A stretch of 64,000 nucleotides of DNA, from assembly GCF_008806595.1 (NCBI RefSeq), contig NZ_VZRB01000007.1, forward strand, positions 1 to 64,000, read 5' to 3'. The stretch is from Streptomyces luteolifulvus. GTDB lineage: Bacteria > Actinomycetota > Actinomycetes > Streptomycetales > Streptomycetaceae. The notes under the pieces are model-generated. The model saw only the letters and a program-made list of their open reading frames with translations, was not told where the DNA came from and ran no database searches. Within the stretch, counting starts at the first letter, position 1. Each line of letters starts with the position of its first letter. The position numbers were made by a program, and so were the translations under genes. Below, piece by piece: positions 1 to 64,000 of this stretch.

Positions 1-79
1 GAACGGCGCCACAGAGCACTCAACCCGCGCACAGAAGCCAACCACCCACCGGCCAGAAGCCGTTACGCGCCCCGGATTC

Positions 80-379
80 TCATCCCGCCACGGTGCCGGC
101 GCACAGCGCCGTCATGGGTACTTTTCCCAGGAACTCGGTCTTCATACGGAGTTCCCTGTTCTCGCGTTCCAGCTCGCGCAGGCGGGCGCGTTCGCTGATG
201 TTCAGCGGAGGCTCCTCCCCGGCGTGCTCTTGCCGGTACCGGCTGACCCAGGTGCCGAGCGTTCCCTCGTTCACTTGTATCTCTCGGGCGACCTCGGCGA
301 TCGGGCGGGACTCCACGACCACCATCTTCACCGCCTCGTCCCGAAACTCAGGACTGAACTTCCTACGCTTCTGTGCCAC
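80..379 (-). pseudogene. IS3-family transposase OrfA, 3'-truncated
   Basis: This 99-aa frame has the typical IS3 OrfA layout. An N-terminal helix-turn-helix starts with KRRKFSPEFRDEAVKMV and includes the recognition-helix stretch EVAREIQVNEGTLGTWV. A leucine-zipper-like segment follows (ERARLRELERENRELRMK). The characteristic end MKTEFLGK is reached, but the usual downstream sequence is replaced by an unrelated tail (VPMTALCAGTVAG) and no OrfB follows, so the element is broken. Its 5' end abuts a fragment of a different transposase type, which suggests one insertion sequence landed in another. No mobility is expected from what remains. Confidence 0.75.
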
Positions 380-713
380 GTGCTCTCTCCGCCGTTCTGG
401 ACTTCGATCCTATGGGGACCGCTGTCCGAGAACTTCGGGGCGCCTCACAGCGGTAGCGGCGGATCGTGACGTGAAGGATCGTGGGCCGCCAGCCGAGTGG
501 CTCGTGCGCCAGCCGTCGGGTCACGGTGTCACGCGGTGTGCCTTCGCAACCGCAGCGGCGGCACCACTGATCGGACTCGACGACCCGGCACGCGAGAACC
601 GCACGATCCGGGGCGAGTCTCTGACCGGTGACTTCGAGCCCGAGCTCGTCAAGGCGGCAGAAGGTAGTCATGTCAGCGCGGGCGAAGCCCGCCTCAGGGG
701 TAGCGTCGTGCAA
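363..713 (-). pseudogene. ISL3-family transposase N-terminal fragment
   Basis: The first ~85 residues look like the amino end of an ISL3-family transposase. They carry the opening LDELGLEVTGQRL, a cysteine-rich zinc-binding stretch (CRVVESDQWCRRCGC), and the following segment ending HVTIRRYRC. After about position 445 the reading changes to an unrelated sequence and stops, so the DDE catalytic part is missing. The break is where the IS3 fragment begins. The likely original start is the internal ATG before TTFCRLDELGL. I call it a remnant, not a functional gene. Confidence 0.65.
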
Positions 714-962
714 CGTCGAGGTCTTCCGAATGGGCTTGGTGTAGGGACCCCCTTCCTCGGGAGACCTCGACGCCTACCCGGTCACCGACGCGGGGTGGGC
801 TGCCACCGCCGGTGGGCACAAGTTCCTGACGGTTGATGATCTGAAGTCAACCAGGTGAGGGCGAATCGTCCTGCTTCGGCCCCGGTCGCGCGAAGGTGAT
901 CGGGGCCGAAACTTGAACGGTGGCTTCGGTCGTGGCTTGTGGGCCGTTCAGCTACGGGGCAT
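714..962. other. gap without a confident gene
   Basis: This 249-bp stretch holds no gene I can support. At about 761–858 a short plus-strand frame reads VTDAGWAATAGGHKFLTVDD and then stops. It could be the tail of a lost gene, but I cannot assign it. The 3' half carries the terminator-like hairpin listed separately. Confidence 0.5.
875..910 (-). terminator. stem-loop downstream of the aldo/keto reductase
   Basis: There is a perfect 10-bp inverted repeat: TTCGGCCCCG at 875–884 and CGGGGCCGAA at 901–910, with a 16-nt loop. It lies 53 bp beyond the stop codon of the minus-strand reductase gene, where an intrinsic terminator would be expected. Confidence 0.6.
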
Positions 963-1835
963 TCAGCGGCCGATGTCGTCCAGCTCGGTCAAGTCCTCAT
1001 GAGAGAGGGAGAGTCCCGCGCCGGCGATGTTCTCGCGCAGGTGCGCTGTCGATGACGTGCCGGGGATGAGCAGGATGTTCGGTGATCGCTGCAGCAGCCA
1101 GGCCAGTGCGACGGACATCTGTGTCGCCTTCAATCGAGCGGCGACCGCCGAGAGCGCCGAGGACTGAAGCGGGGTAAAGCCGCCGAGGGGGAAGAAGGGC
1201 ACGTACGCCACGCCGTCGGTGGCGAGCCGGTCGATGAGTTTGTCGTCGTGGCGGTGGGCGAGGTTGTACATGTTCTGCACGCACGCGATCGGCGCGATGC
1301 TCTGTGCCTCGGTGACCTGCTCCTCGGTGGCGTTGCTGACCCCGAGGTGGCGGATCAGGCCCTGCTGTTGGAGTTCCACGAGCGCCTCGAACGCTTCGGC
1401 GAGCGAGCCGGGCTGGGGACCTTCGGCGTTGCCGAGTCGGAGGTTGACCAGGTCGAGTTCGTCGAGCCGGAGGGACTTGAGGTTGTCGTGGACCTGGCGG
1501 CGCAGATCTTCGGGTCGCCGGGCCGTGGGCCAGCCACCCTGTTCGTCGCGGGTCGCGCCCACCTTGGTCACGATGTGCAGCGACTCGGGATAGGGGTGCA
1601 GTGCCTCGCGGATCAACTCGTTGGTGACGCGCGGCCCGTAGGCGTCGCTGGTGTCGATGTGGGTGATGCCACAGTCGACCGCTTCTCGCAGAACGGCCAG
1701 GGCACCGTCGCGATCGGCGGGCGGCCCCATGACCCACGGGCCCGCCAGTTGCATGGCGCCGTAGCCGAACCGGTTGACGGTCAGGTCGCCCAGAGTCCAG
1801 GTGCCGCCGGGAAGAGAGGGGGAGGGTGTGCTCAT
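963..1835 (-). CDS. aldo/keto reductase family oxidoreductase
   Basis: This is a 290-aa NAD(P)H-dependent oxidoreductase of the aldo/keto reductase TIM-barrel superfamily, a cytosolic enzyme that reduces carbonyl substrates. The family signature THIDTSDAYGP gives catalytic Asp61 and Tyr66, and IVTKVG gives Lys91. The position usually held by His reads DLVNLRLG, so Asn replaces it, as in some bacterial subgroups. GVSNATEEQV and the C-terminal NILLIPGTSS cofactor-binding segment are intact and the length is normal. It is divergent from an HxlR regulator, with paired inverted repeats between them, which is the classic arrangement for redox- or electrophile-responsive control of an oxidoreductase. 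The substrate is unknown. Confidence 0.9.
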   Translation of the reverse strand: MSTPSPSLPGGTWTLGDLTVNRFGYGAMQLAGPWVMGPPADRDGALAVLREAVDCGITHIDTSDAYGPRVTNELIREALHPYPESLHIVTKVGATRDEQGGWPTARRPEDLRRQVHDNLKSLRLDELDLVNLRLGNAEGPQPGSLAEAFEALVELQQQGLIRHLGVSNATEEQVTEAQSIAPIACVQNMYNLAHRHDDKLIDRLATDGVAYVPFFPLGGFTPLQSSALSAVAARLKATQMSVALAWLLQRSPNILLIPGTSSTAHLRENIAGAGLSLSHEDLTELDDIGR

Positions 1836-1902
1836 CCTGTTGCCTTTCGTCGTGCACTTGGGGGTGGCGCGTGCTGCCTCCCTGCGTCAGCATTGGAGAG
1901 AA

Positions 1903-1935
1903 ACTTCCTGTCGGGAAGTAGGCACTTTGGAGTGC
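1903..1935. promoter_or_regulatory. paired inverted repeats, candidate HxlR operator
   Basis: Two perfect inverted repeats lie side by side between the divergent genes. The first is ACTTCC-TGTCG-GGAAGT at 1903–1919. The second is GCACT-TTGG-AGTGC at 1922–1935. HxlR-type dimers bind short dyads near their own promoters, so either repeat could be the operator serving both genes. This is inferred from position and symmetry only. Confidence 0.5.
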
Positions 1936-1966
1936 GTAACCCACCCATTGGTGAGAGGTGCGATCA

Positions 1967-2413
1967 GTGACGACGATGAAGGCGGCCCAGAAGAGGGCTC
2001 AGGCCAAGGTGGAGTACAACGCGTTCCTGGCAGCATGCCCCAGCCGGCGGCTGCTCGACCGAATCTCGGACAAGTGGGTCGTCCTGATCCTGTGTGCGCT
2101 GGGCGGCGACAACAGCCCTGGCCAGCCCGGTGCAGCACACGCAGACGCTCCGAAGGCGATGCGTTACTCCGAGATCTTTCGTCTTCTGGCTGGGGTCAGC
2201 CAGAAGATGCTGACCCAGACGCTACGGTCGCTGGAGCGCGATGGTCTGCTCACCCGTACCGTGACGCCAACCGTCCCTGTCACCGTCTCCTACGAGCTGA
2301 CCGACCTCGGCCTCTCGCTTCATCACATGACGCGCGGGCTCAGAAACTGGGCGCAGACACACATGGCCGAGGTCCTCGCAAACCGCGAGAACTCCGACGC
2401 TCGCACCTCCTGA
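1967..2413 (+). CDS. HxlR-family winged-helix transcriptional regulator
   Basis: This is a roughly 148-aa DNA-binding regulator. It opens with the family hallmark CPSRRLLDRISDKWVVLIL, including the conserved Cys. The winged helix follows (MRYSEIFRLLAGVSQKMLTQ, then TLRSLERDGLLTR), and the wing ends YELTDLGLSL. A segment of about 14 residues (GGDNSPGQPGAAHADAP) is inserted between helix 1 and the HTH and is longer than usual. GTG at 1967 is preferred because GAGAGG lies about 8 bases upstream; GTG 1958 and ATG 1976 are alternatives. It is divergently paired with the aldo/keto reductase, which it probably controls, perhaps through Cys modification as known for some family members. Confidence 0.88.
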   Translation: MTTMKAAQKRAQAKVEYNAFLAACPSRRLLDRISDKWVVLILCALGGDNSPGQPGAAHADAPKAMRYSEIFRLLAGVSQKMLTQTLRSLERDGLLTRTVTPTVPVTVSYELTDLGLSLHHMTRGLRNWAQTHMAEVLANRENSDARTS

Positions 2414-2780
2414 CGACTCACATCCAACCGCCCAACAGCTCTATGTTCTCGGCGCTACACCCTCAACTGCGAAGAGCCACTTTGTCTGCCACCAACTCAG
2501 GGGAGCCGGTCCGCTCTCCTGCAGTCGGCATGCCCACAGGAAGCCGCTTCCGCGGCCGGCCACCTTTTCTGCCGCCTGCATGCCGCTCATCCCGGGCCCG
2601 CCGCCACTCCCGTTCCCACCACGCCTCGTCGCAGGGCACGAACGACGGATTCGTGCGCCGAGCCAAGCTCTTCAGCACTGTCACCAGGACACGGGCGGTC
2701 CGAGGATCAGACGGCACGCTCTTACCATTGCGCCAATCGCTCCACGACGAGGACGCGACCTTGATCGGCGGCTTTTGCGC
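2414..2780. other. gap without a confident gene
   Basis: These 367 bp contain no gene I can support. A minus-strand frame at 2463–2717 encodes 84 residues with an Arg/Lys-rich middle (RKGGRPRKR) and could be a relic of a transposon protein. It has no clear ribosome site and I do not recognise it. Confidence 0.4.
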
Positions 2781-3296
2781 GTGGCACTACCGCCCTTGTT
2801 CGAGCGCCTGGACCATGAAGAGTCGGTGGTGCGCGGTGAGTTGGCGGCGCTGCGGGAGAAGGCCGCGGTGCTGGAGGAACGGCTCGCGCGTCTGACCATC
2901 ACCCGGGAGACGCTGGCATCGCTGGTGGGCGACGGACGTGGAGGTGCTGCCGTCAGGGCGCTTCACCCGATGCCGGACCCGCCGCCCGTCCCGGGTCCCG
3001 CGTCCCAGACCGGTATGGCCAGTGACGAACCGACCCCGACGCCGGGTCCATTGGATCTGGAAGTGGCGCGGGAACGGATTCTGGTGCTGCTGACGGGCGC
3101 TCACCAGGCGTTGAAGGTACAGGACATCGGGGAGGCGATCGGTGAGCATCCGGAGCGGGTGGAGACGACCCGTTCGCGACTGAAGAAGCTAGCGAAGGAG
3201 GGGCTGGTGGCGGAGGTGTCCCCGGCCTGGTTCGCGATCACGCCCGCCGCGCGGGAGCACCCCGGAAACGGCGGAGAGGGCCCCGGAACAGCCTGA
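2781..3296 (+). CDS. hypothetical protein, coiled coil plus winged helix, probably IS-associated
   Basis: This is a 171-aa protein if translation starts at GTG 2781; longer upstream starts are possible. The N-terminal ~50 residues are heptad-like and strongly helical (FERLDHEESVVRGELAALRE, then KAAVLEERLARLTITRETL). A Pro-rich linker of about 40 residues follows. The C-terminal ~70 residues look like a winged helix (ERILVLLTGAHQALKVQDIG, then RVETTRSRLKKLAKEGLVAE). To my recollection, similar proteins occur beside transposase genes in Streptomyces; that is family memory, not something shown here. It may bind DNA. Function unknown. Confidence 0.55.
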   Translation: MALPPLFERLDHEESVVRGELAALREKAAVLEERLARLTITRETLASLVGDGRGGAAVRALHPMPDPPPVPGPASQTGMASDEPTPTPGPLDLEVARERILVLLTGAHQALKVQDIGEAIGEHPERVETTRSRLKKLAKEGLVAEVSPAWFAITPAAREHPGNGGEGPGTA

Positions 3297-3511
3297 TCGG
3301 AAAGGCCCGGCGGGCCGCCGTGGTGCGGTCCGTTTCCCGGGCGGGGTGGCACCGCCGAGGGTTCAGCTCGGCGGCGCCGGTTGCGTGAGGTCCCAGCAGA
3401 AGGGTGGCTCGCGCCCTTCGAGCGTAGTCGCCGTGCAGGCCGCTCGGAGGGCCGAGCCGCGAAATCGCCATGCCCGGTCGCCTGTTGGCAGATCAGGGCA
3501 CGGATCGAGGC

Positions 3512-3829
3512 TCAGTGTTTCCTCATACGGTCAACGCCCGCCGCCGGCGGCCACAGCCCGGAGCGGGTGAAGGCCGCGAGCCGGGCGACGGTCGCGACGT
3601 CGGGCCAGGAGCGTCCGGCGAGCAGGTCGGCGATGGCCTGCCGGTTGACGCCGGAGCCATCGGCGGCGGCCCGCAGGCTCAGGCCCCGTTCCTCCAGGAC
3701 GCCCGCGAGGGCGCGGGCGATGTGGCGGACGGCCTCGGCGGCCGGGTCGGTACACGGTTGTTCGGGCCAGGTTTCCGGATCACGGGTGTGCTGCCTCGGG
3801 GGGCGTGCGCGGGCGCGTCCGCCGACCAT
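3512..3829 (-). CDS. XRE-family helix-turn-helix regulator
   Basis: This is a 105-aa protein. After a Pro/Arg-rich N-terminus of ~30 residues comes a complete XRE/Cro-type HTH: ALAGVLEERGLSLRAAADGS, then GVNRQAIADLLAGRSWPDVA and TVARLAAF. It is a single-domain DNA-binding protein with no sensor domain. It starts head-to-head with the recombinase-like gene, with at most about 70 bp between them, so it probably regulates the recombinase/transposase pair, as excision-control repressors do. The regulatory role is inferred from position. Confidence 0.75.
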   Translation of the reverse strand: MVGGRARARPPRQHTRDPETWPEQPCTDPAAEAVRHIARALAGVLEERGLSLRAAADGSGVNRQAIADLLAGRSWPDVATVARLAAFTRSGLWPPAAGVDRMRKH

Positions 3830-3901
3830 GTGCGCACCGTCCTGTCCATAGAAGTCGATCAGTCATGGAATGGCTGTTTGTCCAGCCGGCATGCATGGAC
3901 C

Positions 3902-4831
3902 GTGGAGCTTGATCCGGACACGTCGGCGAAGATCACCCGCTATCGGCCGAAGGACGCGCCGCCGGCCTGGGACGAGGTCGCCACGGTGGTGCGCAGCGTG
4001 GTCGCCTCGACAGTCAGCGCGGTCCCCTACGACGTGGAGCGGCTGCTGCACGTCACCGGCTGTCTGGCCTTGTGGGCGGTGGGCACAGGACTGGGGCGGG
4101 AGCCTGACGTGTGGCTGCGCAACGAGGTCATCGACGCGTTCGTCCTCTCCCGGGCGGGCACGATCGAGGCGTCGACGAAACGCACGTACCGGACGTGGCT
4201 GCTGCGGGTGCGCGACGCGCTGGCGTTCAGCGAGCGCGGGGAAGCCGCTCCGGCCCTGCTGCACGCCCGGCCGAACCCCCACCAGCCCTACACCCGGGGC
4301 GAGTTGGCCGCGTTCAGGCACTGGGCGGAGCACCTTGCGCGCCAGCAGCGCACCGACGGGCTGGCCCTGCTGGGGCTCGGGGCTGGCTGGGGGCTCACCC
4401 CGAAGGAGGTGGCGGCCAGCCGGGGCACCCATCTGCGTCGGCTCGGACGGGACGGTCCCCTGCTGCACACGGGGGTCGAGCGCGTCGTCCCTCTGGTGGC
4501 CCGCGCCGCCTGGGGCCCACTCCTGGGCGAGTTGGCGGACGCGGCGGGCGGCAACTACCTGTTCAGGCCCCGGCGGACCGCCGCCTACGCCAAGAACCTG
4601 ATCGGTTCCTGGCCACTGGTCCACCGTCCGCCCGGCCACCTGCCGGGTCTGTCGGCGGGGCGGCTGCGGGCGACGTGGATCGTTGAGCTGATGGCCGCCC
4701 GCATCGACCACGACCTGATCGCCAAGGCGGCCGGGCTCGCCTCGGCCGCCTCGCTCGCCCGCTACCAGCACCACGTGCCCCCGCTCGACGAGGCCACCGC
4801 GATGCGGCTGCTGCACGGAAGCGGTCCGTGA
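3902..4831 (+). CDS. tyrosine-recombinase-like protein, degenerate active site
   Basis: The protein is about 309 aa from GTG 3902; GTG 3833 would add 23 residues but leaves only 3 bp to the divergent XRE start. A core-binding-like helical segment (LSRAGTIEASTKRTYRTWLL) is followed by a C-terminal half laid out like an integrase catalytic domain. The Arg I position, normally TGLR.xEL, reads GAGWGLTPKEV, so the Arg is missing. The HxLR box reads GRLRATW, so the Arg is kept and the His lost. The end AGLASAASLARYQ keeps a Tyr where the nucleophile would be. A degraded or repurposed recombinase is likely. It overlaps the downstream transposase gene by GTGA, implying coupled translation. Confidence 0.5.
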   Translation: MELDPDTSAKITRYRPKDAPPAWDEVATVVRSVVASTVSAVPYDVERLLHVTGCLALWAVGTGLGREPDVWLRNEVIDAFVLSRAGTIEASTKRTYRTWLLRVRDALAFSERGEAAPALLHARPNPHQPYTRGELAAFRHWAEHLARQQRTDGLALLGLGAGWGLTPKEVAASRGTHLRRLGRDGPLLHTGVERVVPLVARAAWGPLLGELADAAGGNYLFRPRRTAAYAKNLIGSWPLVHRPPGHLPGLSAGRLRATWIVELMAARIDHDLIAKAAGLASAASLARYQHHVPPLDEATAMRLLHGSGP

Positions 4832-6660
4832 CCGCCCCGGACGCCTGGCGGAATCCGCACAAGGCACGGCGCTGCCGCCCCCGGCCCCTCACCGACGCCC
4901 CGCCAGTGATCCCGGACTCGAAGGTCGGCCAGCTTGATACGCTGCTGCACGATTCGGGCATCCTGCCCCTGATCGACCAGGAACTTCAGGGCCGCCCCGG
5001 CCCGGACGGCCTCCCGGTGCGCACGGTCCTGGTGGGCCTGCTGCTGGCCCTGCACTACGGCCACGGCGCGAACCTCGCCGACGCCTACCGGATCCTGGCC
5101 GACCACCTGCGGCCCACCGCCCGCTCCTGGCTCGGCGTTCCCGACCTCACCGGCGCCGACGCACACGCCCGGCTCGCTTTCTCCCGCCGTGTCTACCGCG
5201 CCTTCGACCGGCTGACCACCGCCCTGGACCCGCGCCGCGGCGAGCGCCGCCGGCGCCTGCCCGCCGCCGAAGCCGCCGTCATCGCCGCGTCCTGGGAGGA
5301 CGACGATCCCGAACACGTCCGCCGCCGGGCCCTGTTGCAGGAGATCAGCGACCGCCTTGTCCTGGTCACCGTCCAACTCGCCTACCGGCACGGCCTGTTC
5401 ACGGGCTGGCCCGGCGACATCGGCGCCGACACCACCCCGATCCCGTCCTGGCACCACCCGCCCAGCCGCCGTCGCGAGCTCGCCTCCGTCGATCTCACCG
5501 CGGGCTGGCACTACTGCGGAGGCGCTGAAGAGGGCATCTTCGGACACTCCGCCACCCTCCTCGTCGCCGCCAGCCGGAGTCACCCCGACGGCGCCCGGCG
5601 GGCCGGTGAACGCGTCAGCCGCCACCCCCAGCTCGCCCTCGGCCTGGTCCTGGACACCCCCGGCAAACGCGTCGGCCCGAACGCCGTGCACACCCTGACC
5701 CGGCTCGCCGCCCACGGCCTCGGACTGCCCGCCGGACTGCTGGCCGCCGACCGCGCCTACACCGACCAGCTTCCCGCCCACTTCGCAGTCCCCGCCCGCC
5801 GCCTGGGCTACCAGCTCGTCCTCGACTACAAACAGGAACACCGCGGCCTGCAGGGCTCCACCGCCTCCGGCGCTCTCCTCGTCGACGGCTCCCTCGCCTG
5901 CCCCGCGATGCCAGACGCCCTCGTCCACGCCACCACGAACCTGGACGACAAAGCCGTACGCGAAGCCGGCGACGACGAACCGCTCACCCAACTCCTCGCA
6001 GCCCGCACCCCGTTCTTCCTCAAACGCAAACAGAACCCCGACCCGCACGGCACGATCCGTCTGCAGTGCCCGGCCGCCGGGCCTTCGCCCTCGGTCTCCT
6101 GCGCCCGCTTCCACCAGGTCCACCAGATCGCCGCCACCCGGCCGGTCACAGTCGACCTCACCAACCCGCGCGCCACCACCGCGCACACCGCGGCCAAACC
6201 CACCGTCCCCATCCCCACGGCCGAACGGCTGCGGCCCCCGGCTCCGGAACAGCTGCCGAAGATCTGCCAACGGCCGACGGTCACCGTCCACCCCGGCAGC
6301 CTCGGAAAGATCGACAAGTTCCGCCAGGACCGCCACTACCTCCAGCCGTCCTGGCAGGACGCCTACCGGCCCGCTCGGGCCAATATCGAGGGACTGAACG
6401 GCAGAGCAAAGTCTCATGGCGTCAACATCGCCGACCCAGCCCGACGACTCGCCCACGGCCGCGTCGCCCAGACCGTCCTTCTCGCCCTGATGATCTTCAC
6501 GACCAACCTCGGCATCCTGCACAGCTGGACGCAGACCAGCCCACCCACAGCCGACGAGTTCGCCGAGGAAAACATCGGGGGCGACGAACAACAGCCACCC
6601 ATCTCGTCGGCCTCCGGGATTCCACCGCCCGCCGGCACCCGCACCACCGCAACAACCTGA
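4828..6660 (+). CDS. DDE-type transposase-like protein
   Basis: This 610-aa protein starts at GTG 4828 inside the stop of the preceding gene. A DDE triad is recognisable. Asp201 lies in DIGADTTPIPSW, Asp308 in LLAADRAYTD, and Glu521 in ARANIEGLNGRAKSHG, the last having the Arg/Lys spacing typical of the third acidic motif. The N-terminal region (VRTVLVGLLLALHYGHGANL) resembles the DUF-like N-domain of large IS1182/IS4-type transposases. Family assignment is uncertain, and I could not see terminal inverted repeats with confidence. The reading frame is intact. It sits with a recombinase-like protein and an XRE regulator near a tRNA gene, suggesting a mobile cassette and not a simple IS. Confidence 0.65.
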   Translation: MTAPDAWRNPHKARRCRPRPLTDAPPVIPDSKVGQLDTLLHDSGILPLIDQELQGRPGPDGLPVRTVLVGLLLALHYGHGANLADAYRILADHLRPTARSWLGVPDLTGADAHARLAFSRRVYRAFDRLTTALDPRRGERRRRLPAAEAAVIAASWEDDDPEHVRRRALLQEISDRLVLVTVQLAYRHGLFTGWPGDIGADTTPIPSWHHPPSRRRELASVDLTAGWHYCGGAEEGIFGHSATLLVAASRSHPDGARRAGERVSRHPQLALGLVLDTPGKRVGPNAVHTLTRLAAHGLGLPAGLLAADRAYTDQLPAHFAVPARRLGYQLVLDYKQEHRGLQGSTASGALLVDGSLACPAMPDALVHATTNLDDKAVREAGDDEPLTQLLAARTPFFLKRKQNPDPHGTIRLQCPAAGPSPSVSCARFHQVHQIAATRPVTVDLTNPRATTAHTAAKPTVPIPTAERLRPPAPEQLPKICQRPTVTVHPGSLGKIDKFRQDRHYLQPSWQDAYRPARANIEGLNGRAKSHGVNIADPARRLAHGRVAQTVLLALMIFTTNLGILHSWTQTSPPTADEFAEENIGGDEQQPPISSASGIPPPAGTRTTATT

Positions 6661-6821
6661 CAGCCCTGCACCACGACCCGAGCTTCGGGCTGCCCGGCGA
6701 CGGCCACGCTCCGTCTCCCGCACCGAATCACCACCGATCCCCCGGCGAAACCCCGACCAGCAGTCACCCGTGACGCCCCGCACATTCGGACACCGCATCG
6801 AACACACCCCGGAAACGCCGA

Positions 6822-6855
6822 AGATCCCGCCCGATCTTCCGATCGGACGGGATCT
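6822..6855 (-). terminator. terminator of the tRNA-Ala gene
   Basis: This is a strong hairpin. The outer 8-bp stem is AGATCCCG/CGGGATCT (6822–6829, 6848–6855). After a single mismatch comes an inner 6-bp stem, CCGATC/GATCGG (6831–6836, 6841–6846), with a TTCC loop. It lies 41 bp beyond the 3' end of the minus-strand tRNA, as expected for an intrinsic terminator. Confidence 0.8.
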
Positions 6856-6895
6856 CGTCAACTACTCCCGAGCTAACTCAAGAACAGTCGCTGCG

Positions 6896-6969
6896 TGGAC
6901 CTGAGGGGATTTGAACCCCTGGCCCCCTCGATGCGAACGAGGTGCGCTACCGGACTGCGCCACAGGCCC
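6896..6969 (-). tRNA. tRNA-Ala (anticodon CGC)
   Basis: The reverse complement folds as a complete cloverleaf. The acceptor stem pairs GGGCCTG with CAGGTCC (one G·U) and ends in discriminator A, with no CCA encoded. The anticodon arm is CCTCG-TTCGCAT-CGAGG, whose loop centre CGC reads Ala codon GCG. The T-arm contains GGTTCAAATCC. The 3' end faces the mobile cassette at 3.5–6.7 kb, a common integration orientation, but I found no repeated copy of the tRNA 3' end. Confidence 0.95.
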
Positions 6970-7061
6970 TTGCAACGAGTGAAACTCTAGCATCCCCATC
7001 AGGGTGCTTGGAAATCCGTTACGGGGCTGGTCACGGCCACACCCCGGAGACCGGCGGACGC

Positions 7062-8309
7062 CTACTCGTTGGCCGCGCGTGGCCGGTCCCCGTCCTCGTA
7101 CTGGTCGAAGAGCGGCGTACGCCCGCGCTCTCGGGCACGGCGGGCGGAGGCGGCGCGACGGGCGTCACTGCGGCCGTCCGCCGCCGGCCTGTCCTCCGCG
7201 GGGGACGGCTCCTCCGCTCCCCCGTCGCGCGCGCCGGGCTCCGCTTCCTGTTCCTGCTCCTGGTCCGGAGGCACCGAGCTGGACCGCGCCGAGCTCCACG
7301 CGTCCGCCGCTCCGAGATCCACATCGGCGGTGGCCCGCGGCGCGACCGGAGCGGTCACATACGTCGGCAGCGGCACCGGCACCGGGTCCCAGCTGTCCCC
7401 GTGTCCCGGCCCGCGCTGCCGCTCGCGCTGCTGGTCGACCCACTCGGCGTGGTCGGTCTGCTCGACGAGCGCCCGGCGGTCCGCGGCGAGCGCCGACATC
7501 CCGGGATCCACCTCCGGCTCGGGCCCCTCGTCCGGCTCCGCCGCCTCCGCGCCGGTGTCCGCGGCCGTCGGGCGACGGCGCGGCTGGCGTGCGCGCTCCC
7601 GCAGTCGCTGTGCGGCGGCCTCGGCCCGGCGCCGGTCCATCTGGTAGGCGAATCGGCGGCGTTCCTGGGCCCGCAGATGCGCGATGTACGCACTGAGCAG
7701 TACGGCGGGTACGCCGGGCGCCCAGAGGAACGCGAGCCCGCCGACCGCGGCAACGATCGCGCCGAGGGTGAACGCGAGGAAGAGCATCACGGTGGTACGC
7801 CGACGGCGCGCGAGCACCTTCGTACGCCGGGCCCGCGCGGCGGCCGCCTCCGCACTGGCATCCCGCCGGGCGGCCGGCACCCGCTTCCGCTGCGGTGCGC
7901 GTCCCCGAGCCCGCTCCTGGTCCCGGACCTGGTCCCGGACCTGTTCACGAACCTGGTCCCGTACCTGTTCGCGCGCCGGTTCCGCCCTTCCCGCGCCGCC
8001 CTGCGGCTCGACGGCCGCGTGGGTCTGCTTACGGGTCGGGGGCATGGCGAAGGACCGGACGTCCACCGAATCGGTGACCGCGCCCGGCTCCTCGGCGCTG
8101 GGCTCCCCCTCGTCGGTGGAGCGCGCCCGCAGGTCCTTGGCGTACCGGCGCTCCATCCCCGCCCGTCCGGACAGCAACCGGATGGCTGTGCTGAAGCGTT
8201 CCGTCGGACGGGCCTCGTTCAGCTCGTCCTGCCTACGGAGCCACATCGGCACCAGGTAGGCGGCCCAGGCCCCGACAATGACTGCGTAGATGAGGCCGCT
8301 GCTGCTCAC
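7062..8309 (-). CDS. sepX: divisome membrane protein SepX (GlpR-like)
   Basis: This is a 415-aa membrane protein matching the actinobacterial SepX/GlpR type. There is one N-terminal transmembrane helix (SGLIYAVIVGAWAAYLVPMW) and a charged cytoplasmic stretch. A second hydrophobic region at about residues 172–208 holds two helices (TVMLFLAFTLGAIVAAVGGL, then LSAYIAHL), followed by a long acidic, Arg/Ala-rich tail. SepX is a known Streptomyces septation protein, and its corynebacterial counterpart GlpR is the membrane receptor of the MoeA-like protein Glp. Here it lies downstream of rimJ and moeA on the same strand, matching that relationship. Residues ~112–131 are a heptad-like R-D/E-Q-V repeat encoded by near-identical DNA units. 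The start is GTG 8309. Confidence 0.85.
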   Translation of the reverse strand: MSSSGLIYAVIVGAWAAYLVPMWLRRQDELNEARPTERFSTAIRLLSGRAGMERRYAKDLRARSTDEGEPSAEEPGAVTDSVDVRSFAMPPTRKQTHAAVEPQGGAGRAEPAREQVRDQVREQVRDQVRDQERARGRAPQRKRVPAARRDASAEAAAARARRTKVLARRRRTTVMLFLAFTLGAIVAAVGGLAFLWAPGVPAVLLSAYIAHLRAQERRRFAYQMDRRRAEAAAQRLRERARQPRRRPTAADTGAEAAEPDEGPEPEVDPGMSALAADRRALVEQTDHAEWVDQQRERQRGPGHGDSWDPVPVPLPTYVTAPVAPRATADVDLGAADAWSSARSSSVPPDQEQEQEAEPGARDGGAEEPSPAEDRPAADGRSDARRAASARRARERGRTPLFDQYEDGDRPRAANE

Positions 8310-8508
8310 GCCTCACACGGTAGAGGGATTTACGTGAGGCCATCCGCCAATTGAGCCGGTGTGTCGCACGATCTGGCTGATATTTCGAGCTTTTTTTGTG
8401 AGCGATGCGATCACTAGGCCACCGAAGGTAGCGAATTCAGCACCCCGAGACGGTCATCCGTCGATCACTTTCGAACATTTATTCAATTTCCCGGCTTTGC
8501 GGGATGGG
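8310..8508. promoter_or_regulatory. AT-richer upstream region of sepX with inverted repeat
   Basis: This 199-bp gap is notably lower in GC than its surroundings and holds the sepX promoter if sepX is transcribed independently. A perfect 7-bp dyad, GCCTCAC (8310–8316) and GTGAGGC (8334–8340), touches the sepX start codon and could mask its ribosome site or bind a regulator. I see no convincing −10/−35 pair. Confidence 0.4.
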
Positions 8509-9123
8509 CTATGCCGGATTGTCGTGGGGCGTACTCCGGGATCGTGCCCGCTGCCAGCGCCTCAGCAAACCGTCCGGCACCTCTTCCGCGGTGAGCGCGA
8601 AGACGAGGTGGTCGCGCCAGGCACCGTCGATGTGGAGATAACGGGGCCTGAGCCCCTCCTCGCGGAATCCGAGTTTCTCCACCACCCGGCGGCTCGGCCC
8701 GTTCTCCGGGCGAATGCAGACCTCGATGCGGTGGAGTCCGACGGTCCGGAAACAGTGGTCCACGGCGAGCGCCACGGACGTCGGCATCACACCCCGGCCG
8801 GCCACCGCCTCGTCCACCCAGTAGCCGACATGCCCGGAACACATCGAGCCCCAGGTGATCCCGGCGACCGTCAACTGCCCCACCAGCCGCCCCTGGTACT
8901 CGATGACGAACGGCAGCATCCGACCCGCGTTCGCCTCGGAGCGCAGATGCCTGACCATCTGGCGATAGGTGGGCCGGTGGGTGATCGGCCCGGCCGGCGT
9001 GGGCGGCGGAATGGTCGCCTCCCAGGGGCGCAGCCACTCCCGGTTGCGCCGGTTGACCTCGCGCCACGCCCGCTGGTCGCGCAGCTTTATCGGCCGGAGG
9101 ACGACATCGCCGTCCGCCAGCAC
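8509..9123 (-). CDS. rimJ: GNAT-family N-acetyltransferase, RimJ-like
   Basis: This is a 204-aa acetyltransferase of the RimJ/RimL branch, which acetylates protein N-termini. It shows the RimJ opening VVLRPIKLRDQRAWREVNRR. The acetyl-CoA site is the segment AGRGVMPTSVALAVDHCF (the RGxG/A-type loop). The C-terminal motif NGPSRRVVEKLGFREEGL precedes the RDHLVFAL end. The listed start is GTG 9123, but the frame continues upstream (NRPSWPV) to a CTG at 9147 overlapping the moaB stop, so the protein may be 8 residues longer. rimJ sits between moaB and sepX in a conserved block also found in mycobacteria (Rv0995). The target protein is unknown. Confidence 0.85.
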   Translation of the reverse strand: MLADGDVVLRPIKLRDQRAWREVNRRNREWLRPWEATIPPPTPAGPITHRPTYRQMVRHLRSEANAGRMLPFVIEYQGRLVGQLTVAGITWGSMCSGHVGYWVDEAVAGRGVMPTSVALAVDHCFRTVGLHRIEVCIRPENGPSRRVVEKLGFREEGLRPRYLHIDGAWRDHLVFALTAEEVPDGLLRRWQRARSRSTPHDNPA

Positions 9124-9143
9124 GACGGGCCAGGATGGGCGGT

Positions 9144-9659
9144 TCAGCTCGCACCCCCACTGCCGGCGGCGGGTCTGGGGTGGTCACCGCCGCGGATCTG
9201 GTCCACGGCGTGCACCAGCAGCGGCTCCAGAACGGCGAGGCCGTCCTTCACCCCGCCGGTGGAACCGGGCAGGTTGACGATCAGGGTCCGCCGCGCCACT
9301 CCGGCCAGTCCCCGGGAGAGCGCCGCGGCCGGCACCTTCTCCCGGCCGAACGCCCTGATGGCCTCCGCGATGCCCGGCACCTCGTAGTCGATCACCTCGC
9401 GGGTCGCCTCCGGTGTGCGGTCGGTGGGCGAGATGCCGGTGCCGCCGGTGGTCAGGACGACGTCGTACCCGGCCTCGACGCCGGCGCGCAGGGCGGCCTC
9501 GACGGGGTCACCGTCCGGCACGACCTGCGGTCCGTCGGCGGTGAAGCCGAAGCTCTTGAGGCCCGCGGCGATCAGCGGGCCACCCTTGTCCTCGTACACA
9601 CCCGCGGCGGCGCGATTGGAGGCGGTCACGACCAGCGCGCGGTACGCCCCGGTGGTCAT
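9144..9659 (-). CDS. moaB: molybdopterin adenylyltransferase-type protein MoaB/Mog
   Basis: This is a 171-aa protein of the MoaB/MogA fold, acting in the late steps of molybdenum cofactor synthesis (adenylylation of molybdopterin). The nucleotide/molybdopterin-binding motif [20 protein letters not shown] is intact, as is NLPGSTGGV near the C-terminus. The start ATG 9659 overlaps the stop of moaC (ATGA), so translation is coupled. A longer upstream reading of this frame overlaps moaC and is not likely to be used. Neighbours moaC and moeA support the assignment. Confidence 0.92.
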
Positions 9660-10135
9660 GCCCGGCTCCAGTCGCCCGACTTGCCGCCCGTCTTCTCCTC
9701 CACCCGTACGTCCGTGATGACCGCTCCCTTGTCGACCGCCTTGACCATGTCGATCACGGTGAGCGCGGCGACGGAGACCGCGGTGAGGGCCTCCATCTCG
9801 ACGCCCGTACGGTCCGTCGTCCTGACCGTGGCCGAGATCTCCACGGCGTCGTCCGCGACCGACAGATCCAGTTTCACACCGGACACCGACAACGGGTGGC
9901 ACAGCGGAATCAGATCCGGCGTCCGCTTGGCGCCCATGATCCCCGCGATCCGCGCGGTGGCCAGGGCGTCTCCCTTGGGCACCCCCTCGCCGCGCAGCAG
10001 CTCGACCACGCGGGGCGAGACCAGGACGCGTCCGCTGGCGCGGGCGGTGCGCGCGGTCACGTCCTTCCCGGATACGTCGACCATCCGGGCGGCGCCCGCG
10101 TCGTCGAGGTGCGTCAGTCGGTCCTGCGTACTCAT
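9656..10135 (-). CDS. moaC: cyclic pyranopterin monophosphate synthase MoaC
   Basis: This is a 159-aa enzyme converting the cyclic GTP derivative made by MoaA into cPMP, the first molybdenum-cofactor intermediate. The two family signatures are present: [17 protein letters not shown], with the catalytic Lys/His region, and [32 protein letters not shown] marks the N-terminus. The start chosen is ATG 10135; an upstream extension to 10288 lacks family similarity. The stop overlaps the moaB start by four bases. No moaA is visible in the window, so the rest of the pathway is encoded elsewhere. Confidence 0.93.
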
Positions 10136-10245
10136 GGTGTGCGGCGCTCCCGGTCCCGGCCCGCCCCGGTGCGGCGCGCGGGCCTGTTGTGCGCGACACG
10201 GTACCCCCATGTCGGGGCGGGCAACCGAGCAGGACCGCGGCGCGA

Positions 10246-10304
10246 ACGGGCACGCGCGCGTGCGCTCAGCCACTGCGGACGGGCACACGCGCCCGCGCTC
10301 AGCC
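10246..10304. repeat. 26-bp direct repeats at the moeA stop codon
   Basis: Two copies of ACGGGCACxCGCG...GCTCAGCC lie at 10246–10271 and 10279–10304, with a 33-bp period and a few mismatches. The second copy contains the moeA stop codon (complement of TCA at 10299–10301). Confidence 0.7.
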
Positions 10305-11621
10305 GAGCAGAACGACCTCGACCTCGGTGCCGGGCTCGACGGACTCGACGTCCTCGGGGACGACGATCAGCGCGTCCGCCTGCGCGAGGGCCGCGACCAG
10401 GTGGGATCCGGCACCGCCGACCGGGCTGACCGTGCCCTCGGCGTACGCCCCGCGCAGGAACTGTCTGCGCCCCTTCGGCGAGGTCAGCGCCTTGTCCGCG
10501 GTCAGCTTCGCCCGGGTCGTCGGCCGGTGGACGTCGGCGAGCCCCATGAGGGTGCGGATGGCGGGGCGCACGAACAGCTCGAAGGAGACGTACGACGACA
10601 CGGGGTTGCCGGGGAGCGCGAGCAGCGGCGTGTGGTCGGGGCCGATGGAGCCGAAGCCCTGGGGCTTGCCGGGCTGCATGGCGATCTTGCGGAACTCGAT
10701 GCCGCTGCCGGGCTCGTCCTCGTCGCCGACGGAGGACAGGGCCTCCTTGACGACGTCGTACGCCCCCACGCTCACGCCGCCCGTGGTGACCAGGAGGTCG
10801 GCGCGGACCAGCTGGTCCTCGATGGTGGACCGGAGCGTCTCGGCGTCGTCGGCGACTCCGCCCACGCGGTAGGCGATGGCGCCGGCGTCGCGGGCGGCGG
10901 CGGTGAGGGCGAAGCTGTTGGAGTCGTGGATCTGACCGCTGCCCAGTTTCTCGCCGGGCTGGACGAGTTCGCTGCCGGTGGACATGACGACCACGCGCGG
11001 GCGCGGGCGCACCCGGACGGTGCCGCGTCCGATCGCGGCGAGCAGGGCGATCTGCGGCGGGCCGAGAACCGTGCCCGCCACTAGGGCGCGGTCTCCCGCC
11101 TTGACGTCGCTGCCCTGCGCGCGCACATGCGCGCGTGCTTCTGCGGGCCGGTACACACGCACCTGGCCCTCGGCGCCCTCGGGGGCCAGCGCACGAGCGC
11201 GCATCCCGGTCACCGGGCCCTCCCCGAGGCCCCCGTCGGTCCACTCCACGGGCACGACGGCCTCCGCGCCGGACGGCAGCGGGGCTCCGGTCATGATGCG
11301 GGCGGTCTGGCCGGGGCCCACCTGAAGCAGCTCGGCCTGGCCGGCCGCGACGTCCCCGACGACCTCCAGGACGGCGGGGAACTCCTCGCTCGCGCCCGCG
11401 ACATCCGCGACCCGGACCGCGTACCCGTCCATGGAGCTGTTGTCGAAGGGCGGCAGGGACACCGGCACCGTGACGTCGTCGACCAGGACGCAGCCCTGGG
11501 CGTCGAGCAGTTGCAGCTCGATGGGATCGAGGGGGCGGACGGTGGCGAGGATGTCCTCCAGATGCTCGTCCACCGACCAGAGGTGGTCCTGACCGGCGGT
11601 GGGGGGCGCGGCGCTGCTCAA
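10299..11621 (-). CDS. moeA: molybdopterin molybdotransferase MoeA / gephyrin-like Glp
   Basis: This 440-aa protein has the full MoeA architecture. The N-terminal substrate motif is [14 protein letters not shown], followed by [18 protein letters not shown]. The central MPT-binding domain has [12 protein letters not shown] and [13 protein letters not shown], and [14 protein letters not shown] leads to the C-terminal β-barrel. MoeA inserts molybdate into adenylylated molybdopterin. In Corynebacterium a MoeA paralogue called Glp works in cell division with the membrane receptor GlpR. The presence of sepX in the same block means this copy could serve that role; sequence alone does not separate the two. 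galU ends 5 bp upstream, so the two are probably cotranscribed. Confidence 0.93.
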
Positions 11622-11626
11622 CGTTG

Positions 11627-12529
11627 CTACATCTCCTCGGCTACGTAACTGCGAAGCCAGGTCCGGAACTCCTGGCCCAGGTCTTCACGTTCGCATGCGA
11701 GTCTGACAATGGCACGCAGGTAGTCGCCTCGGTCGCCGGTGTCATAGCGCCGGCCCTTGAAGACGACGCCGTGGACCGGGCCTCCGGCCTTCTCGTCGTC
11801 GGCGAGCTGCTGGAGGGCGTCGGTGAGCTGGATCTCGCCGCCGCGGCCCGGCTCGGTCTTGTGCAGTATGCCGAAGATGGCCGGGTCGAGGACGTAACGG
11901 CCGATGATCGCGTAGTTGGACGGGGCGTCCGCCACGTCCGGCTTCTCGACCAGGCCGGTCACCTTGACGACGTCGCCGTCCTGGGTCGGCTCCACGGCCG
12001 CGCAGCCGTAGAGGTGGATCTGCTCCGGAGCGACCTCCATGAGCGCGACGACGCTGCCGCCCCGCTGCTCCTGGACCTCGACCATGCGTGCGAGCAGCGG
12101 GTCGCGCGGGTCGATCAGGTCGTCGCCGAGCAGGACGGCGAAGGGTTCGTTGCCGACGTGGGGGGCCGCGCACAGGACGGCGTGACCGAGACCCCTGGGG
12201 TCGCCCTGACGCACGTAGTGCATGGTCGCGAGGTCGCTCGACTCCTGGACCTTGGCCAGCCGCTCGGCGTCGCCCTTCTTCTCCAGGGCGGACTCGAGCT
12301 CGTAGTTGCGGTCGAAGTGGTCCTCGAGGGGCCGCTTGTTGCGGCCTGTGATCATGAGGACGTCGTCGAGGCCCGCGGCCACGGCCTCCTCGACCACATA
12401 CTGGATCGCCGGCTTGTCGACGACCGGCAGCATCTCCTTGGGAGTGGCCTTGGTGGCAGGAAGGAACCGGGTGCCGAGGCCTGCTGCGGGGATGACAGCC
12501 TTGCTGATCCTGGGGTGCGACTGGGTCAT
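11627..12529 (-). CDS. galU: UTP–glucose-1-phosphate uridylyltransferase
   Basis: This is a 300-aa enzyme making UDP-glucose from UTP and glucose-1-phosphate for cell-wall and polysaccharide synthesis. The nucleotide-binding signature GLGTRFLPATKATPKEMLP lies near the N-terminus, with VDKPAIQYVVEEAV after it. FAVLLGDDLI contains the metal-binding Asp, and GLVEKP plus the YVLDPAIF segment match bacterial GalU. The length is typical. It is the first gene of the minus-strand block galU-moeA-(moaC-moaB-rimJ-sepX) and is divergent from the cyclo-ligase gene 92 bp away. Confidence 0.95.
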   Translation of the reverse strand: MTQSHPRISKAVIPAAGLGTRFLPATKATPKEMLPVVDKPAIQYVVEEAVAAGLDDVLMITGRNKRPLEDHFDRNYELESALEKKGDAERLAKVQESSDLATMHYVRQGDPRGLGHAVLCAAPHVGNEPFAVLLGDDLIDPRDPLLARMVEVQEQRGGSVVALMEVAPEQIHLYGCAAVEPTQDGDVVKVTGLVEKPDVADAPSNYAIIGRYVLDPAIFGILHKTEPGRGGEIQLTDALQQLADDEKAGGPVHGVVFKGRRYDTGDRGDYLRAIVRLACEREDLGQEFRTWLRSYVAEEM

Positions 12530-12621
12530 GCCCGCAACCTTATCCGGTGCCTTTGCAGGGAATCTGTAGGTCCGGTTAATTGGCTCTCATATGAGCGCAA
12601 TGGATGGGTACGGGAGCAACT

Positions 12622-13251
12622 TTGAGTCACATCGGACGTCCGGCCGAGCCTGACAAGCGAACGTTGCGGCGAGAATTCCTCGCGGTGAGGAACACGTTGA
12701 CGGCGGATGACGTACGGGAGGCGGCCGCCGCGCTGGCCGAGCGGGCACTGGAGCTGCCCGAGCTGGAGCGGGCGCGCACGGTGGCGGCGTACGTCTCCGT
12801 GGGCACCGAGCCCGGGACCTTGGCGCTGCTGGACACGTTGCGCGCGCGGGGCGTGCGCGTTCTGCTGCCCGCGCTGCTGCCCGACAACGACCTGGACTGG
12901 GGCGCGTACGCCGGGGAGGGCTCCCTCGCGCGCGTGCAACACGGCGGCAGGATGGCGCTCTTCGAGCCCGCCGGCGAGCGCCTCGGCCCGGATGCCGTGA
13001 CGACGGCCGACGTGGTCCTGCTGCCGGGTCTCGCGGTCGACGCGCGCGGCATGCGGCTCGGACGCGGCGGCGGGTCGTACGACCGGGTGCTCACCCGGCT
13101 GGAGCAGGCGGGCGCCCGTCCCGCGCTGGTGGTGCTGCTGTACGACTCCGAGGTCGTCGGGCGGGTCCCCGCAGAGGAGCACGACCAGCCGGTGCACGCG
13201 GTGGTGACGCCGTCCGGTGTGCGCCGGTTCGGAGCGGATGTGCCGCACTGA
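12622..13251 (+). CDS. 5-formyltetrahydrofolate cyclo-ligase
   Basis: This is a cytosolic enzyme of ~209 aa that converts 5-formyl-THF to 5,10-methenyl-THF using ATP. Motifs are DKRTLRREFLAVRN at the N-terminus, the folate-pocket region YVSVGTEPGT, and the diagnostic LLPGLAVDARGMRLGRGGG followed by SYDRVL. I prefer TTG 12622 because GGGAG lies five bases upstream; ATG 12604 would add six residues. It is divergent from galU, as in mycobacteria (Rv0992c next to Rv0993). A perfect palindromic terminator follows. Confidence 0.92.
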   Translation: MSHIGRPAEPDKRTLRREFLAVRNTLTADDVREAAAALAERALELPELERARTVAAYVSVGTEPGTLALLDTLRARGVRVLLPALLPDNDLDWGAYAGEGSLARVQHGGRMALFEPAGERLGPDAVTTADVVLLPGLAVDARGMRLGRGGGSYDRVLTRLEQAGARPALVVLLYDSEVVGRVPAEEHDQPVHAVVTPSGVRRFGADVPH

Positions 13252-13265
13252 GAGAGGCGAGCCGG

Positions 13266-13301
13266 AACGGGGCCCGCACACGCGCGTGTGCGGGCCCCGT
13301 T
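13266..13301. terminator. 36-bp perfect palindrome, bidirectional terminator
   Basis: AACGGGGCCCGCACACGC (13266–13283) is followed immediately by its exact reverse complement (13284–13301). It lies between the convergent cyclo-ligase and penicillin-acylase genes, 15 bp past one stop and 18 bp from the other. Confidence 0.85.
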
Positions 13302-13318
13302 CTCATGGCCGTGCCCGC

Positions 13319-16072
13319 TCAGGGCTTCAGCACCAGCGTGTCGCTCGTGCTGTCGTCGACCGCCTTGTCCGAGAAGGACCAGTCCAGCAGTTCACCCTCG
13401 GCCCACCGGCCGGTCTGGTCGGTGTAGTGGGCGCTGTAGGCATGCCCGGAGGCACCGGTGAGGTTGATCCACTTCGACTTGTCGAGGTCGTCGAGGTTGA
13501 CCACCATCCGCATCGACGGCACCCAGACGACGCCGTAGCCGCCGGCCGCGTTCCAGCCGGTCGCGTTGACCGCCGCCTCACCGCCGCTGAGCTTCCACGG
13601 GCCGCGGTTGAGGGCGTACTGCAGGAAGCCGGGGCCGCTCGTGCCCAGGGTCTGGTTCTTCAGGAACAGACGGTGCAGCCGGCCCCAGCTCCAGGTGTCG
13701 ATGTCCTTGCCGAGCTTGGCGGTCAGCTCCCAACGGGCGTCGATCATGGCGCGCCTGAACAGCTGGTCGCGGTCGGTCGCGCCGGGACGGTTGCCGTTCT
13801 TGGGCGTCTGCCACCAGTCGCTGCCCTCGTCGTCCATCAGGCTGCGCACCACCTCGAACCAGCGGTCGCCGCCGTCCGGCTGCGCCTGGTCGGCATCTCG
13901 CCGGCCGCACTCGCGCACCTTCTCCGCCTCGTCCACCGGCCCGGTGGTGTTGACGGGGTCGACCCACAGGCACTGGCCCTTGACCCGCAGTTCCTTGGGC
14001 AGCTTGTTGCCGAAGGCGTGCTTGAGGATGTTGCGCCAGACCGCGTTGAAGTACGCGGCGGCCGCCGAGTCGGCGTCCTGGGTGTAGTCCCAGCCCTCGA
14101 GAAGCTTCTGCGCCTCGCGGACGTCCTTGTCGCCGGTGTCGATCTTCATCAGCTCGGGCACGAGCAGCTTGGCGACCTCACTGCTGTTGTCGAGCTGCAT
14201 CTGGCGCATGTCGTCGGTGGAGATCTTGCCGCCGCCGTCGATCTTCTGCTCGATCAGATCGGTGATCCGCTGGCTGCGGGCGCCGTAGCCCCAGTCGGTG
14301 GTGAGCGTGTGGGGGTACTCGTCCTCGTCGATCACGGCCTGGTTGGCGGTGACGATGTAGCCGCGCTTCGGGTCGTACTCGTACGGCAGCTCGTCCTGGT
14401 CGATGTAGCCGGTCCAGGCGTACCGGGGGTCCCAGCCCGGCGCGGGGACCGAGCCGTTGTGGCCCTTCGCGCGCGTGGGGATCTTTCCGGGCAGGGTGTA
14501 GCCGATGTGGTCCTCGGTGTCGGCGTAGACCAGGTTCTGCGAGGGCACGTCGAACAGCCGGGCCGCGGCGCGGAAGTCGTCCCAGCCGGCCGCCCTGTCG
14601 ATCGCGAAGACGGCGTCCATGGAGGTGCCCGGGTCCAGCGCGGTCCACTTCAGCGCGATGCCGTAGCCGTCGCCCCGGTCGGGGGCCGCGGTGTCGACGG
14701 TGGCCTTCCTGCCGACCTTGACGAGCTCGTCGTCACGGTCGGACAGCAGCGGTCCGTTGTTGGTCGTGCGGACGACGATCTTCTCGGGCTCCCCGCCGGC
14801 GACCTTGATGGTCTCCTCGCGGGAGGTGAAGGGCTTCACCTTGCCGTCGTACAGGTAGCCGTCGCCGCTGAGCTTCTCCAGGTAGAGGTCGGTGACGTCG
14901 ACCCCGGAGTTGGTCATGCCCCAGGCGATGTTCCGGTTGTGGCCGATGATCACACCGGGCAGGCCCGCGAAGGTGTAGCCGCTGACGTCGTACTGGCACT
15001 TGGCGGAGACGGTGCGGCAGTGCAGGCCCATCTGGTACCAGACGGACGGCAGCGAAGGACCGAGGTGCGGGTCGTTGGCCAGCAGCGGTTTGCCGCTGAT
15101 GGTGTATTCGCCGGAGACGGCCCAGGCGTTGGAGCCGATGCCGTTGCCGTTCACACCGACGGCCGCGGGGACGTCGTCGAGGACCCGGTAGAGGCCGGAC
15201 AGCTGGCTCTGCAGGGCCGAAGCGCCGGTGCCCGTGGAGGTGCCGGTGGAGGTGCCCGAGGAGCCGCTCGTGGACGTGCCCCCGTTCTGCGCGTACGCCC
15301 CGGCGACGTCGTCGTACCGGCCCTCCTGGACGATCGCGGCGTTCCGGCTGTACGGGTACTGCGGGTACAGGTCGGCGATCTGCTTGGGGCCGAGGCGGCT
15401 GGTCATCAGGGCGCGGTCGATCTCGTCCTGCATGTTGCCGCGCAGGTCCCAGGCCATCGCCTTCAGCCAGGAGACGGAGTCGACCGGCGTCCACTGGGCG
15501 GGCTTGTAGTCGTTGGTGAAGCCCAGCGCCGCGTACTCCAGGGAGATGTCCTTGCCCGCCTTGCCCTCCAGGTAGGCGTTGACTCCCTTGGCGTAGGCCC
15601 GCAGGTACTTCTTGGTGGACGCGGACAGCTTGGTGTCGTACTCCTGCTTCGCGACGCGGTCCCAGCCCAGGGTGCGCAGGAACTCGTCGTTGTCGACCTG
15701 GCTCTTGCCGAACATCTCCGACAGGCGCCCGGAGGTCATGTGCCGGCGCACGTCCATCTCGTAGAACCGGTCCTGCGCCTGGACGTAGCCCTGCGCCATG
15801 AACAGGTCCTCGTCGGAGGACGCGTAGATCTGCGGGATGCCGTAGCCGTCGCGCCGGACGTCGACCGGCCCCGACAGGCCCTCCAGCGTGATCGAGCCCT
15901 TGGTCTGGGGGAAGGAGGCACGGACGGTGCTGATCGACCAGTAGGCCCCGTAGGCGCAGCCGCCGATGAGTGCCAGCACCAGGACAAGCACGACCAAACG
16001 GGCTTTGCGCCCCTTCTTCCTGCCGGACTTGCCGGGCTTCTGACCCGATGAGGCGGTGGTGTTCGGGGGCAT
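13319..16072 (-). CDS. penicillin acylase family protein (Ntn hydrolase)
   Basis: This is a 917-aa amidohydrolase precursor. A basic N-terminus and one transmembrane segment (ARLVVLVLVLALIGGCAYGA) place it at or outside the membrane. The α-subunit region carries RDGYGIPQIYASSDEDLFMA and QGYVQAQDRFYEMDV. A Ser/Thr/Gly-rich linker lies near residue 285. The β-subunit begins at NGIGSNAWAVSG, whose Ser314 is the expected N-terminal nucleophile after self-cleavage, followed by LLANDPHLG. Family members cleave β-lactam side chains, acyl-homoserine lactones or other amides; the substrate here is not predictable. ATG 16072 starts the conserved protein; the longer upstream frame is unlikely. Confidence 0.9.
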   Translation of the reverse strand: MPPNTTASSGQKPGKSGRKKGRKARLVVLVLVLALIGGCAYGAYWSISTVRASFPQTKGSITLEGLSGPVDVRRDGYGIPQIYASSDEDLFMAQGYVQAQDRFYEMDVRRHMTSGRLSEMFGKSQVDNDEFLRTLGWDRVAKQEYDTKLSASTKKYLRAYAKGVNAYLEGKAGKDISLEYAALGFTNDYKPAQWTPVDSVSWLKAMAWDLRGNMQDEIDRALMTSRLGPKQIADLYPQYPYSRNAAIVQEGRYDDVAGAYAQNGGTSTSGSSGTSTGTSTGTGASALQSQLSGLYRVLDDVPAAVGVNGNGIGSNAWAVSGEYTISGKPLLANDPHLGPSLPSVWYQMGLHCRTVSAKCQYDVSGYTFAGLPGVIIGHNRNIAWGMTNSGVDVTDLYLEKLSGDGYLYDGKVKPFTSREETIKVAGGEPEKIVVRTTNNGPLLSDRDDELVKVGRKATVDTAAPDRGDGYGIALKWTALDPGTSMDAVFAIDRAAGWDDFRAAARLFDVPSQNLVYADTEDHIGYTLPGKIPTRAKGHNGSVPAPGWDPRYAWTGYIDQDELPYEYDPKRGYIVTANQAVIDEDEYPHTLTTDWGYGARSQRITDLIEQKIDGGGKISTDDMRQMQLDNSSEVAKLLVPELMKIDTGDKDVREAQKLLEGWDYTQDADSAAAAYFNAVWRNILKHAFGNKLPKELRVKGQCLWVDPVNTTGPVDEAEKVRECGRRDADQAQPDGGDRWFEVVRSLMDDEGSDWWQTPKNGNRPGATDRDQLFRRAMIDARWELTAKLGKDIDTWSWGRLHRLFLKNQTLGTSGPGFLQYALNRGPWKLSGGEAAVNATGWNAAGGYGVVWVPSMRMVVNLDDLDKSKWINLTGASGHAYSAHYTDQTGRWAEGELLDWSFSDKAVDDSTSDTLVLKP

Positions 16073-16340
16073 CGCTGTCCTTGCTGTCCTAACGCGAGCG
16101 GCAGGGCGGGCTGTCCTTTTGAATTGGCGCTGGAGCAACCATAGGCGCAGGACCCGGTCCGACTTGACGCGGAGTACGGAACCAGAACGGACGGACGTTC
16201 GATCTCGTCCCCCGAGCGTCAAGAAATCGTCAAGAGTTAGGTAAGGTAACGAACTACTTGGGTGCGGAGTCTCCCGGCTCCGTGTCCGATGGACCTGCGC
16301 TCCACGCGGGAGGCGCGAGGGAGAGGGAAGGGAACGGCCG

Positions 16341-17843
16341 CTGACAGTCCACCACCTCAACCAGCTTCTGCTCGTCTGCTCGCTCGTCCTGCTCGTCGCC
16401 GTGGCAGCGGTCCGGATCTCCTCGCGCAGCGGGCTCCCCAGCCTGCTCGTCTACCTGGGGATCGGCATCGCCATGGGCCAGGACGGCATCGGCGGCATCC
16501 ACTTCAACAACGCCGAACTCACCCAGATCATCGGGTACGCGGCCCTCGTCGTGATCCTGGCCGAAGGTGGTCTCGGCACGAAGTGGAAGGAGATCGAGCC
16601 GGCCCTGCCGGCCGCCTCCGCGCTGGCGCTGGCAGGGGTCGCGGTGGGCGTCGGGGTCACTGCCACGGGCGCCCACTACCTGATCGGCCTGGAATGGCGT
16701 CAGGCACTGATCATCGGGGCGGTCGTCTCCTCGACGGACGCGGCGGCGGTGTTCTCCGTGCTGCGGAAAATTCCCCTCCCCGCGCGCGTGACGGGCACGC
16801 TGGAGGCCGAGTCCGGCTTCAACGACGCCCCCGTGGTCATCCTGGTGGTCGCCTTCTCCCAGGCCGGGCCGATCGAGCACTGGTACGTCCTGATCGGCGA
16901 GATACTGCTGGAACTCGCCATCGGCGCGGCCATCGGTCTCGCAGTGGGCTGGCTGGGCTCCTGGGGCCTGAGGCATGTGGCGCTGCCCGCCTCCGGTCTG
17001 TACCCGATCGCCGTCATGGCGATCGCGGTCACCGCGTACGCCGCGGGCGCCCTGGCGCACGGAAGCGGCTTCCTGGCCGTCTACCTCGCCTCGATGGTCA
17101 TGGGCAACGCGAAGCTGCCCCACTGGCCCGCCACCCGCGGTTTCGCCGACGGGCTCGGCTGGATCGCCCAGATCGGCATGTTCGTCCTGCTCGGTCTGCT
17201 GGTCACGCCGCACGAACTGGGCGACGACATCTGGCCCGCGCTCGTCATCGGACTGGTGCTGACGATGGTGGCCCGCCCGCTGAGCGTCGTGGTCTGTCTG
17301 ACGCCGTTCCGGGTGCCCTGGCAGGAGCAGGCCCTCATGTCCTGGGCGGGGCTGCGCGGCGCCGTGCCCATCATCCTGGCGACGATCCCCATGGTGGAGG
17401 GCGTCGACGCCAGCCGCCGGATCTTCAACGCCGTCTTCGTCCTGGTCGTCGTCTACACCCTGGTCCAGGGGCCGACGCTGCCCTGGCTCGCCCGCCAGCT
17501 GCACCTGGGCAAGGACCCGGAGGCCGCCGACCTGGGCATCGAGTCGGCACCCCTGGAGCGGCTGCGCGGCCATCTGCTCTCCTTCGCGATCCCCGAGGGG
17601 TCGAGGATGCACGGCGTCGAGGTCGGAGAGCTGCGGCTGCCGGCCGGGGCCGCCGTCACCCTTGTCGTGCGCGACGGAAAATCGTTCGTGCCTCTGCCGA
17701 CGACGGTGCTGCGCCGCGGGGACGAGCTGCTCGTGGTGGCCACGGACCCCGTCCGGGACGCGGCGGAGCGGCGGCTGCGCGCCGTGGGCCGGGGCGGCAA
17801 GCTGGCGGGCTGGCTCGGCATGAACGGAGACGCCGGTCGTTAA
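16341..17843 (+). CDS. potassium/proton antiporter with TrkA-C domain
   Basis: This is a ~500-aa CPA-type monovalent cation/H+ antiporter of the NhaP2/CvrA kind in the cytoplasmic membrane. It has about 12 hydrophobic helices and the acidic transport motifs SSTDAAAVFSVL and EAESGFNDAPVVI. A C-terminal cytoplasmic TrkA-C-like domain begins near SFAIPEGSRMHGVEVGELRL and senses ligands in related proteins. GTG 16401 would remove half of the first helix. The frame upstream (TVHHLNQLLLVCSLVLLVAV) restores it, so I place the start at CTG 16341, behind a GGGAAGGGAA ribosome site. It is divergent from the acylase gene across 268 bp. Confidence 0.88.
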   Translation: MTVHHLNQLLLVCSLVLLVAVAAVRISSRSGLPSLLVYLGIGIAMGQDGIGGIHFNNAELTQIIGYAALVVILAEGGLGTKWKEIEPALPAASALALAGVAVGVGVTATGAHYLIGLEWRQALIIGAVVSSTDAAAVFSVLRKIPLPARVTGTLEAESGFNDAPVVILVVAFSQAGPIEHWYVLIGEILLELAIGAAIGLAVGWLGSWGLRHVALPASGLYPIAVMAIAVTAYAAGALAHGSGFLAVYLASMVMGNAKLPHWPATRGFADGLGWIAQIGMFVLLGLLVTPHELGDDIWPALVIGLVLTMVARPLSVVVCLTPFRVPWQEQALMSWAGLRGAVPIILATIPMVEGVDASRRIFNAVFVLVVVYTLVQGPTLPWLARQLHLGKDPEAADLGIESAPLERLRGHLLSFAIPEGSRMHGVEVGELRLPAGAAVTLVVRDGKSFVPLPTTVLRRGDELLVVATDPVRDAAERRLRAVGRGGKLAGWLGMNGDAGR

Positions 17844-17921
17844 GGGCGTGTTTCGTATGGTTCACACTGGCGCCCATCACAGGCGTACGTGCGCGTGGTG
17901 CTCATTTTCACAGGCCCACCG

Positions 17922-17945
17922 CTTCATGATCCCTGTATTATGAAG
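17922..17945. promoter_or_regulatory. imperfect dyad upstream of the MFS gene
   Basis: CTTCATGAT (17922–17930) and ATTATGAAG (17937–17945) form an 8-of-9 inverted repeat with a 6-bp spacer in an AT-richer patch. It is a plausible operator for the downstream exporter; no regulator gene is adjacent. Confidence 0.35.
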
Positions 17946-18121
17946 GCGCATTGTGATCGAACCAACTCTGCCTGACGCAGAGCTGGCGCGACCGTATGGC
18001 GGCCGCAACGCCCTTCGCAGGGGGCGCCGGTATCTACCGCAGTCCGCGCAAGAGGACAGCTCTCGGCGAACCCGCCCCGCACCGGGGCCGCGCGCTACCA
18101 GGCGGCAGAAAGGCACGGGCC

Positions 18122-19384
18122 GTGGCATCCACGGTCACCTCCCGCCCCGGATACGGGCAGCTGCTGCGCACCCGCGGCGCCTGGACGTTCCTGCTCCCCG
18201 GCTTCGCGGCACGCCAGCCGTTCGCGATGCTCACCCTCTCCATCGTGCTCCTCGTGCAGCACACCACCGGCTCGTACGGTGCGGCAGGCGCCGCCGCGGC
18301 CGTCACCGGCGTCGCCATGGCACTGTTCGCCCCCTACAGCGGCCGCCTCGCGGACCGCTACGGGCAGCGTGCCGTGCTGCTCCCCGGCGTCCTGGTGCAC
18401 ACCCTGTCGGCCCTGGCCCTGACGGTGCTCGCCCTCGCGCACGCGCCCCTGTGGGCCCTGTTCGTGGCGGCGGTGCCCACCGGCGCCTCGGTGCCGCAGA
18501 TCGGCCCCATGGTGCGCGCCCGCTGGGGCGTGAAGCTCCAGGGCTCGCCCCTGATGACGACAGCGGCGGCCTTCGAGTCCGTCACGGACGAGCTGACCTT
18601 CGTCGTCGGGCCCCTGCTGGCCACCGCCCTGTGCACCACGGTCCACCCGGCCGCCGGCCTGGTCGCTGAGGCCTCGCTCACCCTGCTCGGCGGTTTGCTG
18701 TTCGCCGCGCGCAAGAGCACACGGCCCGCCGTCACGGCGGCGGAGCACGCGCGCGTGAAGCACGCCTCCGCGCTGCACGTCCCCGGAGTGCGCGTCCTGA
18801 TCGTGACCTTCCTGGGCATCGGCTCCGTCTTCGGCGGGATGCAGGTCTCGCTGGCCGCGTTCACCGAGTCGATCGGCGAGCCCGGCCTCAACGGCGTCCT
18901 GTACGGCGTCTTCGCCGCGGGCAACATGCTCTCCGGCGTCGTCTGCGGTGCCGTCGCCTGGCGGACGGCCCCGCAGCGGCGCCTGGTCATCGGGTACGCC
19001 GCCCTCGCGCTGGCCGCCTCCGGCCTGTGGGCCGCGCACTCGGTGCTGGTCCTGGCCGGCCTCGGCCTCCTGGTCGGTATGTGCATCGCGCCCGCCCTGA
19101 TCACCGGCTACACCCTGGTCGACAGCCTGGTCCCGGCCGGCGCCCGCACCGAGGCCTTCACCTGGCTGACCGGCGCGGTGGCGCTCGGCCAGGCGGCCGC
19201 CGTCACAGTCGCCGGACAGCTGGAGGACCGCTTCTCGGACGGCGCCGGATTCCTGGTGCCGATGGGCGGCACGGTGCTCGCCCTGGTGACCCTGGTGGCG
19301 CTGCGCTCGCGGCTTTCGGCACGGCCCCGCGGCCGTACCGTCGCACGTGGCGTCGGTCACCGCATGCCGGTGGCAGTGGACTGA
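18122..19384 (+). CDS. MFS transporter
   Basis: This is a 420-aa major facilitator superfamily permease with about 12 transmembrane helices. A long loop between TM6 and TM7 is rich in charged residues (ARKSTRPAVTAAEHARVKHA). The motif-A-like loop GRLADRYGQRAVLLPG lies between TM2 and TM3. GTG 18122 (VASTVTSRPGYGQL) is the probable start because the upstream extension is Arg/Pro-rich and unlike a transporter N-terminus. The substrate cannot be inferred and there is no adjacent regulator. The gene ends 68 bp before the FmdB start. Confidence 0.85.
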   Translation: MASTVTSRPGYGQLLRTRGAWTFLLPGFAARQPFAMLTLSIVLLVQHTTGSYGAAGAAAAVTGVAMALFAPYSGRLADRYGQRAVLLPGVLVHTLSALALTVLALAHAPLWALFVAAVPTGASVPQIGPMVRARWGVKLQGSPLMTTAAAFESVTDELTFVVGPLLATALCTTVHPAAGLVAEASLTLLGGLLFAARKSTRPAVTAAEHARVKHASALHVPGVRVLIVTFLGIGSVFGGMQVSLAAFTESIGEPGLNGVLYGVFAAGNMLSGVVCGAVAWRTAPQRRLVIGYAALALAASGLWAAHSVLVLAGLGLLVGMCIAPALITGYTLVDSLVPAGARTEAFTWLTGAVALGQAAAVTVAGQLEDRFSDGAGFLVPMGGTVLALVTLVALRSRLSARPRGRTVARGVGHRMPVAVD

Positions 19385-19414
19385 TCCTCGGGAATACGTC
19401 ACTATGGACGCTCG

Positions 19415-19441
19415 TTAGCACTCATTGAGTGAGAGTGCCAG
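19415..19441 (+). promoter_or_regulatory. CIRCE-like HrcA operator
   Basis: TTAGCACTC (19415–19423), nine bases, then GAGTGCCAG (19433–19441). The CIRCE consensus is TTAGCACTC-N9-GAGTGCTAA. The left arm is exact, the spacing is exact and the right arm matches 7 of 9. It lies 11 bp before the GTG of the FmdB gene, overlapping its ribosome-binding region. CIRCE is the operator of the heat-shock repressor HrcA. Confidence 0.75.
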
Positions 19442-19452
19442 GAGGAAGACAA

Positions 19453-19788
19453 GTGCCGACCTACCAGTACCAGTGCACCGAGTGCGGCGAGGGCCTCGAG
19501 GCGGTGCAGAAGTTCACCGACGACGCCCTGACCGAGTGCCCCCAGTGCGATGGCCGCCTGAAGAAGGTGTTCTCCGCGGTCGGCATTGTCTTCAAGGGTT
19601 CCGGCTTCTACCGCAACGACAGCCGCGGCTCCTCGTCGAGCAGCTCGCCGGCGTCCGCCTCGAAGTCGTCGACGTCCGGCTCGTCGACGTCGGACTCCTC
19701 GTCGTCGTCCTCCTCCTCGTCGTCTTCGTCGTCCTCGGACACGAAGTCGTCGAGCACCAGCGCCTCCACCGGCAGCTCCGCCGCGTAG
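19453..19788 (+). CDS. FmdB-family zinc ribbon protein, Ruc-like
   Basis: This is a 111-aa protein. The first ~45 residues are an FmdB/CxxC zinc ribbon: PTYQYQCTECGEGLEAVQ, then TECPQCDGRLKKVFSAVG, with four cysteines in two CxxC pairs. The remaining ~65 residues are almost pure Ser/Thr/Asp/Lys and certainly disordered. This matches mycobacterial Rv0991c (Ruc), a heat-inducible, redox-regulated chaperone with a disordered serine-rich tail. A CIRCE-like operator upstream fits HrcA control. GTG 19453 follows a strong AGGAGGAAG site. Gene order relative to the cyclo-ligase/galU block also resembles mycobacteria, although acylase, antiporter and MFS genes intervene here. The function is inferred by analogy. 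Confidence 0.8.
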   Translation: MPTYQYQCTECGEGLEAVQKFTDDALTECPQCDGRLKKVFSAVGIVFKGSGFYRNDSRGSSSSSSPASASKSSTSGSSTSDSSSSSSSSSSSSSSDTKSSSTSASTGSSAA

Positions 19789-19801
19789 CACCCGCTCACC
19801 G

Positions 19802-19845
19802 GACCCTGCCGGCGTACGACATGTCCGTCGTACGCCGGCAGGGTC
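19802..19845. terminator. strong stem-loop terminator after the FmdB gene
   Basis: There is a perfect 19-bp stem, GACCCTGCCGGCGTACGAC against GTCGTACGCCGGCAGGGTC, with the 6-nt loop ATGTCC. It starts 14 bp after the FmdB stop and ends 58 bp before mtnP. Confidence 0.88.
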
Positions 19846-19902
19846 TTCGGCGTATCCGGACCCGCTCCCTGCGCCGTCCGGGCGCCAGCTAGTGTGCCTG
19901 TC

Positions 19903-20736
19903 ATGGCGAAGGCAGAGATCGGTGTAATCGGCGGCTCCGGCTTCTACTCGTTCCTCGACGACGTGACCGAGATCGAGATGGACACCCCGTACGGTCCCCC
20001 CAGCGACTCCCTCATCCTCGGCGAGATCACCGGCCGCAGGGTCGCCTTCCTGCCCCGGCACGGACGCGGACACCATCTGCCGCCGCATCGCATCAACTAC
20101 CGCGCAAACCTGTGGGCACTGCGCTCGGTCGGGGTGCGCCAGGTCCTCGCCCCGTGCGCGGTGGGCGGCCTGCGCCCCGAGTACGGGCCGGGCACGCTGC
20201 TGGTGCCGGACCAGCTGGTCGACCGTACGAAGTCCCGGGAACAGTCCTACTTCGACGGGGTGCCGCTGCCCGACGGCACGGTGCCGAACGTGGTGCACGT
20301 GTCCCTGGCCGACCCCTACTGCCCGGCCGGCCGGGCGGCCGCGCTGAAGGCGGCCCGCGGGCGGGACTGGGAGCCGGTGGACGGCGGCACGCTGGTCGTC
20401 ATAGAGGGCCCGCGCTTCTCGACCCGGGCCGAGTCGCTGTGGCACCAGGCGCAGGGCTGGTCCGTGGTGGGCATGACGGGTCACCCCGAGGCGGCACTCG
20501 CCCGTGAACTGGAGCTCTGCTACGCCTCGCTGACGCTGGTCACCGACCTCGACGCGGGCGCGGAGACCGGCGAGGGCGTGTCCCACGACGAGGTGCTGCG
20601 GGTGTTCGCGGCGAATGTGGACCGGCTGCGGGGTGTTCTCTTCGACGCGGTGGCCGCGCTGCCCTCGAACGAGGAGCGGGACTGCCCGTGCAGGACGGCG
20701 CTGGGCGGGATGGATCCGGGGTTCGTGCTGCCGTAG
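19903..20736 (+). CDS. mtnP: S-methyl-5'-thioadenosine phosphorylase
   Basis: This is a 277-aa purine-nucleoside-phosphorylase-family enzyme splitting methylthioadenosine into adenine and methylthioribose-1-phosphate in the methionine salvage pathway. Features are the N-terminal phosphate-binding GVIGGSGFYSFLDD, LPRHGRGHHLPPHRINYRAN, the IEGPRFSTRAES active-site segment, and GMTGHPEAALARELELCYAS. The MTxxPE motif is the family hallmark. I choose ATG 19903 (MAKAEIG); GTG/ATG codons three residues upstream are possible. The TAG stop lies inside the first copy of a tandem repeat. Confidence 0.92.
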   Translation: MAKAEIGVIGGSGFYSFLDDVTEIEMDTPYGPPSDSLILGEITGRRVAFLPRHGRGHHLPPHRINYRANLWALRSVGVRQVLAPCAVGGLRPEYGPGTLLVPDQLVDRTKSREQSYFDGVPLPDGTVPNVVHVSLADPYCPAGRAAALKAARGRDWEPVDGGTLVVIEGPRFSTRAESLWHQAQGWSVVGMTGHPEAALARELELCYASLTLVTDLDAGAETGEGVSHDEVLRVFAANVDRLRGVLFDAVAALPSNEERDCPCRTALGGMDPGFVLP

Positions 20737-20789
20737 GGAGTTGTGGGGGCGCCGTGGGAGTTGCGGGGCGCCGTAGGGAGTTGCGGGGC
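20730..20789. repeat. ~20-bp tandem repeat overlapping the mtnP stop
   Basis: There are three copies of a unit close to GCCGTAGGGAGTTGCGGGGC, at 20730–20750, 20751–20769 and 20770–20789, of 21, 19 and 20 bp. The TAG of the first copy is the mtnP stop codon. Confidence 0.8.
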
Positions 20790-20927
20790 GCCGGACCGTC
20801 CGGAACGTCCCGTTCGGGTGAGGGAGTTGTCCACAACCGGCCGGTAGTCCACGGGCTCCGGCGGGCGGCGGCCCGAGGCCTCATCGTGGCAGGGCAAGCC
20901 GGTCCCTCGTCCACAGGTGGTGGTCCC

Positions 20928-21470
20928 GTGTCCTTCGCTCACTCCTCCTCCACGTCCGCCTTCCCTTCCGCATCCGCGTTGCCCGACGCTCCCGCGACCT
21001 GCCAGGTGCCGCACTTCGCTCCTGTGCGGGTGCGGGGCGGGCGATATCAGCTGCACCGGTTCGTACGGCATCGGAGGCGGGCCGTGGCGGCTGGGCTCGC
21101 CGTCACCGCGGCCGCACTGGTGGCGGCGGGGCCACGGGAAGCCGACCGGTCCCGTGGACATCCGGTGGCCGAACCGGTACGGGAGCGCCGCGCCGTCGAG
21201 CTGGTGGCCGCGCCGGTGCGGATCGCCGACGGCGCCACGGTCCGGCTGCTCAGGCCCGGTGACCGCGTGGACGTCGTCGCAGCCGGGGACGCGACGGCGG
21301 GCGGCGAGGCGGCGCTGGTCGCACGCGGGGCGCGGGTGACGAAAGTGCCGGAACCGCTGGACGGCGCCGCTCAGGACGGAGCGCTGGTCGTGCTCTCGGT
21401 GCCGCGTTCCACCGCCACGCGACTGGCCGGTGCGAGCGCGACGGCCCGGCTGGCGGTGACGCTGTGCTGA
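20928..21470 (+). CDS. SAF/RcpC-like (CpaB-type) protein
   Basis: This is a 180-aa protein. A membrane-anchoring hydrophobic segment (AVAAGLAVTAAALVAAG) is followed by a periplasmic/extracellular domain resembling the RcpC part of Flp-pilus protein CpaB: VELVAAPVRIADGATVRLLR, then PGDRVDVVAAGD, VARGARVTKVPE and GALVVLSVPRSTATRLAG. GTG 20928 is the likely start; the frame remains open further upstream. No other pilus genes are adjacent, so a role in a Tad-type pilus is uncertain. It is followed 84 bp later by mscL. Confidence 0.65.
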   Translation: MSFAHSSSTSAFPSASALPDAPATCQVPHFAPVRVRGGRYQLHRFVRHRRRAVAAGLAVTAAALVAAGPREADRSRGHPVAEPVRERRAVELVAAPVRIADGATVRLLRPGDRVDVVAAGDATAGGEAALVARGARVTKVPEPLDGAAQDGALVVLSVPRSTATRLAGASATARLAVTLC

Positions 21471-21554
21471 GCCGGTGGACAGGGCCGCCTCTTCCTGACG
21501 TAGGTTGCGGAGCTGTTCGTTCCACACCCTGTGCGCACAACGAGAGGCCCCGAG

Positions 21555-22019
21555 GTGAGCGAGAAGAAGGATGCGAGCGTCTGGCAGGGCTTCAAGGCCT
21601 TCCTGATGCGCGGGAACGTCGTCGATCTGGCGGTGGCGGTTGTCATCGGCGCCGCATTCACCAACATCGTCAACTCGGTGGTGAAGGGCCTGATCAACCC
21701 GCTGGTCGGAGCGATCGGCACCAAGAACCTCGACAACTACAGCTCCTGCCTCAGTTCGACGTGCGAGGGCGACCGCGGCATCCGGCTGCTGTGGGGCTCG
21801 GTTCTCGGCGCCACGCTCACCTTCGTGATCACGGCGACCGTCGTCTACTTCCTGATGGTCCTGCCCATGTCCAAGTACCTGGGGCGACTGGAGGCCAGGA
21901 GAAAGGCGAAGGAGAGCGCACACGAAGTCATCGAGGTGACCGAGCTGGAGGTGCTCAAGGAGATCCGCGACGCGCTGCTCGCCCAGCAGCAGCGCGGGCC
22001 GGGGCGCGACGGGCGGTAG
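21555..22019 (+). CDS. mscL: large-conductance mechanosensitive channel MscL
   Basis: This is a 154-aa pentameric membrane channel opening under osmotic downshock. The N-terminal amphipathic start WQGFKAFLMRGNVVDLAVAV and the first transmembrane helix VVIGAAFTNIVNSVVKGLIN are characteristic. The second helix is GATLTFVITATVVYFLMVLP, followed by a charged C-terminal helix. The periplasmic loop contains two cysteines (SSCLSSTCEGD), a possible disulphide. The start chosen is GTG 21555 (SEKKDASVWQGF). Confidence 0.95.
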   Translation: MSEKKDASVWQGFKAFLMRGNVVDLAVAVVIGAAFTNIVNSVVKGLINPLVGAIGTKNLDNYSSCLSSTCEGDRGIRLLWGSVLGATLTFVITATVVYFLMVLPMSKYLGRLEARRKAKESAHEVIEVTELEVLKEIRDALLAQQQRGPGRDGR

Positions 22020-22057
22020 GGCCTCGTCGCCCGGGCGCAGAAGCGCCGGCGCGCGGC

Positions 22058-22240
22058 TCAGAGGTGATGCGGCGGCTTCTCGTCGAGGAAGCGCTTCAGG
22101 TCGGCCGCGCTGTCGCCGGTGGCGCCGGGCCGCTCGCCCCATCCCCGGTCCGTGTCGTCCGAGGACTGCTGGTCCAGCGGGTCGTCGAAGATCAGCGCGG
22201 GCTTCGGCTCGCGCGGCTCGGACTCGGCGGCGGTGCTCAT
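22058..22240 (-). CDS. small acidic hypothetical protein
   Basis: This is a 60-aa acidic protein (IFDDPLDQQSSDDTDRGWGE, ending LKRFLDEKPPHHL) with no membrane segment. It lies convergent to mscL and divergent from the LtrA gene. The ATG at 22240 is the only reasonable start. I do not recognise a domain. Strong codon bias suggests it is real, but its function is unknown. Confidence 0.6.
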   Translation of the reverse strand: MSTAAESEPREPKPALIFDDPLDQQSSDDTDRGWGERPGATGDSAADLKRFLDEKPPHHL

Positions 22241-22330
22241 GTGTCCAGAGTACGGGCCCCGGGCGGCACTCCGCCCGCTTGTGAACTCGTTCACAAGAAT
22301 TTCCGCCACGCATCTGCTGTGCTTGGACCC

Positions 22331-23563
22331 ATGACGTCCAGTCCCACTCCGGCCCCCTCCCCGCCGGGCGCACCCGGAAGCCGCGGTCCCCTGCGCAGAC
22401 TCACCGCCCGGGGCCGCGACGAGGCCCATCGGGTCGCCTCACCGCTGGAGCTCTTCTTCGACCTGTGCTTCGTCGTGGCCGTCGCCCAGGCGGGCATGCA
22501 ATTGGTGCACGCCGTCGCCGAGGGGCATGCGGGCGAAGGAATCCTCAATTACGCGATGGTCTTCTTCGCCATCTGGTGGGCGTGGATGAACTTCACCTGG
22601 TTCGCCTCGGCGTACGACAACGACGACGTGCTCTACCGCGCCGTCACCCTTGTCCAGATCGCCGGGGTGCTCGTCCTCGCGGCCGGGATCTCCCAGGCGT
22701 TCGAGGACCACGACTTTCTGGTCGTCTGGCTGGGCTATGTGATCATGCGGCTCGCCATGTCCGCGCAGTGGCTGCGCGTGGCGCGCTCCAGCGACGGCAC
22801 GGAGAGAACGACGGCCCGGCGGTACGCGGGCGGCGTGCTGCTCTGTCAGGTCGGCTGGCTGGGACTGGTGGTCCTGCCCGAGGAGGCCAGACCCTGGGCG
22901 TTCCTGGTGATGGCGCTCCTCGAAATGTGCGTGCCGCTCTATGCGGAGCGGGCCTTCACCACGTCCTGGCACCCGCACCACATAGCCGAGCGGTACGGGC
23001 TCTTCACGATCATCGTGCTCGGCGAGACGATCGCGGCGGCCACCGTCGCAGTGAAGACCGGCATCGACGAGAACGACGCGCTGGGCGAGCTGCTGCCGAT
23101 CGCCGCGGGCGGGCTGCTGATCATCTTCGCCGCCTGGTGGATCTACTTCGTGGTGCCCATCCACGGCCATCTGCGCTCCAACCGGCAGGCGTTCCTGTGG
23201 GGCTACGGCCACTACATCGTCTTCGCCTCGGCCGCCGCGATCGGCGCGGGCCTGGAGGTCGCGGTCGAGCAGGCCGTCGGCAAGGCGCACATCTCCACGC
23301 TGGCCGCGTCCGCCGCGGTGACCCTCCCGACGGCGCTCTACCTGCTCACCGTCTGGGCCCTGCACGCACGCCACTTCAAGATAGGCATCGCCGAGCAGCT
23401 GATCCTGCCGACCACGGCGCTGCTGGTGATCCTCTGCACCTTCCTGGGCGACTGGGCCGTCCTGGCTGCCGGTGTGGTGTCGGCGCTCTCGGTGGCGACC
23501 GGCGTGACACTGACCTCGCGCACGGCGTTCCGGGAGCACAAGGCCACCCGGCCTGCGGCCTGA
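22331..23563 (+). CDS. low temperature requirement protein A (LtrA) family membrane protein
   Basis: This is a 410-aa integral membrane protein with about 11–12 helices. The LtrA signature SPLELFFDLCFVVAVAQ opens the membrane domain. The central motif HPHHIAERYGLFTIIVLGET is the other family hallmark, and WAWMNFTWFASAYDNDDV is also typical. The family was named from a cold-growth phenotype in Listeria; its biochemical role is not established. The stop codon abuts a minisatellite. Confidence 0.88.
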   Translation: MTSSPTPAPSPPGAPGSRGPLRRLTARGRDEAHRVASPLELFFDLCFVVAVAQAGMQLVHAVAEGHAGEGILNYAMVFFAIWWAWMNFTWFASAYDNDDVLYRAVTLVQIAGVLVLAAGISQAFEDHDFLVVWLGYVIMRLAMSAQWLRVARSSDGTERTTARRYAGGVLLCQVGWLGLVVLPEEARPWAFLVMALLEMCVPLYAERAFTTSWHPHHIAERYGLFTIIVLGETIAAATVAVKTGIDENDALGELLPIAAGGLLIIFAAWWIYFVVPIHGHLRSNRQAFLWGYGHYIVFASAAAIGAGLEVAVEQAVGKAHISTLAASAAVTLPTALYLLTVWALHARHFKIGIAEQLILPTTALLVILCTFLGDWAVLAAGVVSALSVATGVTLTSRTAFREHKATRPAA

Positions 23564-23564
23564 C

Positions 23565-23655
23565 GGGCCGGACATGGTGGCCTGGCGGGGGCTGGACACG
23601 GCGGCCTGGCGGAGGCCGGACATGGTGGCCTGACGGCCGGACACGGCGGCCGGAG
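23565..23655. repeat. ~22–24-bp minisatellite after the LtrA gene
   Basis: There are about four degenerate copies of GGCCGGACATGGTGGCCTGACG or its variant GGCTGGACACGGCGGCCTGGCG, beginning two bases after the LtrA stop codon. It fills most of the 131-bp gap to the next gene. Confidence 0.75.
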
Positions 23656-23694
23656 GTGACCGCTGTGGCGTGGTGACTGCACGAGACTGCCCGC

Positions 23695-24741
23695 ATGACA
23701 GTTGACGCATTGGCCGACGCTTTGACGGACGTCACCGGCGTGCGGGTGGGGCACGCGACGCGCACCGGCGAGGGTTGGCTCACCGGCACCACGGTCGTGC
23801 TCGCCCCCGACGGCGGGGCAGTCGCCGCCGTGGACGTCCGCGGAGGGGGTCCCGGCACCAAGGAGACCGACGCGCTCGACCCGCGCAACCTTGTGCAGAA
23901 GGTCGACGCGATCGTCCTGACCGGAGGCAGCGCGTACGGGCTCGACGCGGCGGCGGGGGTGATGGCCTGGCTGGAAGAGGAGGGGCGCGGTGTGCCCGTC
24001 GGGACGGACCCGGCGCATGTCGTGCCCGTGGTGCCCGCGGCATGCGTCTTCGACCTGGGGCGGGGCGGCGAGTTCCGGGCCAGGCCGGACGCGGCCACCG
24101 GCCGGGCGGCCGTCGAGGCCGCCGCCGCGAGCGAACCCGGCTCACGGGTTCAGGAGGGGTGCGTGGGCGCCGGCACCGGAGCCGCGGTCGGTCCGCTGAA
24201 GGGCGGGGTCGGCACCGCAAGCACCGTCCTGGCCTCGGGGATCACCGTGGCCGCGCTGGTGGTGGCCAACGCCGCGGGGTCGGTGACGGATCCGGAAACG
24301 GGTGTCCTGTACGGGGAGTTGTTCCAGGGGCGCGTGACGTACCCGGAGCAACACGTCCATGACGCGGCACGCCGCCGCCTCGCCGAGACCGCGGCAGAGA
24401 ACGCGCCTCCCCCACTGAACACGACGCTCGCGGTGGTCGCCACGGACGCCCATCTGTCGAAGGCGCAGGCGCAGAAGCTCGCCGGCACGGCGCACGACGG
24501 CATCGCACGGGCCGTACGGCCGGTGCATCTGCTCCACGACGGAGACACGGTGTTCGCGCTCGCCACGGGAGGCCACCAGCTCGCCGCGGAGAACCCCCTC
24601 GCCCTGAACGAGATCCTCGCGGCGGGAGCGGACATGGTGACCCGCGCGATCGTGCGCGCCGTGCGCGCCGCCGAGCCGGCATCCGGACCGGGCGGATCGT
24701 GGCCGTCGTACGAGGAGTTGTACGGGAGTGGGAACCGGTAG
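23695..24741 (+). CDS. P1 family peptidase (DmpA/NylC-like Ntn hydrolase)
   Basis: This 348-aa enzyme belongs to the self-processing aminopeptidase/amide-hydrolase group that includes DmpA and nylon-oligomer hydrolase NylC. Substrate-pocket motifs are DVTGVRVGHATRTGEGWLTG, GGGPGTKETDALDP and LTGGSAYGLDAAAGVM. The autoprocessing site is APPPLNTTLAVVATDA. Cleavage before Thr243 (after Asn) would free the N-terminal nucleophile of the small subunit. No signal peptide is visible, so it is probably cytoplasmic. The stop codon TAG lies in the first copy of a 7-bp tandem repeat. Confidence 0.9.
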   Translation: MTVDALADALTDVTGVRVGHATRTGEGWLTGTTVVLAPDGGAVAAVDVRGGGPGTKETDALDPRNLVQKVDAIVLTGGSAYGLDAAAGVMAWLEEEGRGVPVGTDPAHVVPVVPAACVFDLGRGGEFRARPDAATGRAAVEAAAASEPGSRVQEGCVGAGTGAAVGPLKGGVGTASTVLASGITVAALVVANAAGSVTDPETGVLYGELFQGRVTYPEQHVHDAARRRLAETAAENAPPPLNTTLAVVATDAHLSKAQAQKLAGTAHDGIARAVRPVHLLHDGDTVFALATGGHQLAAENPLALNEILAAGADMVTRAIVRAVRAAEPASGPGGSWPSYEELYGSGNR

Positions 24742-24806
24742 CCGGTAGCCGGTAGCCGGTAGCCGGTAGCCGGTAGCCGGTAGCCGGTAGCCGGTAGCCG
24801 GTAGCC
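24737..24806. repeat. ten perfect copies of GGTAGCC
   Basis: An uninterrupted array of exactly ten 7-bp units (GGTAGCC) spans 70 bp. The TAG of the first unit is the stop codon of the P1 peptidase gene. Such a perfect short-unit array should be prone to slippage and vary between strains. Confidence 0.95.
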
Positions 24807-24963
24807 GAGGCTAGTGCGCACCCCCGCCCGCAAGTTGTGATTGTCCCGGTTCTGTCACGCGCTGGCGCCAGAGGCGACCGGAGGGAACCTCACCGGCCGC
24901 CCCGTCCCTCTTTCTCCACGCACTGGAGCGGATCACGCACATCACACGAACTGGGAGCAGCCC

Positions 24964-26190
24964 GTGACAACGCCGGACATAGCAGCGCGGCGCGTACTGG
25001 GGGCCTGTGCCGCCCTGATGGTCGGCACCCTCACCCTCACCGCGTGCGGCGGCAACGCCAACGCGAGCAACGACGGCAAGGGCGGCAAGGACTCCGCCGA
25101 GTCCTCCGCCGCGAAGATAGTCATATCGGCGAAGAACGGCTCGACCGGCGCGTCGATCAACTCGACGGGCGTCAAGGTCAGCAATGGCAAGCTGACCGGC
25201 GTCAAGATGACAGTGGCGGACAGCGGGCAGGCCGTACCGGGCACACTGTTGGCGAACGGCGGCGCCTGGAAGCCGAAGGAGCAGCTGGAGCGCGGCACCA
25301 AGTACGAGATATCGGCGACCGCGAAGGGCAGCAACGGCAAGACCGTCGCCGCCGACTCGACGTTCACCACGGTCTCTTCCGCGAACAGTTTCGTCGGGAC
25401 GTACACGCCGGACGGCGGCACCACCGTCGGCGTCGGGATGCCGGTGTCGTTCACCTTCGACAAGGCGATCAGCGACAAGAAGGCCGTCCAGTCCCACATC
25501 AAGGTCACCTCCAGCAGCGGGCAGAAGGTCGTCGGGCACTGGTTCGGGGCGGACCGGCTCGACTTCCGGCCCGAGAAGTACTGGGAGACCGGGTCCAAGG
25601 TCACGATGAAGATCGACCTGGACGGGGTCGAGGGCGCCGACGGCGTCTACGGGGTGCAGAAGAAGACGGTCACCTTCACGATCGGGCGGTCGCAGGTCTC
25701 CACGGTCGACGTCAACACGCAGACCATGACCGTCGTGCGGGACGGACAGACTCTCAAGACGGTGCCGATCTCGTCGGGCAGCGCGGAGTTCACGACGTAC
25801 AACGGGCAGATGGTGATCTCCGAGAAGTTCACGCAGCTCCACATGGACAGCAGGACGGTCAACCTCGCCGACGCGTACGACATCAAGGACGTCCCGCACG
25901 CGATGCGTCTGACCAGGTCGGGGACGTTCATCCACGGCAACTACTGGTACAACAAGGCCAACCCGCCGTTCGGCCGCGAAGGCACCAGCCACGGCTGCGT
26001 CGGGCTCCAGGACGTCCAGGGCGCGCAGGGCGACACCAGCGCCAAGTGGTTCTACGACAACTCGATGGTCGGGGACGTCGTGATCGTCAAGAACTCCCCC
26101 GACAAGCCGGTGGCGCCGGACAACGGTTTCAATGGCTGGAACATGCCGTGGAGCGAGTGGACCGCGGGGACCTCGGAGAGCACAGCCTGA
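24964..26190 (+). CDS. L,D-transpeptidase lipoprotein
   Basis: This is a 408-aa exported enzyme making 3→3 peptidoglycan cross-links. A lipoprotein signal (ARRVLGACAALMVGTLTLTA) ends in lipobox LTAC with Cys28, so it is anchored on the outer face of the membrane. Two Ig-like domains follow (around VGVGMPVSFTFDKAI), as in mycobacterial LdtMt2. The YkuD catalytic domain has the signature GTFIHGNYWYN and SHGCVGL, with nucleophile Cys345. The last position of SHGCVx is Gly instead of Arg/Asn. GTG 24964 lies behind GGGAGCAG. A monocistronic unit is likely. Confidence 0.93.
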   Translation: MTTPDIAARRVLGACAALMVGTLTLTACGGNANASNDGKGGKDSAESSAAKIVISAKNGSTGASINSTGVKVSNGKLTGVKMTVADSGQAVPGTLLANGGAWKPKEQLERGTKYEISATAKGSNGKTVAADSTFTTVSSANSFVGTYTPDGGTTVGVGMPVSFTFDKAISDKKAVQSHIKVTSSSGQKVVGHWFGADRLDFRPEKYWETGSKVTMKIDLDGVEGADGVYGVQKKTVTFTIGRSQVSTVDVNTQTMTVVRDGQTLKTVPISSGSAEFTTYNGQMVISEKFTQLHMDSRTVNLADAYDIKDVPHAMRLTRSGTFIHGNYWYNKANPPFGREGTSHGCVGLQDVQGAQGDTSAKWFYDNSMVGDVVIVKNSPDKPVAPDNGFNGWNMPWSEWTAGTSESTA

Positions 26191-26398
26191 TCCGGACATC
26201 CGGTCACTTCGATCACCTGATTCGCCGAAGTGCCCTCTGAACAGTGCGTTTTGACGGATCCTCGGGCCGCGTGGGAACTTCCCTGGGCGGCCCGGGCGTT
26301 TTCCGGGCGTACGTTTTCTCGGTTCCCGGACATGATGTCCGACCGAGGGGCTACGGTATGCACCCACAAGGTGACATGCAGCAACGCCGGGAGAAACC

Positions 26399-27148
26399 TT
26401 GAGCGTTCCGTACGAGACGACAGCGTACGAACCACCCGAGTCGCCCGAGTCTCCGGAGGAGCACCTCGCGCGACTGCTCGGTCGCGCCCTGAACTCGTTC
26501 GAGCTGCCCGACGAGGTGATTCGGCGGCTCGACTGCGCGCTGGCGCACGACAGTTCCCTGCACTCCGCGCACCACAGCGCGGGGCTGCACCGGGAGATGT
26601 ACCGGCACACCTGGCTGCTCGCCGACGGCTCGGCGCTCACGCTGTGGGAGCTCGTCCACAACACCGCGCCGGGATGCGGCCCACAGCATGAGGTGTACGC
26701 CGAGGAGGAAGAGCTGCGCGCCGCGACGGCCCGGCTGCCGCTGTCTCCGGACACCCCGGACTTCGAGCTGCCGGTGACGGTCCAGCTGTCGCCGGTGCAT
26801 CCGCCCCGGCACGCGTACGTACCGGACGACTCGGCGGACCACGCGCGCCGGCTTCTGCGCCGGGCGGAGAACGCCGACCGGCCGGACGCGGCGACCGCCG
26901 CCCTGCTGGCCAGGGAGGCGTTCGCGCACCAGATCACACAGGCCTTCGGCCGCCCGTACCGCGCGGGGCGCGGCGCACTGCCCTTCTCGCTCTACGAGCA
27001 CGCGTTTCTGCTGCGCGACGGGAAGGAGATCTCCCTGTGGGAGGTCGAGCACACGGCGACGCCCGACGGGCGGCACATGTGCGAGGTGTATGTGAGCGAG
27101 GACGTGGCCCGGGAGGCGATGGAGCGGCGGGCGGCACAGGTGCTGTGA
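26399..27148 (+). CDS. DUF6227-type conserved Streptomyces protein
   Basis: This is a 249-aa soluble protein of unknown function that I recognise as the DUF6227 type, common in Streptomyces. It shows an internal two-fold similarity. The segment HTWLLADGSALTLWELVHNT (first half) resembles EHAFLLRDGKEISLWEVEHT (second half), and each is followed by a valine-rich EVY strand. The TTG start at 26399 follows GGGAGAAA. There is no signal peptide or membrane helix. Nothing in the context reveals a role. Confidence 0.75.
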   Translation: MSVPYETTAYEPPESPESPEEHLARLLGRALNSFELPDEVIRRLDCALAHDSSLHSAHHSAGLHREMYRHTWLLADGSALTLWELVHNTAPGCGPQHEVYAEEEELRAATARLPLSPDTPDFELPVTVQLSPVHPPRHAYVPDDSADHARRLLRRAENADRPDAATAALLAREAFAHQITQAFGRPYRAGRGALPFSLYEHAFLLRDGKEISLWEVEHTATPDGRHMCEVYVSEDVAREAMERRAAQVL

Positions 27149-27277
27149 GGGCCGGCCGGCCAGGGCGATGCGCTGCCGCTGGCCCGCGCCTCGCGCGCCG
27201 ACCCACCCCGCGGCCACCGCGCGTGAGCACGCGCCGCGCCTCAGCAGCTGCCATTCCTCAACGCCCGCGGTCGCCTC

Positions 27278-27532
27278 TCAGCGGCCGTCGCTGAACTGCC
27301 GTACCAGACCCGCGAACGCGTCCTCCTCCGCCGGAGTCAGCTCGACGCACTCCAGACGCGGGGCGGCCCGCCGCTGGGACGGGAGGGCGGGCAGATTGCC
27401 GCCGGCACGCCGCAGGGCGGCTTCGAAGCGGCCGCGGCGCAGCATGTGAGCCAGCCCCAGCGTCCAGGCGAGGGTCACCAGGACGAGAAAGCCCACACCC
27501 ACCAGCTGGTAGATCGAGACGTGCTCAGGCAT
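27278..27532 (-). CDS. small membrane protein, unknown function
   Basis: This is an 84-aa protein with one N-terminal transmembrane helix (LVGVGFLVLVTLAWTLGLAH) and a basic cytoplasmic tail ending ELTPAEEDAFAGLVRQFSDG. There are no catalytic motifs. It lies upstream of nothing obvious and convergent to the DUF6227 gene. It is real-looking by codon use, but I cannot name it. Confidence 0.65.
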   Translation of the reverse strand: MPEHVSIYQLVGVGFLVLVTLAWTLGLAHMLRRGRFEAALRRAGGNLPALPSQRRAAPRLECVELTPAEEDAFAGLVRQFSDGR

Positions 27533-27548
27533 GCGGTCCAGTAGACAC

Positions 27549-27577
27549 CACGGTCCGGGAATTCACCCCGGACCGTG
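27549..27577 (-). terminator. terminator of the fructose operon
   Basis: A perfect 11-bp stem, CACGGTCCGGG (27549–27559) and CCCGGACCGTG (27567–27577), has a 7-nt loop. It lies 51 bp past the fruA stop. Confidence 0.8.
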
Positions 27578-27627
27578 ATGTATCTCGCAGGTGCCGTGAA
27601 CCACCCACAGCACCCCAAAGGGACGGC

Positions 27628-29709
27628 CTACGCGGCCACCGGCTCCTTCGCCTGCGCCGCCGCCGCGGTCGCACCCGCGCCGGACTCGGAGGCCACGGCC
27701 CCCGGCACCGGCTTCCGCATCCCCTTCAGGACGACCACCAGCGCCGTCGTGACGCATACGCCCGCGGCGATGGCGATCAGGTAGAGGAACGGGTTGCCGA
27801 TCAGCGGGACCACGAAGACGCCGCCGTGCGGGGCGCGCAGGGTGGCGCCGAAGGCCATCGACAGCGCGCCGGTGACCGCGCCGCCCACCATCGAGGAGGG
27901 GATGACGCGCAGCGGGTCGGCCGCGGCGAACGGGATCGCGCCCTCCGAGATGAAGGAGGCGCCCAGTACCCAGGCGGCCTTGCCGTTCTCGCGCTCGGTC
28001 TGGGTGAAGAGCCTGCCGCGCACGGTCGTCGCCAGGGCCATGGCCAGCGGCGGGACCATACCGGCCGCCATCACGGCCGCCATGATCTTCATCGCGGAGT
28101 CGCTGGGGCTCGCGACCGCGATACCGGCGGTGGCGAAGGTGTACGCGACCTTGTTGACCGGGCCGCCGAGGTCGAAGCACATCATCAGGCCGAGCAGGGC
28201 GCCGAGCAGGACGGCGTTGGAGCCGGTGAGGCCGTTCAGCCAGTCGGTCAGGCCCTTCTGGGCCGAGGCGATGGGCTTGCCGATCACCACGAACATCAGG
28301 AATCCGACGATCGCCGAGGACACCAGCGGGATGACCACCACCGGCATGATGCCGCGCACCGCCGGTGGGATCTTCACCTTCTGGATCGTCAGCACCACAC
28401 CGCCGGCGATCAGACCGGCCGCGAGACCGCCGAGGAAGCCCGCGTTGATGGTCATGGAGATCGCGCCGCCGACGAAGCCGGGGACGAGGCCGGGACGGTC
28501 CGCCATGCCGTAGGCGATGTAGCCCGCCAGGACCGGCACCAGGAAGCCGAAGGAGACGACGCCGATCTGGAAGAGCAGCGCGGCCCAGCTGTCGCCCTGG
28601 GTCCACACGAAGTGGTCCATGACCGACGGCGCCTTGTTGATCTCGTAGCCGCCGACCGCGAAGCCGAGGGCGATCAGCAGACCGCCGGCCGCGACGAACG
28701 GGACCATGTAGCTGACACCGCTCATCAGCCACTTGCGCAGCCTGGTGGCGTAGCCCTCGCCGGGCTCGCCGGTGCGCTCGACCGGTGTGCCGGGCGTGGC
28801 CGCCGCGGTGACCTCGCCGCGTTCCGCCTTTCCGCGGACCTCGGAGATGAGCTCGGCGGGCCGGTTGATGCCGGCCTTCACACCGACGTCGACGGTCGGC
28901 TTGCCGGCGAAACGGTCCTTCTCGCGTACGGGCACGTCGTGGGCGAAGATCACACCGTCCGCCGCCGCGATCACGGCCGGGTCGATCCGGGTGAAGCCGG
29001 CCGAGCCCTGCGTCTCGACGACGACCTCGATGCCCGCCTCGCGGCCCGCGTTCTCCAGCGACTCGGCCGCCATGTAGGTGTGGGCGATGCCGGTCGGGCA
29101 GGAGGTGACGGCGACGATGCGGAACGGCCGCCCGCCCCCGTCGGACGTGTCGCCGGACGTATCGCCGGACGTGTCGGCGGACGGCGTGGTGCCCGTGGCG
29201 GCGCCGGGGGAGGCCGCCCCCGGCGCCGCCACGGAGTCTTCGGAGGCACCCTCGGAGGCCGCCGCAGGCTCTTCGCCTCGGACGAGCGCGACCGCGGCCG
29301 ACGCCTCGGACACCGACCGCAGCGCGTCGGTGAACTCGGGGTTCATGAGCTGGCGTGCCAGCGACGAAAGGATCGTCAGATGGGCGTCGTCGGCGCCGGC
29401 GGGGGCGGCGATCAGGAAGATCAGGTCGGCGGGGCCGTCCGCCGCGCCGAAGTCGATGCCGACGGAGCTGCGCCCGAAGGCGAGCGTCGGCTCGGTGACG
29501 TGCTGGCTGCGGCAGTGCGGGATGCCGATACCGCCGTCCAGGCCGGTCGGCATCTGGGCCTCGCGTGCCGCCACGTCGGCGAGGAAGCCGTCCAGGTCGG
29601 TCACCCGGCCCAGTGCGGCCATGCGCCCGGCGAGGGCGCGCGCCGCCGCTTCCTTCGTGTCGGCGGACAGGTCGAGGTCGACCAGATCCGCGGTGATCAT
29701 GTCGCTCAT
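27628..29709 (-). CDS. fruA: fructose-specific PTS enzyme IIABC
   Basis: This is a 693-aa phosphotransferase permease that imports fructose as fructose-1-phosphate. The EIIA domain is at the N-terminus (GGIGIPHCRSQHV, phosphorylated His65). An acidic Ser/Thr/Gly linker follows, then EIIB (AVTSCPTGIAHTYMAAESLE, phospho-Cys204). The EIIC membrane domain runs from about residue 330 with roughly ten helices (GGLLIALGFAVGGYEINKAP). The ATG at 29709 overlaps the stop of the upstream bridging ORF by four bases; ATG 29700 is a second possibility. It is last in fruR-fruK-ORF-fruA. Confidence 0.95.
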   Translation of the reverse strand: MSDMITADLVDLDLSADTKEAAARALAGRMAALGRVTDLDGFLADVAAREAQMPTGLDGGIGIPHCRSQHVTEPTLAFGRSSVGIDFGAADGPADLIFLIAAPAGADDAHLTILSSLARQLMNPEFTDALRSVSEASAAVALVRGEEPAAASEGASEDSVAAPGAASPGAATGTTPSADTSGDTSGDTSDGGGRPFRIVAVTSCPTGIAHTYMAAESLENAGREAGIEVVVETQGSAGFTRIDPAVIAAADGVIFAHDVPVREKDRFAGKPTVDVGVKAGINRPAELISEVRGKAERGEVTAAATPGTPVERTGEPGEGYATRLRKWLMSGVSYMVPFVAAGGLLIALGFAVGGYEINKAPSVMDHFVWTQGDSWAALLFQIGVVSFGFLVPVLAGYIAYGMADRPGLVPGFVGGAISMTINAGFLGGLAAGLIAGGVVLTIQKVKIPPAVRGIMPVVVIPLVSSAIVGFLMFVVIGKPIASAQKGLTDWLNGLTGSNAVLLGALLGLMMCFDLGGPVNKVAYTFATAGIAVASPSDSAMKIMAAVMAAGMVPPLAMALATTVRGRLFTQTERENGKAAWVLGASFISEGAIPFAAADPLRVIPSSMVGGAVTGALSMAFGATLRAPHGGVFVVPLIGNPFLYLIAIAAGVCVTTALVVVLKGMRKPVPGAVASESGAGATAAAAQAKEPVAA

Positions 29710-30083
29710 CGCGGGCTCCTTCGCACGCGTATCGCCCGGGGACTGGGATGGGCGGGGAGGGGGACGGGGGTGCGGTGGGTGCGGCGGGTGCGGCGGGGGT
29801 GGGTGGAGAGGGCGGAGGCGGTGGAGGCGGTGGAGGCGGGGCCGGGGCAATCCCGCCTCACCCGGGCGGCAGGATGGCTCAGATCTGCCTGCCGCCCGTC
29901 GGCCGCGGCGAGTAACGGGGATCCTCGCCGCACCGGGGCCGGTCCGCTGAGAAGGCCGGAGCCGCGAAGTGCGGAGCCGCGAGGGCCGGAGCCGCGAAGT
30001 GCGGAGCCGCGAGGGCCGGGGCCGACAAGGCCGGGGCCGAGAAGGCCGGAGCCGAGAAGGCCGGAGCGCGCGTGGTCGATCAT
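29706..30083 (-). CDS. bridging ORF between fruK and fruA, Gly/Ser/Pro/Arg-rich
   Basis: This 125-aa open frame exactly fills the gap between fruK and fruA. Its ATG (30083) overlaps the fruK stop as ATGA, and its TGA overlaps the fruA ATG as ATGA. The first ~50 residues are pentapeptide-like repeats (SGLLGSGLLGPGLVGPGPRG), encoded by a 15-bp minisatellite whose length preserves frame. The rest is Arg/Pro/Thr-rich without a recognisable domain. It may be a translated spacer that keeps ribosomes coupled through to fruA, or a fortuitous frame in GC-rich DNA. Nothing shows a function for the peptide. Confidence 0.4.
   Translation of the reverse strand: MIDHARSGLLGSGLLGPGLVGPGPRGSALRGSGPRGSALRGSGLLSGPAPVRRGSPLLAAADGRQADLSHPAARVRRDCPGPASTASTASALSTHPRRTRRTHRTPVPLPAHPSPRAIRVRRSPR
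29954..30066. repeat. 15-bp minisatellite between fruK and fruA
   Basis: The unit is close to GGCCGGAGCCGAGAA. Two identical 30-bp double units lie at 29954–29983 and 29984–30013, then single 15-bp units follow to about 30066. A 21-bp tandem duplication, GACACCGGCTCCTTCAGGACT and its near copy, sits just inside the 3' end of fruK at 30084–30124. Confidence 0.85.
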
Positions 30084-31048
30084 GACACCGGCTCCTTCAG
30101 GACTGACACCGGCTCCTTCAGTACGCGGTCGACCGGCACATCGCCCGTGACCGTCACCGCCGCGAGGTCCAGGTCGCCCGGCGTCGGCATCACGCTCCCG
30201 GGCAGCTGCACGGCCGCCGCTCCGTGCGCGACCGCCGAGGCGAGCGCCGCCGGTCCGCTGCCGCCGGCGATCAGGAAGCCGGCGAGCGAGGAGTCTCCGG
30301 CGCCGACATTGCTGCGTACGGTGTCGACGCGCGCGCTGCCGAACCAGGCGCCCGTGCCGTCCACGAGCAGCTGCCCGTCCGCGCCGAGGCTCGCGAGCAC
30401 CGCGCGTGCGCCCAGCTCACGCAGTTCCTCGGCCGCCTTCATCGCGTCGCCGACGGTCGTCAGGGGGCGTCCCACGGCTTCCGCGAGCTCCTCCGCGTTC
30501 GGCTTGACCACGTCGGGCCGCTCGCGCAGCGCCGCCAGCAGCGCGGGACCGGAGGTGTCGAGAGCGATCCGCGCGCCCGCGGAGTGCGCCCGCGCGACCA
30601 GTTCGGCGTACCAGGCCGGTGCGAGCCCGCGCGGCAGGCTTCCGCAGCAGGCGATCCAGTCGGCGTCGACCGACTGCCGCCGTACCGTCTCCAGGAGCAG
30701 CTCCCGCTCGGCCGCGGCCAGTTCGGGCCCGGGCGCGTTGATCTTCGTGAGGACCCCGTCCGACTCCGCGAGCGCGATGTTCGAGCGGGTGGCTCCGGCG
30801 ACCGGGACCGGCGCGACCTCGATGCCCTGCGCATGGAGCAGATCGGCGACCAGCGCCCCCGGCGCCCCGCCCAGCGGCAGTACCGCGACCGTGCGCCGTC
30901 CGGCGGCCGCGACGGCACGCGAGACGTTGACGCCCTTGCCGCCGGGGTCCATGCGCTCCCCTGTGGCGCGGATGACCTCTCCGCGGTCCAGCGAGGGGAC
31001 CTCGTAGGTGCGGTCGAGGGACGGGTTGGGGGTGACGGTCAGGATCAT
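30080..31048 (-). CDS. fruK: 1-phosphofructokinase
   Basis: This is a 322-aa PfkB-family sugar kinase phosphorylating fructose-1-phosphate to fructose-1,6-bisphosphate. The N-terminus TVTPNPSLDRTYEV, the sugar-binding MDPGGKGVNVSRAVAAAG, and the ATP/catalytic-base motif SNVGAGDSSLAGFL (Asp in GAGD) are intact. The last 14 residues are an exact heptapeptide duplication, VLKEPVS twice, caused by a 21-bp tandem repeat. The start ATG overlaps the fruR stop (ATGA), and its own stop overlaps the bridging ORF start. Confidence 0.95.
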   Translation of the reverse strand: MILTVTPNPSLDRTYEVPSLDRGEVIRATGERMDPGGKGVNVSRAVAAAGRRTVAVLPLGGAPGALVADLLHAQGIEVAPVPVAGATRSNIALAESDGVLTKINAPGPELAAAERELLLETVRRQSVDADWIACCGSLPRGLAPAWYAELVARAHSAGARIALDTSGPALLAALRERPDVVKPNAEELAEAVGRPLTTVGDAMKAAEELRELGARAVLASLGADGQLLVDGTGAWFGSARVDTVRSNVGAGDSSLAGFLIAGGSGPAALASAVAHGAAAVQLPGSVMPTPGDLDLAAVTVTGDVPVDRVLKEPVSVLKEPVS

Positions 31049-31806
31049 GCGCGCACCACTTCCGTGCCGCCGCGCTCGATGGCGCGGGCGTCCTCGGGGC
31101 TCAGTCCGCTGTCGGTGATCAGCAGATCCACGTCGCTCAGGTCACCGAAGCGGGCGAAGTGCTCCTGGCCGTACTTGAAGGAGTCCGCCAGCAGCACCAC
31201 ACGGCGGGCGGCGGCGATCGCCGCCCGCTTGACCGCGGCCTCAGCGAGGTCGGGCGTGGTCAGGCCCTGGTCGGTGGAGAAGCCGTTGGCCGCCACGAAC
31301 AGGACGTCGGCCCGGATCTCGCCGTAGGCACGCAGCGCCCAGGCGTCCACGGCGGCGCGCGTACGGTGCCGCACGCGCCCCCCGACGAGATGGAGCTGCA
31401 ACCCGGGGTGGTCCGCGAGACGGGCCGCGATCGGCAGGGAGTGGGTGACGACGGTGAGCTCCGCCTCCAGCGGGAGGGCCCCGGCCAGACGGGCGACGGT
31501 CGTACCGGCGTCGAGGATCACCGTGCCCGCGCGCGGCAGCTCCGCGAGGGCCGCCTTCGCGATCCGGTCCTTCTCGTCGGCCGCGGTCGACTCGCGCTCG
31601 GTGAGGTCCGGCTCGAAGTCGAGCCGCCCGGCCGGGATGGCACCGCCGTGCACCCGGCGCAGCAGCCCGGCCCGGTCGAGGGCCTTCAGATCCCGGCGGA
31701 TCGTCTCCGCCGTGACCTGGAACTCCTCGGCCAGCGACACCACGTCCACCCGGCCGCCGTCACGGGCCAGCCGCAGGATCTCCTGCTGCCGCTCCGGTGC
31801 GTACAT
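31045..31806 (-). CDS. fruR: DeoR-family repressor of the fructose operon
   Basis: This is a 253-aa DeoR/GlpR-type regulator. The N-terminal HTH is intact (MYAPERQQEILRLARDGGRV, then EEFQVTAETIRRDLKALDRA), followed by GLLRRVHGGAI. The C-terminal sugar-phosphate sensor has DAGTTVARLAGAL and VVTHSLPIAARL. It is the first gene of the operon and overlaps fruK by ATGA. It is expected to repress the operon and be relieved by fructose-1-phosphate, as in relatives. Confidence 0.92.
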   Translation of the reverse strand: MYAPERQQEILRLARDGGRVDVVSLAEEFQVTAETIRRDLKALDRAGLLRRVHGGAIPAGRLDFEPDLTERESTAADEKDRIAKAALAELPRAGTVILDAGTTVARLAGALPLEAELTVVTHSLPIAARLADHPGLQLHLVGGRVRHRTRAAVDAWALRAYGEIRADVLFVAANGFSTDQGLTTPDLAEAAVKRAAIAAARRVVLLADSFKYGQEHFARFGDLSDVDLLITDSGLSPEDARAIERGGTEVVRA

Positions 31807-31944
31807 GCCCGTTCCCTTCCGACTGATGCCCGAATTTGTGGTTTCGCCGAGAGGCTACGCCCAGTTGTCCGATAAGTAAACGGGTTCGGGCGCGGGCCGG
31901 ACACAACCGGGCATGGCCACGCACGCGGATGCCTGCTCGCCGCG

Positions 31945-31993
31945 CTCCGGCACGGGCAATGCGCCCGCGCTCGGGCACGGCAATGCGCCCGCC
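31945..31993. repeat. 24–25-bp direct repeat between fruR and the MFS gene
   Basis: Two adjacent near-identical copies of CGCTC(C)GGCACGGG-CAATGCGCCCG lie at 31945–31969 and 31970–31993. A related GACGGGCGCACC follows. They sit 54 bp beyond the stop of the minus-strand MFS gene. Confidence 0.65.
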
Positions 31994-32047
31994 CTCGGAT
32001 CATGAGGACGGGCGCACCGAGAACATCTCCCCGAACGGGGAACCGTC

Positions 32048-33628
32048 TCACCCCATGAGCGCCGGCTCGCTCTCCGAAGCCGTCGCCCGCGCACCCTCCG
32101 CCGCCACCTTCTCCGCATCCCGCGCCCCCCGCCCCGGCAACGCGAACATCAGCAGGAAGATCACGGCCATGACCGCCGCCACCCAGCCCAGCGCATGCTG
32201 GAAGGCGTTCACGAAGGCGGGGCCCAGCTGGTCGTGGCCCAGGTCCTCGTCGATCACGCCGAAGAAGACCACGGACACCAGGCCCAGTCCCAGCGCGTTG
32301 CCCATCTGCTGCACGGTGTTGATGAGGCCCGACGCCGAACCGGAGTGTTCGCGCGGGACACCGGACAGCACCGCGTCGGTCAGCGGGGCGACGATCAGGC
32401 CCATGCCCACGCCCATCACGACCAGCGGAAGGGCCATCTGCCAGGAGGCGATGGACGTGCCGTACCGCTCGGACTCCCCCATGTAGATCAGGACACCCGC
32501 CGTCATCAGCAGCGCGCCCGCCTGGAGGACCGTGCGTCCGCCGAAGCGCGGGACCAGCTTCTGGACCGAGATGCCGGCCGCCGTGGAGACGGCGATCGAG
32601 AACGGCACGCCCGTCAGCCCGGCCCGCAGCGACCTCCAGCCGAGGCCCTCCTGCATGTACAGCGTCCACACCAGGAAGAAGACGCCGAGTGCGACACCGA
32701 AGACGGTCTGCACGGCGATGCCGGCTGCGAAGCTCTTCACCTTGAACAGGGACAGTTCGACGAGCGGGGAGCCGTCGCGGGCGGTCTTGCGCCGTTCGTA
32801 CGCCACCAGCGCCGCGAAGACGCCGAGTGCGCCGGCCATGGAGACGTACCCCCACAGCGGCCAGCCGAGCTCACGGCCGCGGGTCAGCGGGTAGAGCAGC
32901 ATCAGGAGGCCCAGGACGACGAGGGCGACCCCGACGAGGTCCAGCTTCAGCGCCTTGGGCGCCTTGGACTCGGTGATGAACCGGCGCCCGAGGATCAGGC
33001 CCGCGATGCCGACCGGGAGGTTGATGAGGAAGATCGGACGCCATTCCAGACCGAAGAGGTTCCACTCGGTGAGCAGTGCGCCGAGCAGCGGACCGGAGAC
33101 CGCCCCGAGCCCCACGATCGCGCCGAACAGCCCGAACACCTTGCCCCGCTCGTGTGCCGGGAAGGTCGCGTGCACGATCGACAGGACCTGCGGCACCATC
33201 ATCGCGGCCATGGCGCCCTGGAGGATGCGGGAGGCGACCAGCATCTCCGGGCCCGCCGCGAAGCCGCACAGCGCGGACGCGAGGGTGAAGCCGCCGATGC
33301 CGATGAGGAACAGCCGCTTGCGGCCGTGGATGTCGCCGAGGCGTCCGCCGGTGACGAGGCCGGCGGCGAAGGCGAGCGCGTAGCCGGCGGTTATCCACTG
33401 GATCTGGCTGACGGACGCGCCCGCCTCCCGCTGGATCGAGGGAATCGCGATGTTGACGATCGTGACGTCGACGAGGTCCATGAAGGCCGCGGTCATCACG
33501 ATCGCGAGGGCGAACCAGCGGCGGCGGTCCGCGGCCGGGGCCTGGGCCGGGTCTGCCGAGCTGTCCGGGCCCGCTGAGCTGCTGTGGCTGCTGTCGCTGC
33601 TGTCCACAAGAGGTTCGGTGGAGGTCAT
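32048..33628 (-). CDS. MFS transporter, DHA2 (EmrB/QacA) drug exporter family
   Basis: This is a 526-aa proton-driven exporter with 14 transmembrane helices. After a Ser-rich cytoplasmic N-terminus come TM1 with DLVDVTIVNIAIPSIQREAG (motif D1) and motif A in GGRLGDIHGRKRLFLIGI. Motif C (proline/glycine-rich, antiporter) is in TM5 around VGLGAVSGPLLGALL. It is divergent from a WYL-domain regulator across 63 bp containing a TGACC/GGTCA dyad, so it is likely the regulator's target. The substrate is unknown. Confidence 0.9.
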   Translation of the reverse strand: MTSTEPLVDSSDSSHSSSAGPDSSADPAQAPAADRRRWFALAIVMTAAFMDLVDVTIVNIAIPSIQREAGASVSQIQWITAGYALAFAAGLVTGGRLGDIHGRKRLFLIGIGGFTLASALCGFAAGPEMLVASRILQGAMAAMMVPQVLSIVHATFPAHERGKVFGLFGAIVGLGAVSGPLLGALLTEWNLFGLEWRPIFLINLPVGIAGLILGRRFITESKAPKALKLDLVGVALVVLGLLMLLYPLTRGRELGWPLWGYVSMAGALGVFAALVAYERRKTARDGSPLVELSLFKVKSFAAGIAVQTVFGVALGVFFLVWTLYMQEGLGWRSLRAGLTGVPFSIAVSTAAGISVQKLVPRFGGRTVLQAGALLMTAGVLIYMGESERYGTSIASWQMALPLVVMGVGMGLIVAPLTDAVLSGVPREHSGSASGLINTVQQMGNALGLGLVSVVFFGVIDEDLGHDQLGPAFVNAFQHALGWVAAVMAVIFLLMFALPGRGARDAEKVAAEGARATASESEPALMG

Positions 33629-33641
33629 GTCCCCAAAGCTA

Positions 33642-33657
33642 TGACCACATTAGGTCA
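33642..33657. promoter_or_regulatory. TGACC-N6-GGTCA dyad between exporter and WYL regulator
   Basis: This perfect inverted repeat (33642–33646 and 33653–33657) lies in the 63-bp divergent promoter region. It is a candidate operator for the WYL regulator, inferred from position and symmetry. Confidence 0.45.
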
Positions 33658-33691
33658 GATCATGTCCTAGTTCTGCGGCATCCTCGGATAC

Positions 33692-34657
33692 ATGACGACG
33701 GACACTCCGGCCCGGCTCCTTCAGCTCCTCTCCCTCCTCCAGACGCCCCGCGAATGGCCCGGCGGCGAGCTCGCCGACCGGCTCGGGGTGTCCCGCCGTA
33801 CGGTCCGGCGGGACATCGACCGGCTGCGCGAGCTGGGGTATCCGGTGCAGGCGACCATGGGCGCCGACGGCGGCTACCGGCTTGTCGCGGGCAAGGCGAT
33901 GCCGCCGCTCCTGCTCGACGACGAGGAGGCGGTGGCGATCGCGGTCGGGCTGCGGGCCGGGGCGGGCCACGCGGTCGAGGGGGTGGACGAGGCGTCCGTA
34001 CGGGCGCTGGCCAAGCTGGAGCAGGTGCTGCCGTCGCGGCTCAGACACCGCGTGTCCACCCTCCAGGCCGCGACCACACCGCTGACCAGCGGGGACGGGG
34101 CGAGCATCGCGCCCGAGACGCTGACCGTGATGGCCTCGACGGTGGCCGGACGGGAGCGGCTGCGGTTCGCGTACCGCGCCGGGGACGGCACCGAGTCGCG
34201 GCGGGTGACGGAGCCGTACCGGCTGGTGTCGACGGGGCGCCGCTGGTACCTCGTGGCCTACGACCTCGACCGCGCCGACTGGCGCACCTTCCGCGTCGAC
34301 CGGGTGAGCGAGCCGTTCGCGACCGGGGCGCGGTTCGCTCCGCGGGAGCTGCCGACGGGGAGCGCGGCGGAGTACCTGCGGCGGTCGATGTACCGCCGGC
34401 AGGAGACGTACGAGTTCACCGTCACCTTCGCCGCACCGGCCGACGTGGTCGCCGCCCGGCTGCCGGCCTGGCTCGGCAGGCCCGAGCCGCTGGACGACGG
34501 CACCTGCCGCCTGCGGGCCGAGACCGGGGACTCGGCCCAGTGGCTGGCGGTGCGGCTGGCGATGACGGGGGTCGAGTTCACGGTGCACGAGCCGGAGGAA
34601 CTCCTGCGGCATGTACGGGAGTTGGGCGGGCGACTGGTCCGGGCGGGAGGCGCCTGA
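33692..34657 (+). CDS. YafY-type HTH/WYL-domain transcriptional regulator
   Basis: This is a 321-aa regulator. The N-terminal HTH_11-type winged helix reads LLSLLQTPREWPGGELADRL, then GVSRRTVRRDIDRLRELGYP. The central WYL domain, a ligand/nucleic-acid sensor, starts near RLRFAYRAGDGTESRRVTEP and contains RRWYLVAYDLDRADWRTFRV. A C-terminal WCX-type extension follows (ETYEFTVTFAAPADVVAARL). It is divergent from a DHA2 exporter, which it probably regulates. Confidence 0.9.
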   Translation: MTTDTPARLLQLLSLLQTPREWPGGELADRLGVSRRTVRRDIDRLRELGYPVQATMGADGGYRLVAGKAMPPLLLDDEEAVAIAVGLRAGAGHAVEGVDEASVRALAKLEQVLPSRLRHRVSTLQAATTPLTSGDGASIAPETLTVMASTVAGRERLRFAYRAGDGTESRRVTEPYRLVSTGRRWYLVAYDLDRADWRTFRVDRVSEPFATGARFAPRELPTGSAAEYLRRSMYRRQETYEFTVTFAAPADVVAARLPAWLGRPEPLDDGTCRLRAETGDSAQWLAVRLAMTGVEFTVHEPEELLRHVRELGGRLVRAGGA

Positions 34658-35121
34658 GAAACGGCGCGCCCGAGACGGGCATCGTCGGCCGTTCAACCGT
34701 CAACAGCCGTGCGTAGGGCGGCACTTGGTGGGCCGGTCGGAGGTGTTCGGCCCATGTGACACAATCTGCCATCCGGCGGGCCACCCCGGTGTTCAGGTAC
34801 GGGGTGCCCCGCCGCTCAGCGTGCCCGGGGACACCCGAGACCCTGCCCAGGCCACCCGAGGACGAAAGAGCCGGACCCCGGCGCCCAGGGGGGTGGGGCG
34901 CCGGAGCCCGGCTGGGGGTGAGTCCCGGCGCCGGGGGGAGTGCGTCGGGACGTGGATCAGGGGGCCGGGGGCATGGCCCCGGGCCCGGACTTCAGGGACC
35001 GAAGTCCCGAACTCCTGAGCCCTGAAGACTTGTTCCCATGGCCATGCCGCTTGAAGCGGCGTAACACCGCCATGTTTGCGCGGTCTTTCGCCACCCGGCG
35101 TACGCGGGGCCCCGCCGTGGC
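34658..35121. other. 464-bp gap with GC-rich hairpins
   Basis: No gene is supported in this gap between the convergent WYL-regulator and hrdD genes. It contains a large hairpin at 34870–34912 (outer GCCGG/CCGGC, inner CCGGCGCCC/GGGCGCCGG, 9-nt loop). A second hairpin, GGACTTC/GAAGTCC, lies at 34987–35007 and a small GCCGCT/AGCGGC stem at 35046–35060, the last being the closest terminator candidate for hrdD. Confidence 0.6.
34870..34912. terminator. GC-rich hairpin
   Basis: A 5-bp outer stem and a 9-bp inner stem are separated by a 3×3 internal loop, with a G-rich loop. It could terminate read-through from either convergent neighbour, though it lies over 200 bp from both stops. Confidence 0.4.
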
Positions 35122-36117
<996 letters not shown>

Positions 36118-36202
36118 GCGTGCTCCCTTTGCGATGGTGGTTCAGCGGGTGGTCGTGCAGACGCTCGGCACTCTCCTCGGGTGCCCTGCATCCGATGGAA
36201 AC

Positions 36203-36229
36203 AACGACTGGAATCCGGACAGAATTCCC
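36203..36229 (-). promoter_or_regulatory. SigR-type promoter of hrdD
   Basis: On the minus strand GGGAAT (36229–36224) is followed by exactly 18 bases and GTTG (36205–36202). The thiol-stress sigma factor SigR recognises GGAAT-N18/19-GTT. The transcript would start about 80 bp before the hrdD ATG. hrdD is a known SigR target in S. coelicolor. Confidence 0.8.
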
Positions 36230-36289
36230 AACCCGCCCCCCTATTTTTCTGATCATGCAGTACCCTGTGCCGCCGCAGGAGGAGGCGTG

Positions 36290-36820
36290 ATGCCGTCGGA
36301 ACGTACGGAGGTCCAGGTCAGACCGGGAGCCGAGAGTGACCTCGAAGCCCTCACCGACATCTACAACCACTACGTACGTGAGACGCCCATCACATTCGAC
36401 ACCGCCGCGTTCACTCCGCAGGAGCGCCGCCCCTGGCTGCTCTCCCACCCTGAAGACGGCCCGTACCGGCTGATGGTTGCCGCCGAAGGGGGCTCGCCGG
36501 GCAACGCACAGGAGATTCTCGGCTACGCCACATCCAGCCCTTATCGCGCGAAGCCCGCGTACTCGACCTCCGTGGAGGTGACGGTCTACGTGGCCCCCCA
36601 TGCGAGCGGCCGCGGTGTCGGCACGCTTCTGTACCAGGCCCTCTTCAAGGCGCTCGCCGCAGAGGACGTGCACCGTGCCTACGCGGGCATCGCGCAGCCC
36701 AACGAGGCGTCCGAGCGATTGCACCGGCGGTTCGGCTTCCGGCACGTCGGCACGTACCGGGAAGTGGGCCGCAAGTTCGGCCGCTACTGGGACGTGGCCT
36801 GGTACGAGAAGGGGCTCTGA
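36290..36820 (+). CDS. GNAT acetyltransferase, phosphinothricin acetyltransferase-like
   Basis: This is a 176-aa acetyl-CoA-dependent N-acetyltransferase. The opening VRPGAESDLEALTDIYNHYV, TPITFDTAAFTPQERRPWL, and the acetyl-CoA loop ASGRGVGTLLYQALFKALA match the Pat/Bar/YncA subgroup, which acetylates phosphinothricin, methionine sulfoximine and related amines. GFRHVGTYREVGRKFGRYWD near the C-terminus is also typical. ATG 36290 sits behind AGGAGGAGG. It is divergent from hrdD. The natural substrate is uncertain. Confidence 0.88.
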   Translation: MPSERTEVQVRPGAESDLEALTDIYNHYVRETPITFDTAAFTPQERRPWLLSHPEDGPYRLMVAAEGGSPGNAQEILGYATSSPYRAKPAYSTSVEVTVYVAPHASGRGVGTLLYQALFKALAAEDVHRAYAGIAQPNEASERLHRRFGFRHVGTYREVGRKFGRYWDVAWYEKGL

Positions 36821-36841
36821 GCCCGCACCGAGCACGACGGT

Positions 36842-37633
36842 TCAGCCGAACTGCACCGACCGCTTGGCCATCCCCATCCAGAACCCGTCGATCACGGACC
36901 TCTGCGCGTCCAGCTCGCCCCCGGCCTCCGCCGCGCCCATCGTCACGAAGAGCGGTGCGAAGTGCTCGGTGCGCGGGTGGGCGTAGCGGCCGGCCGGGGC
37001 CTTGTTCAGGAAGTCCAGCAGAGCGTCCCAGTCGCGGGTCTCCAGCGCCCGGCGCCCCCAGTCGTCGAACTCCGAGGACCAGCTCGGCACTCCCCCGCCC
37101 GTGTGCCGCAGCGCGGCCAGGTTGTGGGTGAAGAAGCCGGAGCCGACGATCAGCACGCCCTCCTCGCGCAGGGGCGCGAGCCGGCGGCCGATCTCCATCA
37201 GCCGGACCGGGTCGAGGGTCGGCATGGAGATCTGCAGGACGGGGATGTCGGCCTCGGGGAACATCTCGACCAGCGGGACGTAGGCGCCGTGGTCGAGGCC
37301 GCGGTCCGGGATGTCCTGCACGGGCAGACCGGGGGCGCGCAGCAGCTTGCGGACGGACTCGGCGAGTCCGGGGGCGCCGGGGGCCGCGTACCGCACCTGG
37401 TAGTAGTGCTCCGGGAAGCCCCAGAAGTCGTAGACGAGCGGGACGGGCTCCGTGGCGCCGAGGGCGAGCGGGGCCTCCTCCCAGTGGGCGGAGACCATGA
37501 GGATCGCGGTGGGGCGCGGCAGGGCGGCGGACCAGGCGGCGAGCTGGCCGGGCCAGATCGGGTCGTCCGCCAGGGGCGGGGCGCCGTGACTGAGGTAGAG
37601 AGCGGGCATCCGCTCCTGGATGGCGGCGGACAT
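36842..37633 (-). CDS. class III extradiol dioxygenase-type enzyme (LigB/DODA family)
   Basis: This 263-aa protein resembles 4,5-DOPA dioxygenase-type enzymes (YgiD/DODA), which bind a divalent metal and open aromatic rings. The metal/active-site histidines appear in YLSHGAPPLADD, MVSAHWEEAPLAL, DHGAYVPLVEMFPEAD, and FFTHNLAAL. WGFPEHYYQVRY is also typical. ATG 37633 is preferred over upstream in-frame starts, which add a non-homologous stretch. It is divergent from a MarR regulator, which probably controls it. Confidence 0.88.
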   Translation of the reverse strand: MSAAIQERMPALYLSHGAPPLADDPIWPGQLAAWSAALPRPTAILMVSAHWEEAPLALGATEPVPLVYDFWGFPEHYYQVRYAAPGAPGLAESVRKLLRAPGLPVQDIPDRGLDHGAYVPLVEMFPEADIPVLQISMPTLDPVRLMEIGRRLAPLREEGVLIVGSGFFTHNLAALRHTGGGVPSWSSEFDDWGRRALETRDWDALLDFLNKAPAGRYAHPRTEHFAPLFVTMGAAEAGGELDAQRSVIDGFWMGMAKRSVQFG

Positions 37634-37725
37634 GGCGGCTACTCCCTGGGAAGACATCACTTGCTGAGAAGACACGTGCCGAAGCACTCGGCACTACACA
37701 TGCGGACTACCCGTCCCGCGCTTAC

Positions 37726-37737
37726 TTGAACTCTCAA
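37726..37737. promoter_or_regulatory. TTGA-N4-TCAA dyad, candidate MarR operator
   Basis: TTGA-ACTC-TCAA at 37726–37737 sits in the AT-richer 172-bp region between the divergent dioxygenase and MarR genes. MarR-family proteins commonly bind such TTGA/TCAA dyads. Inference only. Confidence 0.45.
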
Positions 37738-37805
37738 AGTGTCTGCTGCAGAGCCTACGCCTCATTCGTTTAAGTTTCAAGGAGAATTCTCGTACAGTGG
37801 AGTAC

Positions 37806-38321
37806 ATGAACACCGCATCCGCATCCGCCTCCGCTGAGGAGCCTCGCTGGCTCACCGACGAGGAACAGCTCGTGTGGCGCTCCTACATCGAGGCCTCCAC
37901 CCTCCTGGAGGACCACCTCGACCGCCAGCTGCAGCGGGACGCGGGCATGCCGCACATCTACTACGGACTCCTCGTCCAGCTCGCCGAGTCCCCGCGGCAC
38001 CGGCTGCGGATGACCGAGCTGGCCATGTCCGCGAAGATCACCCGCTCCCGCCTCTCCCACGCGATCGCGCGCCTGGAGAAGAACGGCTGGGTGCGGCGCG
38101 AGGACTGCCCCTCCGACAAGCGGGGGCAGTTCGCGGTGCTGACCGAGGAGGGCCACGACGTCCTGCGGCGGACCGCGCCGGGCCATGTGACCGCCGTACG
38201 GCAGGCGGTGTTCGAGCGGCTCACCCCGGAACAGCAGAAGTCCCTCGGCGAGATCATGCGGATCCTCGCCGAGGGACTTCAGCCGGCCGAGGCCGGTGCG
38301 GACCTGCCCTGGCTCCGCTGA
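37806..38321 (+). CDS. MarR-family transcriptional regulator
   Basis: This is a 171-aa winged-helix repressor. The helical dimerisation N-terminus WRSYIEASTLLEDHLDRQLQ leads to the HTH (LRMTELAMSAKITRSRLSHA, then IARLEKNGWVRRE) and a charged wing DCPSDKRGQFAVLTEEG. MarR proteins respond to phenolic or lipophilic ligands, which suits a neighbouring aromatic-ring dioxygenase. ATG 37806 is chosen; GTG 37797 is three codons upstream. Confidence 0.9.
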   Translation: MNTASASASAEEPRWLTDEEQLVWRSYIEASTLLEDHLDRQLQRDAGMPHIYYGLLVQLAESPRHRLRMTELAMSAKITRSRLSHAIARLEKNGWVRREDCPSDKRGQFAVLTEEGHDVLRRTAPGHVTAVRQAVFERLTPEQQKSLGEIMRILAEGLQPAEAGADLPWLR

Positions 38322-38342
38322 ACGCGTCACCAGGGCAGGTCC
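38300..38342 (+). terminator. stem-loop overlapping the MarR stop codon
   Basis: A perfect 13-bp stem, GGACCTGCCCTGG (38300–38312) and CCAGGGCAGGTCC (38330–38342), has a 17-nt loop containing the stop codon of the MarR gene. Confidence 0.65.
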
Positions 38343-38350
38343 TTCAGGGT

Positions 38351-38385
38351 CGTACGTGCGGAGCGTCCCCATCCCCGCACGTACG
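38351..38385. terminator. bidirectional terminator between MarR and MFS genes
   Basis: A perfect 11-bp stem, CGTACGTGCGG (38351–38361) and CCGCACGTACG (38375–38385), has a 13-nt loop between two convergent genes. Confidence 0.75.
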
Positions 38386-38444
38386 CAGGGGCCGAAGGGG
38401 TACGACCGGACGGTCGCCGTGGGCGGGCTCGGTGAGCCCAGGGC

Positions 38445-39992
38445 TCAGTGGGCGACCACCGGCACCGCCACCTGGTCCTCGGCACCCTCGCCCTCGGTCG
38501 ATCCGGCCACCGTGGTGCTGCCCGGGCGGCCGGTGTTGATGAAGGTCGCGGCGATCGTGGCGGCGATCACCAGGATGCCGACGGCGAACCAGATCGCGTT
38601 GGTGTAGCCGTGCACCTGACCCTGCAGCTGGACCAGCTGCTGCTGGGACCGCGAGGCGGCACCCGCGATGTGGTCCTCGATGTACGCGGTCGTCGCCGAG
38701 GCGGCGATCGTGTTCAGCAGGGCCGTACCGATCGCGCCGCCCACCTGCTGCGAGGTGTTGACCATCGCGGAGGCGACACCGGCGTCACGCGGCTCGACCC
38801 CGGTCGTGGCCAGGGACATGGCCGGCATGAACGCCGTACCCATGCCGAGGCCGAGCAGCACCATCGACGGCAGGATCACGCCGGTGTACGAGGAGCCGAT
38901 CTCCAGCTGGGTCAGCAGCAGCATGCCCACCGACGCGACCAGGAAGCCCGGAGCCATCAGCAGGCGCGGGGCGACGCGGGTCATCAGACGGGTGCCGATC
39001 TGCGTCGAGCCGACCATCATGCCCGCGATCATCGGCAGGAAGGCGAAGCCGGTCTTGACCGGCGAGTAGCCCTTCACGATCTGCAGGTAGTAGGTCAGGA
39101 AGAGGAACAGGCCGAACATCGCGATGATCGCGAGGCCGAGGGAAAGGTAGACACCCCCGCGGTTGCGCTCGGTGACGACGCGCAGCGGCAGCAGTGGAGC
39201 CTTCACCTTGGCCTCGGTGAGGATGAACGCCGCGAGCAGGACCGCCGAGGCGATGAACATGCCGATCGTCACGGAGTCGCCCCAGCCGTCGGACTCGGCG
39301 CGGGTGAAGCCGTAGACCAGAGCGACCAGACCGAGGGTGGACAGGACGACGCCCGGGATGTCGAGCGGCGAACGGTTGCGGCCGCCCTCCGGCTCACGGA
39401 TGACGAAGTACGCGCCCGCCGCCGCTATGACCGCGAACGGGATGTTGACGAAGAACGTCCAGCGCCAGTCCAGGTATTCGGTGAGGACACCGCCGAGGAT
39501 GAAGCCCACGGCGCCGCCGCCACCCGCGATCGCGCCGTAGATACCGAAGGCCTTGGCCCGCTCCTTGGCCTCCGTGAACATCACGGCGAGCAGCGAGAGC
39601 GCGGCGGGCGCGAGCAGCGCGCCGAACGCGCCCTGAAGGGCACGGGCGCCGAACATCATCGCCTCGTTGGTGGCCGCACCGCCGAGCGCGGAGGCGCCGG
39701 CGAAGCCGACCAGACCCGCGACGAAGGCGCGCTTGCGGCCCCAGAGGTCGGCGATACGTCCGCCGAAGAGCAGCAGACCGCCGAAGGCGAGGGCGTAGGC
39801 CGTGACGACCCACTGACGGTTGCCGTCCGAGATCCCCAGGTCCTGCTGGGCGGACGGAAGGGCGATGTTCACGATGGTCGCGTCGAGCACGACCATCAGC
39901 TGGGCCAGCGCGATGAAGACGAGCGCTTTCCAGCGGTTGGCGTCGAGAGCGCCGGCGGTGCCGGCCTGAGCCTTTGAGGCTGTTTCAGACAT
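38445..39992 (-). CDS. MFS transporter, DHA2 drug exporter family
   Basis: This is a 515-aa exporter with 14 predicted helices. TM1 has LDATIVNIALPSAQQDLGIS (motif D1), motif A is GGRIADLWGRKRAFVAGLVG, and the TM5 antiporter motif lies around GAIAGGGGAVGFILGGVLTE. The C-terminal tail is acidic. The start is ATG 39992; GTG 40004 is possible. A TetR gene lies upstream on the same strand, separated by a 167-bp repeat-rich gap, and is the probable regulator. Confidence 0.9.
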   Translation of the reverse strand: MSETASKAQAGTAGALDANRWKALVFIALAQLMVVLDATIVNIALPSAQQDLGISDGNRQWVVTAYALAFGGLLLFGGRIADLWGRKRAFVAGLVGFAGASALGGAATNEAMMFGARALQGAFGALLAPAALSLLAVMFTEAKERAKAFGIYGAIAGGGGAVGFILGGVLTEYLDWRWTFFVNIPFAVIAAAGAYFVIREPEGGRNRSPLDIPGVVLSTLGLVALVYGFTRAESDGWGDSVTIGMFIASAVLLAAFILTEAKVKAPLLPLRVVTERNRGGVYLSLGLAIIAMFGLFLFLTYYLQIVKGYSPVKTGFAFLPMIAGMMVGSTQIGTRLMTRVAPRLLMAPGFLVASVGMLLLTQLEIGSSYTGVILPSMVLLGLGMGTAFMPAMSLATTGVEPRDAGVASAMVNTSQQVGGAIGTALLNTIAASATTAYIEDHIAGAASRSQQQLVQLQGQVHGYTNAIWFAVGILVIAATIAATFINTGRPGSTTVAGSTEGEGAEDQVAVPVVAH

Positions 39993-40100
39993 GGAGGTAC
40001 CCACTTCGGGACTTCGTGACGAAATAAACCGGAGAACGGTGTCGTGAGGGACGGCTGGTATCAGTGACGGGCGAGGCGCCCGGATCCAATCGGTCGAGCC

Positions 40101-40165
40101 AGGGTCAGGGTCAGGGCCAGGTCGGTTCAGGTCAGGTCGGTTCAGGTCAGGTCAGGTCGGTTCAG
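40101..40165. repeat. GGTCAGGTCGGTTCA-type repeats downstream of tetR
   Basis: There are several overlapping copies of GGTCAGGTCGGTTCA and its sub-repeat GGTCA in the gap between the tetR stop (40172) and the MFS start. The array ends 6 bp from the tetR stop codon. Confidence 0.75.
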
Positions 40166-40171
40166 GGGATC

Positions 40172-40825
40172 TCAGGTGGCGCACCCTCCGCGCAGGTCCC
40201 CCATGGTCGCGGCCGTGCCCGGGAGGGTGGAGCGGGCCGGGGCCCGCAGTCCGTCCAGGAACAGCTGCAGGTGCCGGTGCACGAAGCGGTCATGGCTGAG
40301 GCAGCCGGTGCCGGCCGGCGGTCGGCTGAGCTGGGCCACGGCGACCATCAGGTCACCCACGCCCACGTCGGTGCGGAGCTGTCCGGCCGCCCTGGCGCGG
40401 TCCATGAGCTCCTCGACCAGCTGCTCGACGCGCTCCCGCGCGGCTTCCAGGTCGGGGTGGTGCTTGTCGAAGGTGCTGGCGACCATCGGGCACAGCGCGC
40501 TGATCCGCTCGTCGGCGGAGGCGTGCACGAAGCGCTCCAGCGCCTCGAACGCGTCGCCGGTCTCGGCGAGCGCCCGCTTGGCAGCCTCACCCGTCCGGTC
40601 CATGACCGAGCAGACGACCTCGCGGACCAGAGCGTCGCGGTCCGGGAAGTTGCGGTACACCGTGGCGTTGCCGACGCCAGCCCGGCGGGCGATGTCGTCG
40701 AGCGGCACATCGGGGCCGAGCTCGACGAACATCTCGCGGGCGGCGGTGACGATGCGCTCCCGGTTGCGCAGGGCGTCGGCCCGCGGCCGGGTCACCTTTC
40801 GCTGCACGGGGGTCGCGGTCTGCAC
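40172..40825 (-). CDS. TetR-family transcriptional regulator
   Basis: This is a 217-aa regulator. The N-terminal HTH is intact (NRERIVTAAREMFVELGPDV, then PLDDIARRAGVGNATVYRNF). The C-terminal ligand domain begins after PDRDALVREV. GTG 40825 is preferred because AGGAG lies seven bases upstream; GTG 40849 is possible. It precedes a DHA2 exporter on the same strand, which it likely represses. A perfect 23-bp tandem duplication lies directly upstream of its start. Confidence 0.9.
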   Translation of the reverse strand: MQTATPVQRKVTRPRADALRNRERIVTAAREMFVELGPDVPLDDIARRAGVGNATVYRNFPDRDALVREVVCSVMDRTGEAAKRALAETGDAFEALERFVHASADERISALCPMVASTFDKHHPDLEAARERVEQLVEELMDRARAAGQLRTDVGVGDLMVAVAQLSRPPAGTGCLSHDRFVHRHLQLFLDGLRAPARSTLPGTAATMGDLRGGCAT

Positions 40826-40837
40826 GGCGTACTCCTG

Positions 40838-40883
40838 GGTCGAGTGGACGGTGGCGCCTTGGTCGAGTGGACGGTGGCGCCTT
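40838..40883. repeat. perfect 23-bp tandem duplication upstream of tetR
   Basis: GGTCGAGTGGACGGTGGCGC-CTT occurs twice without a gap or mismatch, at 40838–40860 and 40861–40883. It lies in the tetR leader, starting 13 bp before the start codon. Confidence 0.9.
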
Positions 40884-40946
40884 CTTGGGTCTTCCGGCCG
40901 GCAATCCGGGGAGGGACTCCCCGTTTCGCGCGGACACAGTTCCAAA

Positions 40947-40963
40947 CGGGGAAACGATCCCCG
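40947..40963. promoter_or_regulatory. CGGGGA-N5-TCCCCG dyad, candidate operator
   Basis: A perfect 6-bp inverted repeat with a 5-bp spacer lies in the 304-bp gap between the divergent tetR and M6 protease genes. It is a plausible TetR operator by size and position. The rest of this gap holds the 23-bp duplication and no gene. Confidence 0.45.
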
Positions 40964-41129
40964 GTTATTTCCCGCCACCGAAGAGATTTGCTGTGACCTG
41001 AGTCACATCACCTCCCGGGCGAGAAACCCACGTTCGGCCTCTCCAGCGCGCGCCCGCCGACCCCTCGACAGAGGGTGATCGAGAGGGTGCAGCCGGTGAC
41101 CGGCGGCTGCCTGGAGCGAAAGGCCGTGC

Positions 41130-42434
41130 ATGCAGCCCCAGCCTGAGGGACCCCGGGTACCGCCGCTCCGCCGCATACGCTCGCGCCGCGTGGCCGCGTT
41201 CGCGTCCGTGACCGCCCTGACCCTCGCGGTCAGCACCTCGGCCGGCACCGGACACCTCACCCAGGGCCGCACCTCGGCCGGGTCCGGGCCGGTCACCGTG
41301 GCACGCTCCACCGCACTCGGTCCCTGCATGATCAACGGCGGCCCGGCCGTCCAGATGTCGGAGGGCGTGCCGACGCCCGGCGGCTACTCCCGCTCCACCG
41401 GCACCGTACGCGCCCTCACCCTGATGGTCGACTTCGCCGACGCACCCGGCCGGGGCAGCGCGCTCGACCGCTTCCACGAGTTCTTCCCGCAGACCCAGCA
41501 GTGGTTCCGCACCAGTTCCTACGGCCGTCTCGACTACCGTCCCGAGACCCCGATCCCCACCTGGCTGCGCATGCCCAAGCCCTTCCGGGAGTACGGCATA
41601 GAACGCGGCGCCCCCTTCGACCCCGGCTACCGCAAGCTGGTCCAGGACATCGTGGCCGCGACCGACGCCGACATCGACTTCCGCTCGTACGACTTCCTGA
41701 ACGTACTGATCACCCCGAACGCCGGACCCTCCGCCCTGGACACGGTCCTGTCGGTGACCTTCGCCGGCAACACGGAGGCACCGGTCGCCGACGGCGTCCC
41801 GGTGGGCAACGCGTCCTTCGTCTACTCCCGCCAGGACGACGGCTCCGGCTCCTACCACCGCACCGGCTACCGCGTCCTGCCCCATGAGAACGGCCATGTC
41901 TTCGGCCTGCCCGACCTCTACACCCAGGAGGGCGGGGGCGCCGTCGGCCACTGGGACATCATGAGCGAGGACTGGGGGGCCAACAACGACCTGCTCGCCT
42001 GGCACAAGTGGAAGCTGGGCTGGCTGGACGCCTCCCAGGTGCACTGCGCTGCGAGACCGGGCACGACGCAGTACACGCTGTCGCCGCTCTCCCGCGCCGG
42101 CGGCGTGAAGCTGATCTTCGTCCCCGTCGACGCCCGCACCGGATACGCCGTCGAACTGCGCACCCGCGGCGGCAACGACGAAGCCGTGTGCCGGCCGGGC
42201 GTGCTGATCTACCGGGTCGAGGCGGACGTCGACACCGGCCAGGGCCCGGTGACGGTGTACGACGCCCGGCAGGACAGCGGAGGCTGCACCCGCAGCCCGA
42301 ACGTCCACGCCGAACTCTCGGACGCGGCGCTCACGCCCGGCGAGGACTTCAGGGACGCGGGCAAGCGGATCCGGATCACGGTGGCGGCGGTGGATGTCAG
42401 GGGGAACTATCGCGTGCTGGTGACGCGGACCTAG
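41130..42434 (+). CDS. secreted M6 family zinc metalloprotease
   Basis: This is a 434-aa secreted peptidase. A twin-Arg-containing basic N-terminus and hydrophobic core (RRVAAFASVTALTLAVSTSA) form the signal peptide. The M6 (immune inhibitor A-like) zinc motif is RVLPHENGHVFGLPDLY, an HExGH-type site with His252, Glu253 and His256, followed by GHWDIMSEDWG, the methionine-turn region. A C-terminal β-rich domain completes the protein. It probably degrades extracellular protein. It is divergent from tetR. Confidence 0.9.
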   Translation: MQPQPEGPRVPPLRRIRSRRVAAFASVTALTLAVSTSAGTGHLTQGRTSAGSGPVTVARSTALGPCMINGGPAVQMSEGVPTPGGYSRSTGTVRALTLMVDFADAPGRGSALDRFHEFFPQTQQWFRTSSYGRLDYRPETPIPTWLRMPKPFREYGIERGAPFDPGYRKLVQDIVAATDADIDFRSYDFLNVLITPNAGPSALDTVLSVTFAGNTEAPVADGVPVGNASFVYSRQDDGSGSYHRTGYRVLPHENGHVFGLPDLYTQEGGGAVGHWDIMSEDWGANNDLLAWHKWKLGWLDASQVHCAARPGTTQYTLSPLSRAGGVKLIFVPVDARTGYAVELRTRGGNDEAVCRPGVLIYRVEADVDTGQGPVTVYDARQDSGGCTRSPNVHAELSDAALTPGEDFRDAGKRIRITVAAVDVRGNYRVLVTRT

Positions 42435-42515
42435 GGCCGGCCTCGGTGTGGGGGGAGGTTCTGGGAGTGGGTCGGATTACGGTAGGGCTGCCGTGACCGC
42501 CGTACCGGAGAAGCG

Positions 42516-44189
42516 ATGCCCGCAACGCCCGCACCTCGTACGACGGACTCCCGCGAGGGTGTGGAGTCCGGACCCCGTGCCGTACGCCCCGTGCCGAACG
42601 GGCGCACCGTGCCCGAGGAGGCGATCACACCGCTGATCCGTGGGATCGCCGTCCTGCGGGAACTGACCGAGGCGGACGGAACGCTGAGCCTGAGCGGGCT
42701 GGAGCGCGCCACCGGCCTCGCGCGCTCCACGGTCGACAGGATCACCTCCACGCTCGCCCGCATGGGATACGTCCGACTCGACGGCCGGGATGTGATCCTC
42801 ACCCCGCGTGTGATGGAGCTGGGCAACGCGTACCTGGCCGCACTGCGTCTGCCCGCGCTGCTGAACGCCCACGCGGACGCCCTCGCCGACGAACTGGACG
42901 AGTCGGTGTCCCTGGCGGTCGGCGACGGCGACGGCATCCGTTTCATCCACCAGGCCACCCGGCGCCGCGCGATCTCCCTGCGCTTCCGCATCGGCGACCC
43001 GCTCCCGGCAGAACGCACCGCGCCGGGCCCGCTGTTCGCGAGCGACTGGACGAAGGAGGCGTGGCAGGGCTGGCGGGAGCGCCGGGCGGCGGACCCGGAG
43101 GACCGGACCTTCACGGCCGTACCGCCCCGCGAACACCCGTCACCGGACAAGGACTTCGAACGCCGTGCCGCGCGGGCGCGGAAGGACGGCTGGGCACTGG
43201 ACGACCAGTTGATCGAACCGGGACTGGTGGCGGTCTCCGTGCCCGTACGGGCCCCGGGTACGGGCCGGATCGCCTGCGTGGCAAGCGTGGTGAGCCACAC
43301 GAGCCGCCACACGGCCACCCACCTGCGCGACACAGTTCTGCCCCGCCTGAGGGCGGCGGTGGCGGAGATGGAACGGGAACTGCGCCTGGCGCCACCGGCC
43401 GAACCGGGACCGGCACCGGCGGGCCTGGCGACCTGGACGGGCGCGTCGAAGCAGGAACTGGGCAGGGAGTTCATCGAGTCCCTGGCCCGCGGCCTGACCG
43501 TACTGACGGCTTTCGGCGAGGGGCGGGCACGGCTGACGCTGACGGAGGTGGCCAGAGCGACGGGTCTGGCACGCGCGACGGCCCGCCGGGCGCTGATCAC
43601 CTACGAACACCTGGGCCTGGTGACCGCGACCCCCACGGACCGCACGTTCTCCCTGACCCCCCGGGTCCTCGCCCTGGGCTTCCCCCCTCTCTCCCGCACA
43701 TCACTCCCGAGGATCGCGACGCCCCACCTGACGGACCTGTCCGCGAGGGTGGGCGAGACGGCGGCGCTGGCGGTATTGACGGACTCCGGCGGCTCCGATG
43801 ATTCCGGCGGTTCCGGTTCCGGCGAGGAGATCCAATACACGGCACGCGCGGCAACAGGCCGAGTGATGAGCGTGAACATCCCCATCGGCACGAGACTGCC
43901 GGCACGGGAGACGGCGCTGGGGAGGGTGCTGCTGGGCCTGGATGAGGTACGAACCCCGGGCTACGCCCTGGTCGACCAGGAACGGGAGGAGGGCCTGCGC
44001 GCGATCGCGGTCCCGGTCCGCGACCGCACGGGCAGGGTGACCGCCGCAGCGAACGTGGCCCTGCACGCGGCACGCCGCACACTGCGGGAATGCGTCGAGG
44101 ACATCCTCCCCGAGCTGAAGGCCGCGGCCACCCACATCGAGGCAGACCTCCACATGGCAAGCCGCTTCACCCGGGTCCCCCTGTCCTGA
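42516..44189 (+). CDS. tandem IclR-type transcriptional regulator (two fused copies)
   Basis: At 557 aa this is twice the usual IclR length, and it contains two complete units. Unit 1 has an HTH (TLSLSGLERATGLARSTVDR, ITSTLARMGYVRL) and an effector domain from about residue 100. Unit 2 starts near residue 325 (EFIESLARGLTVLTAFGEGR, LTLTEVARATGLARATARRA) with its own effector domain, interrupted by a Gly/Ser/Asp insert (SGGSDDSGGSGSG). One polypeptide could therefore act as a pseudo-dimer or bind two sites. It may regulate aromatic or central catabolism like PcaR; no enzyme genes are adjacent. It is the last clearly core gene before the accessory region. Confidence 0.85.
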   Translation: MPATPAPRTTDSREGVESGPRAVRPVPNGRTVPEEAITPLIRGIAVLRELTEADGTLSLSGLERATGLARSTVDRITSTLARMGYVRLDGRDVILTPRVMELGNAYLAALRLPALLNAHADALADELDESVSLAVGDGDGIRFIHQATRRRAISLRFRIGDPLPAERTAPGPLFASDWTKEAWQGWRERRAADPEDRTFTAVPPREHPSPDKDFERRAARARKDGWALDDQLIEPGLVAVSVPVRAPGTGRIACVASVVSHTSRHTATHLRDTVLPRLRAAVAEMERELRLAPPAEPGPAPAGLATWTGASKQELGREFIESLARGLTVLTAFGEGRARLTLTEVARATGLARATARRALITYEHLGLVTATPTDRTFSLTPRVLALGFPPLSRTSLPRIATPHLTDLSARVGETAALAVLTDSGGSDDSGGSGSGEEIQYTARAATGRVMSVNIPIGTRLPARETALGRVLLGLDEVRTPGYALVDQEREEGLRAIAVPVRDRTGRVTAAANVALHAARRTLRECVEDILPELKAAATHIEADLHMASRFTRVPLS

Positions 44190-44344
44190 TCCCCACGCCC
44201 ACCACCACTTGGTAGTCGGCGCACTCCTGCAACTGGGCCGGCAGTGGTGCCGGCACGCCGCACGGAGTGGCGAAGTAGGTACCCATGTCGTGAGCAACGA
44301 GAGCGTCGAAGACGGCAGTGGCCGTGGTGGTGTCCTGTTGGACG

Positions 44345-44502
44345 GGACAACCGTCAACCGGGCACTGTCCGCGACACGGACGCCGGTCGAGCGCGGCGTC
44401 GCACGGCTGAAGTCCTGGCGCATCTTCCGCAGATCCCGGTGCAGCCCAAATCGAATGTCGTCGATTGCCGCGGCCGTCCTCACTCCGGAGCGGCAACGCT
44501 GA
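44345..44502 (+). pseudogene. IS5-family transposase C-terminal remnant
   Basis: The segment [20 protein letters not shown], then [20 protein letters not shown], matches the conserved C-terminal end of IS5-type DDE transposases. It contains the catalytic Glu ([12 protein letters not shown]). Everything upstream of it is missing, so only the tail of the element survives. Confidence 0.65.
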
Positions 44503-44764
44503 AACAGCTCAGTGCTTGCTCCTCTGGCGAATCCAACCGAAGGAAAGCCAACTGCGGCAGCGGGCCGAAAAGTTGACCGAGCCGGAAGAGCAGTGGAGCG
44601 CGGACAAGATCAGTAGCGAAATGTTGAGTATTGTTCGAGGTATTCGCCGCAATCCGGGTGCGGCCGACGCAGAAGGGAAACAAGGCGCCCGACCCCAAGA
44701 GGCTTATTCCAATCCGGAACCAATAACCCGAGGGGGAAATTCAGGGCTGCAATTCACAGACTCA

Positions 44765-44796
44765 AGGGCTGGGGCATTCGCGAATGCCCCAGCCCT
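44765..44796. terminator. 32-bp perfect palindromic terminator
   Basis: AGGGCTGGGGCATTCG (44765–44780) is followed directly by its exact reverse complement (44781–44796). It lies 134 bp beyond the stop of the minus-strand LuxR gene and can act in both directions. Confidence 0.75.
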
Positions 44797-44929
44797 CTGC
44801 AGCTTGCTCGTCAAGCAGCGGCAGGCCGCGACCGAGAGAGGACAGCCTGCCCCATAGCGTGGTATATCAAGAAGTCTATTTCTGGACTAGCCGTGCCGAC
44901 GGACAGAACTTCTCCAATCGGTCGACACC

Positions 44930-45703
44930 TCACACAACGAGGAGCCCCGACTCTATGGCCCGAACAACCGCAAGAGTCCGATTTGGGCAGTTGAGCTTGG
45001 CCAAAATGATGCCGACCGTGCGCTTAACTCCATGCTCAGATATACTCAGCGATCGAGCGACTTGTCGGTTACTCAGCCCCTCGGCAATCAGGCGCAGCAC
45101 CTGGTGTTCACGTGCCGTCAGTGAAATCATCGACGCGCGCTTCGAGGTGGTGTCATCACTGGCCTGGTCGGACACCGTCACGGACCGTCGCGCCAGGGTC
45201 GCCGACACATGAAATCGTCCGGCCTTCACGTCGACGATCGCTTCGCGCAGGGACTCGGGGCAGAGAACTGCCCAGTCCAGGAAACCGTTTGCATGATCGG
45301 CCCAGGATTGCTCAACAACGTCTGCTGAATCCACCAGGATCAGTACCTGTGTGTTCTGGATGCGCAGCTTTTCAGCGATCTCGCCAGGTACAGACCCCAA
45401 AGCATTGCTGTCTGAAATGACCAGCCAGCCGTTGCAGAATGTCGAGAGATCTTCGGTATCCGTGACGGATTGAACTGTCAACTGGATGTCGAGCGAACGA
45501 AGCATTCCCTCGATACTGTATCGACGAATGTCGTCTTCGATTATCAGTGCTATCCCAGTCTGTAACAGGGATCGTCCAGCCTGCAGGGAGGCTCGTCCGC
45601 CAGATATGTCAGGCGCCAAGTCGCCTATCCGGCTGCTGTAGTTTTCTTGATTTTCACTGCTCGAAACCGGTTGCCAAGTTAACCTGCTCTTCACGCTGCC
45701 CAT
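44930..45703 (-). CDS. LuxR-type regulator with atypical receiver domain, TTA codons
   Basis: This is a 257-aa NarL/LuxR-like regulator. The N-terminal ~50 residues are unstructured. A degenerate receiver follows: IALIIEDDIRRYSIEGMLRS supplies the acidic pair and VISDSNAL the candidate phospho-Asp. The conserved Lys of the last strand is absent (VLCPESL). The C-terminal HTH is complete (SLTAREHQVLRLIAEGLSNR, SISEHGVKRTVGIILAKL). Codons 8 and 47 are TTA, so translation should depend on the bldA tRNA. GC is lower than in the neighbours. It is probably the cluster-situated regulator of the adjacent PKS genes. The start region is tandemly duplicated. Confidence 0.8.
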   Translation of the reverse strand: MGSVKSRLTWQPVSSSENQENYSSRIGDLAPDISGGRASLQAGRSLLQTGIALIIEDDIRRYSIEGMLRSLDIQLTVQSVTDTEDLSTFCNGWLVISDSNALGSVPGEIAEKLRIQNTQVLILVDSADVVEQSWADHANGFLDWAVLCPESLREAIVDVKAGRFHVSATLARRSVTVSDQASDDTTSKRASMISLTAREHQVLRLIAEGLSNRQVARSLSISEHGVKRTVGIILAKLNCPNRTLAVVRAIESGLLVV

Positions 45704-45744
45704 ATCAGCGATCCCCCGTTGCCCATATCAGTGGTCCCCCCGTT
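45698..45744. repeat. tandem duplication of the luxR translation start region
   Basis: Two adjacent 23/24-bp copies lie at 45698–45720 and 45721–45744. On the minus strand each contains a G-run ribosome site, eight bases, and ATGGGC. The downstream copy starts luxR. The upstream copy starts an 11-codon frame (MGNGGSLIWAA) that ends across the luxR start. Confidence 0.75.
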
Positions 45745-45888
45745 TCCTCACACTGAAATCTGGAAGGTTCGACTCCTGATAGATGAGCATGGCACGGAGT
45801 GACAGGAACTGTCCACCCCGAACTGGCCACCACGCTCGATCGACAAGGGCATCTCTGAAGAAAAATTTCAAGTAAAATTTCGCACAGG

Positions 45889-46228
45889 CCCGCGGAACTG
45901 TTTGCCACGTTCGATGACCCCGGCCTGATCGCGGATGCCGGGTTCATCCCGACGATCCGGTTGGCCGAGCGGTGCGCTGCGGATGGACTCCGACGGCCAT
46001 CAGAACTTGACGATCCGTTCGGCCGCTACGTGCTCACCACCTTCGTCAAGGGCACCAGCATGGGCCTGTACGAGGCGGCCAAGCACATCCCCTGGGTGGC
46101 CGGGCGGCGAGTACAGCACGCACGGACTCGGCATCGAACCCGACTTGTACGACCCGAAGCTCGACGTCGACTTCATCCTGCTGCGCGAAGGGGATCCGAA
46201 CGTCGTCGGCTCGGACCAGGCCGCGTGA
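45889..46228 (+). pseudogene. IS1380-like remnant fused to an unidentified frameshifted fragment
   Basis: The first ~30 codons read FATFDDPGLIADAGFIPTIR LAERC, resembling the N-terminus of IS1380-type transposases. The frame continues into an unrelated piece (PFGRYVLTTFVKGTSMGLYE AAKHIPWVAG). After a frameshift near 46110 that piece continues as GLGIEPDLYDPKLDVDFILL to a stop at 46228. The second part looks like a genuine protein relic that I do not recognise. No intact gene lies in 45745–46268; this is recombination debris at the cluster edge. Confidence 0.5.
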
Positions 46229-46268
46229 TGCCGGGTGCGCCCGCGGGGACGACGCGGGCGCCGAGTTG

Positions 46269-48350
46269 TCAGCGGGGCTGGACGGTGATGGTGCAGAGGC
46301 GCTTGGTGGCCCGGGTCAGGGCTACGTACAAGTCCTTTTCCCCACCGGGGCGGGCCGTGATGATTTCCTCGGGGCCCAGGACGACGACCCCGTCGAATTC
46401 CAGGCCGCGTGCTTCGGACGCCGGCACGATGCGTGCGTGGCGAGCGATGCCCTGGGCCATAAGCTCGCTCACCCTGGTGTCCGCGCAGATCACTCCCAGA
46501 AGCTCGCCCGGGTGCGCGGTGCTCTGGGCGCGGAGTTCCTGGACGACGGCGGTGACCAACCCGTCCGGAGGTGTGGTCACGGTGCGAGGGCTCTCACCGC
46601 TTCGCAGTGACCGTGTGGGGTTCTGGTCCGGAGCGATCCGCGCGAGCAGGTCACGGACGCTCTCCAGGATCTCCTGCGTGGTGCGGTAACTGACGGTCAG
46701 GTTGTGCAGTTTGAACCGCGGTCCGAGGTGGGGGCTCAGTGCTTCCTTCCAGTCGCGTGCTGTAGCGACGGGGCCTGCCTGGGCGAAGTCACCCACCAGC
46801 GTCATCGCTCTTGCCGGGCAGCGGCGGACGATCATCCGCCACTGCATGGCGGTCAGTTCCTGCGCCTCGTCGACGACGACGTGCCCGTAGGTCCGCTCAG
46901 GGGGGCCGTCGACCAGGTTCGCCGCCTCGTCCAGCAACGGCACATCGGCATCGGTCCACGGGTCGTCCGGACCGCGCAGCAGAAGGGACCGCTCCTGCGT
47001 GGTCAGGCGGGGCAGGCGCTCGGCGAGAGCGCCGGCGTCCGTCAGGAGCGCCTTGACGAGGTCACCGGGTACCAGCCGTGGCCACAACACCTCGACCGCT
47101 AGGTCGACGTCGGCGTCGTCGAGCAGATCGGCTCGGATGGCGTCCAGGTCCAGCTCGTGGACCGGCCCCGGGTCGGCCGCACCCTCGGCACGGCGCTGGG
47201 CGACTCCCGTGAACCGGTCGAGGTTCAGGCCCGTCATCCTTTCGGCATCGGCGTCGATCTGCTCCAGAAGGTCGCCCATGTCTCGTTGCATCGCGTCGGT
47301 GACCGCGTCGACCATGAGCTCTTTGAACACCTGGCGCGCGGGGTTGTGCCCCGATACGGCTGCCAAGGCGGCATCGCGTGCCGTGGCGACTTCCTCGCCG
47401 GAAAGGTGAACCAGTTCCTGTCCGACCCGCACGGTGAAGTCACCGGCGGGGGCTTGGTGGACGCGCAGCAGGCAGGCCAGGGCGTCGGCGAGGTCGGACC
47501 TTCCCTTGAGACGCGCCGTGTCGAACGGGCCCACCGTGTCCGTGGACACTCCGGCCAGTTCCCGGCAGGTCGCCAGAACGACGTCGTTCTCTCCGAGCGA
47601 GGGAAGGACCTGGGAGATGTAGTCGAGGAAGCGGGCGTTCGGGCCCACCACCAGGACACCCTCCTCCGTGGCGCGCGGAAACGCGTACAGGACATAGGCC
47701 GCCCGGTGCAGGGCGACCACCGTCTTGCCGGTGCCGGGTCCGCCCTGCACCACGGTCACGCCGCGGTGGGCGGAGCGGACGATCTCGTCCTGCTCGGCCT
47801 GCAGCGTCGCGACGGCCGCGTGCATCCTGCCCGTACGCCGTGCCGACAGAGCCTCGGTCAACGGGCCGTCCCCCACGACGTCCTCGTCGGTCGGGGCGGT
47901 CCCGTCCAGCAGTTCGTCGCTCACCGAGACGACCGTGCGCTCCTCGAGGCGCAGGTGCCGGCGGCGCCGCAGGTCCATCGGATGGACCGGTGTCGCCTCG
48001 TAGAAGGGCCGCGCCGCGTTCGCGCGCCAGTCCACGAGCAGAGGCAGGTCATCCTCCTCCGTGTGCAGTCCGATCCGCCCGATGCGCAGGGCCGTGCCGT
48101 CCGACCAGTCGATGCGCCCGAAGACCAGCCCCTTTTCGGCGCCCTCCAGCCGTCCGATTTCCTTGGCCAGACGCTCGGCGGCGTTTTCTCTCTCGTATGC
48201 CTCACCGGCGCTGTCCGCCGGGGCCTTCAACACATTCGCTCGATTTGCTCGCGCCTCGGAAAGCCGCTCGGTGAGCAACTCATACAAGGAGGACACATAA
48301 TCCTGCTCCAATTCAACCGCACGCACGGCGGGATCATTGGTTTTCGACAA
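46269..48350 (-). CDS. helR: HelD/HelR-like RNA polymerase-associated helicase
   Basis: This 693-aa superfamily-1 helicase-like ATPase resembles actinobacterial HelR/HelD, which removes bound RNA polymerase from DNA. Streptomyces HelR protects RNAP from rifamycins. An N-terminal antiparallel coiled coil (LEQDYVSSLYELLTERLSEA onward) precedes Walker A VVQGGPGTGKTVVALHRAAY. Walker B is GHVVVDEAQELTAMQW, and C-terminal helicase motifs include LTVSYRTTQEILESV and KDLYVALTRATKRL. AAGGAAGGAGA precedes the start. It lies 81 bp downstream of an MFS exporter gene on the same strand, so both probably share the promoter at 50.05 kb. In a PKS cluster this suggests self-resistance to an RNAP-directed product, an inference. 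Confidence 0.85.
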   Translation of the reverse strand: MSKTNDPAVRAVELEQDYVSSLYELLTERLSEARANRANVLKAPADSAGEAYERENAAERLAKEIGRLEGAEKGLVFGRIDWSDGTALRIGRIGLHTEEDDLPLLVDWRANAARPFYEATPVHPMDLRRRRHLRLEERTVVSVSDELLDGTAPTDEDVVGDGPLTEALSARRTGRMHAAVATLQAEQDEIVRSAHRGVTVVQGGPGTGKTVVALHRAAYVLYAFPRATEEGVLVVGPNARFLDYISQVLPSLGENDVVLATCRELAGVSTDTVGPFDTARLKGRSDLADALACLLRVHQAPAGDFTVRVGQELVHLSGEEVATARDAALAAVSGHNPARQVFKELMVDAVTDAMQRDMGDLLEQIDADAERMTGLNLDRFTGVAQRRAEGAADPGPVHELDLDAIRADLLDDADVDLAVEVLWPRLVPGDLVKALLTDAGALAERLPRLTTQERSLLLRGPDDPWTDADVPLLDEAANLVDGPPERTYGHVVVDEAQELTAMQWRMIVRRCPARAMTLVGDFAQAGPVATARDWKEALSPHLGPRFKLHNLTVSYRTTQEILESVRDLLARIAPDQNPTRSLRSGESPRTVTTPPDGLVTAVVQELRAQSTAHPGELLGVICADTRVSELMAQGIARHARIVPASEARGLEFDGVVVLGPEEIITARPGGEKDLYVALTRATKRLCTITVQPR

Positions 48351-48431
48351 CAGGGGTCTCCTTCCTTATGGGCGAGCCCGCCCTTGGATGCCGGCGGCGA
48401 TGTTTTGCCACGCTCGGGAAAATGGGGAAGA

Positions 48432-50000
48432 TCAGGAGAGGCGACCGGCGCGGGCCTCTTCGTGGTCCGGCACCGGTGTCGGGCTCTTCTTCTTTCCGGC
48501 AGCAGGCAAGGTGATCAGCAGCACGGCTGCTCCGAGGAGTGCGATGGCCGCGATCCAGCCCGCGCCGACGTGCATGGCATGGATGAACGCGTCATCGGCA
48601 GCCTGCGCAAGAGAGGGCCGGTGGACAGTGGTGGCGACGTGGCGGGCCTGTTCGGCGGAGACTCGCGCCTGATCCTGCACCGCACCTGATGCACCCTCCA
48701 GCGAAGGTTCGATCGCACGTCGGTACGTGATCGACATGATCGTGCCGCCTACTGCGATTCCGATCACGCTGCCGGTTTGTCGCACGGTGTTGGTGACGGC
48801 CGATCCGGCACCGGCCTGTTCCAACGGCAGGTCGCTGATCAATGCGGCCGTAACGGGGCCGATCACCATGCCGACCGAGAAACCCTGTACCAACAACAGG
48901 ATCTCGATCCAGACCAGTGGAGTGTGGAGTCCGAGGAACCCGTACCCACCCATGGTCAGCGCAGCCACGGTCAGCGCCGGCACGGTCACAAGGCGCAGCG
49001 GCAGATGGCGAACCAGGCGCGAGGCAAGGGGCGCCCCCGCGAGCGCGCCGACTGCGGTCGGGATATTGGCCAAGCCCGCCCTCATCGGCGAAAATCCGAG
49101 CGCGCCCTGCAGGTAGAACGCGTTATAGAAGGTGATGGCGGCCACACCGAAGAGCAGCAGTCCGAGCGCCACATTGCCGCCACCGAATGTGCGTTGCGCG
49201 AACAGTCGCGGATCAAAGCTGGGCGCCTTGAGGCGCAGTTCGACGAGTACGAAAACGGCCAGCAGAACCAGACCGACAACGATCGGCACCCAAACGTCGG
49301 TACGACTCCACGCTGCCACCTGCCCCGCGCGGATCAGCCCGTAGGCCAACGCCACGAGCCCACTGATCGACAGCAACATTCCAGCGGGGTCCAGTGGTCG
49401 CCGAGTGGGGCTGCGGAAATTCGGAACCAGCACGGCGAGCCCGATCAACGCCAATGCCGCGACCGGAACATTGATCAGAAAGACCGAGCCCCACCAGAAA
49501 TGATCGAGCAGGAACCCCGCCAGCACCGGGCCGGCGGCCATGCCGACACCGGCCGACGTCGAGAAAATGCCGATTGCGGCAGCCCGCGCGGGGCCGGTGA
49601 AGGTCCACATAAGGATGGCCATCATGGCGGGCGTGATCAGCGCGCTGCCCACACCCATCGCAGCTCGAGCTGCAATCAGCTGGCCCGCGTCGCTTGCGTA
49701 CGCCGCCCACAGCGAAGACCCGGCGAAGATCACCAACCCACTGGAGAACACAGTCCGGTGACCGAACCGATCGCCCAATGCTCCTGCGGTGAACATCAAT
49801 GTGGCGAAGGCCAGAGTGTACGCACCGGTCGCCCATTGCAGCTGACCGGGATCGGCCCCCAGTCCACGGACCGGGTCCGCGAGGGTCTCCAGCGTGGTAC
49901 TCAGGACGGTATTTTCTATCCAAATCAGCAGTGAACACAGCATAAGAATGGCAAGAATCAACTGCTGCCCGGACTTCGGCAGCCTTGGAGGCACGGTCAT
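48432..50000 (-). CDS. MFS transporter, DHA2 drug exporter family (cluster exporter)
   Basis: This is a 522-aa permease with 14 helices. TM1 has IENTVLSTTLETLADPVRGL, a motif-D1-like segment. Motif A is AGALGDRFGHRTVFSSGLVI, and the antiporter motif in TM5 lies around STSAGVGMAAGPVLAGFLLD. It ends in a basic/acidic tail (KKKSPTPVPDHEEARAG). ATG 50000 is the start; an upstream in-frame extension to 50144 crosses the promoter and is unlikely. It precedes helR and follows the PKS genes, so it is a candidate exporter of the polyketide. Confidence 0.88.
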   Translation of the reverse strand: MTVPPRLPKSGQQLILAILMLCSLLIWIENTVLSTTLETLADPVRGLGADPGQLQWATGAYTLAFATLMFTAGALGDRFGHRTVFSSGLVIFAGSSLWAAYASDAGQLIAARAAMGVGSALITPAMMAILMWTFTGPARAAAIGIFSTSAGVGMAAGPVLAGFLLDHFWWGSVFLINVPVAALALIGLAVLVPNFRSPTRRPLDPAGMLLSISGLVALAYGLIRAGQVAAWSRTDVWVPIVVGLVLLAVFVLVELRLKAPSFDPRLFAQRTFGGGNVALGLLLFGVAAITFYNAFYLQGALGFSPMRAGLANIPTAVGALAGAPLASRLVRHLPLRLVTVPALTVAALTMGGYGFLGLHTPLVWIEILLLVQGFSVGMVIGPVTAALISDLPLEQAGAGSAVTNTVRQTGSVIGIAVGGTIMSITYRRAIEPSLEGASGAVQDQARVSAEQARHVATTVHRPSLAQAADDAFIHAMHVGAGWIAAIALLGAAVLLITLPAAGKKKSPTPVPDHEEARAGRLS

Positions 50001-50042
50001 GAACACCTTCGGATATCGATGAACGGGACCTTGACCGAGTGG

Positions 50043-50071
50043 AATATAAGCAAGCACCACAACGCTGTCAA
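50043..50071 (-). promoter_or_regulatory. consensus housekeeping promoter for MFS–helR
   Basis: On the minus strand TTGACA (complement of 50066–50071), a 17-bp spacer and TATATT (complement of 50043–50048) form a near-ideal sigma-70/HrdB promoter, unusually perfect for Streptomyces. Transcription would start about 35 bp before the MFS ATG. Confidence 0.8.
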
Positions 50072-50081
50072 GCTTGGAGTT

Positions 50082-50169
50082 TCTCGCCAAAACTATTGCG
50101 ACCGAACGAACTATATGCCTCTGCCAGATTTGCGAACTGAGCATTTTTGTGCCTCTGGCGGATTTGCGA
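50082..50169. repeat. direct repeats upstream of the MFS–helR promoter
   Basis: TGCCTCTGCCAGATTTGCGA (50116–50135) and TGCCTCTGGCGGATTTGCGA (50150–50169) match at 18 of 20 bases with a 34-bp period. A weaker relative, TCTCGCCAAAACTATTGCGA, lies one further period away at 50082–50101, just upstream of the −35. This looks like an array of regulator-binding sites. Confidence 0.55.
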
Positions 50170-50210
50170 GTCGAAGGAATTCACTCCCGGAGGGTTGCGG
50201 CGAGAAAGCA

Positions 50211-50693
50211 CTACGGCACGACCGCCCGCATGATGAGGTCCGCCGCTCGCTCCGCCGTCGTCTCACCATGGTTGTCGATGACGAGGTCGGGGGTGCGGGG
50301 GAACTCCGCGCGGGTGTCGACCCCGACGACACCGCGCAGAGCCCCGGCGTCCGTCCCTTCGGGGCCGTAGAACGCGGCGCGGCCCTCGCGTGTGCGCAGC
50401 TCCTCGATCGGTGCCCGCAGCCAGACCTCGACATAGCCGGAGGTATGGCGGCGGTCCAGCAGTCCCAGTGAGCAGCAGGCGGTGAGCAGCATGTGCGTGA
50501 GACACTCAGCCAGGCCCAGCGCCGTGGTCGCCTCGGCCGCGCTCAGCGCGCCGCGGTCGGCGAGGAGGTCGAACAGACGGAGTCGGACGGCCGTTGCCAG
50601 GACCTTGGTTCTGCGAAAGCCGTCAAGGAGGTCCAGCAGGGCCGCGGGGGTGTTGCCTGAACTGTCGTTCTGAGGGTTCCCGGTTTGCCTCAC
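50211..50693 (-). pseudogene. chimeric ORF: O-methyltransferase N-terminus joined to APS-kinase C-terminus
   Basis: The ORF is 160 aa. Residues ~15–80 match the dimerisation/winged-helix part of small-molecule O-methyltransferases (ALLDLLDGFRRTKVLATAVR, then CCSLGLLDRR). From about residue 83 it becomes the C-terminal end of an adenylylsulfate-kinase-type protein (GYVEVWLRAPIEELRTREGR, VVGVDTRAEFPRTPDLVIDN). Neither catalytic half is complete: there is no SAM-binding domain and no kinase P-loop. The frame is open, has a good GGAGGGCGA ribosome site before GTG 50693, and overlaps the upstream small ORF by GTGA, so it is probably translated. It is either a deletion scar or a repurposed small protein. 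Confidence 0.7.
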
Positions 50694-50910
50694 TCGCCCT
50701 CCACGGTTCCGTGGTCTGTCTGGTGTTGCAGGTCGGCGCCACCCGGCCGGACCGCCGATGCGGGGTCGTGTCCCAAGTAGCGGTGGACCGCGTGAACGTC
50801 GTCGAATGCTCGGCGCAGGCGCCCGAGTACGCCCCGCGGGCGGCCGGGCTTGTCCAGGGCTGTCATGTGTCGTCGTTTGTCCTCGTTCCTCGAATCCGAC
50901 GGTTCGGACA

Positions 50911-50911
<1 letters not shown>
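50690..50911 (-). CDS. small basic hypothetical protein coupled to the PKS gene
   Basis: The ORF is 73 aa. Its ATG (50911) overlaps the PKS stop as TGATG, and its stop overlaps the next ORF's start as GTGA, so it is embedded in a tightly coupled operon. The N-terminus is charged (SEPSDSRNEDKRRH), the middle basic and helical (GVLGRLRRAFDDVHAVHRYL), and the end polar. An internal ATG at 50866 gives 58 aa. There is no membrane segment or recognisable domain, and its function is unknown. Confidence 0.6.
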
Positions 50912-62268
<11,357 letters not shown>

Positions 62269-62270
62269 GT

Positions 62271-64000
62271 CTACCTGCCGAGTTCGTTGTCAAGTGCTGC
62301 GAAGAGTTCGTCGTCGGTCGCCAGGTCGAGGTCGGTGCCGTCGGGGCCGCCGTCCACCGTCCGAAGCAGGCCGCGCAGTCGCGCGGCGTACGTTCCTGCC
62401 GGTCCGTCGCCGTCCGACGGGCCGGCGGCCGAGAGTGCGGCCTCAAGTGCGTCCAGGGCCGCCTGGACCGGGTCTGCCACTTCGCCGACCAGCTCGCCCC
62501 GCAGGTGTTCGGCGACGGCTTGGGTGGTCGGGTGGTCGAAGACGAGCGTGCTGGGCAACCGCAGTTCGGTGATGGTGTTCAGCCTGTTGCGCAGTTCGAC
62601 CGCGGTGAGGGAGTCGAAGCCCAGGTCCAGCAGTCCGCGCTGGACGTCGATCGTCCGCGGGGCCGGGTGGGCCAGGACGATGCCGACCTGTTCCCTGACG
62701 AGGTCGAGCAGCAGCTGCTGCTGCTCTTCCACGTCCAGGCCCGTGAGCCGCTGCGCCGGCGGGATCTCCGCCGGAGCGGAGGCACGCCGGCCAGCTCGGC
62801 GCTCGGTGCGCACCAGGCCCCGGTACAGCTCGGGCAGTGCGTCCCCGAGGCTCCGCAGTGCCGCGAGGTCGAGTGCCACCGGTGCGAGCACCGGTCGGGT
62901 CGCCGCCTCGCCGTCGGCTTGCGGCGCCTTGGCTCCGGCCAGGGCCGTGTCGAGGGCCACGAGTGCCCGGTCGGTCGGCATCGGCAGGATCCCGTTGCGT
63001 GCGAGCCTGGCCCGGTCGGCCCGGTCGAGGTCGTTCGCCATGCCGTCCTGCCACATTCCCCAGGCGAAGGACACGGCGGGCAGGCCCTCGGCGCGCCGGT
63101 ATTCGGCGAGCGCGTCCAGGAAGGTGTTGCCGGCGGCGTAGTTGGCCTGTCCGGCGTTGCCCACCAGGCCGGCGACGGACGAGAAGAGGACGAAGTCCGT
63201 CAGCTCCAGTCCGGCGGTCAGCTCGTGCAGGTTCCAGGCGGCTTCCACCTTCGGCCGCAGGACCCGGGAGAGGCTCTCCCGGCTCATCGCCTCCAGCGTG
63301 GCGTCCTCGACAACTCCGGCCGCGTGCACAACCGCGGTGAGCGGGTGCTCGTCCGGGATCGAGGCGAGCAGCCCGGCCAGCGCGTCGCGGTCGGCCGCGT
63401 CGCATGCCGCGACCCGTACGTCCGCGCCGAGCGCCGTCAGTTCGGCGACCAGGTCCTCCGCCCCGCCTCGCCGGCTGGTGAGCAGCAGGCGACGGGCGCC
63501 GCGGGCGGTCACCAGGTGCCGGGCGACCTGGGCTCCGAGTGCGCCGGTGCCACCGGTGATCAGCACCGTACGATCCGGGTCGAACGCATCGTCGGCGTCC
63601 GAGGTCCGGACCGGGTACGGGACCTTGGCGAGCCGGGTCACGTAGGCCTGTCCCTGGTGCAGTTCGAGCTGCGGTCGGGGGTCGGCCAGGGCCGCGGCCA
63701 GCAGCTCGCGGCCGGCCGGCAGGCCGTCCGTGATCACGTGCTGGAAGCGTCCCGGGTGTTCCGACTCGGCGGTCCGCATCAGCCCGGAGAGTGCGCTGTG
63801 CGCCAGTTCCCCGGTGCTGACCACGGCGAGCCGCGCTGCGGCCGGCGCGTCGGTGGCGAGCCACTGCCGCAGTACCGCCAGCACCTCCTCCGTGACCCGG
63901 CCGGTCTCCTGCTCAGTGGCCGGGCGTACCGGAAGGACAACCACGTCGGGTGCGGGCGCGCCGTCCGCCGTCGAGGCGGCCAGGTCGGCGAGGTCGGCGT
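62271..64000 (-). CDS. modular type I polyketide synthase, C-terminal part (runs off the window)
   Basis: Only the last ~576 residues are inside the window; the 5' end lies beyond 64000. Visible in order are the end of the KR structural subdomain and the catalytic KR. The KR has NADPH motif [17 protein letters not shown], Ser in FVLFSSVAG, Tyr in GQANYAAGN and B-type motif VVEDAT. The ACP follows ([20 protein letters not shown]), then a C-terminal docking region rich in Ala/Glu/Asp helices ([15 protein letters not shown], then [14 protein letters not shown]). The docking tail should pair with the N-terminal coiled coil of the next PKS, placing this module immediately before the two terminal ones. 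Whether the module has a DH cannot be seen. Confidence 0.93.

Follow-up and report, generated by a model that had tools for sequence, protein, structure and literature searches.

A CIRCE operator overlapping a sigma-R type promoter in front of the probable Streptomyces orthologue of the redox chaperone gene ruc

The analyzed DNA is a stretch of 64,000 nucleotides from Streptomyces luteolifulvus (hereafter, the window). It contains a small gene for an FmdB-type zinc ribbon protein (19453..19788, forward strand, stop codon included), which raises the question of whether this gene is the Streptomyces counterpart of mycobacterial ruc, and which regulators control it. An earlier note on the window had predicted an HrcA-controlled, redox-gated holdase. 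We consider it quite probable that this is ruc of Streptomyces, a gene under HrcA repression that SigR transcribes and that encodes a zinc-gated redox holdase. The proposed regulation is well supported by the comparative sequence analysis described below. HrcA binding and the expression pattern in Streptomyces are predicted from the same comparisons, and the chaperone activity is predicted by analogy with the M. tuberculosis protein.

The predicted HrcA site is a CIRCE operator at positions 19415..19441 (no strand assigned), where the letters read TTAGCACTC-ATTGAGTGA-GAGTGCCAG. Compared to the canonical TTAGCACTC-N9-GAGTGCTAA, the observed arms in TTAGCACTC-N9-GAGTGCCAG match at nine of nine positions on the left and seven of nine on the right with exact spacing, just as the earlier note had read them, and all 12 bases of the core GCACTC-N9-GAGTGC are present. 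When up to three mismatches to the canonical pattern are allowed, the window has no match other than this site (two mismatches), and CIRCE matches appeared in 0 of 100 dinucleotide shuffles of the window. The operator was also rightly placed over the translation initiation region: its 3' end overlaps the ribosome-binding site AGGAGG (19440..19445, forward strand; read directly, 7 nt before the start codon), and its last base at 19441 lies 11 nt 5' of the GTG at 19453. The nine-nucleotide spacer (19424-19432) is itself rather conserved in the genus, often as AT[T/C]GAGTGA, and gives a third GAGTG half-site within the operator.

The listed open reading frame of 119 amino acids (start at 19429) would begin inside CIRCE; the MPTY start at 19453 gives a protein of 111 amino acids. 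This protein matches both PF09723 and TIGR02605 above cut-off. The zinc ribbon comprises residues 1-41 (19453..19575, forward strand; PF09723 E 6.2e-15 over residues 1-40) with cysteines at positions 8, 11, 29 and 32, which are the residues mutated in the study of M. tuberculosis Ruc, Rv0991c (PMC7448276). Thus the four-Cys ribbon and the likeness to Ruc described in the earlier note are both borne out, and 27 of 43 residues are identical to Ruc fragments, as read from printed primers. The C-terminal part is a low-complexity Ser-rich tail (19627..19785, forward strand), for which disorder is predicted from composition. Past residue 56 it includes 55 amino acids, 65% of them Ser and 98% from the set S/T/G/A/P/K/D/E/Q/N, with zero V/I/L/M/F/W/Y/C; the tail is therefore Ser-rich as had been noted, and somewhat shorter than the roughly 65 residues given there. 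A four-Cys N-terminal ribbon followed by a variable hydrophilic C-terminus is what characterizes the Ruc family by sequence, and both features are found here. The AlphaFold model of the full protein is of low confidence (pLDDT 53.7) and has no predicted C-terminal secondary structure, while the model of residues 1-58, also of low confidence (pLDDT 66.1), has three strands compatible with a ribbon. Since a Foldseek comparison of the latter model with the PDB returned no chain at E <= 0.001 (best 0.035, MCM N-terminal domains), we make no fold claim; a sequence search of solved structures gave weak matches only (best E 0.0083, PRDM9 zinc fingers). The genome has a second FmdB-type gene (locus L070, C40:266814-266954, open frame of 76 amino acids) that scores 57.9 bits over cut-off against TIGR02605, and no exact-core CIRCE was found on its contig.

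The published SigR consensus is GGAAT-N18-19-GTT (PMC9205884), and this motif is found at ruc with a spacing of N18. The -35 element GGAAT occupies 19391..19395 and the -10 element GTT occupies 19414..19416 (both on the forward strand), so that the promoter overlaps CIRCE by 2 bp; it spans 19391-19416 within the intergenic stretch that begins directly after the MFS gene upstream (stop at 19384). The interpretation given in the earlier note is thus supported and also incomplete, as this sigma-R type promoter overlapping the operator had been missed. The motif taken alone is not rare, with two matches in the window versus 0.74 expected. The second match (36203-36228, reverse strand) lies 85 nt before an open reading frame (35122-36117, reverse strand) that by eye resembles the sigma factor gene hrdD. 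The hrdD gene is a SigR target, and we use this second motif as an informal positive control. A SigH/SigR-type sigma factor was detected in the genome by a profile search (361.9 bits, cut-off 251.55). For S. coelicolor, where mscL is SCO3190, locus-tag searches for the ruc counterpart returned nothing useful, and no gene of SCO318x-319x is mentioned in the main text of the RIViT-seq study.

The cognate regulator is encoded in the S. luteolifulvus genome (hrcA, TIGR00331, 344 bits, cut-off 197.2). Allowing up to one mismatch in CIRCE, we found 33 places genome-wide versus 46 for the reversed pattern, which is the chance level, and therefore only exact-core sites were weighed in this genome. There are seven such sites, and five of them precede groESL (two sites), groEL2, hrcA-dnaJ and ruc (GroES, GroEL and DnaJ were named by eye and hrcA by TIGR00331); groEL2 has an additional one-mismatch site. 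The outer arms are poor at the two other sites, C18:29918 (apparently inside a coding sequence) and C60:7348, and we disregarded both as probably due to chance. This set corresponds to the M. tuberculosis genes directly repressed by HrcA, namely groES, groEL1, groEL2 and ruc (PMC7448276, PMC8223512, PMC13091356), with the addition of hrcA itself. The HrcA regulon described for Streptomyces includes groES-groEL1, groEL2 and hrcA with a second dnaJ (PMC9739823); ruc shares the operator core with these genes and is expected to share the regulator, but it is the only one of the four CIRCE transcription units with a sigma-R motif near the operator, none being found within about 150 nt on either side of the sites at groESL, groEL2 and hrcA-dnaJ. 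Hsp33, which is reported to be rare or absent in Actinobacteria (PMC7448276), was undetected in this genome at E <= 0.001.

The absence of the dyad from relatives had been named in the earlier note as grounds for refutation, and the comparison was run at three levels, with the operator found in most loci at each. Within the genus, 147 of 150 genomes, S. luteolifulvus included, have an exact core 5-35 nt upstream of an MPTY start; for good-quality genomes the proportion is 146 of 147, with 0 for the reversed-pattern control, and two of the three genomes without the pattern are 79-82% complete. The sigma-R type promoter joined to CIRCE (GGAAT-N16-20-GTT) is present in 141 of the 150 genomes, again including S. 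luteolifulvus. The nine others comprise the three genomes without the CIRCE-ruc pattern and six in which CIRCE is present but the exact promoter is not. At the second level are named loci found by protein similarity, namely the best 80 of 589 matches and mostly from Streptomycetaceae. The operator is present in 79 of the 80 and has an exact core in 76, and a sigma-R motif adjoins it in 69. The 12 core columns are 96-100% conserved in these 79 loci and the spacer columns 51-94%, a comparison that favours the arms because the loci were picked for a near-match.

At the level of the class, 246 genomes were analyzed, with a Ruc-like protein in 235 and hrcA in 239. Outside the genus, 213 genomes have a Ruc-like protein, and 133 upstream regions from these were analyzed. 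The sample combines 80 best-scoring listed matches without strict-pattern hits, 23 strict-pattern loci and 30 further loci, mostly from genera not covered before. In 111 of the 133 loci, representing 77 of 96 genera and 34 of 41 families, a CIRCE with no more than one mismatch in the core is present within 300 nt, compared to one of 2660 shuffled sequences. Without the 23 loci chosen for having CIRCE, the operator is found in 88 of 110 (72 of 80 and 16 of 30). Among the 22 loci without an operator, all sampled members of families f5, f25, f32, f36, f39, f43 and f44 are included, and families f26, f29, f33, f34 and f38 lack it in part. Since these loci have no operator even though 239 of 246 genomes carry hrcA, the HrcA control of ruc is not universal. 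Of the 46 strict-pattern hits, 45 count, since one (L042 in genome G249, family f36) does not concern ruc; at that place an exact-core CIRCE is located slightly upstream of an open reading frame that by eye is methyltransferase-like. A further locus (L103, family f27) has two adjacent CIRCE copies with identical spacers and then a partial third copy before ruc.

Outside the genus, only 16 of the 111 loci with CIRCE have a sigma-R motif within 300 nt (0.12 expected from shuffles), eight of them in family f4 and eight in other families. In the latter eight, one motif is 4 nt from CIRCE and the others are 11 to 184 nt away. In family f4, GGAAT-N18-19-GTT lies no more than 15 nt from CIRCE in eight of eight loci and abuts or overlaps it in seven. 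In five of these loci the -10 element abuts the left arm, in one it overlaps the arm by 2, in one it lies 15 nt upstream, and in one the -35 element falls within the spacer. The last geometry, a sigma-H/R-like -35 inside the CIRCE spacer of L285 (genus g78), is unlike that of Streptomyces. Many other class loci have, by eye, a housekeeping-like promoter before CIRCE (TGGAC...). From these patterns, the CIRCE operator seems to be the older constant, to which sigma-R/H control appears to have been attached more than once.

The operators in front of ruc are often asymmetric. The gene-side half is GAGTGC in 110 of the 111 class sites, and the promoter-side half is GCACTC in 43, GCAGTC in 59, GCACTT in five, GCAATC in two and GCACTG in two, the GCAGTC form occurring in 38 genera and 13 families. 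We checked the groES operator in 34 variant genomes (32 GCAGTC, two GCAATC), which are those of 61 with a groES place listed and represent eight families, with 14 genomes from f17. In all 34, the groES CIRCE has a perfect core, which argues that the HrcA specificity has not drifted in these genomes and that the variant belongs to ruc. The variant half-site may weaken HrcA binding or may serve the promoter that it overlaps. The proteins have a constant feature of their own. All 132 class loci that could be read have Cys at 8, 11, 29 and 32 (the remaining one of the 133 is cut at a contig end), and the ribbon is followed by a near-invariant segment, which in S. luteolifulvus is FKGSGFYRNDSR (residues 47-58; 19591..19626, forward strand). 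In the class-locus comparison, FKGSGFY-x2-D-x-R is found in 112 of 132 loci, F-K/R-G-x-GFY-x2-D in 129, and F-N/S-GSGFY-x2-D in the remaining three; GFY-x2-D itself is present in all 132, and the C-terminal tail varies freely. As a tentative proposal, to which we give clearly less than an even chance when its two parts are taken jointly, the asymmetric CIRCE could let ruc fire below the GroE threshold, and GFY-x2-D rather than the tail could be the element of client binding or activation. If so, the redox holdase would be the earliest of the HrcA genes to respond, owing to a weaker, purposely asymmetric site. The inactive RucNterm construct of M. tuberculosis consists of residues 1-49 (PMC7448276), and this truncation removes both the tail and GFY-x2-D, so that the published result does not separate them.

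The gene neighbourhood was analyzed mainly by profile matches, which identified on the reverse strand SepX/GlpR (7065..8312), Glp/MoeA (10302..11684) and GalU (11630..12586), and on the forward strand 5-formyltetrahydrofolate cyclo-ligase (12595..13248) and, downstream of ruc, MscL (21531..22019). A RimJ-like GNAT acetyltransferase (8512..9183, reverse strand) matches GNAT Pfam models above cut-off and the S5-alanine acetyltransferase model below cut-off. These neighbours are in line with the partial match to Rv0991c–Rv0996 proposed in the earlier note. One class genome of family f4 has SepX, RimJ-like, Glp, GalU-like, ruc and MscL genes in the same order and on the same strands as here; its RimJ and GalU models score below curated cut-offs, and cyclo-ligase was not identified in it. 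The cyclo-ligase gene is adjacent to ruc in M. tuberculosis, whereas in S. luteolifulvus the two are separated by about 6 kb with other genes (an antiporter, the MFS gene and, by eye, a penicillin-acylase-like gene). An MTAP gene follows ruc.

Three other explanations of these observations have to be weighed. The dyad sits at the translation start and could form a 6-bp stem if fully transcribed, so its main role might be in the mRNA rather than as an HrcA operator, with a hairpin beside the ribosome-binding site acting on translation or stability. We regard this as highly improbable. The leader folds no better than its shuffles (z -1.25, 21 of 200 as good; z -0.49 without the left arm), the distance from the dyad to the start codon varies widely across the class loci, and transcription starting 6-8 nt past the GTT of the sigma-R promoter would presumably leave the left arm mostly untranscribed. 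The frequent GCAGTC change (59 of 111 loci) also speaks against an RNA stem, which it breaks without compensation in the right arm, as that arm stays GAGTGC in 110 of 111. A role of CIRCE as a conserved relic that HrcA does not bind, with ruc being a sigma-R target only, would agree with the joined motifs in 141 of the 150 genus genomes. The distribution outside the genus makes it improbable, as the operator is kept in 34 of 41 families, and no sigma-R motif lies within 300 nt at 95 of the 111 loci with CIRCE; of the two elements, CIRCE is therefore conserved more widely.

The remaining explanation concerns the product, which could be an FmdB-type zinc ribbon protein with another role that is merely co-regulated with chaperones. 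TIGR02605 is named as the FmdB family, the genome has a second FmdB-type gene on a contig without an exact-core CIRCE, and the structure model of the N-terminal part (residues 1-58) has low confidence and gave no PDB match at the threshold used. The protein is a member of this family by sequence, and the family name says nothing tested on chaperone function. On the other side, the cysteine numbering, the type of control and a similar neighbourhood are shared with a member of shown redox chaperone activity, Ruc, and we consider a different role unlikely. The reading of the gene as an HrcA-repressed, SigR-transcribed ruc thus remains the one that we prefer.

According to the mechanism that we propose, sigma-R RNA polymerase would transcribe ruc from GGAAT-N18-GTT, and HrcA bound on CIRCE, from the -10 element to the ribosome-binding site, would block this promoter. 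In CIRCE systems, HrcA is inactivated through GroE titration, and heat or protein misfolding would be expected to inactivate it here; thiol oxidation would release sigma-R from RsrA, whose oxidation is known to supply sigma-R (PMC5472188). Since HrcA would be lifted by misfolding and sigma-R freed by thiol oxidation, the strongest expression is expected under combined proteotoxic and disulfide stress. Given that CIRCE overlaps a disulfide-stress promoter and that the operator is kept in much of the class, ruc is probably switched on by both heat and oxidative stress. In M. tuberculosis, the loss of HrcA alone raises Ruc at 37 C (PMC7448276), which means that control in that species does not need a strict two-signal gate, and by analogy the HrcA/sigma-R gate may be additive rather than strict. 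The protein would hold zinc via Cys 8/11/29/32 and be inactive when reduced; once oxidised, it would lose zinc, act as a holdase and pass clients to DnaKJE. This follows the M. tuberculosis Ruc, which binds zinc, is inactive in the reduced form and, when oxidised, suppresses luciferase aggregation and aids DnaKJE (PMC7448276).

The M. tuberculosis ruc gene is repressed by HrcA and induced by SigH through overlapping sites (PMC7448276), and Rv0991c has a value of 40.3 +/- 12.2 in a table of SigH-dependent transcription. The Streptomyces system resembles it in the N-terminal ribbon with Cys 8/11/29/32 and the hydrophilic C-terminus, and in an HrcA site that overlaps a promoter of the SigH/SigR class. 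The SepX/Glp/GalU and MscL neighbourhood, seen in this analysis in the family f4 genome, is a further likeness to M. tuberculosis. Besides the genes inserted before ruc, the two differ in the operator, as the left arm is perfect here, in contrast to GCACTT in five f4 g4 loci. Hsp33 (HslO) is alike in principle, with a four-Cys zinc switch and a holdase activated by oxidation (PMC7448276), but is unrelated in sequence.

Systems of this kind are already known from Ruc, HrcA and SigH/SigR. What seems to be new is that the operator is conserved class-wide and, in Streptomyces, overlaps a sigma-R promoter, together with the half-site specific to ruc and the GFY-x2-D segment. Among the listed titles and abstract beginnings of CC-licensed PMC papers, we found no description of CIRCE/HrcA control of ruc in Streptomyces or of its class-wide conservation, nor of the sigma-R overlap, the half-site or the segment; the SigR promoter of ruc may already be included in published SigR target lists.

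Altogether, these results place a candidate Ruc-type holdase under predicted HrcA control across much of the class, including a genome where Hsp33 was undetected, and the Streptomyces HrcA set would gain a gene. In the model genus for the sigma-R disulfide response, they also link ruc to this response; a putative two-signal control by misfolding and thiol oxidation becomes testable in harmless model strains, and a natural series of graded CIRCE operators becomes available.
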